The notes beneath the pieces were generated by a model, which did no database searches, had not been told where the DNA came from, and saw only the letters and a program-made list of their open reading frames with translations. The translations under genes were made by a program, and so were the position numbers. From positions 1 to 43,647 of the forward strand of contig MHAR01000010.1 of the NCBI GenBank assembly GCA_001803045.1: DNA of 43,647 nt, in the 5' to 3' direction. This stretch comes from Ignavibacteria bacterium RIFOXYB12_FULL_35_14. GTDB taxonomy: Bacteria > Bacteroidota > Ignavibacteria > Ignavibacteriales > Ignavibacteriaceae. Of this stretch, positions 1 to 43,647 are shown piece after piece. Every line of letters begins with the position of its first letter. Within the stretch, counting starts at the first letter, position 1.

Positions 1-66
1 CTATCCCCTTATCTCCTCATATGTTATGACGTTTCTTGTTATCATTTTTACCCACTTACTTCCACG

Positions 67-756
67 ATGAGCGATAAAACTAAAAACAAGATTTTCCTTG
101 AGAAAGTGATAGCTCCATTAATCAATCTCCATCTTGCTAAAATTTCACAAATGAGCCAGGCAGAAATAATCAACTATTTAACATTGTTCGGCTTTGAAAT
201 TTATCAGCGATATATCGGAAAAGATTTTTATAGATGGGGTGGTGATATTTTGGATTTGGATGATCCTCAAGAAAGAGGGGCAAGAAGCAAATTCTCATTT
301 GGTCTTGACTGTTCAGGTTTCATTGCATCTCCTTACGAGCTGGCAGTTTATTATGGCCTAATAAGTGACAATGAGGCTCTTTTTTCTTCAAAGGGTTATC
401 AAAAATATTGTCAAGCAAATAAAAAACAGGATATTGGTGGAAGGGAAGGATCAAGTAACAATTTTCGCCTCGATACTCAAGAACTTGCTGAACTTGGAAG
501 AGAATTATTTAGATTGGAGAAGAAACAAATTCCCACAGAACAACAGATAAAGCTTCTACAACCTGGAGATATTGTTGGTCGTTCCGGTCATTTTGGAATT
601 ATTGCTGAATTAAATGGTGAAACATATTATTTTGAGTCCGGTGGCTGGGTTGTTCCTGAAAATGATGGAATTCCGGTGAAGGCATTTGATGCATTAAAAA
701 TATTTGCGTCTACAGGTTCAATAAGTGTGAGAGGATGTTTGGAAAACAGGAATTAG
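67..756 (+). CDS. NlpC/P60-like cysteine peptidase (putative cell-wall hydrolase)
   Basis: A 229-residue protein with the NlpC/P60 catalytic signature: FGLDCSGF places the nucleophile at Cys82, and GRSGHFGII places the catalytic His at about residue 174, following the family's usual LQPGDIV lead-in. This family cleaves peptide bonds, usually in peptidoglycan stem peptides. There is no signal peptide or membrane segment, which is unusual for a wall hydrolase, so it could act on cytoplasmic or imported muropeptides or on another amide. The first 70 residues are helical and not recognised. The ATG at 67 is the only reasonable start; the ribosome binding site is weak. Its upstream context lies outside the window. 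Family call is firm, substrate unknown. Confidence 0.75.
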   Translation: MSDKTKNKIFLEKVIAPLINLHLAKISQMSQAEIINYLTLFGFEIYQRYIGKDFYRWGGDILDLDDPQERGARSKFSFGLDCSGFIASPYELAVYYGLISDNEALFSSKGYQKYCQANKKQDIGGREGSSNNFRLDTQELAELGRELFRLEKKQIPTEQQIKLLQPGDIVGRSGHFGIIAELNGETYYFESGGWVVPENDGIPVKAFDALKIFASTGSISVRGCLENRN

Positions 757-1139
757 ATTTAACTTATGCTTGAAAAATCATTGTGAAAAACGGCACATTT
801 TCAAGAAGTACTCACATCATTTCGATACACATTCCACAAAACTTAATTTATGGCTTTCGGATAATCTAGGAAAAATCCCTTTTTCATAAATTTTCGAAAA
901 GCCTTCTAACTCGCAGAATTTTCAAAATCAATAATTCAGCTTAGTTTCAATGATTCATAAAAAGTATGTGCTTTTCTAATACACAATCTCATAAATCCAC
1001 AGTAAACATTACTAAACCTCAATTTCCTTTCTACTGAAGTTATTTTCACCAAAATTTTTATAAGTAATAATTACCTCATTAACATGTGGCACTGACTTTG
1101 GCTGTATCAAAAAAAATGGAAATGGAGAAGCCAGACACA
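757..1139. other. intergenic stretch with no recognised gene
   Basis: About 380 bases of very AT-rich sequence between the NlpC/P60 gene and the first lipoprotein gene. I see no convincing ORF, RNA or repeat. A GTG-initiated extension of the next gene (from 1086) lies in its last part but lacks a ribosome binding site. Confidence 0.5.
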
Positions 1140-1757
1140 ATGATAGATAAAAACAAAAACAAAAGAACTTATACAATAAAAAGATACAGATATCTTTTTG
1201 CGTTGTTAACATTATTGTTAGTGGGATGTAGCGAGCCATCAAGTATGCTATCACCAAATAATAACGTTAATACAAACGAACCAAACTGGATTTCGTTACC
1301 CTCTGTAACTAAAGATGCTAATGGAATGTCAGTAATGTCGATGCCTATTTTTCAAGCAAGTAAAAGTATTGATGGAAAAACGGGTGGTAAAATTAAAATT
1401 AATGGTAAATATGCAGGTGGACCTTTTGGTGAAGTTAATGTTCAAGCAGAACTTAATTTCCTGAAAGATGCTTTCTCAGGAGCAAAGTACATCACAATGA
1501 TTGTTGATACGGAATGGGGATATGCTACTTTTTCACCCTCCTCTGTATTTGATAAAGATGCAACCTACAATGCTGTGTTCATTGGATTAGACCTAAGTGG
1601 TGTAGATCCAACCAATGTAAAGTTCGCTTATTTAGCTGCAGATGGTACGGTTGAATATGCATTAAATGATGGAATTACAATAGACTTATCAACTGGAACT
1701 CTAGGTGTTAAAAATGCTATGATACCTCACTTTTCACGCTATGGGTTTATTAGATAA
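1140..1757 (+). CDS. secreted lipoprotein with ZU5-like C-terminal module, copy 1
   Basis: A 205-residue lipoprotein. I chose the ATG at 1140 rather than the GTG at 1086 because GGAGAAG lies 9 bases upstream and because this start gives a normal lipoprotein signal: charged N-region, hydrophobic stretch FALLTLLLVG, then the lipobox cysteine. The mature part ends in a beta-rich module with the landmarks FSP, LDLSGVDP, KFAYL and a final HFSRYGF. This pattern resembles the ZU5-like modules common in secreted proteins of the Bacteroidetes/Chlorobi group; that resemblance is by eye. The next gene is a clear paralogue with the same landmarks, so the pair arose by tandem duplication. Function unknown. 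Confidence 0.7.
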   Translation: MIDKNKNKRTYTIKRYRYLFALLTLLLVGCSEPSSMLSPNNNVNTNEPNWISLPSVTKDANGMSVMSMPIFQASKSIDGKTGGKIKINGKYAGGPFGEVNVQAELNFLKDAFSGAKYITMIVDTEWGYATFSPSSVFDKDATYNAVFIGLDLSGVDPTNVKFAYLAADGTVEYALNDGITIDLSTGTLGVKNAMIPHFSRYGFIR

Positions 1758-1795
1758 GACAGTTATACTATAATTTTAGAATAAGGAAAAAGAAA

Positions 1796-2356
1796 ATGAA
1801 AAAATATATATCAATAATCATTTTGTTCGGCTTGTTTATTATCGGTTGCAGTGACGATTCAGTCGTAAATTCAAGTCCAACACAATTACAAAATGATTAC
1901 AAGTTAGTCAAATTGCCTGCTCATTCTGGTTTACAAATAAATAACAATTATTCAGATTCAAAACAGATAACAGGCAGCACTGGTGGAACACTCAGCCTTC
2001 AAAGAAGTTATTCTGGCGGTCCATATGGAACCGTAACGGTAAATTCCACATTGGAATTTATGGGTGGATCATTCAGTGGTACAAAAACCATAACAATGAC
2101 GGCAGATGACGAATACTGTGCATCAAGCTTTTCACCGGGAATGTCATTTTCATTACCCGGGATATATAACATAACTTATACTGGAGTTGATCTTTCTGAA
2201 ATTAATCCATCAACGGCAAAATTTGTGTACCTTAAAGCAAACGGTGAACTTGAGTACCCAATGCACGATGGTATTATAGTAGATCAGTCAATTGGTAAGA
2301 TACAGGTTATAAACGCAAGGTTGGATCATTTCTCACGTTACGGCTTTGTTAATTAA
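1796..2356 (+). CDS. secreted lipoprotein with ZU5-like C-terminal module, copy 2
   Basis: A 186-residue paralogue of the preceding lipoprotein. It begins with MKKYISIIILFGLFIIGC, a textbook lipoprotein signal with the acceptor cysteine at residue 18. The mature region repeats the landmarks of copy 1 in order: a GGPYG loop, FSGTKTITM, SSFSPG, GVDLSEINPS, KFVYLKANGELEY, DGIIVD, and the terminal HFSRYGFVN. It lies 38 bases after copy 1, with AAGGAAAAAG as ribosome binding site, and is followed 27 bases later by a TPR gene, so the four genes 1140-4912 may be one transcription unit. Expected location is a membrane anchor facing periplasm or surface. Function unknown. Confidence 0.7.
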   Translation: MKKYISIIILFGLFIIGCSDDSVVNSSPTQLQNDYKLVKLPAHSGLQINNNYSDSKQITGSTGGTLSLQRSYSGGPYGTVTVNSTLEFMGGSFSGTKTITMTADDEYCASSFSPGMSFSLPGIYNITYTGVDLSEINPSTAKFVYLKANGELEYPMHDGIIVDQSIGKIQVINARLDHFSRYGFVN

Positions 2357-2383
2357 TAAATGGGGATATTAAGGAAGTATGTG

Positions 2384-3580
2384 ATGAAAGAATTAAGAAA
2401 TGAGTTCACCGAAGCGATTAAAAATTTGCTAAGCAGCTACATTGATGCAAACGAACTTAATAACTTCATTAACAAGTTTGAAGTAAACAAACCCGCAAAA
2501 AATAATTCAACCGAGATGATAAATAAGTTCTATGCTCAGCAATTAAAAATTGAATACAGTTTAGGTAGAGATCGTTTGCAAATAGACAGAACTATTACCT
2601 TTGCTCAAAAAACACTTCCAAAAGAAAAATATTTAGAGTTGTTAAAAAATCTTGCACAATTGTGCATTTCAAATGGTAAGCTGAGTTTTGCGTTCGAAAT
2701 ACTAAATAAGCTGCTAAAGCAAACCACAGAAGAAGAATTAAAAGCGGAAGCTTTTCTTCTTTTATCTGATGTTTTTGGTCGAAGCGCGGATTGGAATAAA
2801 TGTATTGAGGCTTTAGTAAAAGCTAATGATTTGTTTGTGAAAATTGGGAATAATCATGGAAGCTCAAAATGTGAAAACATGTTAGGAGTAATTCACGGTG
2901 AAAAAGGCAATCTGAAGAAAGCAAAAAAACATTTTGAGAATTGCTTGAAGCTTTTAAACAAAGGAGAAGAGAGAGAGCTTAGAGCATCAGTTGAGGCAAA
3001 TATAGGCATTATCCTAAATATGCAGGGAGATTATGGCAGTGCCGCAGATTATTTTGGAAAAGCTTTACGCTACTTTGAATCTGTTAAAAGTGACAGAAGA
3101 ATAGCCGAATTACGGCAGAACATCGGAATGATGTTCTTTAATAAAAATGAACAGGAAGCTGCTTTGGTGGAAATAGACAAGAGTATTGAAATTGCACTGG
3201 ATAATAAACTGATGCCTGTGCTTGCTCTCTCGTATTTAAGTAAAGCAAATATTCTTTTAGCACTTGATAATTGCAATGCAGCTTTAGCATTTGCAGATAA
3301 AGCGTTGGAAGTAAGTCATCTTATCGATGATAAGCTTTCCATCGCAGATATTTACCGAACTAAAAGTCTTATTGAAAGAAAGAAGAAAAATTTTGAGCGT
3401 GCAGAGAATTACTTGCAATCAAGTTTAAGAATGAATAAAAGCAGAGATAATAATCTTAATACTGCAGAGGCTAAAATGGAATTGGGTGAATTGTATGGCG
3501 AAATGAACCTAATATCTAATAAGGAAAAAATTTTAAAAGAATCACTTAAAGAGTATCAGCAAATAAATATCCTTAATTGA
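2384..3580 (+). CDS. TPR-repeat protein, copy 1
   Basis: A cytoplasmic all-helical protein of 398 residues built from about six or seven tetratricopeptide repeats. Typical TPR spacing of Gly/Ala/Leu/Tyr is visible, for instance in LGVIHGEKGNLKKAKKHFEN and in the segment beginning NIGIILNMQGDYGSAADYF. I set the start at the ATG at 2384 because AAGGAAG lies 6 bases upstream; the ATG at 2360 has no ribosome binding site. There is no signal peptide and no fused enzymatic or DNA-binding domain, so it is probably a protein-interaction scaffold. It is paralogous to the next gene along its whole length. The arrangement of MalT/Rap-type regulatory TPR proteins is an analogy only. Confidence 0.75.
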   Translation: MKELRNEFTEAIKNLLSSYIDANELNNFINKFEVNKPAKNNSTEMINKFYAQQLKIEYSLGRDRLQIDRTITFAQKTLPKEKYLELLKNLAQLCISNGKLSFAFEILNKLLKQTTEEELKAEAFLLLSDVFGRSADWNKCIEALVKANDLFVKIGNNHGSSKCENMLGVIHGEKGNLKKAKKHFENCLKLLNKGEERELRASVEANIGIILNMQGDYGSAADYFGKALRYFESVKSDRRIAELRQNIGMMFFNKNEQEAALVEIDKSIEIALDNKLMPVLALSYLSKANILLALDNCNAALAFADKALEVSHLIDDKLSIADIYRTKSLIERKKKNFERAENYLQSSLRMNKSRDNNLNTAEAKMELGELYGEMNLISNKEKILKESLKEYQQINILN

Positions 3581-3664
3581 GTAAGAAAGATAGAAAAAAT
3601 GTTAGAGACACCGAGCGTTTAATTATAAATGTTAAGCAGACTATTTAAAAGTTAGGATAAACTC

Positions 3665-4912
3665 ATGGGAAAAAATCAAAATGCTATTGTGGTTAAAGAC
3701 ATAGAAAAAATATTAAGCCATTTCCTTACTCAAAAAGATGTAGTAGAATTCACAACTGAGCTTGAGAAAAGAAAAGTTACAGAAACAAAAAAGGACCTCT
3801 CATTCAAAGCTAAAGATTCATATCAATTAAATGCAAATTTATCTCATGGGTCAAAAGAGAGAGAATTAATTCAAAGTATTTTTAGTTTTGCTGAGAATAG
3901 AATTTCGGAAATAGTTCATTATAAGATGATGCATGAACTCAGTCAATTAATGATTTCTAATGGTGAACTGAAACTTGCAGCAGAAATTTGTGAGGATCTT
4001 ATAATAAAAATAGGTGGTAATAATTGTTATTCTTCACTTGAAGCTGATTCATATTTAGCGCTTGCAAAAATTGCTTGGTCCCAGGCTTATTGGGAAGAGA
4101 GTGTTAGATATGTGCAAAAAAGTTATGAACTTTACAAAATAAGTGAAAATTTAAATGGTTATGCTAAGTGCGAGAATATGCTTGGAACAATTTTCGGGGA
4201 GCAGGGAGATGTTCTTGAAGCTTATAACCATTTTAAGAAAGGTTTAGAATACTTTTCAGATATAAATGATGATTCATTAAGAGCTATGTTCGAATTAAAT
4301 CTTGGTATTCTTCTTAACATCCAAGGTGAATATGCAAAGGCAATGTGGAATTTTAAAAACGCTCTTAATAAATTTATCCGATTGAAAGATACAAGTCGAA
4401 TAGCTCGAGTAAGACATAACCTGGGAATGATTTATACAAAAATTAAAGATTATCAGGCTGCAATTGAAGAATTTGATGCAAGCATTAGCATATCTACCGA
4501 GCGTGGTTATTTATCAAACTGTGCAATAGGGTATATCGGTAAAGCTTATATTTACACAAAATTAAACAATACCGATTTAGCGGAAGCATTTACAGATAAA
4601 GCTTTGGAGATTGCGAACAAAATCAATGATACACTGTCAATTGCCGATGTTTATAAAATTAAAGGAATGATTCAAAGTAATTTAGAAAACTATGAACTAT
4701 CAGCTGAAATGTTTGAGAATAGTTTGCGCCTTAACGAAGATTTTGAAAATAAAATGAATACAGCAGAAAGCAATCTTGAGCTTAGTGACATTTACTTTAA
4801 AACAGAAAGAAAAGAGGAAGCAGAAGTACTCAAGAATTCCGCAATAGGTTACTACAATTTAATTAAAGCCAAAAATTTTATCGATGAATTACTAGATGCA
4901 AATTCAAATTAA
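3665..4912 (+). CDS. TPR-repeat protein, copy 2
   Basis: A 415-residue TPR protein that aligns end to end with the preceding gene: both contain KCENMLG followed by GE.G, then LRA..E.N.GI.LN.QG, then the DKALE..., LSIAD.Y and NTAE blocks. The shared order of blocks shows tandem duplication followed by substantial divergence. The start at 3665 is supported by TAGGATAA a few bases upstream. It has no signal sequence, enzyme domain or transmembrane segment. The 84 bases between the two TPR genes hold nothing recognisable. Probably a protein-binding scaffold; partner unknown. Confidence 0.75.
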   Translation: MGKNQNAIVVKDIEKILSHFLTQKDVVEFTTELEKRKVTETKKDLSFKAKDSYQLNANLSHGSKERELIQSIFSFAENRISEIVHYKMMHELSQLMISNGELKLAAEICEDLIIKIGGNNCYSSLEADSYLALAKIAWSQAYWEESVRYVQKSYELYKISENLNGYAKCENMLGTIFGEQGDVLEAYNHFKKGLEYFSDINDDSLRAMFELNLGILLNIQGEYAKAMWNFKNALNKFIRLKDTSRIARVRHNLGMIYTKIKDYQAAIEEFDASISISTERGYLSNCAIGYIGKAYIYTKLNNTDLAEAFTDKALEIANKINDTLSIADVYKIKGMIQSNLENYELSAEMFENSLRLNEDFENKMNTAESNLELSDIYFKTERKEEAEVLKNSAIGYYNLIKAKNFIDELLDANSN

Positions 4913-5136
4913 GCTCCAAGCACAACTCTTATTCTATTAGTTTATTATTTCACTGGTGAACCAAAATAGTTGAGAGTTGATTTATTTTAAACAAGTCATC
5001 GTCCAGCCAATCAACCCCCAATCACATTTTTCTCATTTAATCGTTTCATTTTTTATCGTCAAATTATAAATTAAATTTGCAAATAAAACACAGCTTTAGT
5101 AGGCTGTATAAACAATCAAATTAGAGACAGAATAAC

Positions 5137-6792
5137 ATGAAAAAAATCCTTATCATTATATTCGCCGTCATATCAATCATCACCTGGAATTGCGATCCAG
5201 AAAAACCGGTTAATAAGGAAAGAATAGTTATTGGTGTGGCTGCCGATGTTGAAAATCTGAATCCTCTTTATGCTTTTGGATTGTTAGAGGGAAATATCAG
5301 GGAGATATTGTTCCTTAGTCTTGTTAAGCATCAATGGGTTGAAGAAATTGGGGATTTAGACACATCTCCACTTCTTGCAGAAAAATGGGAATGGAACCAG
5401 GATTCGACAAGTGTGACTTTTTATTTACGGGAAAATTTGTTTTGGTCTGATGGTACAAAATTAACTGTTGAGGATGTCGTATACTCCTTTGATCTATATT
5501 CTGATGCTGAAGTTAACAGTACTTTTTATGGTAGTTACCAAAAATTTTTTACTGATGAAAATCAACAGATTGATATAAAAAAAACTTTTAAAATCATTTC
5601 ACCAGCAATTATTAAAGTCAATTTTAAACCGGGATCTAAACCAAGCTTATTTAATGTTGATATGCCGATTCTTCCAAAGCATGTGTTTTCAAAAATTCCA
5701 AGAAAAGATTTAAGCACAACTAATTTTGAGAAAAACTTTATAACTAATGGTCCATATACATTATCAAGCTGGAAAAAGAATGAAACGATTATTTTAATAG
5801 CCATTGAAAATTCATTTCTATATAATGATGAAATAGTAAAAGAGCTAATATTTAAAATAGTACCTGATGAGAATTCTATGATAACTCAGTTAAAAAAAGG
5901 TGAGATTGATTTGATTGAAGATGTTAATACACAAGCTGTTGCTGACTTAAAAAAAATGGATCATATTAAAATAATTACCCGGGCTGGGAGAGATTATGAT
6001 TACATTGGCTGGAATAATATTGATCCCGAATTATTCTCAAAAAGTAAAGCGATTAATCCGAATAAATTTTTCGGCAGCCCAAACGTTAGAATAGCATTAA
6101 GCTATGCAATTAATAGAGAAGAAATACTTAGGGAATATTTGCAGGGATATGGTCAATTGAGTTTTGGACCTGTATCTCCAATTTTTAAAAATTACTATAA
6201 TGAAAAATTAGAACCTTATGAATATAACCCTTTCAAAGCGAAGGAAATTTTATCTTCCGAAGGTTGGGTTGATCGTGACCAAAATGGAATTATCGAAAAG
6301 AATAGTATTGAATTTTCTTTTAAGCTGTTTATTGGATCGGGCAATCCCAGAAGAGCATATGCTGCAACTGTAGTTAGGAATAATCTTAAAGCTGTCGGTA
6401 TAGATGTCAGGATTGAAACTATGGAAATGAGTGCTTTTATTAATAAACTGTTCGAACGTGAATTGGATGCTTTTATGGCAGGTTGGACAATTCCTATTCC
6501 AATTGATGTTCAGCCATACTGGCATTCTGATTTTGCTAGAAGCACATTCAATCTTTCCGGTTTTGCAAATACTGAAGTTGATAAAATTCTTAATGCTCTT
6601 GAAATAGAAAAAAGTCATGAGAAAAAAGTTATTCTCTATAAGGAAACTCAAAAGTTGATTCACGAGAATGAGCCGGTCACATTTCTTTATTGGTTGGACA
6701 TTAAGACCGCTTTTAATTCAAGAATTGAAAACATCACAATAAATCCTTTGGGTGCAATTCAACAATGTTGGAATTGGAGAATAAAAAAATAA
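5137..6792 (+). CDS. ABC transporter substrate-binding lipoprotein, family 5 (peptide/nickel type)
   Basis: A 551-residue extracytoplasmic solute-binding protein of the OppA/DppA family (SBP_bac_5). An N-terminal hydrophobic signal ends at a cysteine (Cys19, context ITWNC), an acceptable though non-canonical lipobox. The family signature is clear: GVAADVENLNPLY near the mature start, a WSDGTKLTVEDVVYSF block at about 110-125 and NGPYTL at about 205. Substrates of this family include peptides, nickel and some sugars; nothing here fixes which. No permease or ATPase gene lies beside it, so it is an orphan that must use a transporter encoded elsewhere. It converges on the SNF2-like gene with only 6 bases between stops. 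Confidence 0.85.
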   Translation: MKKILIIIFAVISIITWNCDPEKPVNKERIVIGVAADVENLNPLYAFGLLEGNIREILFLSLVKHQWVEEIGDLDTSPLLAEKWEWNQDSTSVTFYLRENLFWSDGTKLTVEDVVYSFDLYSDAEVNSTFYGSYQKFFTDENQQIDIKKTFKIISPAIIKVNFKPGSKPSLFNVDMPILPKHVFSKIPRKDLSTTNFEKNFITNGPYTLSSWKKNETIILIAIENSFLYNDEIVKELIFKIVPDENSMITQLKKGEIDLIEDVNTQAVADLKKMDHIKIITRAGRDYDYIGWNNIDPELFSKSKAINPNKFFGSPNVRIALSYAINREEILREYLQGYGQLSFGPVSPIFKNYYNEKLEPYEYNPFKAKEILSSEGWVDRDQNGIIEKNSIEFSFKLFIGSGNPRRAYAATVVRNNLKAVGIDVRIETMEMSAFINKLFERELDAFMAGWTIPIPIDVQPYWHSDFARSTFNLSGFANTEVDKILNALEIEKSHEKKVILYKETQKLIHENEPVTFLYWLDIKTAFNSRIENITINPLGAIQQCWNWRIKK

Positions 6793-6798
6793 TGAAGT

Positions 6799-9669
6799 TT
6801 AATTGATCTGAAGCTGGGATAAATAATTTGCAAACATTTGCTGACCAATGTATATGATTCTCTCATTTGAATCAATAGAAACTTGCTTAAGTATTTCTTC
6901 TGAGCAAATAACAAATAACCGATTATTATTTTTTAACCCTTCCCTGATAAAAGTTTTAATAGGTTCTGCATCGTTAGCTTTAAATGGCAGACATAAAATT
7001 GCAATTTTAATTTCATTGAATCCCTTATTTGCCATTCCGTAAATTGTTATTTCCTCATGCAGCATATCCGGTTTTAAAATAAGATTCTTGTAGCCAAATT
7101 TTGTAAACAAGACTTTAGTCTTATGTCCAATTTCTTCAATTGAAGCTTCTGAAAGATCATTCATAATTGTTTCTTTGTCGGGTTTCAAGCTATTCCGCGG
7201 TTTTTGATGTTCAATGCCAAGAATATCCAGCCAATCTTCGTTGCTAATTAAGCTGTAGAGGGTTTCGTTCGGAAGGAATTCGATAAGATTTTTAATCAGC
7301 AAACCTTTGTTCTGAAGCGTTTCTCTTATGCTAATTTCTACAGAGTTGCTACTGAAATAGTTAATTACATTTACACTTTCCATTAAATGATTTAGATCAT
7401 AAGCGTTAAATGGCTTATCTTCATACTGCCATTGTGTATTAGGATTCCACCATTGATCAAAATGTATTAAATATGATGAATCGGGAATTTTCACCTTAAC
7501 ACTTGCAGCAGTAAGTCCTGCAAGCATTACACTAATTTTGCTTTCTTTTTTGAACGAATTTGCTGAATTTTCAAGTTCCTTCAATGACATTCCCGATTGG
7601 TAAAGGACATATCGTATTTGATTATGTTTTAGCAGGTGCTCAATCTTCTGTATTCCTTGCTTATCGTATTGTGAGAAAATTATACTCTTTTGACCGCTCG
7701 CTATTATTGAGTCAAGCTGATCTAGTAATAGTTCTGACTTTGGGCTTGATTCTTTATGCGTTGAGAAATTTCCTAATTGCTTTATCTGGTGAATTAACGT
7801 AAAAATATTTGATTGAATAATAAAGGGATTACCGCCTTTGACCAGATCGAGTATTCGTTTTCGACCTTGAAATATTGTGTTTTCAAATTCCTGCTTTTGT
7901 TCATCATCAAGTTCATGCCAATAATCATTTCGAATTAGGGATGGAAGTTCGTTACTTAAAGTATGCTTCGTTCTGTTCAATGAACCATCTAAAGTTTCAA
8001 AACCAACGAGATGTTTCTTTATTTTGGGAATTAATCTTTCCTCAATGAGTTGGGAAGGCAAGCTGCTAAGAATCCATCGATATTTAGATGCCGGAAAATT
8101 AAATAGTTGGTCGGGTTGGATTTCGTTATTTAACAGGTATTGTGCTTCGTCAAATATTAAGCATTCAATATTTTTATTAAAAGATTCTTTTGTGGAATCC
8201 CCTGATAACTCGAGAAGTGTTTTATAGTTGATTATAAAAATTTTGGCCTTCCGACAGGATGCTGCGATATTCTCATTGTTTAGATCTTTTATCGTTACAA
8301 ATTGAAGCTCAGGATCCAAATTATAAATTTGATTTTCCCATCCTTCGGATTTATTTATATGTTCACTTACTATTTTATTTCCAATATGCGAATCTGGACA
8401 AACAATTAATGCATTTTTAATTATTCCTTGTTTAATAGCAGAATGTAATGCATAAATTGTTTGAGCTTTTTTATCTATTCCTATTTCATCGGATAGTAAT
8501 GCAGTTCGATTGGTGAGTAGATGTTTAATTCCTTCTTTTTGATAAACAAGAAGGTTTTTATTGCTGGATTCCACCTCTTCCAGAATAATTGTCTTAACTT
8601 TTATTTCAGATTTTTCCTGCTCAGGTACATAAGTTTCATTTTTATTCTTAGCTTTTTGAATTGTTCTTTTTGGTATTTCACTTTCTACCGGTAATAGCTG
8701 GCTAAGTATTCCAGGGTTGATAATTTTTAATTTCGGTAAATATTCCACAAACAGGTTTTTCCCACTTTCCTTGTTTTTTTCTAATAAGCCAAACTTGAGC
8801 TGTTTTTGCTTTGCCTCTTTTGTGTGATGATTTTTAAGATGATATAGTGGTACCTCTGTCTTTTCTAATCGAGCCAATTTCACGCGGTAATTTTTTGGTT
8901 TTTGATTAAGTAAATCTATCGGAATTTCCGGGATTATTTTTGTGCCAGACTTTTGTAAGGTTTCTTTAATTTCTTCGAGAGTAATTACAGGAATATTTTT
9001 TAGTGAGGGTTTTTTCTCAAGTTTATTGAATGCAATTGCCAGATATTTTTTATTTGTTTTATTTCGTAATAAACTAAAGTTAATAATTTTGTCAGATGGT
9101 AAAGTAGAAGGCATATTTATCTTGTGATCAGAATACGCCGGTATATTTATGAAGCAATCGAGTTTGAAATTATCAGCTTTTTGTATGTCGGTTAAATGAG
9201 TCTTAACTGTAACTTGTAAGGGCGAAAGTTCTTTCGAAATAGACTTTGGGATGAGACTATTGCTTGATTCTTCATTGTCTTTTTCAACTCCAAAGAATAA
9301 TTCTTTTTCTTTAGAAGAAAAGGATGAAGAAAAAAGTAATCTAGATGTGTCTGATTCTAAAATACTTATTTTATGCTGATAAGGCTTTGGAAAGGAGAAA
9401 AAGATTTTAAATGTTTTTTTCTTTTTGGCGACAACATTTTTTATTTCTTCCGAAACTTTGAACTTGGTGAGAGAGAATTTTTTAACCTGAAAGAGAGTTG
9501 GACCGCTAAATTCCTTAAAGTCTTCTACTTTTTTAATATCAATGCGCGGCTTGGGAAATCGTTCCAAGTATATTTGTGGTTCTTTAAGCCACTTATTCCA
9601 CTCAAATTGTTCCGGATCCTCGACGTTTGAAATAACTTCGGCAACAGACTTTCGGATTTTTTTGTACAT
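6799..9669 (-). CDS. SNF2-like protein with degenerate ATPase motifs and C-terminal Mrr-like domain
   Basis: 956 residues. Residues 1-360 are Lys-rich and unrecognised. Residues 370-770 follow the SNF2 helicase order: YQKEGI at 376 (SNF2 N-terminal motif), SDEIGIDKKAQT at 393 in place of ADEMGLGKT, FDEAQ at 506 (Walker B), LSSLP at 534 (motif III), FDQWWNP at 737. Key residues are changed. The P-loop GKT is DKK at 399-401. The usual GGxGLNL of motif V reads ASVKVKI. The two motif VI arginines are Lys752 and Asn755. Residues 850-950 resemble an Mrr-type restriction-endonuclease fold (FGYKNL, then the LFVICS strand) but lack a clear D...QxK centre. The frame is intact over 2.9 kb, so this looks like a maintained protein, perhaps a DNA-binding pseudo-ATPase. 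It starts 6 bases after the 177-aa gene, so the two are co-transcribed. Confidence 0.75.
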   Translation of the reverse strand: MYKKIRKSVAEVISNVEDPEQFEWNKWLKEPQIYLERFPKPRIDIKKVEDFKEFSGPTLFQVKKFSLTKFKVSEEIKNVVAKKKKTFKIFFSFPKPYQHKISILESDTSRLLFSSSFSSKEKELFFGVEKDNEESSNSLIPKSISKELSPLQVTVKTHLTDIQKADNFKLDCFINIPAYSDHKINMPSTLPSDKIINFSLLRNKTNKKYLAIAFNKLEKKPSLKNIPVITLEEIKETLQKSGTKIIPEIPIDLLNQKPKNYRVKLARLEKTEVPLYHLKNHHTKEAKQKQLKFGLLEKNKESGKNLFVEYLPKLKIINPGILSQLLPVESEIPKRTIQKAKNKNETYVPEQEKSEIKVKTIILEEVESSNKNLLVYQKEGIKHLLTNRTALLSDEIGIDKKAQTIYALHSAIKQGIIKNALIVCPDSHIGNKIVSEHINKSEGWENQIYNLDPELQFVTIKDLNNENIAASCRKAKIFIINYKTLLELSGDSTKESFNKNIECLIFDEAQYLLNNEIQPDQLFNFPASKYRWILSSLPSQLIEERLIPKIKKHLVGFETLDGSLNRTKHTLSNELPSLIRNDYWHELDDEQKQEFENTIFQGRKRILDLVKGGNPFIIQSNIFTLIHQIKQLGNFSTHKESSPKSELLLDQLDSIIASGQKSIIFSQYDKQGIQKIEHLLKHNQIRYVLYQSGMSLKELENSANSFKKESKISVMLAGLTAASVKVKIPDSSYLIHFDQWWNPNTQWQYEDKPFNAYDLNHLMESVNVINYFSSNSVEISIRETLQNKGLLIKNLIEFLPNETLYSLISNEDWLDILGIEHQKPRNSLKPDKETIMNDLSEASIEEIGHKTKVLFTKFGYKNLILKPDMLHEEITIYGMANKGFNEIKIAILCLPFKANDAEPIKTFIREGLKNNNRLFVICSEEILKQVSIDSNERIIYIGQQMFANYLSQLQIN

Positions 9670-9675
9670 CTGAAC

Positions 9676-10209
9676 TTATTCATTGGTTTTCTGAAGATGA
9701 ACTTGCTCACAGGCTACTCTTAATCTGCTAAACGGTTCTATTAAGTTTCTCCTCTCGGATATTGAGTTTAACAGGTCTCTAATCTGGGGAAGTTCAGATT
9801 CATATTTAGGAGATGTTTGTATGAAAACTTTTTGACCATTGCCTTTGTAGGATTTTAGTTCTTCAACTCCTTTTTGAGGGGCAGACAGGTTTTCATCTTG
9901 CGAAAATATTTGGATTACTCTGATTCCCTGCTTAATGTTAGCCCCTAAAAACAATGGATCTTTTACAAGAATTAAATCGAGTTCTTCATTTAAAGCCGTA
10001 ATCAATGGCAAAGATATAAGTTCAACAAGTACATGTTCAAGCAGCACATCTCCATAAAGTGTTTTTTGAAAATTGGTAGTTTTAATAGGAGCAGTAACTC
10101 TAAACTCTAATGGTTTTGTTTCACCATCGGTAACTAGAATAGCACCCATAATGCCGCTGGTTTCATCTAATGATAAACTTTCTAAAAATCCAATTTTTGC
10201 AAGATTCAT
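9676..10209 (-). CDS. conserved protein of unknown function, partner of the SNF2-like gene
   Basis: 177 residues, no signal peptide or membrane segment. The N-terminal half has the pattern LDETSGIMGAILVTD, then KPLEFRVTAPIKTTNFQK.LYG and a VELISLPLI block. From memory this pattern recurs in uncharacterised proteins of several phyla, some encoded beside SNF2-type ATPases; I cannot verify this here. The C-terminal half is predicted alpha/beta with charged helices. The gene is upstream in a tight operon (6-base gap) with the SNF2-like gene, which suggests joint function, perhaps as a substrate-recognition or DNA-binding partner. That role is inference. Confidence 0.6.
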   Translation of the reverse strand: MNLAKIGFLESLSLDETSGIMGAILVTDGETKPLEFRVTAPIKTTNFQKTLYGDVLLEHVLVELISLPLITALNEELDLILVKDPLFLGANIKQGIRVIQIFSQDENLSAPQKGVEELKSYKGNGQKVFIQTSPKYESELPQIRDLLNSISERRNLIEPFSRLRVACEQVHLQKTNE

Positions 10210-10721
10210 GAAGAACTCCGTTAAATTAAGTTTGAGAAACTGTAAATGTCGATAATTCTGATGGTTATTTCAGATGGTCCGAATTACTATTAAGCTTATT
10301 TATAAATTTTCTGCTTATTGGCCGATTATTTGATTACGATTTTACATTTATTAGATAACAATTTATATGCCGAATGAATTAATCTGAGAAATTCAAATTA
10401 AAAGCATTTTTTAGCTTTCTGCACTAAAAATAAGATATAATTTTTGCCTGAGACAAGTAATTGGCACTGACAGAGCATTAACATATTTATTCAAATGTTT
10501 GAAGAAACCAGATGTTTGTACTTTAAGAAGTGTGGGCATTGTAAATTATTCGGTTAGAATTTTTACCACTTGCCCCAACTTCTATAAAATGAATACTTTT
10601 CAGCGTGAAATATTTTGTATACTTTTTGCTGATATATTTATAATTTCGTCCATGAAAATTATTCAATTTAGGATTGATTAGGTTTAAGTAATTATAAATT
10701 CAAAACAATTTCGGATTTAAA
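10210..10721. other. divergent intergenic region of 512 bases
   Basis: AT-rich spacer between the divergently transcribed 177-aa gene and the OmpA-family gene; it must hold both promoters. A 60-codon ORF at 10499-10681 has no ribosome binding site, no recognisable product and codon use unlike its neighbours, so I do not call it. I see no repeat or structured RNA. Confidence 0.5.
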
Positions 10722-12152
10722 GTGCAATTGACTCACAAAATATTTTTTTTAGCTATTCTCCCAATTGTGTTTGCGCTGCCACAGAAAAAAAATAATTTAC
10801 AAGTTCATAATTTTTCAGGAACTGCCCCAATTTCTGTAAGCGGTATTTTTACTTTGGGGTTAAGTGATTACAGCAATGGAAAAATTGGTTTTGGTGCTAT
10901 CGGTATGATAGAATATTTCATTCCGGCAAAATCACGTACAATTTTTGGATTGAGATTTTTATTCGGCGGACAAACAGTCAATGGTGAAGATCAATTTAAA
11001 GAAGCACCGGAATTTATAACCGATATGTACATCTTAGGCGGTGGATTAACCGTTGGATATTCCTTTCAGAATGAATTCTTTCCTTATGTTTATGCGGGGG
11101 TTTCAAATCTGTGGTTTAGTCCAAAAGATCAAAATGGTAAAAGATTAACAAATAACAGTTTGGGAGCATACTCCCGTTCCACAATTGCCTATGATGCAGA
11201 AGTCGGTTCTCGTATAGCGTTGCAAGAAAACTTAAGTTTGTTTTTTGGTATTGGGGCTCATTTTGTACAAACTGATAATTTTGATGATATCAGTGCGGGA
11301 AATAGTAACGATTTTTACTATTCAGGTAGAATTGGTGTTTCCCTATCATTGTTTGGAGACAAGGATTCTGACGGCGATGGTATTTGGGATTCCGACGATG
11401 CTTGCCCTTCCAATCCTGAGGATTATGACGGGTTTCAAGATGAGGACGGTTGCCCTGATTATGACAATGATAAAGATAAGGTATTGGATGAAATAGATAA
11501 ATGTCCAAATGATCCTGAGGATAGAGATGGATTCCAGGATGATGATGGCTGCCCTGATTTAGATAATGATGGAGATGGAATACCGGATACTAAAGATAAA
11601 TGTCCAGATCAACCGGAAAACTTCAATGGATTTGAAGATGAAGATGGCTGCCCGGATATATTAGATAATACTAAGCGTTTATTGGATAATGATAATGATG
11701 GCATTCTAAATTATCTTGATAAATGTCCGGATCAAGCAGAAACATTTAACGGATTTCAGGATGAGGACGGTTGTCCGGACTCAATAGCAGTTGGTGATAC
11801 GGTTTCTGTAAAAGAAATAACTCTTGAGGGAAATAATTTATTCGGTTGGCGCAGTTCTGAAATTAAACCAACAGCATATGAAGAACTTGATAAGACTGCC
11901 GAATTTTTAATGAATGACCCATTCATTAAATGGGCTGTTGAAGGTTATACTGATAATAATGGTATCCCAGATTCTCTTAAGGCATTATCGCTGGAAAGAG
12001 CAAAATCGGTTGTTCGATATTTGATTAACACTGGTCTGCCATCATTCATGTTTAGAGTTTACGGCAAGGGAGGCGAATCACCAATTACCGATAATAATAC
12101 TTTGGAAGGAAGACTTAAGAATAATAGGATTGTAATCAGACGATTAGATTAA
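10722..12152 (+). CDS. OmpA-family outer-membrane protein with thrombospondin type-3 repeats
   Basis: 476 residues: signal peptide (HKIFFLAILPIVFA), an eight-strand-type beta-barrel region (about 30-205), four thrombospondin type-3 calcium-binding repeats (about 212-360, each with DxDxDG-type loops and a DGCPD ending), then an OmpA C-terminal peptidoglycan-binding domain (about 365-476). The last keeps VEGYTDNNG, LSLERAKSV and the terminal NNRIVIRRL, including the Asp and Arg that bind diaminopimelate in OmpA. It should tie the outer membrane to the wall. The start is GTG at 10722 (weak GGAT ribosome site) or TTG at 10728; no ATG fits the signal peptide. The repeat type is frequent in Bacteroidetes/Chlorobi porins. 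Confidence 0.85.
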   Translation: MQLTHKIFFLAILPIVFALPQKKNNLQVHNFSGTAPISVSGIFTLGLSDYSNGKIGFGAIGMIEYFIPAKSRTIFGLRFLFGGQTVNGEDQFKEAPEFITDMYILGGGLTVGYSFQNEFFPYVYAGVSNLWFSPKDQNGKRLTNNSLGAYSRSTIAYDAEVGSRIALQENLSLFFGIGAHFVQTDNFDDISAGNSNDFYYSGRIGVSLSLFGDKDSDGDGIWDSDDACPSNPEDYDGFQDEDGCPDYDNDKDKVLDEIDKCPNDPEDRDGFQDDDGCPDLDNDGDGIPDTKDKCPDQPENFNGFEDEDGCPDILDNTKRLLDNDNDGILNYLDKCPDQAETFNGFQDEDGCPDSIAVGDTVSVKEITLEGNNLFGWRSSEIKPTAYEELDKTAEFLMNDPFIKWAVEGYTDNNGIPDSLKALSLERAKSVVRYLINTGLPSFMFRVYGKGGESPITDNNTLEGRLKNNRIVIRRLD

Positions 12153-12195
12153 AATTTACGTTCTAAATAGAGGAGGATAGAAAATTAGTTTTATT

Positions 12196-13284
12196 TCAAT
12201 TCTTCCAAGGAATAGTTTTTTGAAATGATGAGAAAAAATTAATTATTAGAAACAGTTCATAGAATATTTGCAGGAAAATAATCTCATAAAAAGTAAAGCT
12301 ATATCTAAATTTATTCTGTGAGTTTAGCACACATAGAAAATCGCTGAGAATCTTAATGAAAAATGGTAAGACGAATACTATGTTCAACTGTGAAAGCAAA
12401 ATTGAAAATAAAACTAGAATGTTTGATAGATGCCAAAATCCAAGAAGCAATTTGTGGATCATTAGATAATGGTGTGATGTTTTAGTGTGCCTTGCTTTTT
12501 GATTTAAATATTCACCAAATGCTGTTTTCGAATTCGAGAGGACAAACGATTCTTCAAGATTAACAATTCCAATTTTCATATTATGTTTTACAGCTTCTCT
12601 TAAAAGTAAATCATCATCGCCGCTGATCGTATCCATTGTATTACCGAAACCGCCCAACCTTTCAAAAGATGATTTTTTGAAGCCCATGTTTCTTGCAGCA
12701 GCGGAATAGGGAAGTTTTAATTTGGCAAATGTAAATGTTAACATGCTGCTCCTTAAATTCTCAAAGCAATAGATTTTATTAATTATTCCTTGTGTTTGGA
12801 CGAATGGAGCTAGACCAAAGAGTAAATCATAGTTTTCTTTAAATTTTCCTGAATATCCAAGCAGCCAATTTTTAGCAGGCATGCAATCGGCATCCGTAAT
12901 AAGAATATAGGGATATTTTGCTGCGTTAACTCCAATATTTAATGCACCTTTCTTACCGGACAATTTTTTGTTATAAACTTGTAAGACACGGTAATATTTT
13001 TTTTCATTGGAAAGTTTGATTGCCTTAGAAAAAGAATTATCGGTTGAGCCATCATCAACTAATATTACTTCAAACTTATCTTTGGGAAAGTCGAGCATTT
13101 CGAGTGATGAAAATAAACTCTCTAAATTCTTTTCTTCATTTTTAAATGCCACGATTACGGAAAGGTTTAGGTCATTATTAATCTTTGCAGGTCTCTGTGT
13201 GAATTTGGGAAATAAGAAAAGAAAGATGATATTAATTAAGAAAACGATTGAAGAAATCGTGAGGAGAATAATGAAGAGTGTCAT
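12196..13284 (-). CDS. membrane-bound glycosyltransferase, family 2
   Basis: 362 residues. One N-terminal membrane helix (4-26) precedes a GT-A fold: LSVIVAFKNEE at 41, VDDGS at 76 (nucleotide-sugar binding), DAD at 131-133 (metal-binding DxD), GDDDLLLREA at about 218 (catalytic base region) and QKARH at about 258 as a variant of the processive-type QxxRW. Two or three hydrophobic helices close the protein. Such enzymes add sugars to lipid carriers or build surface polysaccharide; sugar and acceptor are unknown. It begins 16 bases after the CDF exporter gene and is probably co-transcribed with it. Confidence 0.85.
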   Translation of the reverse strand: MTLFIILLTISSIVFLINIIFLFLFPKFTQRPAKINNDLNLSVIVAFKNEEKNLESLFSSLEMLDFPKDKFEVILVDDGSTDNSFSKAIKLSNEKKYYRVLQVYNKKLSGKKGALNIGVNAAKYPYILITDADCMPAKNWLLGYSGKFKENYDLLFGLAPFVQTQGIINKIYCFENLRSSMLTFTFAKLKLPYSAAARNMGFKKSSFERLGGFGNTMDTISGDDDLLLREAVKHNMKIGIVNLEESFVLSNSKTAFGEYLNQKARHTKTSHHYLMIHKLLLGFWHLSNILVLFSILLSQLNIVFVLPFFIKILSDFLCVLNSQNKFRYSFTFYEIIFLQIFYELFLIINFFSSFQKTIPWKN

Positions 13285-13300
13285 CTATGGATTTTAAAAT

Positions 13301-14197
13301 TTATATTTTTACCGGTGTCGGTTCAATGTGAACAAGCACATCCGAAATCTTGGGATTGAATTTTATCAATTCATCCTTAACATTATGACCAATTAGATGC
13401 CCAATGTGAACCGGTAAATTTCTATCTACAACAACGTGAATATCAACAAAAAATTCCAATCCCATTTTTCTAACAAAACATTTATCGATAGCCATAACAC
13501 CGTTAACTTTACCTGCTGCAGATTTAACCTCGTCTAAAACATGAATTGGCGGTGCAGTATCCATTAATTCAGAAAATGCGGGTTTAAATAATCTGTAAGC
13601 GTTAAAAATAATTATTCCCGAAGCAAACAGCGCAGCGTAATCGTCGGCTTCTTCATAACCTTTTCCCCCGATTAGTGCAACTGATATTCCAATAAATGCA
13701 GCAAAAGAAGTTATTGCATCGCTTCTGTGATGCCATGCGTCAATCTTTACCGAAGTGCTTTCAATATTTTCGCCGATCTTAATTACAAACCGAAATAATA
13801 ATTCCTTGGTTATGACGACAGCCACCAAAACAATTAATGTGAAAAATGCCGGCGCATGATGAGGTGTAATAATTTCGTGTGTGCTTTGAATAATTATTAT
13901 TACGGCAGCAATAAATAAAGCTGAAGCGACCATCATTCCGGCGATTGGCTCTGCTTTTCCATGACCATAAGGGTGATCAATATCTGCAGGCTTAGATGCA
14001 ATCTTCAATCCTGTTAAAACTATAAATGAAGTAAAAACGTCCGAAGTTGATTCTATTGCATCTGCTATTAAAGCGTATGAATTACCGAGAACACCTGCCG
14101 TACCTTTTATTATTGCTAAGAAAATACTTACAATAATCCCTATCAGAGTTGACCTTATTCCTTTTTCAGCAGATGTTTTCGAATTACGATTCGGCAC
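13301..14197 (-). CDS. cation diffusion facilitator (CDF) divalent-metal exporter
   Basis: 298 residues with six predicted membrane helices and a cytoplasmic C-terminal domain (about 210-298). The transport-site residues of CDF proteins are visible: E49...D53 in ADAIESTSD on helix 2 and H156...D160 in DAWHHRSD on helix 5. HPYGHGKAE at 75-83 is the conserved loop after helix 2. Homologues such as FieF/ZitB exchange Zn2+, Fe2+, Co2+ or Mn2+ for protons across the inner membrane. The E in place of H/D at the first helix-2 position occurs in other CDF branches and does not by itself set metal choice. Confidence 0.9.
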   Translation of the reverse strand: MPNRNSKTSAEKGIRSTLIGIIVSIFLAIIKGTAGVLGNSYALIADAIESTSDVFTSFIVLTGLKIASKPADIDHPYGHGKAEPIAGMMVASALFIAAVIIIIQSTHEIITPHHAPAFFTLIVLVAVVITKELLFRFVIKIGENIESTSVKIDAWHHRSDAITSFAAFIGISVALIGGKGYEEADDYAALFASGIIIFNAYRLFKPAFSELMDTAPPIHVLDEVKSAAGKVNGVMAIDKCFVRKMGLEFFVDIHVVVDRNLPVHIGHLIGHNVKDELIKFNPKISDVLVHIEPTPVKI

Positions 14198-14321
14198 TTG
14201 TAGAATCCTATTATTTCTATGAGCAAATTATAAAAGAAAATATTAAAAGGTTATGACTCATTAAGAAAAATATTTAGGAATTAATTTTGAACTTTCTAGT
14301 AGGATGAATTAAGAAGGACAA

Positions 14322-14343
14322 AAAGTGGGCTCCGAAGAGCCCC
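14322..14343 (-). terminator. intrinsic terminator after the DUF2892 gene
   Basis: On the minus strand, GGGCTC pairs with GAGCCC around a TTCG tetraloop (14327-14332 with 14337-14342), followed by ACTTTTTG. It lies 17 bases beyond the stop at 14360. Confidence 0.8.
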
Positions 14344-14359
14344 TAATAATTGATACTGT

Positions 14360-14563
14360 TTAGCTATTCTTAGTATCGATATCTGTCTTGCATGTTGATA
14401 TTCCAAATGGCAGGTAAATAAGACAAGTACCAATAAGTGATGTTGCTAACGGAATTATTCCGACCAAGCCCCACCAGCTTTGGAAATAAAAACCCAAAGC
14501 GATTATTCCAATACCCAGAATCATTCTAATTGTTCTGTCTGCACTTCCCATGTTTTTTTTCAT
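14360..14563 (-). CDS. DUF2892 (YgaP-type) small membrane protein
   Basis: 67 residues: a polar start MKKNMGSADRTIR, then two membrane helices separated by a short SWW turn. The G-x-x-D-R-x-I-R opening and GLVGIIPLATSLIG.C centre are typical of DUF2892, the membrane half of the rhodanese YgaP and many free-standing proteins. Function is not established; in YgaP it anchors a sulfurtransferase. No rhodanese domain is present here. A ribosome site (AAGGAG) precedes the start and an intrinsic terminator follows the stop. Confidence 0.8.
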   Translation of the reverse strand: MKKNMGSADRTIRMILGIGIIALGFYFQSWWGLVGIIPLATSLIGTCLIYLPFGISTCKTDIDTKNS

Positions 14564-14642
14564 TGTGAACTCCTTTTTTGTTTTTTGATGAGGTATTATA
14601 GTAAAAGATTCATTAAATCAGAGTATTATCCAATTTTCTTGA

Positions 14643-15212
14643 TTACTTCACAATTTTTGAAATTTTTTTAAACTCTTCAGTACCACACACATTAAGTAAT
14701 TCAAACAAAATTGCTTCTGTCGTTGTAACAATAACTCCGGCGGTTCTCATTCGTGCCAGCGCAATATTGTAATCTTTTTCTTTTCTTGACGAACACGCAT
14801 CGGCGGCTAAACTAACTTGAAATCCACCTACCAATAAATCTAATGCTGTCTGTTGAACACAAACATGTAATTCAATTCCCGCAACAGCCACTTGTTTAAT
14901 ATTCTTGTACTTTAATATTTCAAATAGGTCACCTGCGCCCGAACAGCTAAAACTTAACTTTTGAATTGGAACGGTATCTTTTAAGGATTCTTTGATTCTA
15001 TTCTCAGTTTCGCCCAATCCTTTTGGATATTGTTCGGTAACAAAAATAGGTGATCCTAAAACTTTAAATCCCTCTATTAGTTTTATAGTGTTTTGAATCA
15101 TGATTTCGGGATTTAACATTACTTGAAAAATTTTTTCCTGAATATCAATTATAAGAAGAGCTGTTTTTTCTCTTTGTAGAATTGTTGAATGACGACTTTG
15201 GTTAAGGATCAT
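14643..15212 (-). CDS. isochorismatase-family cysteine hydrolase
   Basis: 189 residues with the family triad: Asp23 in ALLIIDIQE, Lys85 in PIQKLSFSC and Cys118 in GIELHVCVQQTALDLL. The family hydrolyses C-N or C-O bonds in small molecules (isochorismate, nicotinamide, ureido and carbamoyl compounds). The short form and loop pattern resemble the YcaC-like branch, whose substrates are largely unknown. It stands alone on the minus strand with no pathway partner beside it, so no substrate is proposed. The start at 15212 has a weak ribosome site. Confidence 0.85.
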   Translation of the reverse strand: MILNQSRHSTILQREKTALLIIDIQEKIFQVMLNPEIMIQNTIKLIEGFKVLGSPIFVTEQYPKGLGETENRIKESLKDTVPIQKLSFSCSGAGDLFEILKYKNIKQVAVAGIELHVCVQQTALDLLVGGFQVSLAADACSSRKEKDYNIALARMRTAGVIVTTTEAILFELLNVCGTEEFKKISKIVK

Positions 15213-15262
15213 AATTATTTAAGATTATTTTATTAAGCTGAGATTAGTTTAACAAATGATTG

Positions 15263-16099
15263 TTAATAGATTGGATCCATTCCATATTTCCCACAAGAAT
15301 ACATCATAAGAATTGCGGCCAAATCAATAAGTGCTTTTTTCTGGTCTTCTTCAAAAATAACAAGGTCGTAAACTTCTGCAACGAACTTCATGTTTGTTAA
15401 GATTTTTTTTAGTTCATTATATGATGGAGTTCCATGCCAATTTGCTATTTCTTTAACAAGAATATTCTCGTGTCTTCTTAAAAATTCGTTGAATGAAATT
15501 GTCTTGTATGAATTGGGGGAGTGAGGTCTGCAGATGTTTATCAGATCATTAAAATATGTATCCCACTTCTCAGCAAGATTTCTATTTCGTTCATGCATAA
15601 CATGCTTAACTTTTTGCAAAGAAAAGTTTGCTTTTGTGGTTACCTTAAATTTTGGTACAAGTGCATAACCGTCAAAACTAGTGTCGCCGCTTTCTTCATC
15701 AACATACTTCCATCTCTTTATTAGCTGATTAAGGGTAATAGTAACAATAACCTTATCCAACCCGCTATCGACAACAATAAATTTATTTTGCTGGGAATTA
15801 ATAATTGTGAACCAATGTTCCCAATTGTCGACGCTAAGAATACACGGGTAACCTTGTTTCAGATGATGGGTTAAGACTTTCAGTGCTTCCTTTGAAGTTT
15901 CACGCCTAAAATATTTCATTTTACAATTGTAACTTTTAGCAGCTTTGGCTAAACCTATTTCATCGGTGCCGTACCACCAATTGCTTCCGGCTTTCTTTCC
16001 TATTTCTCTTTCATTTCTGAACTGTCCAAGCATGACGAGTGCATATTTTAATGCAAAAGGACCGCATTGATATTTGTAAGGCTGAGGATAGAAACTCAT
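15263..16099 (-). CDS. C39-like (papain-fold) cysteine peptidase
   Basis: 278 residues, no signal peptide or membrane segment. The papain-like triad is clear: Cys12 in YQCGPFALKYAL, His95 in NWEHWFTII and Asp111 in FIVVDSG, the order and spacing of C39 peptidases. The C-terminal 140 residues are helical and unrecognised. C39 domains normally remove double-glycine leaders from peptides in ABC exporters; free-standing cytoplasmic versions are often found with ATP-grasp ligases. Here the gene is divergent from a Ddl-like ATP-grasp gene with 89 bases between starts, which suggests a shared promoter region and possibly linked roles in making and trimming a peptide or amide. Confidence 0.75.
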   Translation of the reverse strand: MSFYPQPYKYQCGPFALKYALVMLGQFRNEREIGKKAGSNWWYGTDEIGLAKAAKSYNCKMKYFRRETSKEALKVLTHHLKQGYPCILSVDNWEHWFTIINSQQNKFIVVDSGLDKVIVTITLNQLIKRWKYVDEESGDTSFDGYALVPKFKVTTKANFSLQKVKHVMHERNRNLAEKWDTYFNDLINICRPHSPNSYKTISFNEFLRRHENILVKEIANWHGTPSYNELKKILTNMKFVAEVYDLVIFEEDQKKALIDLAAILMMYSCGKYGMDPIY

Positions 16100-16188
16100 G
16101 ACTTTAATTTTTATATAGTTTAAATTAGTAGAGTTAAAGTAATTAGATTAATTTTTATATCACGAAATTTTTTAGGGATAATAAGTTA

Positions 16189-17250
16189 ATGAAAGCTAAG
16201 TTAAAAGTTGCAATAATATTTAACGAACCAAATCCAGAATTATATAGAAAACCCTCAATAAAATTCAAAAAACCGCAAAATTTCATCCCTTTTTTTGAGG
16301 TTGATCAAACTACACCAATGGAAGATTATAAATATATTCAAGCAAAACTCGTTGAGGAGGGGTTTGATGGCTACACTTTAAATCTGTTTGACGACATAAA
16401 TATTCTGATAACCGATGTTAAGAAAAATCAACCCGATGTAATTTTTAATTTTGTTGAGCTTTACAAAGATAATGCTCGACTTGAAATGAACGTTGTCGGT
16501 TTGTTTGAACTGATGGGAATTGCGTATACTGGGTCTCCACCTTTGGCATTAGCCAATTGCCAAAATAAAGTTATGGCCAAAAAGCTTCTCAACATTAATG
16601 GAATTAAAACACCACCATATTTTTTAGCAGCTGATCTTCCAGAAAAATTAAAACACGATTTAAAGTATCCCTTAATGGTCAAACCGGCTTATGAAGATGC
16701 CAGCGTTGGAATTGAAAATGAATCCATTGTGAAAAATAAAACCGAGTTGTTATCGAGAATGGAACATGTGATTCAGAATTTTACTCAGCCAGTTTTAATC
16801 GAAGAATTTATAGAAGGACGTGAGCTTAATATCGCAGTTTTTCAAGATGAAGGAACTAGGGTATTACCAATTAGTGAGATAGATTTTACCGAAATGCCAG
16901 ATCATCTTCATAATATTGTAAGTTATCAGGCAAAATGGGATCCGCAGCATGAATCTTATCATAAAACAATTCCAATCTGTCCGGCAAATTTGCCTAAAAA
17001 AATTGAAGCGAGGGCAAAAGAAATTGCAATTAATGCTTTTAATGTAATGGGCTGCAGAGATTATGCAAGAGTTGATGTTCGCTTATCTGCAGATGAAGAA
17101 ATTTTTGTGCTTGAAGTAAATCCTAACCCCGATTTAACAGAAGGCGCTGGATTTATGAGGTCTGCAGAGTCTGCTGGTATGACTTATTCGCAAGTGTTAA
17201 AGAAAATTGTGGACATGGCTTATGCCCGCAAAGGACAAGTTTCTTTGTGA
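16189..17250 (+). CDS. D-Ala-D-Ala-ligase-like ATP-grasp enzyme
   Basis: 353 residues. The central and C-terminal parts carry ATP-grasp landmarks: PLMVKPAYEDASVGI (phosphate-binding Lys and loop, about 160-175), EEFIEGRELN (about 205-214), and EVNPNPDL (metal-binding E and N, about 317-324). N-terminal GIAYTGSPPLALANCQNK (about 110) matches the Ddl-type substrate-lobe entry. True Ddl enzymes usually read EVNTLPG at the last motif, so this is likely a Ddl-like carboxylate-amine ligase rather than the wall enzyme. No mur genes are near. The divergent C39-like peptidase is the only candidate partner. Confidence 0.8.
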   Translation: MKAKLKVAIIFNEPNPELYRKPSIKFKKPQNFIPFFEVDQTTPMEDYKYIQAKLVEEGFDGYTLNLFDDINILITDVKKNQPDVIFNFVELYKDNARLEMNVVGLFELMGIAYTGSPPLALANCQNKVMAKKLLNINGIKTPPYFLAADLPEKLKHDLKYPLMVKPAYEDASVGIENESIVKNKTELLSRMEHVIQNFTQPVLIEEFIEGRELNIAVFQDEGTRVLPISEIDFTEMPDHLHNIVSYQAKWDPQHESYHKTIPICPANLPKKIEARAKEIAINAFNVMGCRDYARVDVRLSADEEIFVLEVNPNPDLTEGAGFMRSAESAGMTYSQVLKKIVDMAYARKGQVSL

Positions 17251-17429
17251 TTTTTTTAAATCTAAAGAATAAAATGTTTTAAAACTCCAATCACTTCAAA
17301 TAAATCATTAGCAATAAAATCCGAAGCTATTGAAGAATCTGTTTGGCAAGTGGTATTTGAACAAGGAGCCCTTAATGTCCTTGTGTATCTTTACGGGGAA
17401 TGACTACTGCGAGATTTTTCCTAATAATA

Positions 17430-17454
17430 AAAAAGGGGCGATTTGAATCGCCCC
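17430..17454 (-). terminator. intrinsic terminator after the DUF6580 gene
   Basis: A perfect 9-base stem, GGGGCGATT with AATCGCCCC (17435-17443 with 17446-17454), followed on the minus strand by TTTTTTATTATTA. It lies just past the stop at 17463. Confidence 0.9.
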
Positions 17455-17462
17455 GATGCTGG

Positions 17463-17993
17463 TTAAATTTTTATTTTTACAAGTTGAGAATACTTAACTT
17501 GAATTGCAGCGAAGAGCCCAAAAAGTGCCCCAACAAAAAATAGATCGCCTAAAACTGTATAATGAAAAAATGGAATTGCCGCTACATAACAAGCTATCAA
17601 TCCCGAAATATTTTTTGCGTACAGCGGACTCTGAATCCACATTTGGAAATTTGTTAAAACAAAAAATAAAACAGAAGCTAACAAGGATGCCGCAATAACA
17701 TTTATAAACTTAATGGTTTGGCTAAGTACAATTCCAATTCCCACAATTAAAATAAAGCTTAAATAGACCGAAAGCATTCCGTTATGTAATCCGATCATTA
17801 GATCAGTAATAAGCATTGCAATCATCGGCACAATAAATGCAATTTTTTTCTCACTAAAATAAGCTCCGCCAAACAATGCAATAGCCCCAACGGCTGTAAA
17901 ATTTGGCGGATGAGGTATTAATCTTGTGAAGGCGGCAGCTAAGATCATTATGGTAACCAGCCAAAATTTGGAGGTGAAATTATTTGAATTCAT
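17463..17993 (-). CDS. DUF6580 membrane protein, possible ECF-type substrate-binding (S) subunit
   Basis: 176 residues, almost wholly hydrophobic with five or six membrane helices. The N-terminal part PHPPNFTAVGAIALFGGAYF followed by LITDLMIGLH is characteristic of DUF6580. The fold resembles S components of energy-coupling-factor vitamin transporters; that assignment is inference. The gene is on the same strand as, and 367 bases downstream of, the riboswitch-controlled BtuB-like receptor, so a role in cobalamin or corrinoid uptake is plausible. The spacer contains a palindromic repeat and I cannot tell whether transcription reads through. A strong terminator follows. Confidence 0.7.
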   Translation of the reverse strand: MNSNNFTSKFWLVTIMILAAAFTRLIPHPPNFTAVGAIALFGGAYFSEKKIAFIVPMIAMLITDLMIGLHNGMLSVYLSFILIVGIGIVLSQTIKFINVIAASLLASVLFFVLTNFQMWIQSPLYAKNISGLIACYVAAIPFFHYTVLGDLFFVGALFGLFAAIQVKYSQLVKIKI

Positions 17994-18149
17994 TTGTGTT
18001 CCTTTCTTTTAATTTCTATTTAGATAATTCAACTATTTACTTTTCTATCTGCTTAAAGATAAAAATTCTATTGTCTCTAATCAAAAAAAATTTGTAACTC
18101 GCACTAATAAAAAAAGGTTAAAACCTAAAGAAACTCGAAGTTTTATCGA

Positions 18150-18273
18150 GGCTGACCAAAAAGTAACTTTCCAAATGATTGTCAGATTGAGCTTGTCGAA
18201 ATCTGAAATTTCTGGGGTAATTGTCACTCTTCGACAGGCTCAGAGTGACAATAACCTTGACTTTTGGGTCACC
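18150..18273. repeat. palindromic intergenic repeat (MITE/REP-like), copy A
   Basis: A nested imperfect palindrome in the spacer between btuB-like and DUF6580 genes. Outer arms: GGCTGACCAAAAAGTAA at 18150 against the reverse complement of TTGACTTTTGGGTCACC ending at 18273. Inner arms: GAGCTTGTCGAA and TTCGACAGGCTC (11 of 12 complementary). No ORF inside. It shares the CTTCGACA...GCTCAG..TGAC core with the element inside the riboswitch at 20527-20626. Confidence 0.65.
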
Positions 18274-18360
18274 CAATTGGGAAAATACAACAGTTTAATT
18301 GGACTTTAGTCCATAAAGTGTTGAATCTAAGAATCTATGCCCAAAGCGAGTCAATAAATG

Positions 18361-20325
18361 TCAAAGATTATTTAAGCTTAATTTTATCCCGCCGTAAATT
18401 GAAAAACCTGGAGTTGCGTATCCATAAACTTCCTCGTAATCTGTTCCGAGAATATTTTCTAAACGTAAATTCAACCTTAGAAATTCTGTTAGCTGGTAAT
18501 GAGTTGCAAGGTTCAAAAGTAAATAAGGTTCAAGCTTAATTCTCGATGAGGTGAAAGTCGTATTATCAAAAATTAAGTCATCTCTTTTACCTACATAAAT
18601 CAACTCTAAATTCACATTGGAACTTCTGGAGAAATTATAACTCACATAACTGCCAATTTTATGCTCAGGTCGTCGTATAAGCTTTCTATTCTCATCTAAT
18701 ATCCCATTACTTAGATCTTTAGCATTAGTAAAAGTATAGTTCAGTTTGAAGATGAAATCATCAATTAACTTTGTGGTAAAGTAAATTTCAATTCCATTGG
18801 TTTTTGCTTTTTTAACATTTATTGTTTTATAGTTCTGATCGTAACCAAATAAATCTTTGTAATAATTTTGGAAATATGTAACTCCGACTGAAATCATATC
18901 GTTTGCAAGAAACTGTTCGATTCCTGCATCAAAACCAACGCTTTTTTCTGGTTTAATATCTGGATTTCCAAAAGCCGGATCATATAGATTGAAAAGTGAG
19001 GGAGTTTTAAACCCGGAACCCAAAGTAGCTTTTAGCTTAGTGCCAGTTTCCCAAATAATATATGCCGGTGCAAGCCGAAAAGTGAAAGCTGAACCGAATT
19101 TATTATGCTTGTCAACTCTAATTCCCGCAGAACCGAAAGTGTTTTGCCCATACTTAAATTGGTCTTGTAAGTAAATTCCAAAAGTATTTGATTCTTTCTG
19201 TGGAAAAAGACTTACTGAATTGAAAAAAGTTGAGAAGTAATAATACTCTGAAACGGTTTCTTCTTTCTCGGTTTCTAATCCGAAGGTAAAGAGGTGGTTT
19301 TCGATCAGGTTAAAATTATTTTGCCAATCGAACTTTATTTTTCTTCCGTCGTATGAACTGCGGGAAGAAGCAGAATTATACTCCGAAACATCAAAATTGT
19401 ATTTTCTGATATTTCTGAAAATCGAAGCGCCAATTTTTTGTTTCCATTTTCCCTCGAAAAGATGCAACTTACACTCACTGCGAAAAGAAAATTCTTCTTG
19501 ATCAAATACATATGTTGGATCATCCCCAAATTTTCCACCGAATTGATCGTAATCCGATTTTGAATTATTGTATTTCATAAAAACATTTATCTCTGCAGTT
19601 TCCGCAAAATCATAGCCAAATCTTGCCGAGATGTTATCCTTCACATAACCATCCTTTTCAAAATTGCCATATCTTTCAGATGCAGCAGAAAATCCTTCGC
19701 TTTCAGATCTGCCCAATGTTACTGAGTAATTAAAATTGGTAATGTTGCCATTCATTCCGAGAGAAGTTTTATAAGTTTTGTAAGATCCAGCTTCAGCTAG
19801 CAAAGAAAAATTGGGTTTTCCGGCGCCTTTTTTTGTAATGATATTGATTACACCCGCAAGCGAGTTCGATCCGTAAAGAGTTGATTGAGGTCCACGCAGT
19901 ATTTCGATGGATTGAATATTATCGGTGGATAGAAAAGCAAAATCATAAACATTTGATGGATCGCTGTTTAAATTGACTTCAACACCATCAATTAAAACTA
20001 ATGTGTGGTCGGAGTTTCCACCGCGAATGTAAATGTTTGATAATGTTCCTGCCCCACCTTGACGAGTAAAGCTAATGCCATATTCATTCTTTAATAATTC
20101 AAAAACATTGGCAGAATTCCTATTTGCAATTTCAGCTGAATCAACTACTGTAATTGAGCTGGCTAGCTCAATAGTGCTAGTTTGAGTTTTTGTTGCCGAG
20201 ACAACGACATCGGAAAGTTTGTAAAGACCCTGAACATCTGTTTTCTCAACAATTTTTTCCTGCGAAAAAACTACTCGAGAAAAAAGAAAAACCGCGAAGA
20301 ACAAACGCACAAAATGTTTTTTCAT
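18361..20325 (-). CDS. btuB: TonB-dependent outer-membrane receptor, BtuB-like (cobalamin uptake)
   Basis: 654 residues: signal peptide (1-21), short linker, TonB-box-like DVVVSATKTQ at about 40, a plug domain with YIRGGNSDHTLVLIDGVE and ILRGPQSTLYGSNSLAGVINI, then a 22-strand-type barrel ending in an aromatic/hydrophobic strand. Length and plug pattern match vitamin B12 receptors such as BtuB. Substrate is supported by the cobalamin riboswitch directly upstream on the same strand, so intracellular cobalamin should switch it off. AGGAG lies 7 bases before the ATG. No CobS/BtuF-type gene is adjacent; a DUF6580 membrane protein lies downstream. Confidence 0.85.
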   Translation of the reverse strand: MKKHFVRLFFAVFLFSRVVFSQEKIVEKTDVQGLYKLSDVVVSATKTQTSTIELASSITVVDSAEIANRNSANVFELLKNEYGISFTRQGGAGTLSNIYIRGGNSDHTLVLIDGVEVNLNSDPSNVYDFAFLSTDNIQSIEILRGPQSTLYGSNSLAGVINIITKKGAGKPNFSLLAEAGSYKTYKTSLGMNGNITNFNYSVTLGRSESEGFSAASERYGNFEKDGYVKDNISARFGYDFAETAEINVFMKYNNSKSDYDQFGGKFGDDPTYVFDQEEFSFRSECKLHLFEGKWKQKIGASIFRNIRKYNFDVSEYNSASSRSSYDGRKIKFDWQNNFNLIENHLFTFGLETEKEETVSEYYYFSTFFNSVSLFPQKESNTFGIYLQDQFKYGQNTFGSAGIRVDKHNKFGSAFTFRLAPAYIIWETGTKLKATLGSGFKTPSLFNLYDPAFGNPDIKPEKSVGFDAGIEQFLANDMISVGVTYFQNYYKDLFGYDQNYKTINVKKAKTNGIEIYFTTKLIDDFIFKLNYTFTNAKDLSNGILDENRKLIRRPEHKIGSYVSYNFSRSSNVNLELIYVGKRDDLIFDNTTFTSSRIKLEPYLLLNLATHYQLTEFLRLNLRLENILGTDYEEVYGYATPGFSIYGGIKLSLNNL

Positions 20326-20380
20326 GAAGTTACTCCTGTATTAAGTAATGTTAAGTAACTCCGCGTGTTAATAAGTTGAG

Positions 20381-20414
20381 ATAAAACGAATGGAGATTTT
20401 GAGAGACCATCGTT
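20381..20414 (-). terminator. putative riboswitch-controlled terminator
   Basis: In the minus-strand leader, AACGATGG (20414-20407) pairs with CCATTCGTT (20393-20385) with one bulged base, followed by TTTTATCT. The stem base overlaps GGTCTC (20408-20403), which is complementary to GAGACC of the conserved riboswitch core (20463-20458). Pairing with the core would break the hairpin, giving a simple transcription switch. The hairpin is AT-rich and weak, so this is a proposal. Confidence 0.45.
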
Positions 20415-20449
20415 AATCTTACCTTTACCGCGAAGGTTGATTAAGTGAC

Positions 20450-20700
20450 TTATGGCAGGTCTCCTGGCTTTCCGCCAAAGGCGGGGACTACAGTTGCGCG
20501 ACAGCGCCGGAATTGATTATACGATTGTCATTGCTAACGAAGTGAAGCAAGCTTAACTTAGATTGCTTCGCTATACTTCGACAAGTTTACCTGCCAACTG
20601 GCGGGCTCAGTATGACTCGCAACGACTTTTCCTCTCACCGGACTTCCCTATATTTCCCGTTATCCCGAGTTACGTCAGGATCGGGACACCATAAATCTGT
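20450..20700 (-). ncRNA. cobalamin riboswitch
   Basis: Reading the minus strand, the leader of the BtuB-like gene has the conserved cobalamin-riboswitch blocks in order: ATAGGGAAGTCCGGTGAGA (20651-20633), GCGCTGTCGCGCAACTGTAG (20506-20486 region) and GCCAGGAGACCTGCC (20467-20453). The receptor start is 128 bases downstream. Ligand binding should repress expression. The normally short loop between the two CCGG arms of the peripheral stem is over 100 bases long here because of an inserted hairpin repeat (20527-20626). The 5' limit is estimated from the promoter ending at 20714. Confidence 0.92.
20527..20626. repeat. hairpin repeat inserted in the cobalamin riboswitch, copy B
   Basis: 100 bases with imperfect terminal inverted repeats: GTCATTGCTAA at 20527 against GTCGTTGCGAG (reverse complement of the end at 20626). 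It contains GAAGTGAAGCAAGC and an opposed GATTGCTTCGCTATACTTC, which form an inner hairpin, and a small stem CCTGCC-AACT-GGCGGG. The core CTTCGACA...GCTCAG..TGAC is shared with the repeat at 18150-18273, here interrupted by that small stem. It has no ORF and looks like a non-autonomous MITE or REP-type element. Confidence 0.7.
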
Positions 20701-20713
20701 TCAAAGAACTAAG

Positions 20714-20744
20714 CAAAAATAAGTTAGTAATTCAGAAATTCAAA
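20714..20744 (-). promoter_or_regulatory. Bacteroidetes-type promoter for the riboswitch/btuB transcript
   Basis: On the minus strand TTTG (20744-20741), exactly 19 bases, then TATTTTTG (20721-20714): the consensus TTTG-N19-21-TAnnTTTG. Transcription would start near 20707, just before the riboswitch. Confidence 0.55.
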
Positions 20745-20963
20745 TAATTCACAAATATTTTTAGTAAATAAAATATTGAGTTAGTAATTCAAATTTAATA
20801 AGTTGCTTATAGAATTAATTCTAATTGTCTATTTGCAGTCTCATCAATAGTTATTGTTAATATTGATAAGAAAAAATTCAAACTGGTTTATGCTCAAAGA
20901 TTTAGTCAAATCACATTTCGCTCACCTAATAAAAAATTTTATGCTACTTAAAGGAGAAATCTA

Positions 20964-21638
20964 ATGGGATGGTTTTTCAAATTTATTAATTCATCCATCG
21001 GTAAAAAAATTACGATGGCTGTTACAGGAAGTTTCCTGCTAATATTTTTAGTAATCCACCTGGTTGGAAACATAACATTATTTTTTGGTGCTGATATATT
21101 TAACGGTTATGTAAAAACTTTGGATGTGGTCAAACCAATGATTAGAGTGATTGAAGCAGTTTTGCTGGCTGCTTTTCTCATCCATATATTTAATGGTGTT
21201 CGACTGTGGATTGAGAATAAAATAGCAAGGGGAGTAACTTATAAGGTTAATAGCTCATCAGAGAACAGCGATGTTTTTTCTAGAACTATGTTTCTCACCG
21301 GTTCGATAGTTTTCATTTTCCTGGTACTTCATCTTGCAACATTCTTTTGGAGATTTAATTTTTACGATCCGGCCGGTTTGGCTGACTCGCATCTATATTA
21401 CGATATTGTTGTCAGTTTTTTCAGCGATTGGTGGTATTCGCTCCTTTATGTGGTTGCAGTGATGCTTTTAGGATTTCATCTTAATCATGGTTTTCAAAGT
21501 GCGTTTCAGACATTCGGATGGAATCATAAAAAATATATGCCGCTCATTAAAAAGCTTGGAACTATCTTTGCAATTATTATTGCGATTGGATTTGCTTCAA
21601 TGCCTATTTACTTCTTCTTTTTTCACGGAGGTAACTAA
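20964..21638 (+). CDS. sdhC: succinate dehydrogenase/fumarate reductase cytochrome b subunit
   Basis: 224 residues with five membrane helices, the single-subunit (type B) anchor that holds two haems b and the quinone site. The opening [27 protein letters not shown] matches this family, and histidines at helix ends ([29 protein letters not shown]) are the likely haem ligands. There is no SdhD, as expected for the type. AAAGGAGAAAT precedes the ATG. The stop overlaps the sdhA start by one base (TAATG), so translation is coupled. The enzyme passes electrons between succinate/fumarate and menaquinone at the inner membrane. Confidence 0.95.
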
Positions 21639-23548
21639 TGATTAAGTTAGAATCGAAAATTCCCGATGGAAATATTTCCGAAAAGTGGACAAACCATAAA
21701 TTCAACATGAAGCTGGTTAATCCTGCCAATAAAAGAAAATTCGATATCATTGTTGTCGGAACCGGTTTAGCTGGTGCTTCCGCTGCAGCTTCTTTGGGAG
21801 AATTAGGATATAATGTTAAAGCATTTACTTTTCATGATAGTGCACGAAGAGCGCATTCTATATCAGCACAAGGCGGAATAAACGCTGCTAAGAATTATCA
21901 GAATGACGGCGACAGCGTTTACAGGTTATTCTACGATACGGTTAAAGGCGGAGATTTTCGTGCAAGAGAAGCAAATGTTCATCGTTTAGCTGAAGTCAGT
22001 GGAAACATAATTGATCAATGTGTTGCGCAAGGAATTCCGTTTGCAAGAGAATATGGCGGACTTCTCGACAACCGATCATTCGGTGGTGCTCAAGTCTCAA
22101 GAACATTTTATGCGAGAGGTCAAACGGGTCAGCAGCTTCTGCTTGGAGCCGTAAGCGCTTTGAACCGCCAAATTGATCTTGGTAATGTTAAGCTTTACAC
22201 ACGAAGAGAGATGCTTGATGTTGTTGTCGTCGATGGGTTTGCAAAGGGAATTGTCTGTAGAAATCTTTTAACAGGTGAAATAGAAACATATTCAGCTCAT
22301 GCTGTTTGTCTTGCAACGGGCGGATACGCAAATGTTTTTTTCCTTTCTACTAATGCAATGAACTGTAATGTAACCGCAATCTGGAGAGCGCATAAACGCG
22401 GAGCTTTATTTGCTAATCCCAGCTTCACACAAATTCATCCGACTTGCTTACCTCTTCATGGTGAATCGCAATCAAAGCTCACATTGATGAGTGAATCGTT
22501 AAGGAATGATGGAAGAGTTTGGGTATCGAAGAAGAAAGGCGATATGAGAAATCCGGATGATATTCCTGAGGATGAAAGGGATTATTATCTTGAAAGAAAA
22601 TATCCATCATATGGAAATCTTGCACCAAGAGATATTTCATCTCGTGCAGCAAAAGAAGTATGTGATGAAGGTAGAGGTGCAAAAGGCGGAAATGCAGTTT
22701 ATCTTGATTTCAAGGAATCAATTAAAAGACTCGGTCAAAAAGTAATTGAAGAACGCTACGGAAATCTTTTCGAGATTTATGAAACTATAATAGGTGAAAA
22801 TCCTTATGAAGTTCCTATGATGATTTATCCCGCCCCTCACTACACAATGGGCGGTTTGTGGGTTGATTATAATTTGATGAGTACAATTCCAGGTTTATTT
22901 GTTCTTGGAGAAGCAAACTTTTCTGATCACGGAGCAAATCGTTTAGGAGCTTCCGCACTTATGCAAGGTTTGGCTGATGGATATTTCGTCATTCCCTACA
23001 CAATGGGAGATTATCTTGCAAGTTATAAACCAACTGCGGTTAAAACCAATCATCCTGAATTCACCAAAGTTTCAAATGAAGTGAAAGATTTAACGAATAA
23101 ATTATTATCAATTAAAGGTAAAAGAACCGTCGATGATATTCATAAACAGTTAGGTCGAATAATGTGGAATAAAGTGGGCATGGCAAGAAATGAAAAGGGA
23201 TTGAAAGAAGCAATGAGTGAAATAAGAAGTCTGAAATCTGAATTCTGGAAAAGCGTTACAATTCCCGGAAGCGGAAATGATGTTAACCAAACTCTTGAAA
23301 GAGCCGGCAGATTGATTGATTATTTTGAGCTTGGTGAACTCATGGCGCTCGATGCTCTGGATAGAAATGAATCCTGCGGCGGACATTTCAGAGAAGAATA
23401 TCAATTTGAAGATGGTGAAGCTAAGCGTAATGATGAAGAATATTCTTACGTTTCTGCATGGGAATTTGCAGGTGAAAGCAAATGGAATCTTCATAAAGAA
23501 CCTTTGGAATTTGAATATGTGAAACCAGCTATAAGGAGTTACAAATAA
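21638..23548 (+). CDS. sdhA: succinate dehydrogenase/fumarate reductase flavoprotein subunit
   Basis: 636 residues, the usual size for the type-B family. The FAD Rossmann motif is [12 protein letters not shown] (39-50); His73 in [11 protein letters not shown] is the covalent FAD attachment site. HPTCLP and the late [11 protein letters not shown] and [13 protein letters not shown] blocks form the dicarboxylate site and FAD pocket. GGAGGT lies at the right distance before the ATG. The normal next gene, sdhB, is displaced about 1.1 kb by a nuclease gene that begins directly after the sdhA stop. Confidence 0.96.
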
Positions 23549-24637
23549 TTGAAGCTGGTGAAGCCGGATATTATTGAGCAGAAATCTTTTACTCAGATTG
23601 TTAAATTCATTCAACAATCTAAGCAAAGAGTATTTGCCTCCGTAAACAAAGAACTGATTGACCTTTATTGGAGAATTGGAAAATACATCAGCAAAAAAGT
23701 AGATTCTGATGGATGGGGAAAAGGAACGGTTGAAAAATTATCTCGCTACATTCAAAAAGAAATGATTGGCTCAAGAGGTTTTTCGCAGCAAAATCTATGG
23801 CGGATGAGTCAGTTTTATAAGGTTTATTCGCAATTCCCAAAACTCTCATCACTGCTGAGAGAATTGACTTGGACCAACAATATCATCATTCTCTCAAAAA
23901 CAAAGTCAATTGAAGAGAAAGAATTTTATCTTAATCTTTCAATCAAGGAAAAATATTCAACTCGTGAACTTGAAAGGCAAATCAATTCCGCTGTATTTGA
24001 AAGGTTTTTATTATCAAAACAAAAACTCTCATCACTGTTGAGAGAATTAAAAGGAACCTCTTCTGAAAAACTGTCATCAGCGATGACAGAATTAGCAAAA
24101 CCACGCTTACAGCAAATAAATGAGGTTTTCAAAGATAAATACATCCTTGAGTTTCTTGATTTGCCAAAGGATTTTAACGAAAGAGATTTAAGAAAAGCTC
24201 TGGTTAAAAATCTTAAAGAGTTTATTCTTGAACTTGGTAAGGGTTTCAGTTTTATTGGTGAAGAATATCGCATACAAGTCGGCAATAAAGATTTTTTCAT
24301 TGATTTACTTTTCTATCATCGTGGTTTACAATGTTTAGTCGCGATAGACTTAAAGATTGATGATTTCAGTCCAGAGTATCTTGGCAAGATGAATTTTTAT
24401 TTAGAAGTGCTGGACAAAAAACAAAAGTTAGTTCATGAAAATCCAAGTGTGGGCTTGCTGCTTTGTAAAACGAAAGATAATGAAGTAGTAAACTACGCGA
24501 TGAGCAGGAATCTTTCACCTACAAGAGTTGCAGAATATGAAACACAATTGATTGATAAAGAAATTCTAAAGAGAAAATTGCATGAACTGGGAGAGTATTA
24601 TCTCATTTCTGAAAAATCTAAAATCAAAAGTCAATAA
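23549..24637 (+). CDS. YhcG/DUF1016-family PD-(D/E)XK nuclease within the sdh operon
   Basis: 362 residues. The N-terminal DUF1016 helical domain (about 10-130) has LYWRIGKYIS and FSQQNLWRMSQFY. The C-terminal nuclease domain (about 195-340) has FFIDLLFYHRGLQCLVAIDLK, cut here to FFIDLLFYHR and AIDLK: Asp in the first block, then D-x-K replacing the usual E-x-K, still a valid PD-(D/E)XK centre. The family is linked to DNA restriction and toxin-like defence, and to Holliday-junction-like substrates, but function is not settled. Translation starts at TTG 23549 immediately after the sdhA stop, using the AAGGAG inside the sdhA end; GTG 23558 is an alternative. Residues K-LSS..REL occur three times in frame, from a palindromic repeat. 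Confidence 0.85.
   Translation: MKLVKPDIIEQKSFTQIVKFIQQSKQRVFASVNKELIDLYWRIGKYISKKVDSDGWGKGTVEKLSRYIQKEMIGSRGFSQQNLWRMSQFYKVYSQFPKLSSLLRELTWTNNIIILSKTKSIEEKEFYLNLSIKEKYSTRELERQINSAVFERFLLSKQKLSSLLRELKGTSSEKLSSAMTELAKPRLQQINEVFKDKYILEFLDLPKDFNERDLRKALVKNLKEFILELGKGFSFIGEEYRIQVGNKDFFIDLLFYHRGLQCLVAIDLKIDDFSPEYLGKMNFYLEVLDKKQKLVHENPSVGLLLCKTKDNEVVNYAMSRNLSPTRVAEYETQLIDKEILKRKLHELGEYYLISEKSKIKSQ
23840..24093. repeat. three in-frame copies of a 26-bp palindrome inside the nuclease gene
   Basis: Copies start at 23840, 24023 and 24068, separated by 183 and 45 bases, so all are read in one frame (KLSSLLREL, KLSSLLREL, KLSSAMTEL). The first two are 25/26 identical with arms CTCTCA/TGAGAG. The third has arms CTGTCATC/GATGACAG; the C-to-G change in one arm is matched by G-to-C in the other. 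Confidence 0.75.
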
Positions 24638-24666
24638 AAATTGGAAATAAATCGGAGTCATAAATA

Positions 24667-25437
24667 ATGGAAACTAAAAAGCTTAATGTTAAACTGAATA
24701 TTTGGAGACAGAAAAGTTCCAATTCTGTTGGGAGCTTTGTTAAGTATGCGGTTCAAGTTTCACCCGATGCTTCTTTTCTCGAAATGCTGGATGAGCTAAA
24801 TAACACTCTCGAAGTAAAAAATGAAGAAGCAGTTCACTTTGAAAGTGATTGCAGGGAAGGTATCTGCGGTACATGCGGGCTTGTAATTAATGGTAGACCA
24901 CACGGACCGCTTGCAAAGATTGCAACTTGCCAGCTTCACATGAGAAACTTTAAGGACGGTGAAACAATTTGGGTTGAACCATTCCGTGCAAAAGCTTTTC
25001 CTGTAATTAAAGATCTTATGGTAGATCGTTCAGGATTTGACACGATTCTACAGGCCGGAGGATATATATCAGTGAACACCGGCGGTACTCCCGATGGTAA
25101 TATGATTCCAATATCAAAAGAGGTTTCAAGCCTTTCAATGGATGCAGCTGCTTGCATTGGTTGCGGAGCTTGTGTTGCTGCATGTAAAAATGCTTCAGCG
25201 ATGTTATTTGTATCTGCAAAGGTTTCACAATATGCACTTCTTCCGCAAGGTCAGCCGGAACGTTACCGCAGAGTTGAAAGAATGGTAAAGGTTATGGATG
25301 AACTTGGATTTGGAAGCTGTACAAACACCTATGCATGTGAAGCCGAATGCCCTAAAGGAATTTCCGTAACAAACATTGCAAGAATGAATAGAGATTTTGT
25401 GATAGCAAAGGTTAAATCCAAAACTGTTGAGGTTTGA
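24667..25437 (+). CDS. sdhB: succinate dehydrogenase/fumarate reductase iron-sulfur subunit
   Basis: 256 residues. The N-terminal ferredoxin domain binds [2Fe-2S] through Cys62, Cys67, Cys70 and Cys88 ([11 protein letters not shown] and TCQL). The C-terminal domain has [13 protein letters not shown] near 158 and CEAECPKGI near 225, ligands for the [4Fe-4S] and [3Fe-4S] centres. Length and cluster pattern match type-B enzymes that use menaquinone. CGGAG precedes the ATG by about 9 bases. It is the last sdh gene; an intrinsic terminator follows 24 bases after the stop. It is separated from sdhA by the nuclease gene. Confidence 0.95.
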
Positions 25438-25461
25438 TTTTGCTGCAGTTTATGACTCCAT

Positions 25462-25487
25462 AATCCCGAGTAATATCGGGATTTTTT
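25462..25487 (+). terminator. intrinsic terminator of the sdh operon
   Basis: AATCCCGA pairs with TCGGGATT (25462-25469 with 25476-25483) around a 6-base loop, followed by a run of T. Confidence 0.88.
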
Positions 25488-25529
25488 ATTTATGTTAGTG
25501 TAGAAAATAATTTTAATAAGAAATCACAA

Positions 25530-25769
25530 ATGAAATCAGTCTCTCGTTTTAGAATCTTTATCTTTTTTATTTTTCTAGTTGTTGATACTGGATGTAGATC
25601 TGAAAGCGAAAAGAATAAATCAGATATTAAGTTTGCATCTATCTATCAACAAAGCTGGAATGAATCAAGTAAAAACATGTATAAAATCTATTTATCCATG
25701 AGGAAAATAGACAGCTTGAGTGCGGAACTTAATCTAAAGTTCACCAGGAAAAATGCACAAGGACTATAG
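25530..25769 (+). CDS. small putative lipoprotein
   Basis: 79 residues. The N-terminus is basic, then a hydrophobic stretch IFIFFIFLVV, then DTGC with a possible lipobox cysteine at residue 22, followed by a polar mature part of 57 residues predicted helical. No ribosome binding site is obvious and no family is recognised. Codon use and the intact signal argue for a real gene, but it could be spurious. It lies alone between the sdh terminator and the 444-aa gene. Confidence 0.45.
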   Translation: MKSVSRFRIFIFFIFLVVDTGCRSESEKNKSDIKFASIYQQSWNESSKNMYKIYLSMRKIDSLSAELNLKFTRKNAQGL

Positions 25770-25796
25770 AAGTTTTTTTCAGTTCTCATTTCATTA

Positions 25797-25829
25797 ATTG
25801 TAATTTCAATTTAGATTATTTTAATTTTG
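25797..25829 (+). promoter_or_regulatory. possible Bacteroidetes-type promoter before the 444-aa/obg pair
   Basis: ATTG (25797-25800), 21 bases, TAATTTTG (25822-25829). The -7 box matches TAnnTTTG fully; the -33 box is 3 of 4. Confidence 0.35.
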
Positions 25830-25851
25830 GTTAAAAATTTTCGGTGAAACT

Positions 25852-27186
25852 ATGTTTGAAAAAGAGATAAAGTTCATAAACGATTTCTGTCTTAACAAAA
25901 TAAGCAAAGCGGGATCGTTCCTCACCTTTGAAAAGCTGAAGGGAATTGAGATTCATCCGGCAATCCTTAAGTATATTTCAGCGGAAATAGATTTTCAAAT
26001 TTATAGGGATCGGCAGGTTCTTTTACAAAAATCTTCATTCGATTATTCCGGTACTGAAATATCAAAATACTTTAAAATGATCGCGCTTGAGATTAAGAAA
26101 TCCCGGCGAATAACTGAAAATGAAATAAGTGATTTGATAACTAAGGCAGTGACCTTCAATTTTAATTTCACGACTAAGCCGAATGAAACTCTTTTAGATT
26201 TTATCTTCAAAGAATCCGACAGCAAATCTCCTGAAGAGGTAATGATGATGTTGGAATATCCTTATTATTATAGTTATTTAAGACAAATTCTTTCTTCATA
26301 TATGGATAAAAAACAGCTTCTAGTACTGGATAAAAAAGAATTAGAATTTTTATTAAAAAAAATTGATGCCGAATTATTTTCTGCGAAGACGAACGAGTTT
26401 GTTGATAATGCTTTAGATGTAATGGCTGATTTATTTAATATTGGGGCAGTTCTTCGTACTCAAATTCCATCGCAGGCAATTGAGCTGTATCTTAAAGAAA
26501 AGAATTTAAATCATTTAATGTCACGACTTGAACATGCGGTAACCAAAGCTCCAAAAATCAAGTACGAAATTGATGAGATAAAGAAAATTATTTATTCGAT
26601 GGCAGATACTCCAATTCCTAAAGTTGAAACTATAGAACACGATACTACTCCGATTGAAAGTGAATCTGCAAAGCAAAATGAAATTGTAGAAGTTTCGGAG
26701 GATTTAAAACCAGAATTAAGCACAATTGTTAAGGTGGATTTACTTCCAGCACCGCCATCCGTAAGCGAAACTGAGGAGATAGAATTAGATGATTTTGAAA
26801 TTACAGCTCCAACCTCTAAGGATACAATTGATTTTAGCAATGAAATAAATATTGAAGAAGAAACTCAAACATTTCCTATTGATACAGATGAGTTCGAAGA
26901 ATCATCTCCCCCAAAATCTCTTGATGATTCGATAGCTGATAAAAAAAGCGTTAAAGATATTCTCTCTTTCCTATCCAAAAGGGAAATTGAGAAAATAATT
27001 AGCACAATTTTCAATGAAGACAAAGAAGATTTCGCAACAACTATTGAGACAATTTCCGAGTGTAAGACTTTCGAAAAAGCGACAGAAATTATCAAGTCGC
27101 TTTACACCACATATAATGTGAATCCTTATTCACGCGATGCAATTCTTTTAACTAATGCAGTCGCAAAATATTTTACGATAGCGTAG
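25852..27186 (+). CDS. conserved hypothetical protein upstream of obg
   Basis: 444 residues, not recognised. Residues 1-245 are predicted alpha-helical with an FEKLKGIEIHPAILKYISAE block; 250-355 form an acidic, Ser/Thr/Glu-rich, probably disordered linker; 360-444 form a second helical domain beginning VKDILSFLSKREIEKIIS. The layout of two folded ends joined by an acidic linker suggests a scaffold or adaptor. It has no signal peptide, membrane helix or catalytic motif I can see. Its stop is 2 bases before the obg start, so the two are translationally linked; a role in ribosome assembly or stress with Obg is possible but only by context. Confidence 0.7.
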   Translation: MFEKEIKFINDFCLNKISKAGSFLTFEKLKGIEIHPAILKYISAEIDFQIYRDRQVLLQKSSFDYSGTEISKYFKMIALEIKKSRRITENEISDLITKAVTFNFNFTTKPNETLLDFIFKESDSKSPEEVMMMLEYPYYYSYLRQILSSYMDKKQLLVLDKKELEFLLKKIDAELFSAKTNEFVDNALDVMADLFNIGAVLRTQIPSQAIELYLKEKNLNHLMSRLEHAVTKAPKIKYEIDEIKKIIYSMADTPIPKVETIEHDTTPIESESAKQNEIVEVSEDLKPELSTIVKVDLLPAPPSVSETEEIELDDFEITAPTSKDTIDFSNEINIEEETQTFPIDTDEFEESSPPKSLDDSIADKKSVKDILSFLSKREIEKIISTIFNEDKEDFATTIETISECKTFEKATEIIKSLYTTYNVNPYSRDAILLTNAVAKYFTIA

Positions 27187-27188
27187 CT

Positions 27189-28202
27189 ATGTTCATAGAT
27201 CAAGCAGAACTTGAAATTAAAGCGGGCGATGGCGGTGATGGTGCAGTAACATTTAGAAGAGAAAAGTATGTTCCTAAGGGAGGACCATCAGGAGGCAATG
27301 GCGGAAAAGGCGGTGATGTAATAATTCAGGCTTTCGGTAATCTCAATACACTTTTAGATTTTAAGTACAAAAGAAAATATTTAGCCGGTGATGGAGCAAT
27401 TGGGGGCAGTTCGTTAAAGGATGGTAAGAATGGTAAGGATGTTTTAATAAAAGTTCCAGTAGGAACTATAATAAAAGATTTTGTGGGAGTCCATGCCTTT
27501 GGCAAAAGCCATAAAATTCTTGCAGATCTTGATGGGGAAGGGAAAAGCATCATTATTGCTAAAGGTGGAAAAGGAGGAAAAGGTAACAGCAACTTTGCAA
27601 CATCAACAAATCAAGCACCAAGATATGCCGAAGAAGGGAAGAAAGGTGAGTCAAAAAAAATCATTCTTGAACTGAAATTAATTGCCGATGTTGGAATTGT
27701 TGGTTTTCCAAATGCCGGAAAATCAACTTTGATTTCCGTTATCTCCTCTGCTAAACCAAAAATTTCTGATTATCCGTTTACAACTCTTGAACCAAACCTT
27801 GGAATTGTTTATTACAAAGATTATAAAAATTTTACAGTTGCAGATATTCCCGGAATTATTGAAGGTGCTCACGAAGGCAAAGGATTGGGATTAAAATTTC
27901 TAAGACATATTGAAAGAACAAAAATTCTGCTATTTATGATAGAAGTTACTTCTGAAAATATTGAAAAGGACTTCAAAATTTTATTGAATGAGCTGAAACA
28001 GTACAGTAAAAAATTGGCAAAACGTAAAAAGATTATTGCACTTTCAAAGTCCGATTTGCTTGAAGAAAAAAGCTTTGCTACGATATCACGAAAAAAAATA
28101 TCTAAAGAAGTCATTCCCGTTATTTTAATTTCGGCTGTTACCAACGAAGGAATACCAGGATTGCTCGATAAATTATGGGAAGCGCTGCAACATACAGACT
28201 GA
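27189..28202 (+). CDS. obg: Obg/CgtA GTPase
   Basis: 337 residues. The N-terminal glycine-rich Obg fold (1-157) is clear in GGPSGGNGGKGGDV and KGGKGGKGN. The GTPase domain follows: G1 GFPNAGKST (172-180), switch II/G3 DIPGIIEGAHEGKGLG, G4 SKSD in place of NKxD, G5 near ISAVTNEG. It lacks the optional C-terminal OCT domain, which is usual in this group. Obg binds the 50S subunit and acts in late assembly and in the stringent response. It is directly after the 444-aa gene. Confidence 0.95.
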   Translation: MFIDQAELEIKAGDGGDGAVTFRREKYVPKGGPSGGNGGKGGDVIIQAFGNLNTLLDFKYKRKYLAGDGAIGGSSLKDGKNGKDVLIKVPVGTIIKDFVGVHAFGKSHKILADLDGEGKSIIIAKGGKGGKGNSNFATSTNQAPRYAEEGKKGESKKIILELKLIADVGIVGFPNAGKSTLISVISSAKPKISDYPFTTLEPNLGIVYYKDYKNFTVADIPGIIEGAHEGKGLGLKFLRHIERTKILLFMIEVTSENIEKDFKILLNELKQYSKKLAKRKKIIALSKSDLLEEKSFATISRKKISKEVIPVILISAVTNEGIPGLLDKLWEALQHTD

Positions 28203-28431
28203 CAGCTTAATCCTCAATATGGAAGGCAGAACATGCGCAATGGGTGTCCCGATATAACCGTTTGGAAAAGCAGCTAAAGTATAGGCATAATCTTAAGACT
28301 TATCCTAAGAATTTTTAGAATTAAAGAAACAGTGCAAAACCTTCAAGTTTGCAGCTACAGTTAAAAAATCAAAACCATGAAAGTTTTCCCTACTTGCTCG
28401 CTTATGAAGGGCTAGGAACTTGATGTTTTTC

Positions 28432-28462
28432 TTTGAAATCGAAGCTAATGTATCTATATTTG
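28432..28462 (+). promoter_or_regulatory. Bacteroidetes-type promoter for tRNA-Met/secG
   Basis: TTTG (28432-28435), 19 bases, TATATTTG (28455-28462): a perfect match to TTTG-N19-21-TAnnTTTG. The mature tRNA begins 17 bases further on, a fitting distance. Confidence 0.65.
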
Positions 28463-28478
28463 CACTCCGTTTTAATAA

Positions 28479-28552
28479 GGCGGGGTAGCTCAGTTGGTTA
28501 GAGCAGTGGAATCATAATCCACGTGTCGGGGGTTCGAATCCCTCCCCCGCTA
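28479..28552 (+). tRNA. tRNA-Met (CAT)
   Basis: A 74-base cloverleaf: acceptor GGCGGGG with CCCCGCT (first pair G-U), D arm GCTC/GAGC, anticodon stem GTGGA/TCCAC with loop ATCATAA giving anticodon CAT, five-base variable region, T arm GGGGG-TTCGAAT-CCCTC. No CCA is encoded. The structure fits an elongator Met tRNA; a lysidine-modified Ile tRNA cannot be excluded from the anticodon alone. secG begins 22 bases downstream and probably shares the transcript. Confidence 0.93.
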
Positions 28553-28573
28553 CATAAAAATTTAGGAGTAAAA

Positions 28574-28909
28574 ATGTTTACGTTATTAATGACTTTATCG
28601 ACAATAATTGCCGTATTTCTAGTGATTGTAATACTACTTCAATCAAGTAAAGGCGGCGGCTTAGCAGGTACTTTAGGCGGCGCTAACATGGGAACAATGT
28701 TCGGAACAAGAAGAACTGCTGACTTTTTAAGTAAGGCAAGCTGGTGGCTTGGTGGAGCTCTAGCCGCTCTTGCTTTAGCTATTAATTTGTTTTTTCTACC
28801 TGGGCAGACAACTGCGGAACAAAGAGAAAGTATAATTCAGCAATCGGGAAGACAAAATATTCCACAGACGCCAACATTACCGCAGCAAAATCCTACACAG
28901 CAGAAATAA
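28574..28909 (+). CDS. secG: preprotein translocase subunit SecG
   Basis: 111 residues. Two membrane helices flank the conserved cytoplasmic loop QSSKGGGLAGTLGG..MGTMFG, the SecG signature. The tail is rich in Gln and Pro (about 80-111). The ATG at 28574 is chosen because AGGAG lies 6 bases upstream; longer in-frame starts run back into the tRNA. SecG aids SecA-driven export through SecYE. A strong terminator follows. Confidence 0.93.
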   Translation: MFTLLMTLSTIIAVFLVIVILLQSSKGGGLAGTLGGANMGTMFGTRRTADFLSKASWWLGGALAALALAINLFFLPGQTTAEQRESIIQQSGRQNIPQTPTLPQQNPTQQK

Positions 28910-28924
28910 CAACTCATGGTTTAG

Positions 28925-28949
28925 CCTCGAAGAAATTTCGAGGTTTTTT
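28925..28949 (+). terminator. intrinsic terminator after secG
   Basis: CCTCGAA pairs with TTCGAGG (28925-28931 with 28937-28943), followed by six T. It overlaps the last bases of the convergent PBP4 gene. Confidence 0.9.
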
Positions 28950-30201
28950 ATTCGGTCAAAGAACAAAGAGCTTTCACTATATCATCCTCAATACTTTTAT
29001 AATAATCACTCCCGCCTTTTGGGAATTCAAAGATTATGCTGACGATAATGTCTTCATTGCTGACAGTTTTTAGATAACCGGCAATTGAGGTGACACCATT
29101 GAGCGAACCGGTTTTACCACGAAAATTATTTTCAGCTAAGCTTCCTTTCAACCGGTGCCTTAGTGTACCATCCACGCCAGCAATAGAAAGTGAATTATAA
29201 TAATCATTGTAGTTGTTAACATCAAAATACATTACTTCTAAAAGGCCAACGATTGCTCCGGGAGTGATTTGATCAAACCTGGAAATACCTGAACCATCAA
29301 CTACAGCAGTTCCCGTGGAAAAAATACCGTTGTCTTCGATGAAGTCGAGTATGGCTTGAGTGGAATAAAACGCATTCCCTTGATCCTGGCTGGCTTCTGC
29401 TCCAATCGTTTTGAATAATCCTTCAGCAAGGAAATTATCGCTGTGTTTGTTTATATGTTTAATTAGTTCTCTAAGCTGTATCCCGGATTCGGATAGCAGT
29501 AAAACTTGCTTTGGCGTTTCACCAACGGCAGAACTCTTCTCAACTTTAATTCCATTTTCAATTAATTTCGATCTTAAAATTGATGCAGCATTAAGCGGAG
29601 GATTTTCAACAGCAGCAACAGAAGTCCTAATTCTTCTTCCTCTTCGCTTATGAATTACTTTTCGATTTCTATCCACAGTCAGTGCAGAAATTGGAGGGAG
29701 TTTTACATTAGCTGTTTCATCTGTAATCCAGTCATCACGCTTGTAAACGTTATCAAAGTAAGTGTCATCACCAATAATATTTCCAGTAACCCGTGTTATT
29801 CCTTTGAACTTTATTTCATTTACCATCCGTTCCAAATCGTATTGCGAAAAAGTTGAATTACCAAATCCTTTGATGTAAAGATTTCCGTTAATAACACCAT
29901 CCTTAATGTTGAAATCATTAGTAAATATTCTTGTGGATATTTTAAAGTCGCCGCCTAAATTCGATAGAGCCACAGCAGTTGTGAAAAGTTTTGTGTTTGA
30001 TGCGGGAATCATTGACATAGAATGATTCACTTGAAAAATCGTATCTCTTAAAATGGGATTGTAAATTAGCAACCCTACTTTTAATGATGCCGGAATTACA
30101 TTTAGCAAATCTTCAATTTGCTTTTTCAACTCTTCTTTTGATATGCAGAAAATTTGAGAGCTTAGAATTATAAAAATTAAAATGGATCTTAGTATCATCA
30201 A
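28948..30201 (-). CDS. dacB: D-alanyl-D-alanine carboxypeptidase/endopeptidase, PBP4 (peptidase S13)
   Basis: 417 residues with an N-terminal signal peptide (about 1-20). The three penicillin-binding motifs are present: S68-N-T-K71 (nucleophile Ser68) in IPASNTKLFT, SDN in NKHSDNFLAE, and KTG in FRGKTGSLNGV. It trims or cleaves peptidoglycan cross-links in the periplasm. It is somewhat shorter than E. coli DacB (about 477), mainly in the insert domain between the first two motifs. It converges on secG. Confidence 0.93.
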   Translation of the reverse strand: MMILRSILIFIILSSQIFCISKEELKKQIEDLLNVIPASLKVGLLIYNPILRDTIFQVNHSMSMIPASNTKLFTTAVALSNLGGDFKISTRIFTNDFNIKDGVINGNLYIKGFGNSTFSQYDLERMVNEIKFKGITRVTGNIIGDDTYFDNVYKRDDWITDETANVKLPPISALTVDRNRKVIHKRRGRRIRTSVAAVENPPLNAASILRSKLIENGIKVEKSSAVGETPKQVLLLSESGIQLRELIKHINKHSDNFLAEGLFKTIGAEASQDQGNAFYSTQAILDFIEDNGIFSTGTAVVDGSGISRFDQITPGAIVGLLEVMYFDVNNYNDYYNSLSIAGVDGTLRHRLKGSLAENNFRGKTGSLNGVTSIAGYLKTVSNEDIIVSIIFEFPKGGSDYYKSIEDDIVKALCSLTE

Positions 30202-30232
30202 TTAAGTCGTGGATTTATTTGATTGTTAATTA

Positions 30233-30263
30233 TTTGTATTAAGTAAAGAGAATCATATTTTTG
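30233..30263 (+). promoter_or_regulatory. Bacteroidetes-type promoter upstream of the LOG-family gene
   Basis: TTTG (30233-30236), 19 bases, TATTTTTG (30256-30263). It would give a leader of about 120 bases before the ATG at 30390. Confidence 0.5.
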
Positions 30264-30389
30264 ATTCATTGTTTGAATATTGTTTCTTTCAGCCAAAACT
30301 AACTGTTTGCAAAATAAGCTCTTTTATTAGGACGCCTAAAAATAATGGTTAGTTAAACTAAATACACTTTAAAAATAATTGAGTGATAA

Positions 30390-31247
30390 ATGAAAAAAAT
30401 AACTAAGCCTATTAAAGCTTATGAAAATCCGGAATTCTTAAATTCATCCGATGCAAGAATAATAAGAATGCTAGCGGAATTTATAGAACCACAAAGTAAA
30501 TTCCGCAAACATAAAATCGTTGATACAATTGTATTCTTCGGATCAGCAAGACTGAAATCAAGAAAAGAAAGTCTAGCTGAATACAATAAATTCAAAGTGA
30601 TGAATCCCAAAATACCAGCATTTGCAGAGAATCTACGTTTTGCACAACGTCAATTGGAAATGTCTAAATATTATGAAGATGCAGTTGAGCTATCCAAGCG
30701 GCTCACACATTGGTCAATGAATTTAGGTACTCACTCAAACAGATTTATTATATGCACAGGCGGCGGACCCGGAATAATGGAGGCTGCTAATAAAGGCGCA
30801 AAGTCAGCCGGTGGATTATCTGTTGGTTTGAACATCAGTATTCCTTTTGAACAATTTGTAAATAAATATGTGACTAAAGATCTGAGCTTCGAATTTCATT
30901 ATTTCTTTATGAGAAAATTTTGGTTCGCCTATCTTGCCAAATGCTTGGTGGTTTTTCCTGGCGGATTTGGAACGATGGACGAAATGTTCGAGATTCTTAC
31001 TTTACTTCAGACAGGCAAAATTAAAAAGAAAATGTTATTGGTAGTTTATGATGAACGTTATTGGAAAAAAATCATTAATCTCGATGGCTTAATTAACCAT
31101 GGCGTGATAAACAAGGAAGACATCGATAGTCTTTCTTTTTGCAATAATGTTAATCAGGCATTCAGTCTGATTACAAAGCATTTCGAAAAATATTATTTGA
31201 AAAAAGGAGATATTGAGAACGGTGAGCCAAAGTTAGAGCTAAAATGA
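30390..31247 (+). CDS. LOG-family protein (putative nucleotide 5'-monophosphate phosphoribohydrolase)
   Basis: 285 residues. The family motifs are GGGPGIM (124-130) and PGGFGTMDEMFE (190-201), which build the phosphate- and ribose-binding active site. LOG proteins release nucleobases from nucleoside monophosphates; in plants this activates cytokinins, and bacterial roles include nucleotide salvage. The N-terminal 45 residues and the FFMRKFWFAYLAK helix match the longer bacterial LOG branch. It stands alone, divergent from dacB, and converges on rpsU. Confidence 0.88.
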   Translation: MKKITKPIKAYENPEFLNSSDARIIRMLAEFIEPQSKFRKHKIVDTIVFFGSARLKSRKESLAEYNKFKVMNPKIPAFAENLRFAQRQLEMSKYYEDAVELSKRLTHWSMNLGTHSNRFIICTGGGPGIMEAANKGAKSAGGLSVGLNISIPFEQFVNKYVTKDLSFEFHYFFMRKFWFAYLAKCLVVFPGGFGTMDEMFEILTLLQTGKIKKKMLLVVYDERYWKKIINLDGLINHGVINKEDIDSLSFCNNVNQAFSLITKHFEKYYLKKGDIENGEPKLELK

Positions 31248-31268
31248 AAAAGCCCCAATTAAGGGGCT
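31247..31268 (-). terminator. intrinsic terminator after rpsU
   Basis: On the minus strand AGCCCC pairs with GGGGCT (31263-31268 with 31251-31256) around a six-base loop, then TTTT. It serves rpsU and may also stop the convergent LOG transcript. Confidence 0.85.
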
Positions 31269-31275
31269 TACAAAA

Positions 31276-31467
31276 CTACTCCATCGGACCAAATCTGTGG
31301 GCACGTCTTTGAGCTTTTTGTTTTTCCATGCGTTTCTTAACAGAAGGTTTTTGGAAGAAGCTTCTCTTCTTAAACTCTTTAAGAACTCCTGAGCGTTCAT
31401 ATTTTTTCTTGAATCTTCTCAGAGCTTTATCGATTGATTCATTATCGCCAATGGTAATTCCAACCAA
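31276..31467 (-). CDS. rpsU: 30S ribosomal protein bS21
   Basis: 63 residues, highly basic, with the family pattern ESIDKALRRFKKKYERSGVL then KPSVKKRMEKQKAQRRA, cut here: ESIDKALRRFKKK and KPSVKKRMEKQKAQRR. bS21 helps base-pairing between 16S rRNA and mRNA. It begins 1 base after the stop of the zinc-ribbon gene, so the two are co-translated. Confidence 0.95.
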   Translation of the reverse strand: MVGITIGDNESIDKALRRFKKKYERSGVLKEFKKRSFFQKPSVKKRMEKQKAQRRAHRFGPME

Positions 31468-31468
31468 A

Positions 31469-31870
31469 CTAATTCACCTCGTTTCCCGGTTGTTGATTTA
31501 TTGATTCTACTAAATTTTTATTTCCGGATTTCTGAAATTCAACAGTAATAGAACTTCGGCCATCCGATAATATTTTTTTTGCAATTATTTTTCCAAAATC
31601 GTCCCAGCTCTGATGATAAATAGACTGACCGATATCAAAAGTTTTATCGGGAGAATATGTAACGCATTCCTCGTTTTCTATTCCATCAAGTGAAACTTTT
31701 TTTGCTTTAGCATCGGTTTTAATATCGATAATTGTTTTATGCTTGCATTTTTTACACTTAGCCCAACGTTTATTCTCATCTTCGTTGGGAGATACATCGC
31801 CGGATATTTCCATTTTTGTTACTGCGTTACAAAAATTACAAAAGGCCTCGATGTTTTTAACTCGTGCCAT
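31469..31870 (-). CDS. zinc-ribbon protein with CarD/UvrD-C-like SH3 module, upstream of rpsU
   Basis: 133 residues. Two CxxC pairs, Cys11/Cys14 and Cys39/Cys42, make a probable zinc ribbon. The C-terminal half reads YSPDKTFDIGQSIYHQSWDD, then FGKII..K and ITVEF...NKNLV: the G-x-x-I-x-H...GKI...I-x-V-x-F pattern of small SH3-like barrels in CarD and at the C-terminus of UvrD-type proteins, which bind RNA polymerase. The tight operon with rpsU suggests a link to translation or transcription. Domain calls are by pattern and not verified; function unknown. Confidence 0.65.
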   Translation of the reverse strand: MARVKNIEAFCNFCNAVTKMEISGDVSPNEDENKRWAKCKKCKHKTIIDIKTDAKAKKVSLDGIENEECVTYSPDKTFDIGQSIYHQSWDDFGKIIAKKILSDGRSSITVEFQKSGNKNLVESINQQPGNEVN

Positions 31871-31930
31871 ACTTCACCAATCTTTAATTTGTAACGCTAA
31901 TTTAACTAAGTTGACGAGTATTATCAACCG

Positions 31931-32395
31931 CTACTTTCGAGGTTTATGGGGTGTAATTACTAAAACCGGGCATTTTGCGTATCTAATCACCTTTTCAGCT
32001 ACACTGCCGAGCAAAGTATGAAGCAAGCCGGTTCTTCCGTGAGTTGCAATTACTATTAAGTCAATTTTGTGATCTTTTGAATATTTAACGATTTCATCGT
32101 AATCGTTACCTTTTTTCAGCACGGGTTCAATTTCAATGTCTTCACTTTTACCTTTTTTTATTTTCTTTATTGCATTTTCAAGAGATTTCTTACCCTCTTC
32201 TTCAAATGATTTAAGAATTTTTTCTTGTGATAAATCAAGCGATCGAATTGCTAAGATTGGTGGAGTCTTTTCAAGTACGTGCAGTAAATGAATTTTAGCT
32301 TTGTATTGATTTGCCAATTCAATGGCATAATCAGCAGCGCTTAAAGATGTGGGGCTTAAATCGGTTGGCAGCAAAATATTTTTAATCTTAAACAT
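31931..32395 (-). CDS. universal stress protein (UspA family)
   Basis: 154 residues, one Usp domain. The opening KNILLPTDLSPTSLSAADYA and the closing ATHG-RTGLLHTLL-GS then PVLVITP show the ATP-binding type (G-9x-GS). It is the third gene of a sigma / anti-sigma / Usp unit (13-base gap), which suggests it is part of the regulon or feeds back on the anti-sigma factor; that is inference. Confidence 0.9.
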   Translation of the reverse strand: MFKIKNILLPTDLSPTSLSAADYAIELANQYKAKIHLLHVLEKTPPILAIRSLDLSQEKILKSFEEEGKKSLENAIKKIKKGKSEDIEIEPVLKKGNDYDEIVKYSKDHKIDLIVIATHGRTGLLHTLLGSVAEKVIRYAKCPVLVITPHKPRK

Positions 32396-32408
32396 GATTA
32401 TTTCTTAC

Positions 32409-33248
32409 TTAAAGTGAACAAAATAAATTTTCGATTTCGGTTTTTGAAGCATTGGAAACAATAGCGCAAATGTTATTATCCATTTTTTTCATCAAGGTTG
32501 TGCGATCATCTTTTATCGTAATGTAACAATTCCCTTCATCAAGATATTTCATCATGTCTTCAGACAGCTTTATCGCTTCACTCTTATTCAGACACGATTC
32601 ATCAACCTGAAACAAATAGATAATCTTTCCCTTATCGTTGGAGTAAACATGATGTGCAAACTTTTCTCCACCGGCTTCTAAAACTACTGCACCAAGAATC
32701 TTCCACTGTTCACATGTAGGTATTTGAGTCGAATATTTGACGCCATTAGCCGAAAAGAATTTCTTAATATTGTCCGCATCATCAGTTAAAATTTGAGGAA
32801 TTAACTTTCCAGTAAGAATGCTATTAAAATTACTAGCTGCCTGAATAAACATATTTTCCGAACCCAATTGCTTTGAAGCGAGTTCTGTAATTTCATTTTT
32901 CGAGCTTTGATTTAGTACCAAAATAATCGCAATTAAGATTAATATTACTGCACTGGAAATTGCAAATGCCGGCTTCGAAAAAATACTCTTCAAGAATTCT
33001 AACTGTTGAGGTAACGGATTCTCTACCGGTTTAATTTTCTTTGAGATTCTTTGTTTTAGTTTTTTAGGAGCAGAATGGAATGCGCATTTATTTTGGACCA
33101 ACGATTTGGTGAAGCGTAAGATATCATATTCCCTTTGTAAGTCGGGATTTGCTTCAATCAGCTTTTTGATTTCTGCCGCTTTCGATTTATCGGCGAGCTC
33201 GCCATCAATCAAAGCAGTAAGTTGATATTTTAATTCAATTTTATCCAA
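32409..33248 (-). CDS. membrane-bound anti-sigma factor
   Basis: 279 residues. The cytoplasmic N-terminus (1-75) is an anti-sigma-type helical domain (LTALIDGELADKSKAAEIKK, a common opening of ECF anti-sigma factors) but it lacks the HxxxCxxC zinc motif. One membrane helix spans 93-113. The 165-residue outer domain is unrecognised and has three or four cysteines, which could sense redox or envelope state. The gene begins 22 bases after its cognate sigma gene. The role is inferred from topology and position. Confidence 0.75.
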   Translation of the reverse strand: MDKIELKYQLTALIDGELADKSKAAEIKKLIEANPDLQREYDILRFTKSLVQNKCAFHSAPKKLKQRISKKIKPVENPLPQQLEFLKSIFSKPAFAISSAVILILIAIILVLNQSSKNEITELASKQLGSENMFIQAASNFNSILTGKLIPQILTDDADNIKKFFSANGVKYSTQIPTCEQWKILGAVVLEAGGEKFAHHVYSNDKGKIIYLFQVDESCLNKSEAIKLSEDMMKYLDEGNCYITIKDDRTTLMKKMDNNICAIVSNASKTEIENLFCSL

Positions 33249-33270
33249 TTATCATCGAAAAAATTAAAGA

Positions 33271-33852
33271 TTATACATATCCTTTTTCATTTGCGTATTT
33301 ATATAATTTAGCAAAGAGCATTTTTCTGGCTCTATGCAGCCGCGATCTTACTGTTCCCACAGGGCAATCGATAAAATCAGCAATCTCATCGTAAGTAAAA
33401 CCTTCAATGTCGGATAGAATAATAACCGTCTTGAAATCATCGGGAAGTGAAGCCAATGCTAATGAAATATCATCGTCGAACAGGTTGTCATAAATCTCTT
33501 TTTCAAGATGGGTGCTGTCCGTAGACGAAGGTTTAACATTTTGGTAAAAATTCTCAACGTCTTCATAATCAACTTTATCCGGTTCCTTGCTCTTCTTTCT
33601 ATACGTATTGATGAAAGTGTTTTTCATAATACGGAACAACCATGCTTTGCAATTAGTTCCTTTTTCGAACTTATCAAAAAACCTAAAAGCTTTTAGAAAA
33701 GTATCCTGAACAAGGTCATTTGCATCGTCACCGTCGCCGGTCATTCTCAACGCGAAATTGTAAAGAGCATCTAAATGAGGAAGAGCTTCCAGCTCAAATT
33801 CTTTATACAATTTATTTTGAGATTCAAGTACAGCTGATAATATCGGAAACAT
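33271..33852 (-). CDS. ECF-type RNA polymerase sigma factor
   Basis: 193 residues. Region 2 is seen in DANDLVQDTFLKAFRFFDKF and KAWLFRIMKNTFINTYRKK; region 4 in LPDDFKTVIILSDIEGFTYDEIA then GTVRSRLHRARKML, the helix-turn-helix for the -35 element. No region 3 is present, as expected for the ECF class. It heads an operon with an anti-sigma factor and a universal stress protein. The target promoter cannot be read from this window. Confidence 0.93.
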   Translation of the reverse strand: MFPILSAVLESQNKLYKEFELEALPHLDALYNFALRMTGDGDDANDLVQDTFLKAFRFFDKFEKGTNCKAWLFRIMKNTFINTYRKKSKEPDKVDYEDVENFYQNVKPSSTDSTHLEKEIYDNLFDDDISLALASLPDDFKTVIILSDIEGFTYDEIADFIDCPVGTVRSRLHRARKMLFAKLYKYANEKGYV

Positions 33853-33934
33853 ATTTGTTTTTATTAATCAAATAGGTTGGACTTGAATTTTTGTGCCATG
33901 AATTATACCAAATTTATATCTTTCATCAAAAATA

Positions 33935-35401
33935 CTATTGGATGAGCGCATTAAATACCATACCAAAATGTGATTTTACTCCAACAACAAACCCGTTGAT
34001 CACCGCATAATGAACCTCACCATCTTTCCTTATGATGAAGTTTGCTTTACTCCCAAGTAATTTTTGATTTGAAGTACTTCGTTTATCATTCTTCAGCTTA
34101 ATATTTATTGGCAGATCCGTGAAGGGTTTACTATTGCCTTTTGAATTTAGAATAACACTCGTAAAACCTTCCTTGTAAAGTTTAGCGAAGTCAAGATCCT
34201 TAATCTCATTCATTGAGGTAAACTCTTTAGGATACGTTTTGCCTTGTTGAAGTTCAAATCCGTTCATATCAATGTCTTCATATCCAAAGAAAACAGATAG
34301 GTCGCCCAGGTCTTCGGCTAAGGAAGTAAAGTAAAATTCATTTGCACCGTTATAATTGTTTTCGGTTCGGTTGATTCCGACATCAATTACAATTTCCTTA
34401 TCATCCTTTTTATACTTCAGGTTTCTCAGGATCAAATCAAAAAGATATTGTTCATTCTTTGGGATTTGATCATAAAGTTTGGTCGATTCATGCTTGTAAG
34501 ATTTTGATGCAATACTATAAAAAGCTGAAATGTATGTTATGAAATTCAACTTTCGCAGAAATTGTTTTTCGGTATCTTCTTTCCATCCGCCTGTTTCGAT
34601 AAGAATCGTGCTGGTTCCCCATTTTTGAAAGTTATCTCCAAATGCTCGCGGCTCATAATCGTCCCCGTATTTTGCGATATGGCCGGGAACGAAATGATTC
34701 AGTGTTCTGTAGAGTTCACCAATTAATTTCATTGAGTTTTCTCTTACGCTGTCAACTGATCGATCATGATCGAGAGATGGTGCAAGAAATGAAATTGCTG
34801 CAGATTTGAATGAATTCGACACGGAATATCTTGTACTCTGGTCATGCAAATTAAATCCAAAATCCGGTTTAAGACTTTCAAAAGTTTTTCTTAGAATTAT
34901 CCCTTCGGGAGTTTGCTGACGATTAACATCACGGTTTATATCGATCTCAAAAATATTTCTACGTTGATACACTTCTGCGCCATCAGGATTAACCATTGGC
35001 ATAAAATAAATAGTGAGATTGTCCAATATTGCTTTTTTAATATCGTGCAGGCCATCATTTGCATGGAAAAAGTTAAACACATCAAACAATGCCATTGTAG
35101 CGGTTGGTTCATCGCCATGCATTTGTGACCAAAGAAATACTTTTGATTTTCCTCTCCCAATCGATAGGAGATAAATGTCTCTTCCTTCAACAGATTGACC
35201 GGCTTTTTCAACTGAGAAAATTCCTTGTCTTTTCACTTCATTAATCAAAGACAGAATATCAGCATGCTTAAATCTTCGATGAGTTAATTTGGTTTCGCGG
35301 TAAATCTCATAATTGGAGTATAAATTTTGGGCAAGATCGATGTTTTGTGCCATTGTTATTTCTAAGCCGATAGTGATTATAAAAAATATTTTTTTGATCA
35401 T
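33935..35401 (-). CDS. secreted M14-family zinc carboxypeptidase
   Basis: 488 residues with a signal peptide (1-18). The M14 zinc ligands are His95 and Glu98 in SQMHGDEPT and His186 in FNLHDQ; the catalytic Glu is Glu269 in ILIETGGW. NPDGAEVYQRRN holds the substrate-binding residues. The last 170 residues form an extra domain. Such enzymes remove C-terminal residues from proteins or act on gamma-D-glutamyl wall peptides. It stands alone, divergent from the thioredoxin-fold gene. Confidence 0.9.
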   Translation of the reverse strand: MIKKIFFIITIGLEITMAQNIDLAQNLYSNYEIYRETKLTHRRFKHADILSLINEVKRQGIFSVEKAGQSVEGRDIYLLSIGRGKSKVFLWSQMHGDEPTATMALFDVFNFFHANDGLHDIKKAILDNLTIYFMPMVNPDGAEVYQRRNIFEIDINRDVNRQQTPEGIILRKTFESLKPDFGFNLHDQSTRYSVSNSFKSAAISFLAPSLDHDRSVDSVRENSMKLIGELYRTLNHFVPGHIAKYGDDYEPRAFGDNFQKWGTSTILIETGGWKEDTEKQFLRKLNFITYISAFYSIASKSYKHESTKLYDQIPKNEQYLFDLILRNLKYKKDDKEIVIDVGINRTENNYNGANEFYFTSLAEDLGDLSVFFGYEDIDMNGFELQQGKTYPKEFTSMNEIKDLDFAKLYKEGFTSVILNSKGNSKPFTDLPINIKLKNDKRSTSNQKLLGSKANFIIRKDGEVHYAVINGFVVGVKSHFGMVFNALIQ

Positions 35402-35468
35402 TTCTTTTTCTAATTTTAGTTCATCGAAAGTTATTCACTGTACATCATTTAAGCAAAAGGATTGTGTG

Positions 35469-36011
35469 ATGGCTACCAAAACTTTACAAATTGACTCAAC
35501 TATCCCCGATTTCAATCTTCTTTCGATTGATGGTAAAAAGTATTCTCTTAATTCATTCAAAGATAGGAAAGCATTGATTATCATTTTTAGCTGCAATCAT
35601 TGTCCTTATGTTCAAGTATACGAAAATCGAATTATGGCAATCCAAAAAGATTATGAAGAAAAAGGGGTTGCTGTGGTAGCAATTAATTCTAATGATGCTG
35701 TACAGTATCCTGAGGATTCATTTGAAGAAATGAGGAAGCAGGCAGCTTCGAAGAAATTTAATTTTATTTATCTGAGAGATGAAGATCAGTCTGTTGCTAA
35801 AAGTTTTGATGCCTCACATACTCCGGAGATATTTCTTTTTAATGGAGAGAGAAAATTGGTTTACCACGGAAAAATTGATGACAATTGGCAGGAAGAACAA
35901 AAAGTTAATGCAAAATATTTACGTGCAGCTTTAGATGAAGTGCTATCCGGGAAAGAAATATCGGTTCCTGAAACTTACTCCATTGGCTGCACAATTAAAT
36001 GGAAAAGATGA
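35469..36011 (+). CDS. thioredoxin-fold AhpC/TSA-like redoxin
   Basis: 180 residues from the ATG at 35469; AAAGGATT lies upstream. Longer in-frame starts overlap the divergent carboxypeptidase gene and give an implausible N-terminus. The redoxin domain has FSCNHCPYVQVY with Cys42 and Cys45 as a CxxC-type pair, and ASHTPEIFLF holding the cis-Pro loop. Proteins of this type are annotated as peroxiredoxin-like or thiol-disulfide oxidoreductases. No signal peptide, so it is cytoplasmic. Confidence 0.85.
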   Translation: MATKTLQIDSTIPDFNLLSIDGKKYSLNSFKDRKALIIIFSCNHCPYVQVYENRIMAIQKDYEEKGVAVVAINSNDAVQYPEDSFEEMRKQAASKKFNFIYLRDEDQSVAKSFDASHTPEIFLFNGERKLVYHGKIDDNWQEEQKVNAKYLRAALDEVLSGKEISVPETYSIGCTIKWKR

Positions 36012-36019
36012 TTGTTGGG

Positions 36020-36186
36020 ACAAATCTCAAAAAACAAATCACAAATCTCAAATAAATTCCAATAAAAAATTATCAAACGGATTGTCTTAACTACGCTTTT
36101 TGTTAATAAGAATTTTTGCTAAGATAATTTGAGTAATTGATGTTTGAGATTTATTTGTTATTTGGTATTTGTTAATTGGAATTTTT
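36020..36186. repeat. imperfect inverted-repeat intergenic element
   Basis: Left arm from about 36020 (CAAATCTCAAAAAACAAATC) and right arm to about 36186 (TTTGTTAATTGGAATTTTT), complementary over most of about 45 bases. Simple CAAAT-rich repeats of this kind recur between genes in Bacteroidetes/Chlorobi. The right arm overlaps the stop of the beta-barrel gene. Confidence 0.5.
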
Positions 36187-36832
36187 AGTACATCATACCG
36201 ATATTTATAGTAAGGAAAACTCCGCCCAATTCCTTTTTATATTTTCCATATAAGCTTTCTACGCCGTCGTCAAAAAATCTGATTACATAATAGCGAATAT
36301 TCAAACCGACTAAACTTGAGTTATCCAATCCGAAATTTCCTCCGAACCCAATATAGCCGCCCATTGCAAATTTGGATTGAGCTTTTCCGAATGCATTAAA
36401 AAATTCTCTGTCATACGGAGTCGTCACAACCATCGTAGGACCGACGCCCAAATTAAAATAAGGACGAAGATTATCTGAAAGAACATTCTCAAATAATCTG
36501 TATTGCAAACCGACATTTATAGGAAGGAGAAATATCCTGTTCTTTTTACCGTAAGTAAATGGCTGATAAGTAAAAGGATCTATGTAATCAATCTCCTGTT
36601 CATCTTTTGCTTCGGATATTGATAAATCCGTGAAAACAGTAATCTTTTGACTCAATTGTCTTCTGTAGAAAAATCCCATGCCAATTCCACCTTCGCTGAA
36701 CATTATATCCATCCCCAATGAATTATCAGGAAAAATTTTTTGCGGTTCGTCTTCAGCAAGTTCGCCGATTTCCTGTGCATTCAAGCTAAGCGGTGGAATT
36801 ATAAGGAACAGAGTTAAAAATAGTTTTTTCAT
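36185..36832 (-). CDS. outer-membrane beta-barrel protein
   Basis: 215 residues: signal peptide ending at about residue 19 (LSLNAQ), then alternating hydrophobic strands with turns, closing with LGGVFLTINIGMMY, a typical aromatic-ended terminal strand. GFFYRRQLSQKITVFTDLSI and VGLQYRLFENVL fit an eight- to ten-strand barrel of the OMP_b-brl type. No catalytic residue. Function unknown; probably structural or a small porin. Confidence 0.75.
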   Translation of the reverse strand: MKKLFLTLFLIIPPLSLNAQEIGELAEDEPQKIFPDNSLGMDIMFSEGGIGMGFFYRRQLSQKITVFTDLSISEAKDEQEIDYIDPFTYQPFTYGKKNRIFLLPINVGLQYRLFENVLSDNLRPYFNLGVGPTMVVTTPYDREFFNAFGKAQSKFAMGGYIGFGGNFGLDNSSLVGLNIRYYVIRFFDDGVESLYGKYKKELGGVFLTINIGMMY

Positions 36833-36932
36833 AATGCTTATATTTTTATCAGTAAAGTTAGTTATCCATGAATAAATATCAAGATAATTTTTTGTGAACG
36901 AGGGAATTGTTCCATAACCAAATTAAGCAATA

Positions 36933-37012
36933 GGACACGGATTTAACGGATTCAACAGATCTAAATGGATTTAATCCGTGAAAATCAGTTCGATCTGTTC
37001 CATCCGTGTGCC
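36933..37012. repeat. palindromic intergenic repeat
   Basis: GGACACGGATTTAACGGATT at the left end faces the reverse complement of CATCCGTGTGCC at the right end, with a second CACGGATTAAATCC unit between. Multiple CACGGAT/ATCCGTG units in opposite orientation match a type of repeat common between genes in this group. It ends about 50 bases before the AddB-like start. Confidence 0.6.
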
Positions 37013-37060
37013 ATTTGTATTGGGATTAATTTTTAGTTGAATAAAAGATTATTTTAGCAC

Positions 37061-40000
37061 ATGATTTTAACAAAGAATTCCAGAACCTCCGTTGACATTG
37101 ATCTCGAAGTCAATCAAAAAATAAATGCAGGTAAGCTTAATGAGCTTCTGCTTATCGTGCCGACAAATCGGAAAAGTCGTTATCTTAAAAAAGAACTAAT
37201 CTCACTCTCTCCAGGAAAATCTACCGGTAAAATATTTTTGGAAACCATCGGCACATTTTCAACTAAATTGCTCCTCGATCACTCCGATGCTTCGAGCAAA
37301 ATAATAAGCGATGCCGCATCTTCGGTTTTGATTAAACAGAGCTTTCAAGATGTTAAACTGAAATATTTTTCTTACTACAAAAAAGATGTCCCCACCGGAA
37401 CTCTGGATAGAATTAAGAATGTGGTCTCGGAGTATAAAAAGCATGGGATTACTCCAAAGCTTTTGCTGGAAGAATCAAAATCGCTTGAAGGTTCCGAGAA
37501 ATTAAAAGCCGAAGACATTGCCGTAATTTATGAGCAGTACCAAAATAAGTGCGATGAATTGGGGCTTAACGAAATTGGAGATATTTATTTAAAGTTGCTT
37601 GAGAAAAATCAAAATGAATTTGAAAAGAAATTCAGAACGTTATTTCCTGAAGTTGATTTGGTTGTCATCAATGGATTTGATGAATTCACTTCCCCCGAAA
37701 TAGAGATTATCACCCGTTCCGCTAATGTGATGAATCTCGAGCTTTTCATTTATTTCGATTATTACAATTATAATCACTCAATCTTTTCGCATCTCGATAA
37801 GTGTTACAATAAATTCTCTGCAAAAGGATTCAAAGAAATTGAGGATAAGTCACAAGTTGTTTACAATGAATTCCAGAACACAGTCCGGGGCAGACTTTTT
37901 AAGCCGAAAACAAAAGATAAAGTAAAGCGGTTTGAAAAAGATTTGATATGGTTGAAAGCAGGCAATAGAGTTGAAGAAATAGAATTGATTGCAAAGGAAG
38001 CTAAAAAGCTTATTCTAAATCATAATGTTGAGCCGGATAAAATTTGTCTAGCATTTAATCTCATACAAAATTATTCTCCGGTAATACGAGACGTATTTAC
38101 AAATTTCGGAATTCCATTTAATCTCACTGACAGGTATTCTCTAAGCACTTCGCCAATTGTAATTGCGCTGATCAATTTTTTAGAAATACTTGAGAATGAT
38201 TTTTACTACAAAAACATTTTCAGATCGTTAAGCTTGAACTATCTGAAGATTGCACAGATAGATTTATCAAATCTTCTCAAAGCATCGGTTAATCTTAAAA
38301 TCGTTTCCGGCTATAAAAACTGGGTTGATAAACTTAACGATGCATTGCATCAGCCGACAGTTTATGAAGATAATGAGCGGGGAATAACAGATCGTGAGAG
38401 AGAAGTCTACACCAAAGCTTTAAGTGACATTAAAAAAATATTTGAGCTGCTTAAACCTTTCACCAAGCTGCTAACCATTTCTGAGTTCAAAGAAGCTTTT
38501 TACAATTTGATTTTTTCATTCGAAATTCCAGCGCTTCTAGTTAACAGTAAAGATGATACAACCGAAAAAAATATTAAAGCATTTGAAGAATTTTTATCAA
38601 CAATTAATGAACTGCTTGATTTGTTCCGGCTTGAATATAAAGATGATGAAAAATTCCCGATTAAATTTTACTTGAATAATATTCGAACCGCCGTTTCATC
38701 CTCTCGTTATAATATTAAGGAAAAACCCGGATACGGAGTTCAAATAACAACTATAAACGAAATACGCGGATTGAAATTTGATTATCTCTTCATTTCGGGT
38801 TTATGCGATGGCGATTTTCCGACGCGCTACGTTCCCGAGATTTTCTTTTCCGGTTCTTATGTTAAAAATGAAAAGAATCATCAAACTGAGGAGCGTTATC
38901 ATTTCTATCAATCCCTTTGCTCATGGAACAAACGCTTGTACTTAACTCATCCGGTAAAAGAAGAGCGAAGGGAATTGGTCACTTCCAATTTTCTTGATGA
39001 ATTTTTATCGCTTTTTTCTGTGACTGAAAAATCAAGCTTGAATTACGAGGATAACCTCTACAGCAAAGAAGAATTATTGAAGTATATCGGAAAAGTTAGA
39101 ATTGAGAACATCGAGGAAGATGAGGCATTTAAAAACTTAAATATTGATTTCAAGACGATTAAACACGCTGCTGAAATTGATAAGCTGAGAACTGAAAATC
39201 CTTTTGGCGAATCGGAATACACGGGATTTGTTTCTAAAAAGCTTTTACCAAACAGCAAAGAGAAGTTGGAAGCGCTTAAAAGCAAAGAGTATTCAATCTC
39301 GCAGCTTGAAACTTATGCTGCTTGTCCTTACAAATATTTTGCTGAAAGAATACTGAACCTCGAACCGATTGAGGAACCATCGGAAGAGATTGAAGCTTTG
39401 GAGATGGGAAGCTTATTGCATTCAATTCTTTATGAGTTTTACACTGAACTGAAAAGGAAAAAGATTATACTGCACGAAGCGAGCGATAAGCAATTCCAAG
39501 AAGCGGAGGACTTAATATTTAAAATTGCAGAAGCAAAAATTGAAGCGGCGAATTTTAATGCCGCATTATCATTTTTTGAGATTGAAAAAATCCTTGGCAT
39601 AAACGGAAAGCGGAAGAACTCAATCCTTTATAAGTTTTTAGAAGAGGAAAGAAATAATGATGAAGGTTATGTCCCTGAATATTTTGAGCTAAGCTTTGGT
39701 AAGATTAGTCAGAGCGGGGAAGAGTTCAAAATAGGAGAGACAAAATTCCGCGGTAAGATTGACAGAGTTGACGTTGACCACTCCGAAAAAAGATTTAGAG
39801 TTGTTGACTACAAGCTTGGAGGTAAAAAACCATCTACAGAAGATTTGTATAAAGGGTTGTCACTCCAATTACCGCTTTACATGTATGCCGCAAAGAAATT
39901 AATCCAGGCGCAGTTAAAAAAAGATTATGAACCAGCCGGATCTGAAATTTATTCTTTGAAATATCAGGAAGAAAAATTTGGCCGCCAGTCAATTAAGCTA

Positions 40001-40198
40001 AGCAGGAAAAAAACTACTCCCGAGGAAGATATAGAATTAAATGAACAGCTAATTAAAATTTGTCTTAAGGCAGTGGAAAAATATATTGCAGCAATTCAGG
40101 AAGGGAAGTTTCACTTATCAATGCTCGAAGATAGAGAAACTAAAGTCTGCCAATACTGCAACTTTAGAGCGATTTGCAGGATACAGGAAGCGAGCTGA
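37061..40198 (+). CDS. AddB-like ATP-dependent nuclease subunit (PD-(D/E)XK)
   Basis: 1045 residues. The N-terminal half is UvrD/Rep-like without a normal Walker A (LLIVPTNRKSRYLKKEL at 27), as is seen in AddB. The C-terminal nuclease domain has MGSLLHSILYEFY, FRGKIDRVDV and VVDYKLGG (Asp916, Lys918). Four cysteines, Cys755 in YAACPYKYF and Cys1030, Cys1033 and Cys1039 in VCQYCNFRAIC, form the AddB iron-sulfur clamp. AddB with AddA processes broken DNA ends for recombination. No addA follows in the window; instead there is a fic gene and then a second copy of the addB 3' end. Confidence 0.88.
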   Translation: MILTKNSRTSVDIDLEVNQKINAGKLNELLLIVPTNRKSRYLKKELISLSPGKSTGKIFLETIGTFSTKLLLDHSDASSKIISDAASSVLIKQSFQDVKLKYFSYYKKDVPTGTLDRIKNVVSEYKKHGITPKLLLEESKSLEGSEKLKAEDIAVIYEQYQNKCDELGLNEIGDIYLKLLEKNQNEFEKKFRTLFPEVDLVVINGFDEFTSPEIEIITRSANVMNLELFIYFDYYNYNHSIFSHLDKCYNKFSAKGFKEIEDKSQVVYNEFQNTVRGRLFKPKTKDKVKRFEKDLIWLKAGNRVEEIELIAKEAKKLILNHNVEPDKICLAFNLIQNYSPVIRDVFTNFGIPFNLTDRYSLSTSPIVIALINFLEILENDFYYKNIFRSLSLNYLKIAQIDLSNLLKASVNLKIVSGYKNWVDKLNDALHQPTVYEDNERGITDREREVYTKALSDIKKIFELLKPFTKLLTISEFKEAFYNLIFSFEIPALLVNSKDDTTEKNIKAFEEFLSTINELLDLFRLEYKDDEKFPIKFYLNNIRTAVSSSRYNIKEKPGYGVQITTINEIRGLKFDYLFISGLCDGDFPTRYVPEIFFSGSYVKNEKNHQTEERYHFYQSLCSWNKRLYLTHPVKEERRELVTSNFLDEFLSLFSVTEKSSLNYEDNLYSKEELLKYIGKVRIENIEEDEAFKNLNIDFKTIKHAAEIDKLRTENPFGESEYTGFVSKKLLPNSKEKLEALKSKEYSISQLETYAACPYKYFAERILNLEPIEEPSEEIEALEMGSLLHSILYEFYTELKRKKIILHEASDKQFQEAEDLIFKIAEAKIEAANFNAALSFFEIEKILGINGKRKNSILYKFLEEERNNDEGYVPEYFELSFGKISQSGEEFKIGETKFRGKIDRVDVDHSEKRFRVVDYKLGGKKPSTEDLYKGLSLQLPLYMYAAKKLIQAQLKKDYEPAGSEIYSLKYQEEKFGRQSIKLSRKKTTPEEDIELNEQLIKICLKAVEKYIAAIQEGKFHLSMLEDRETKVCQYCNFRAICRIQEAS

Positions 40199-40268
40199 GA
40201 TGTATAATGCATAAGGAGCAAGCGGTGTAAATTAAAAGCAATCACCACGGCTGAGATAAGGATTCGTT

Positions 40269-41354
40269 CTATTGTTTTTTGAGTATTTCCATCAGTTGAG
40301 TGTTTAAGTATAATTTTTCTTTGCCAACTATCACGCTTTTCAGAAATCCTTTTTGCTCCAAACTTTTTAAATAATATCCGGCAGTTTTTATGTTACCCAA
40401 TCCGGCGTTTTCAATGAAATTTCTTTTTGTGTAAGGCAACCTAAACAGTATTTCTAATAAATCTTTTGAGTAAACTCTTGGTAGTTTCTTTTGAATTTTC
40501 TCTCCCATGGATTTCATGAGTTTCTCTATTCTCTCAATTCTGTGTCTTCCGTTTTTGGAGGAGACTTCTATCATGTCAAGAATGTAAAGTATCCAACTCT
40601 CCCAATCATTGCTCTCTGTTACATTTCGTAAGTTAATGTAATAAGCACTTTTGTTTTTTAGAATGTAGTTGCTCAGATACAATGCCGGTAAATCCATCAG
40701 CCCACATAATTTTAAGTATAGCAGAAGAATGATCCTGCCGGTTCTTCCATTTCCGTCATAAAATGGATGGATGGCCTCAAACTGATAATGAATTAAAGCT
40801 AATTTAATTAATGGATCAATGTCGTCATCAAGATTAATGAAACCCCCTAATGCTTTTAGTTTTTCTCTTATGATTTCTTCTCCTTCGGGCGGAGTATAAA
40901 TTACTTGGCCGGTAGCAGGGTTTTTCAATTGAGTCCCAGGCAAATTTCTAATTCCCGACTGATTTTCTTTAATAATTCGCATTATAGAGATAAAAAGATT
41001 GGTTGTTAGAATTGGTTTCTTTTTAATTTGTTCAACACCAAACCATAATGCGTCCTTATAGTGAATTACTTCTTTTGTTGCAGTGTTTTCGATTTTTTTA
41101 TCAGCAACAGTTGCTTGGAAAAGAGCATCCTGCGTAGTTATGATATTTTCAATCGCCGAACTAGCCTGAGCTTCTTGTAAATTTATTGTGTCAATAAAAA
41201 GTAATGGATTGGGCAAATTCGTTATTGCACCTTTTAATTCTGAGAGTGCTCGGCTTGCAGAAATAGCTTTTTTAAGAATAACTCTTGTCTCGATGTTTGT
41301 TTTCGGAGGTAAATCAGGTAAATCGTTAAATGGTTTTAGCGGATTATATTTCAT
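40269..41354 (-). CDS. Fic-domain protein, class II, with winged-helix C-terminus
   Basis: 361 residues. The Fic active site HPFYDGNGRTGR (196-207) is complete. The inhibitory helix motif SSAIEN (65-70, pattern [ST]xxxE[GN]) lies N-terminal, defining class II, so the enzyme should be held in check until the helix moves. The N-terminal Fic_N-type domain and a C-terminal winged helix (about 290-361) match the Shewanella Fic architecture. Such proteins move AMP onto target hydroxyl groups. No antitoxin gene is adjacent. A 19-bp repeat occurs twice upstream, once on the promoter. Confidence 0.92.
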   Translation of the reverse strand: MKYNPLKPFNDLPDLPPKTNIETRVILKKAISASRALSELKGAITNLPNPLLFIDTINLQEAQASSAIENIITTQDALFQATVADKKIENTATKEVIHYKDALWFGVEQIKKKPILTTNLFISIMRIIKENQSGIRNLPGTQLKNPATGQVIYTPPEGEEIIREKLKALGGFINLDDDIDPLIKLALIHYQFEAIHPFYDGNGRTGRIILLLYLKLCGLMDLPALYLSNYILKNKSAYYINLRNVTESNDWESWILYILDMIEVSSKNGRHRIERIEKLMKSMGEKIQKKLPRVYSKDLLEILFRLPYTKRNFIENAGLGNIKTAGYYLKSLEQKGFLKSVIVGKEKLYLNTQLMEILKKQ

Positions 41355-41369
41355 TTTATATGCTTTTTA

Positions 41370-41418
41370 AACGCGGGCAAATTTTACACTCATTTATCTA
41401 ACGAGGGCAAATATAACA
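41370..41418. promoter_or_regulatory. tandem 19-bp repeat, possible operator of fic
   Basis: AACGCGGGCAAATTTTACA (41370-41388) and AACGAGGGCAAATATAACA (41400-41418): 16 of 19 identical, spaced exactly 30 bases. The second overlaps the putative fic -7 box. Confidence 0.5.
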
Positions 41419-41437
41419 ATAAATTGCCTTTGTCAAA
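41408..41437 (-). promoter_or_regulatory. possible promoter of fic
   Basis: Minus strand TTTG (41437-41434), 18 bases, TATATTTG (41415-41408): one base shorter spacing than the usual 19-21. Confidence 0.4.
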
Positions 41438-41567
41438 ATATTGAGAGTAAAATTAGCCCCGGTTTCAAACAATGTCACGCCAAACCAAGCTTAAATCTGG
41501 ACCTACTAGATGATGTTGGTGTTGTTGTCGAATAAATTAATATCTGGCTCGAATCATTTAAAAATAT

Positions 41568-41672
41568 GCAGCGGCAATTCAGGAAGGGAAGTTTCATATA
41601 TCAATGCTTGAGGATAGAGAAGCTAAAGTTTGTCAGTACTGTAACTTTAGAGCGATTTGCAGGATACAATAG
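41568..41672 (+). pseudogene. detached copy of the AddB-like gene 3' end
   Basis: 34 codons homologous to the last part of the AddB-like gene (40091 onward), including the VCQYCNFRAICRIQ cluster segment, then TAG. Over the first 95 aligned bases 86 match. Of ten changed codons in 32, eight are synonymous and two conservative (Leu/Ile, Thr/Ala), so both copies diverged while coding. It has no start and is a remnant. Confidence 0.85.
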
Positions 41673-41920
41673 GCGGTGCGAGGGAAGTTAATTATAATCT
41701 AAATTAAGGTACATAATGTGTGCGCAAACTACGTACCTCCGAACACTTTTTCTTTCAATTGAGTATGTGGCGGTGAACGAACTCTATTTGTTGTGCCAAA
41801 CGGGCTTCAGCTTTGCCTTACCAAATGATGTGAGTATCATAGTTGGTGCTGTTATGTGTTCGTGGCCGCCACAAATAATCTAAAAGGATTTTGTTCATCA
41901 GAGACTGCAGTTATTACGGG

Positions 41921-43291
41921 TTACATTTCCACCGTTTTATTGTCCCTAATCACAATGGGGAAGAATTGTTCGCCCAGTTTCAGCTGATAATTACCAATAG
42001 GTAATGCAATTTTTTTGGGTTTATTGCCCGATGTGTGAAATTTTTGTTTTTCCTCACTACGAATTTCCCACCTGCCCTCAGAAACAATGCTGAGTATACC
42101 TGCTTTTATTCTTGTTTCCTTTCCTTTTTCTATCGGAACATCATGAACGGTAATTGTATTGAGTCTGAAATAGTATATGCCGGGTGCCAGGGCATGATAA
42201 GCCTGCTTATTGGCACTGCTTCGATTGGTGATGAATTTATCTTCCGTTGTCCTCACGTCGATGCTCCATTCTACGTCCGCAGGAAAATTTGTATTCAATC
42301 TACCGAGAACTCCTTTCATATCCTCAACAGGAGTGATGACCCACTTTTCATCTGACTCTTTTTTTAAGAGGTTTGTGTTCCTAATTTCATTTCCCGCAAC
42401 TTCATATTCTGTATTATTTTCAATGCCTGTAGCCAAAATGTTTTGTGTGTAATACCTACCATAAGCAGATACCATCTCACAAGTTTCATAATATTTCTTC
42501 ATAGCAGATTTTACCATATCTATAAAAGCATCAAGCAGGATAGTTTGCATACCAAAATCAAGCCCGTCCAAAACCATTTCTTTAGCAGCATGGTCAAGTG
42601 AATTAATAAAATCTAAAAAATTAAGAGTGTTTATAACCCAATCCACTTTAGGCGCATCTTCAAAGCCTAAAAAACAAAAAGTAGTGGCTCCGCCTGCTCC
42701 CTGAAAAAATGCAACAACCGGGTTCAGGTAAGCCGTCATCGTTATATTCTTAGCCTCACCACCAATTTCAAATTTTCCGGAGAAATGACAGGGGTTCGGA
42801 TCGGATAAATCCGGGCTACGTGGCTTTATCCTGATTTTTATAGCATTGAATTTTATGAGGTCCACTTCCAGCCTGATCTTAACAGTCCCATTTACATTAA
42901 CTTCAACTATTGGGTTTTTGAATTTTAGTTTGAATTCACCTGCGCTTACTTTTAATCCCAGGCAATTATTGACCATATATTTATGACCCGATAGCAGTGT
43001 AAACATATATTCATTCCCGATCATCTTATCAGTTGCTTCTTTCATAATTTCTACCCCGTTAGCCATCCCAGTTAGTTGCATCGTATTCGCAGATTGTATT
43101 TCTCCAAATTGAAACATTTTTTGGGTAAATCTGCCTGTAAATAAGGGATCGATCTCATTGTTGACATTCTCAGTGTCACTAGATATGATCCCCCGAAATT
43201 TAATTCTGGAAGTTCGTATTTCCCCAACCTCTTGACCAATACTTTCAACAAACAACGTGCAAGTAAAAAGAAGAAGAAAAATCTTTTTCAT
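41921..43291 (-). CDS. secreted protein of unknown function
   Basis: 456 residues with a signal peptide (MKKIFLLLFTCTLFVESIGQ). No family recognised. The N-terminal third is beta-rich; residues about 205-280 are helical (NTLNFLDFINSLDHAAKEMV). The last 100 residues contain a short repeat-like beta domain with LPIGNYQLKLGEQFFPI, which resembles PEGA-type surface domains; that is by eye. The composition seems less AT-rich than its neighbours, and it lies beyond the disrupted addB/fic junction, so it may be acquired. Expected location is periplasm or cell surface. Confidence 0.65.
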   Translation of the reverse strand: MKKIFLLLFTCTLFVESIGQEVGEIRTSRIKFRGIISSDTENVNNEIDPLFTGRFTQKMFQFGEIQSANTMQLTGMANGVEIMKEATDKMIGNEYMFTLLSGHKYMVNNCLGLKVSAGEFKLKFKNPIVEVNVNGTVKIRLEVDLIKFNAIKIRIKPRSPDLSDPNPCHFSGKFEIGGEAKNITMTAYLNPVVAFFQGAGGATTFCFLGFEDAPKVDWVINTLNFLDFINSLDHAAKEMVLDGLDFGMQTILLDAFIDMVKSAMKKYYETCEMVSAYGRYYTQNILATGIENNTEYEVAGNEIRNTNLLKKESDEKWVITPVEDMKGVLGRLNTNFPADVEWSIDVRTTEDKFITNRSSANKQAYHALAPGIYYFRLNTITVHDVPIEKGKETRIKAGILSIVSEGRWEIRSEEKQKFHTSGNKPKKIALPIGNYQLKLGEQFFPIVIRDNKTVEM

Positions 43292-43647
43292 AATATTGTT
43301 ATTTTAAATAAAGAACCAAAAAAAAGAATTTTCGAAACTAATGGTTGTCGAAATACAGGTGGTACACAACTGGTGTAATTACGCTCATGTGCGTATATCA
43401 TACCTAAATTGGGTGAATACATGCTGCGATTTATTAGTAAAAAATTCATTTATTCTCTTTCGTCATCATTGCCCTATCGAGTGGGTTTACAAAATTTACA
43501 ATGGCATTTCTAAAAATCACCACCTTCGGTACGTTACTCACATTAAAATCATTTAATCGGCCGGAAGTTATAGTATTCAAATGTCAGTAATCAACTCGCT
43601 TAGAACTTATACTTTCAAATTTGGAAAGTCAAACAGAATCTGTGAGA
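43292..43647. other. terminal stretch with no recognised gene
   Basis: The 356 bases at the window end contain one 71-codon ORF (43341-43556, plus) with no ribosome site and no recognisable product. I do not call it. A gene may begin beyond the window edge. Confidence 0.4.

Follow-up and report, generated by a model that had tools for sequence, protein, structure and literature searches.

Why would a bacterium keep a SNF2-like protein whose catalytic residues are gone? The question is raised by a two-gene unit on the minus strand of a 43,647-nucleotide stretch of contig MHAR01000010.1 from Ignavibacteria bacterium RIFOXYB12_FULL_35_14, referred to here as the window. The first gene (9676..10209, minus strand) codes for a 177-aa partner protein with a predicted Endonuclease V/PIWI-like RNase H fold, and the second (6799..9669, minus strand) for a 956-aa SNF2-like pseudo-ATPase. 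Both have ATG starts and are separated by 6 bases (9670-9675), exactly as in a preliminary description of the locus.

The SNF2-like protein begins with a region (residues 1-358; 8596..9669, minus strand) predicted to be mostly disordered, with pLDDT below 50 over residues 1-230 and 242-358, in a model with a mean pLDDT of 62 and an unmodelled N-terminal third. At its start is a basic amphipathic segment that the family conserves, and next comes W-L-K/R-x-P; a K-T-x-x-x-F-F motif (9397-9417, minus strand) lies in the same region. The SNF2 core (residues 362-819; 7213..8586, minus strand) has two RecA-like lobes, and both the homology to SNF2_N and Helicase_C and the two-lobe fold of the predicted model place it in the SNF2 family of SF2. 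In the HMM search that the preliminary description had proposed, SNF2-rel_dom (residues 376-540, 1e-10) and Helicase_C (residues 650-748, 2.9e-10) both match above the Pfam cut-offs.

The residues of an active ATPase are nonetheless replaced: neither the P-loop nor any of motifs III, V and VI is intact. The Walker A GKT/S reads DKK at 399-401, as previously noted, within a remnant DKKAQ (residues 399-403; 8461..8475, minus strand) lying opposite G-K-T-x-Q; the lysine itself is still there (K400), and it is the G and T of GKT that are lost. Walker B is retained as FDEAQ (residues 506-510; 8140..8154, minus strand), as is HFDQWWNP (residues 736-743; 7441..7464, minus strand), in which D738, W741 and P743 are family-invariant; the motif VI remnant EDKPFN (residues 750-755; 7405..7422, minus strand) has both arginines replaced, by K752 and N755. 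Comparison by phmmer with the Sulfolobus solfataricus SNF2 protein 1z63 gives changed residues opposite GLGKT in a first stretch (i-Evalue 0.28, weak alone) and opposite AGGFG and DRVYR in a second (2.6e-7), consistent with the reported loss of the motif V glycines. Residues 360-818 of the predicted model can be superposed on 1z6a (Z 23.1, rmsd 3.1, 411 residues), so an alignment restoring the motifs at other positions is unlikely.

The C-terminal Mrr-like domain (about residues 832-956; 6802..7176, minus strand) has lost the catalytic D and Q-x-K. A Pfam search of the window C-terminus gives no Mrr_cat (PF04471) match at E <= 1, and the domain is visible only through the relatives L054 (3e-6) and L048 (5e-5), both above cut-off; the earlier assignment of an Mrr-like fold lacking a clear catalytic centre is probably right. 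In this weakly aligned region the Q and K positions (reference L099) are kept in none of 31 rows, and the column of the catalytic D holds D in eight of the 31 and T in the window.

The losses are a trait of the whole Ignavibacteria family, which extends the pseudo-ATPase proposal beyond the window copy. GKT/S is kept in 11 of 36 family rows and not intact in 25, the P-loop lysine is kept in 31/36, and the Walker B DE in 18/34, the window among them. The second Gly of motif V is kept in none of 34 alignable rows, and the first arginine of motif VI in four of 34; the second is kept in one and lost in 33. The structural D-x-x-W-x-P block (D738/W741/P743) is kept in all 34 rows, and the SNF2 motifs are intact in all four outgroup rows. 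These counts include whatever could be aligned of L063, L067 and L071 (cut by contig ends), L074 (interrupted frame, scored as a lost P-loop) and L060; a broken copy in Nostoc mirabile (L100) was excluded from locus and motif comparisons.

Since hardly any Ignavibacteria-type copy retains motifs V and VI, which are intact in the cousins, they were, from the alignments, most simply lost in a common ancestor. The state of the P-loop changes four times on a tree of the SNF2-like proteins (quick method, SH-aLRT support; L063, L067, L071 and L074 excluded, L060 without a P-loop state), with at least two changes forced by well-supported branches, which suggests that the P-loop was lost later and in more than one lineage. 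Given how often the lysine, and less often GKT/S, persists, some copies may bind ATP without hydrolysing it. A cryptic ATPase that still binds ATP and slowly hydrolyses it through other residues would go further, and could draw on the same lysine and on the Walker B DE; but the near-universal loss of motifs V and VI leaves only the first half of an active site, and with GKT/S broken in most rows as well we regard this as very unlikely.

The two genes stay together. Among 59 relatives searched, 17 genomes hold the pair, adjacent in all 17, with the second gene cut by a contig end in G015 and G036. In a second scan the pair is adjacent in 37 Ignavibacteria-type loci, 12 of which (L059, L063, L064, L068, L071, L072, L073, L080, L084, L085, L093 and L094) belong to genomes already among the 17; L059 is the contig of G001/L041. 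Adjacency holds in all 41 loci L059-L099, with gaps of -37 to 28 nt in 40 and 218 nt in L097; the preliminary description had singled out this adjacency for checking.

In relatives, substitution rates show strong purifying selection on both proteins. Over pairs with finite dS, omega is 0.071-0.229 for the SNF2-like protein and 0.018-0.066 for the partner; it is 0.04-0.11 for the dead SNF2 core in five relative pairs and 0.04-0.15 for the C-terminal domain in four pairs with finite dS. All of these values come from relatives, as the window against L059 has saturated dS in the SNF2-like gene and infinite-dS pairs carry no omega. Outside the genus, identity is 24-34% over the longest aligned stretch for the SNF2-like protein and 50-65% for the partner. 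That the gene is decaying and kept by chance is scarcely credible: two eroded copies, L074 with its interrupted frame and L060 without the P-loop region, would fit such a reading, but the omega values disfavour a pseudogene, the dead core included, and L074 apart, the frames in L059-L099 uncut by a contig end run to 679-1164 codons. The open 956-codon frame of the window had already been taken to speak against simple decay, and the term relic, also used of it, does not hold in that sense. Intact orthologues in the same gene order, combined with relaxed selection here, would have told another story; intact SNF2 proteins do occur outside the order, and the combination was not found within it.

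Judged by gene order, the pair is at one fixed chromosomal place in many species. The comparison that gives four syntenic genes at 54-66% also contains repeated-family members at 28-44%. Two queries found no partner on 72,556 plasmid records, and among IMG/VR viral contigs 21 stretches matched a pattern, none of them confirmed as the partner. A mobile defence cassette today was rejected on these grounds: no plasmid copies, no confirmed viral copies and fixed neighbours in many species. An iron link, considered because feoB and fur lie beside the pair (19 of 45 loci have feoB upstream in divergent orientation), was also rejected; the proximity was taken as map position, because the feoB of the window genome is on another contig and such a FeoB is also present in genomes without the pair. 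The partner tree does not show vertical inheritance: four changes are needed on it for family f1 and three for f2, although its base is unresolved and well-supported branches force only one each.

No Pfam or NCBIfam family, PF04493 included, matches the partner at E <= 1, and its family has no match in PADLOC or PHROGs; a sequence profile of it gives no convincing hit to a solved structure (best E 1.7). Its predicted model (pLDDT 85) matches Bacillus subtilis EndoV 3ga2 with Z 13.9 over 168 residues and Argonaute PIWI with about 10, which places it, by predicted structure, in the Endonuclease V/PIWI branch of the RNase H fold. RNase H-fold nucleases have an Asp on the first strand, and the catalytic residues of EndoV are this Asp, a Glu at a helix start and an Asp after strand 4. 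In the window partner the first-strand Asp is absent: residue 10 is Glu in 35 of 38 Ignavibacteria-type rows, Asp in one and Gly in two, and Gly or Ala in all four outgroup rows. Among the rows compared, an acidic residue at this position is found only in the Ignavibacteria type.

The partner could itself be, or have become, the enzyme, a nuclease or a nucleotide-binding enzyme in Ignavibacteria that the SNF2-like protein only positions. Its invariants include D28, E35, E63 and D84 (the last in 42/42 rows), and residue 10 is acidic in 36/38 Ignavibacteria-type rows. We nevertheless consider this quite improbable: an hhalign comparison with Escherichia coli EndoV (nfi) is not significant (prob 2%), Gly occupies position 10 in two of the 38 rows, and a Gln invariant in 42/42 rows (Q48) stands at what would correspond to the helix-start catalytic Glu of EndoV.

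What the pair descends from may be read from its intact cousins. Intact SNF2 proteins follow the same partner in cyanobacteria, in a Desulfobacteraceae MAG and in two genomes of the Acidobacteria phylum. The intact outgroup consists of five loci, with part of the neighbours scanned for L097-L099 and L135; L099 (Desulfobacteraceae) and L135 (Acidobacteria phylum) have intact partner-SNF2-Mrr arrangements and L097 (Nostoc) partner-SNF2-PNP (nucleoside phosphorylase). AbiEi and a type IV restriction enzyme lie near L099, and Mrr-type and HNH enzymes adjoin L098. By their neighbours and domains these cousins resemble a defence system, which makes the suggested descent of the window pair from such a system plausible. 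A nuclease domain fused to Snf2 has reportedly been described in Halomonas. In the wider family, of which L108-L110 were counted as members only, the partner occurs near FHA or GGDEF genes with no SNF2 gene beside it, a setting that does not look like defence.

Like L099 and L135, ZorD of Zorya type I (PDB 8qy7) has an SNF2 core followed by an Mrr-like nuclease, and ZorD models give the best PADLOC score for L096-L099 and L135. Apo ZorD is also among the structural neighbours of the window core (Z 18.7); by contrast, the window protein matches only the helicase part, with a DpdE model slightly ahead of ZorD, its motifs are dead, and the partner has another fold. The similarity to DpdE (7-deazaguanine system) and DrmD (DISARM) is in helicase-core scores only. 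Neither ZorA or ZorC (PADLOC) nor another DISARM or Dpd gene is found among the ten window neighbours scanned between 67 and 15212, which score only weakly through TPR and MotB/OmpA domains, such as the ZorB3 score of 6e-7 for an OmpA-family gene (10722-12152), and the partner has no match in PADLOC. The likeness to eukaryotic remodellers is in the shared SNF2 fold only, and the chromatin-like link once suggested finds no support beyond it.

The closest precedents for a dead SNF2 domain are DndH and PglZ. In these proteins an SNF2-derived domain lacks the ATP-binding residues, and in DndH the arginine finger too; the inactive SWI2/SNF2 C-lobe of DndH is predicted to bind DNA and that of PglZ to recognise nucleic acid (PMC10853773, PMC12839542). 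As described there, only the second lobe is inactive, inside an otherwise active system, whereas here both lobes have lost catalysis, as has the nuclease, and the two genes form a unit of their own. Searches of open-licence PMC articles turned up no account of the pair.

On this evidence we lean slightly towards the pair being a non-enzymatic complex, now presumably acting by binding, whose ancestor was an active SNF2-nuclease module with a putative role in defence. In that ancestral effector module, probably directed against mobile elements, the EndoV/PIWI-fold partner and the SNF2 motor would together have detected foreign nucleic acid, which Mrr would then have cut, or PNP would have attacked nucleosides; catalysis would have been lost in an Ignavibacteriales ancestor. 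In Ignavibacteria the dead SNF2 core may serve as a scaffold binding dsDNA or protein, docked by its disordered N-terminal region, and the partner, which evolves slowly, may be central to the function of a complex with a regulatory or structural role.

Could the pair still act against mobile elements, the dead SNF2-Mrr protein and its partner sensing or blocking invading DNA purely through binding? Other systems offer parallels in PIWI proteins and helicase domains that are catalytically inactive and are proposed to work in this way. The nuclease and PNP domains of the cousins, two of which lie near restriction or abortive-infection genes, would agree, as would the fast evolution of the SNF2-like protein relative to its partner, often seen in conflict sensors. 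We think it unlikely, as the pair retains no effector, keeps a fixed chromosomal place in many species without plasmid or confirmed viral copies, and has no convincing PADLOC match among its ten neighbours.

More tentatively than for the non-enzymatic complex itself, we propose that the partner and SNF2 protein with exchangeable effectors (Mrr, PNP) constitute an undescribed anti-mobile-element system, made in Ignavibacteriales into a fully non-enzymatic structural or regulatory DNA-binding complex in which the partner took the decisive role. The partner family is nameless, with an EndoV/PIWI-like predicted fold, and its intact cousins are testable anti-phage candidates. The pair provides a naturally occurring example of a helicase-nuclease that has lost its two activities, in a suggested order of motifs V and VI first and the P-loop later, and has stayed under selection across many genera; it can therefore show what an SNF2 protein may be worth without ATP.

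The two genes lie on the minus strand and are separated by 6 bases, with the partner gene at 9676-10209 (177 aa) and the SNF2-like gene at 6799-9669 (956 aa), both open frames with ATG starts. The SNF2-like protein has SNF2-rel_dom and Helicase_C matches, both over the Pfam cut-offs; for the partner, searches of Pfam, NCBIfam, PADLOC and PHROGs gave no match at the limits applied. The residue numbers given for the lost motifs in the preliminary description are correct, except that the lysine of the P-loop is retained. Elsewhere in the window, two small paralogues without Pfam matches (1086-2356) have five related tandem copies in the sister genome (L041 2567-6525), and two neighbouring TPR proteins (406 and 415 aa; 2360-4912) resemble a tandem duplicate.

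Loss of the catalytic motifs and adjacency to the partner are family traits. The partner is found at E < 1e-50 in 17 of 59 relatives searched; a limit of E 1 gives 25, the eight added matches being weak (best 0.039). Every one of the 17 has the SNF2-like gene immediately after the partner and on its strand; in G015 and G036 the SNF2-like gene runs off the contig. A pattern scan of one genome per species (84,980 species) identified 42 loci, 37 Ignavibacteria-type and five others; 12 of the 37 are contigs already counted in the 17 genomes, and by record name the 37 comprise 22 Ignavibacteria or kin, four Melioribacter-like, nine Bacteroidetes/Bacteroidota, one unplaced and one Gammaproteobacteria. 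The contig labelled as a Gammaproteobacteria MAG (L074), in which the SNF2-like frame of an Ignavibacteria-type pair is interrupted, is probably mis-binned. Within the window's phylum, 10 of 395 sampled genomes have the partner, the window's own counted.

Motifs were counted in 38 Ignavibacteria-type rows (the window and L059-L095), with gaps set aside, and compared with four intact outgroup SNF2s (L096-L099). The second glycine of motif V is kept in 0/34 rows, the motif III glycine in 3/35, the motif VI arginines in 4/34 (first) and 1/34 (second), GKT/S in 11/36, Walker B DE in 18/34, and Q and K of the Mrr domain in 0/31. These counts are most simply read as ancestral loss of motifs V and VI, with the P-loop lost later; four switches in P-loop state are needed on the tree, and well-supported branches force at least two of these. 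Yet D738, W741 and P743 of HFDQWWNP (736-743) are kept in 34/34 rows and the SNF2 core is predicted to fold normally (Z 23.1 to 1z6a); selection has therefore preserved the SNF2 scaffold while the chemistry went.

Low dN/dS in the relatives speaks against decay of the pair: among comparisons with finite dS, values run from 0.071 to 0.229 in the SNF2-like gene and from 0.018 to 0.066 in the partner. By region, dN/dS is 0.11-0.27 in the disordered N-terminus and 0.04-0.11 in the dead core in five pairs, and 0.04-0.15 in the dead nuclease domain in the four with finite dS. Identity to a same-genus relative is 87% for the partner, 54% for the SNF2-like protein and 54-66% for four syntenic neighbours.

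The pair occupies a stable chromosomal place, since feoB (divergently beside it in 19 of 45 loci: L043 1112-6470 and 18 others), fur and a metallo-hydrolase gene (16 loci each, families named from L043) recur beside it. A histidine-kinase-family gene (GAF, HisKA and HATPase in L043) lies between feoB and the pair in eight loci. In the window and its sister genome the neighbour is an OmpA-family gene rather than feoB, which is elsewhere in the window's genome. Counting against simple vertical descent, neither family f1 nor family f2 forms a single clade in the partner tree (4 changes for f1, 3 for f2), though the base of the tree is unresolved and strong branches force only one change each. Taken alone, the tree gives no demonstration of vertical descent.

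The same partner precedes an SNF2 with intact motifs in five loci, differing in C-terminal domain: an unassigned extension in Symplocastrum (L096), PNP_UDP_1 in Nostoc (L097, 3.2e-17), none in an Acidobacteria MAG (L098), and Mrr_cat in a Desulfobacteraceae MAG (L099, 4.1e-18) and in genome G774 of the Acidobacteria phylum (L112/L135; 2.6e-21 in L135). Checked separately, L135 has GTGKT, DEAQ, TGTP, TGGVG and EDRVHRHG; the final Q of motif VI is replaced by K, and its Mrr part carries GGID ... QCK. Because both L099 and L135 carry the Mrr domain and Ignavibacteria retain an eroded version, SNF2-Mrr is likely the ancestral form. Neighbor scans of L097, L098, L099 and L135 found AbiEi and a type IV methyl-directed restriction enzyme near L099, an Mrr-type enzyme and an HNH endonuclease next to L098, and a PIN-domain gene near both L097 and L135. 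The exchanged effector domains and defence-type neighbors suggest that the intact form is an anti-mobile-element module; PADLOC models place the cousin SNF2s as ZorD-like (Zorya type I) first, then DpdE-like (7-deazaguanine system), mainly through the helicase part. The module is rare in whole-phylum samples, with the partner in 4/339 genomes of the Nostoc phylum (three being weak wider-family matches) and 1/297 of L099's phylum. A broken copy is present in Nostoc mirabile (L100 8097-8648), where the partner's first half continues directly into an SNF2 remnant.

The AlphaFold2 model of the partner (pLDDT 85, 17 sequences) predicts a beta-beta-beta-alpha-beta-alpha-beta fold that in structural comparison comes closest to Endonuclease V (Foldseek 3.4e-5; Z 13.9, rmsd 3.2, 168 residues), with Argonaute PIWI domains ranking below; no sequence similarity to Endonuclease V was found. 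Residue 10, in the first strand, is acidic in 36/38 Ignavibacteria-type rows and Gly/Ala in all four outgroup rows. Partner matches occur in 26/297 genomes of the Acidobacteria phylum, 24 of them weak (E 8e-22 to 3.6e-13), and SNF2 is absent within 1.5 kb flanks of all six weak-match loci read (L113, L114, L115, L119, L124 and L130). In L113 the partner relative is followed by a 259-aa protein and an FHA-GGDEF protein (Pfam), L139 has the same order followed by a gene that is kinase-like by eye, and FHA-like stretches, by eye only, are downstream in L115, L119, L124 and L130. Because these wider-family partners are without SNF2 and near FHA/GGDEF genes, a regulatory function may be basic to the partner, with the SNF2 effector added later.

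In the window and most relatives, the fast-evolving disordered N-terminus of the SNF2-like protein (8596-9669) starts with a basic amphipathic segment that is conserved and with a W-L-K/R-x-P motif, likely a docking peptide. Searches of an open-licence PMC library returned no system in which a fully inactive SNF2-nuclease accompanies a partner of EndoV fold. Comparable cases are inactive SWI2/SNF2 lobes in DndH (PMC10853773) and PglZ (PMC12839542), which are predicted to bind DNA or recognise invaders, as well as the inactivated RNase H folds of TALON (PMC12458937) and inactive PIWI modules (PMC3702460). We infer that the products of the window's pair most likely form a non-hydrolysing complex, in which the N-terminal tail would serve for docking, either to the partner or to a surface. 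The inactive SNF2 core would bind DNA or protein, as would the Mrr-like domain, and the partner would supply the conserved function.
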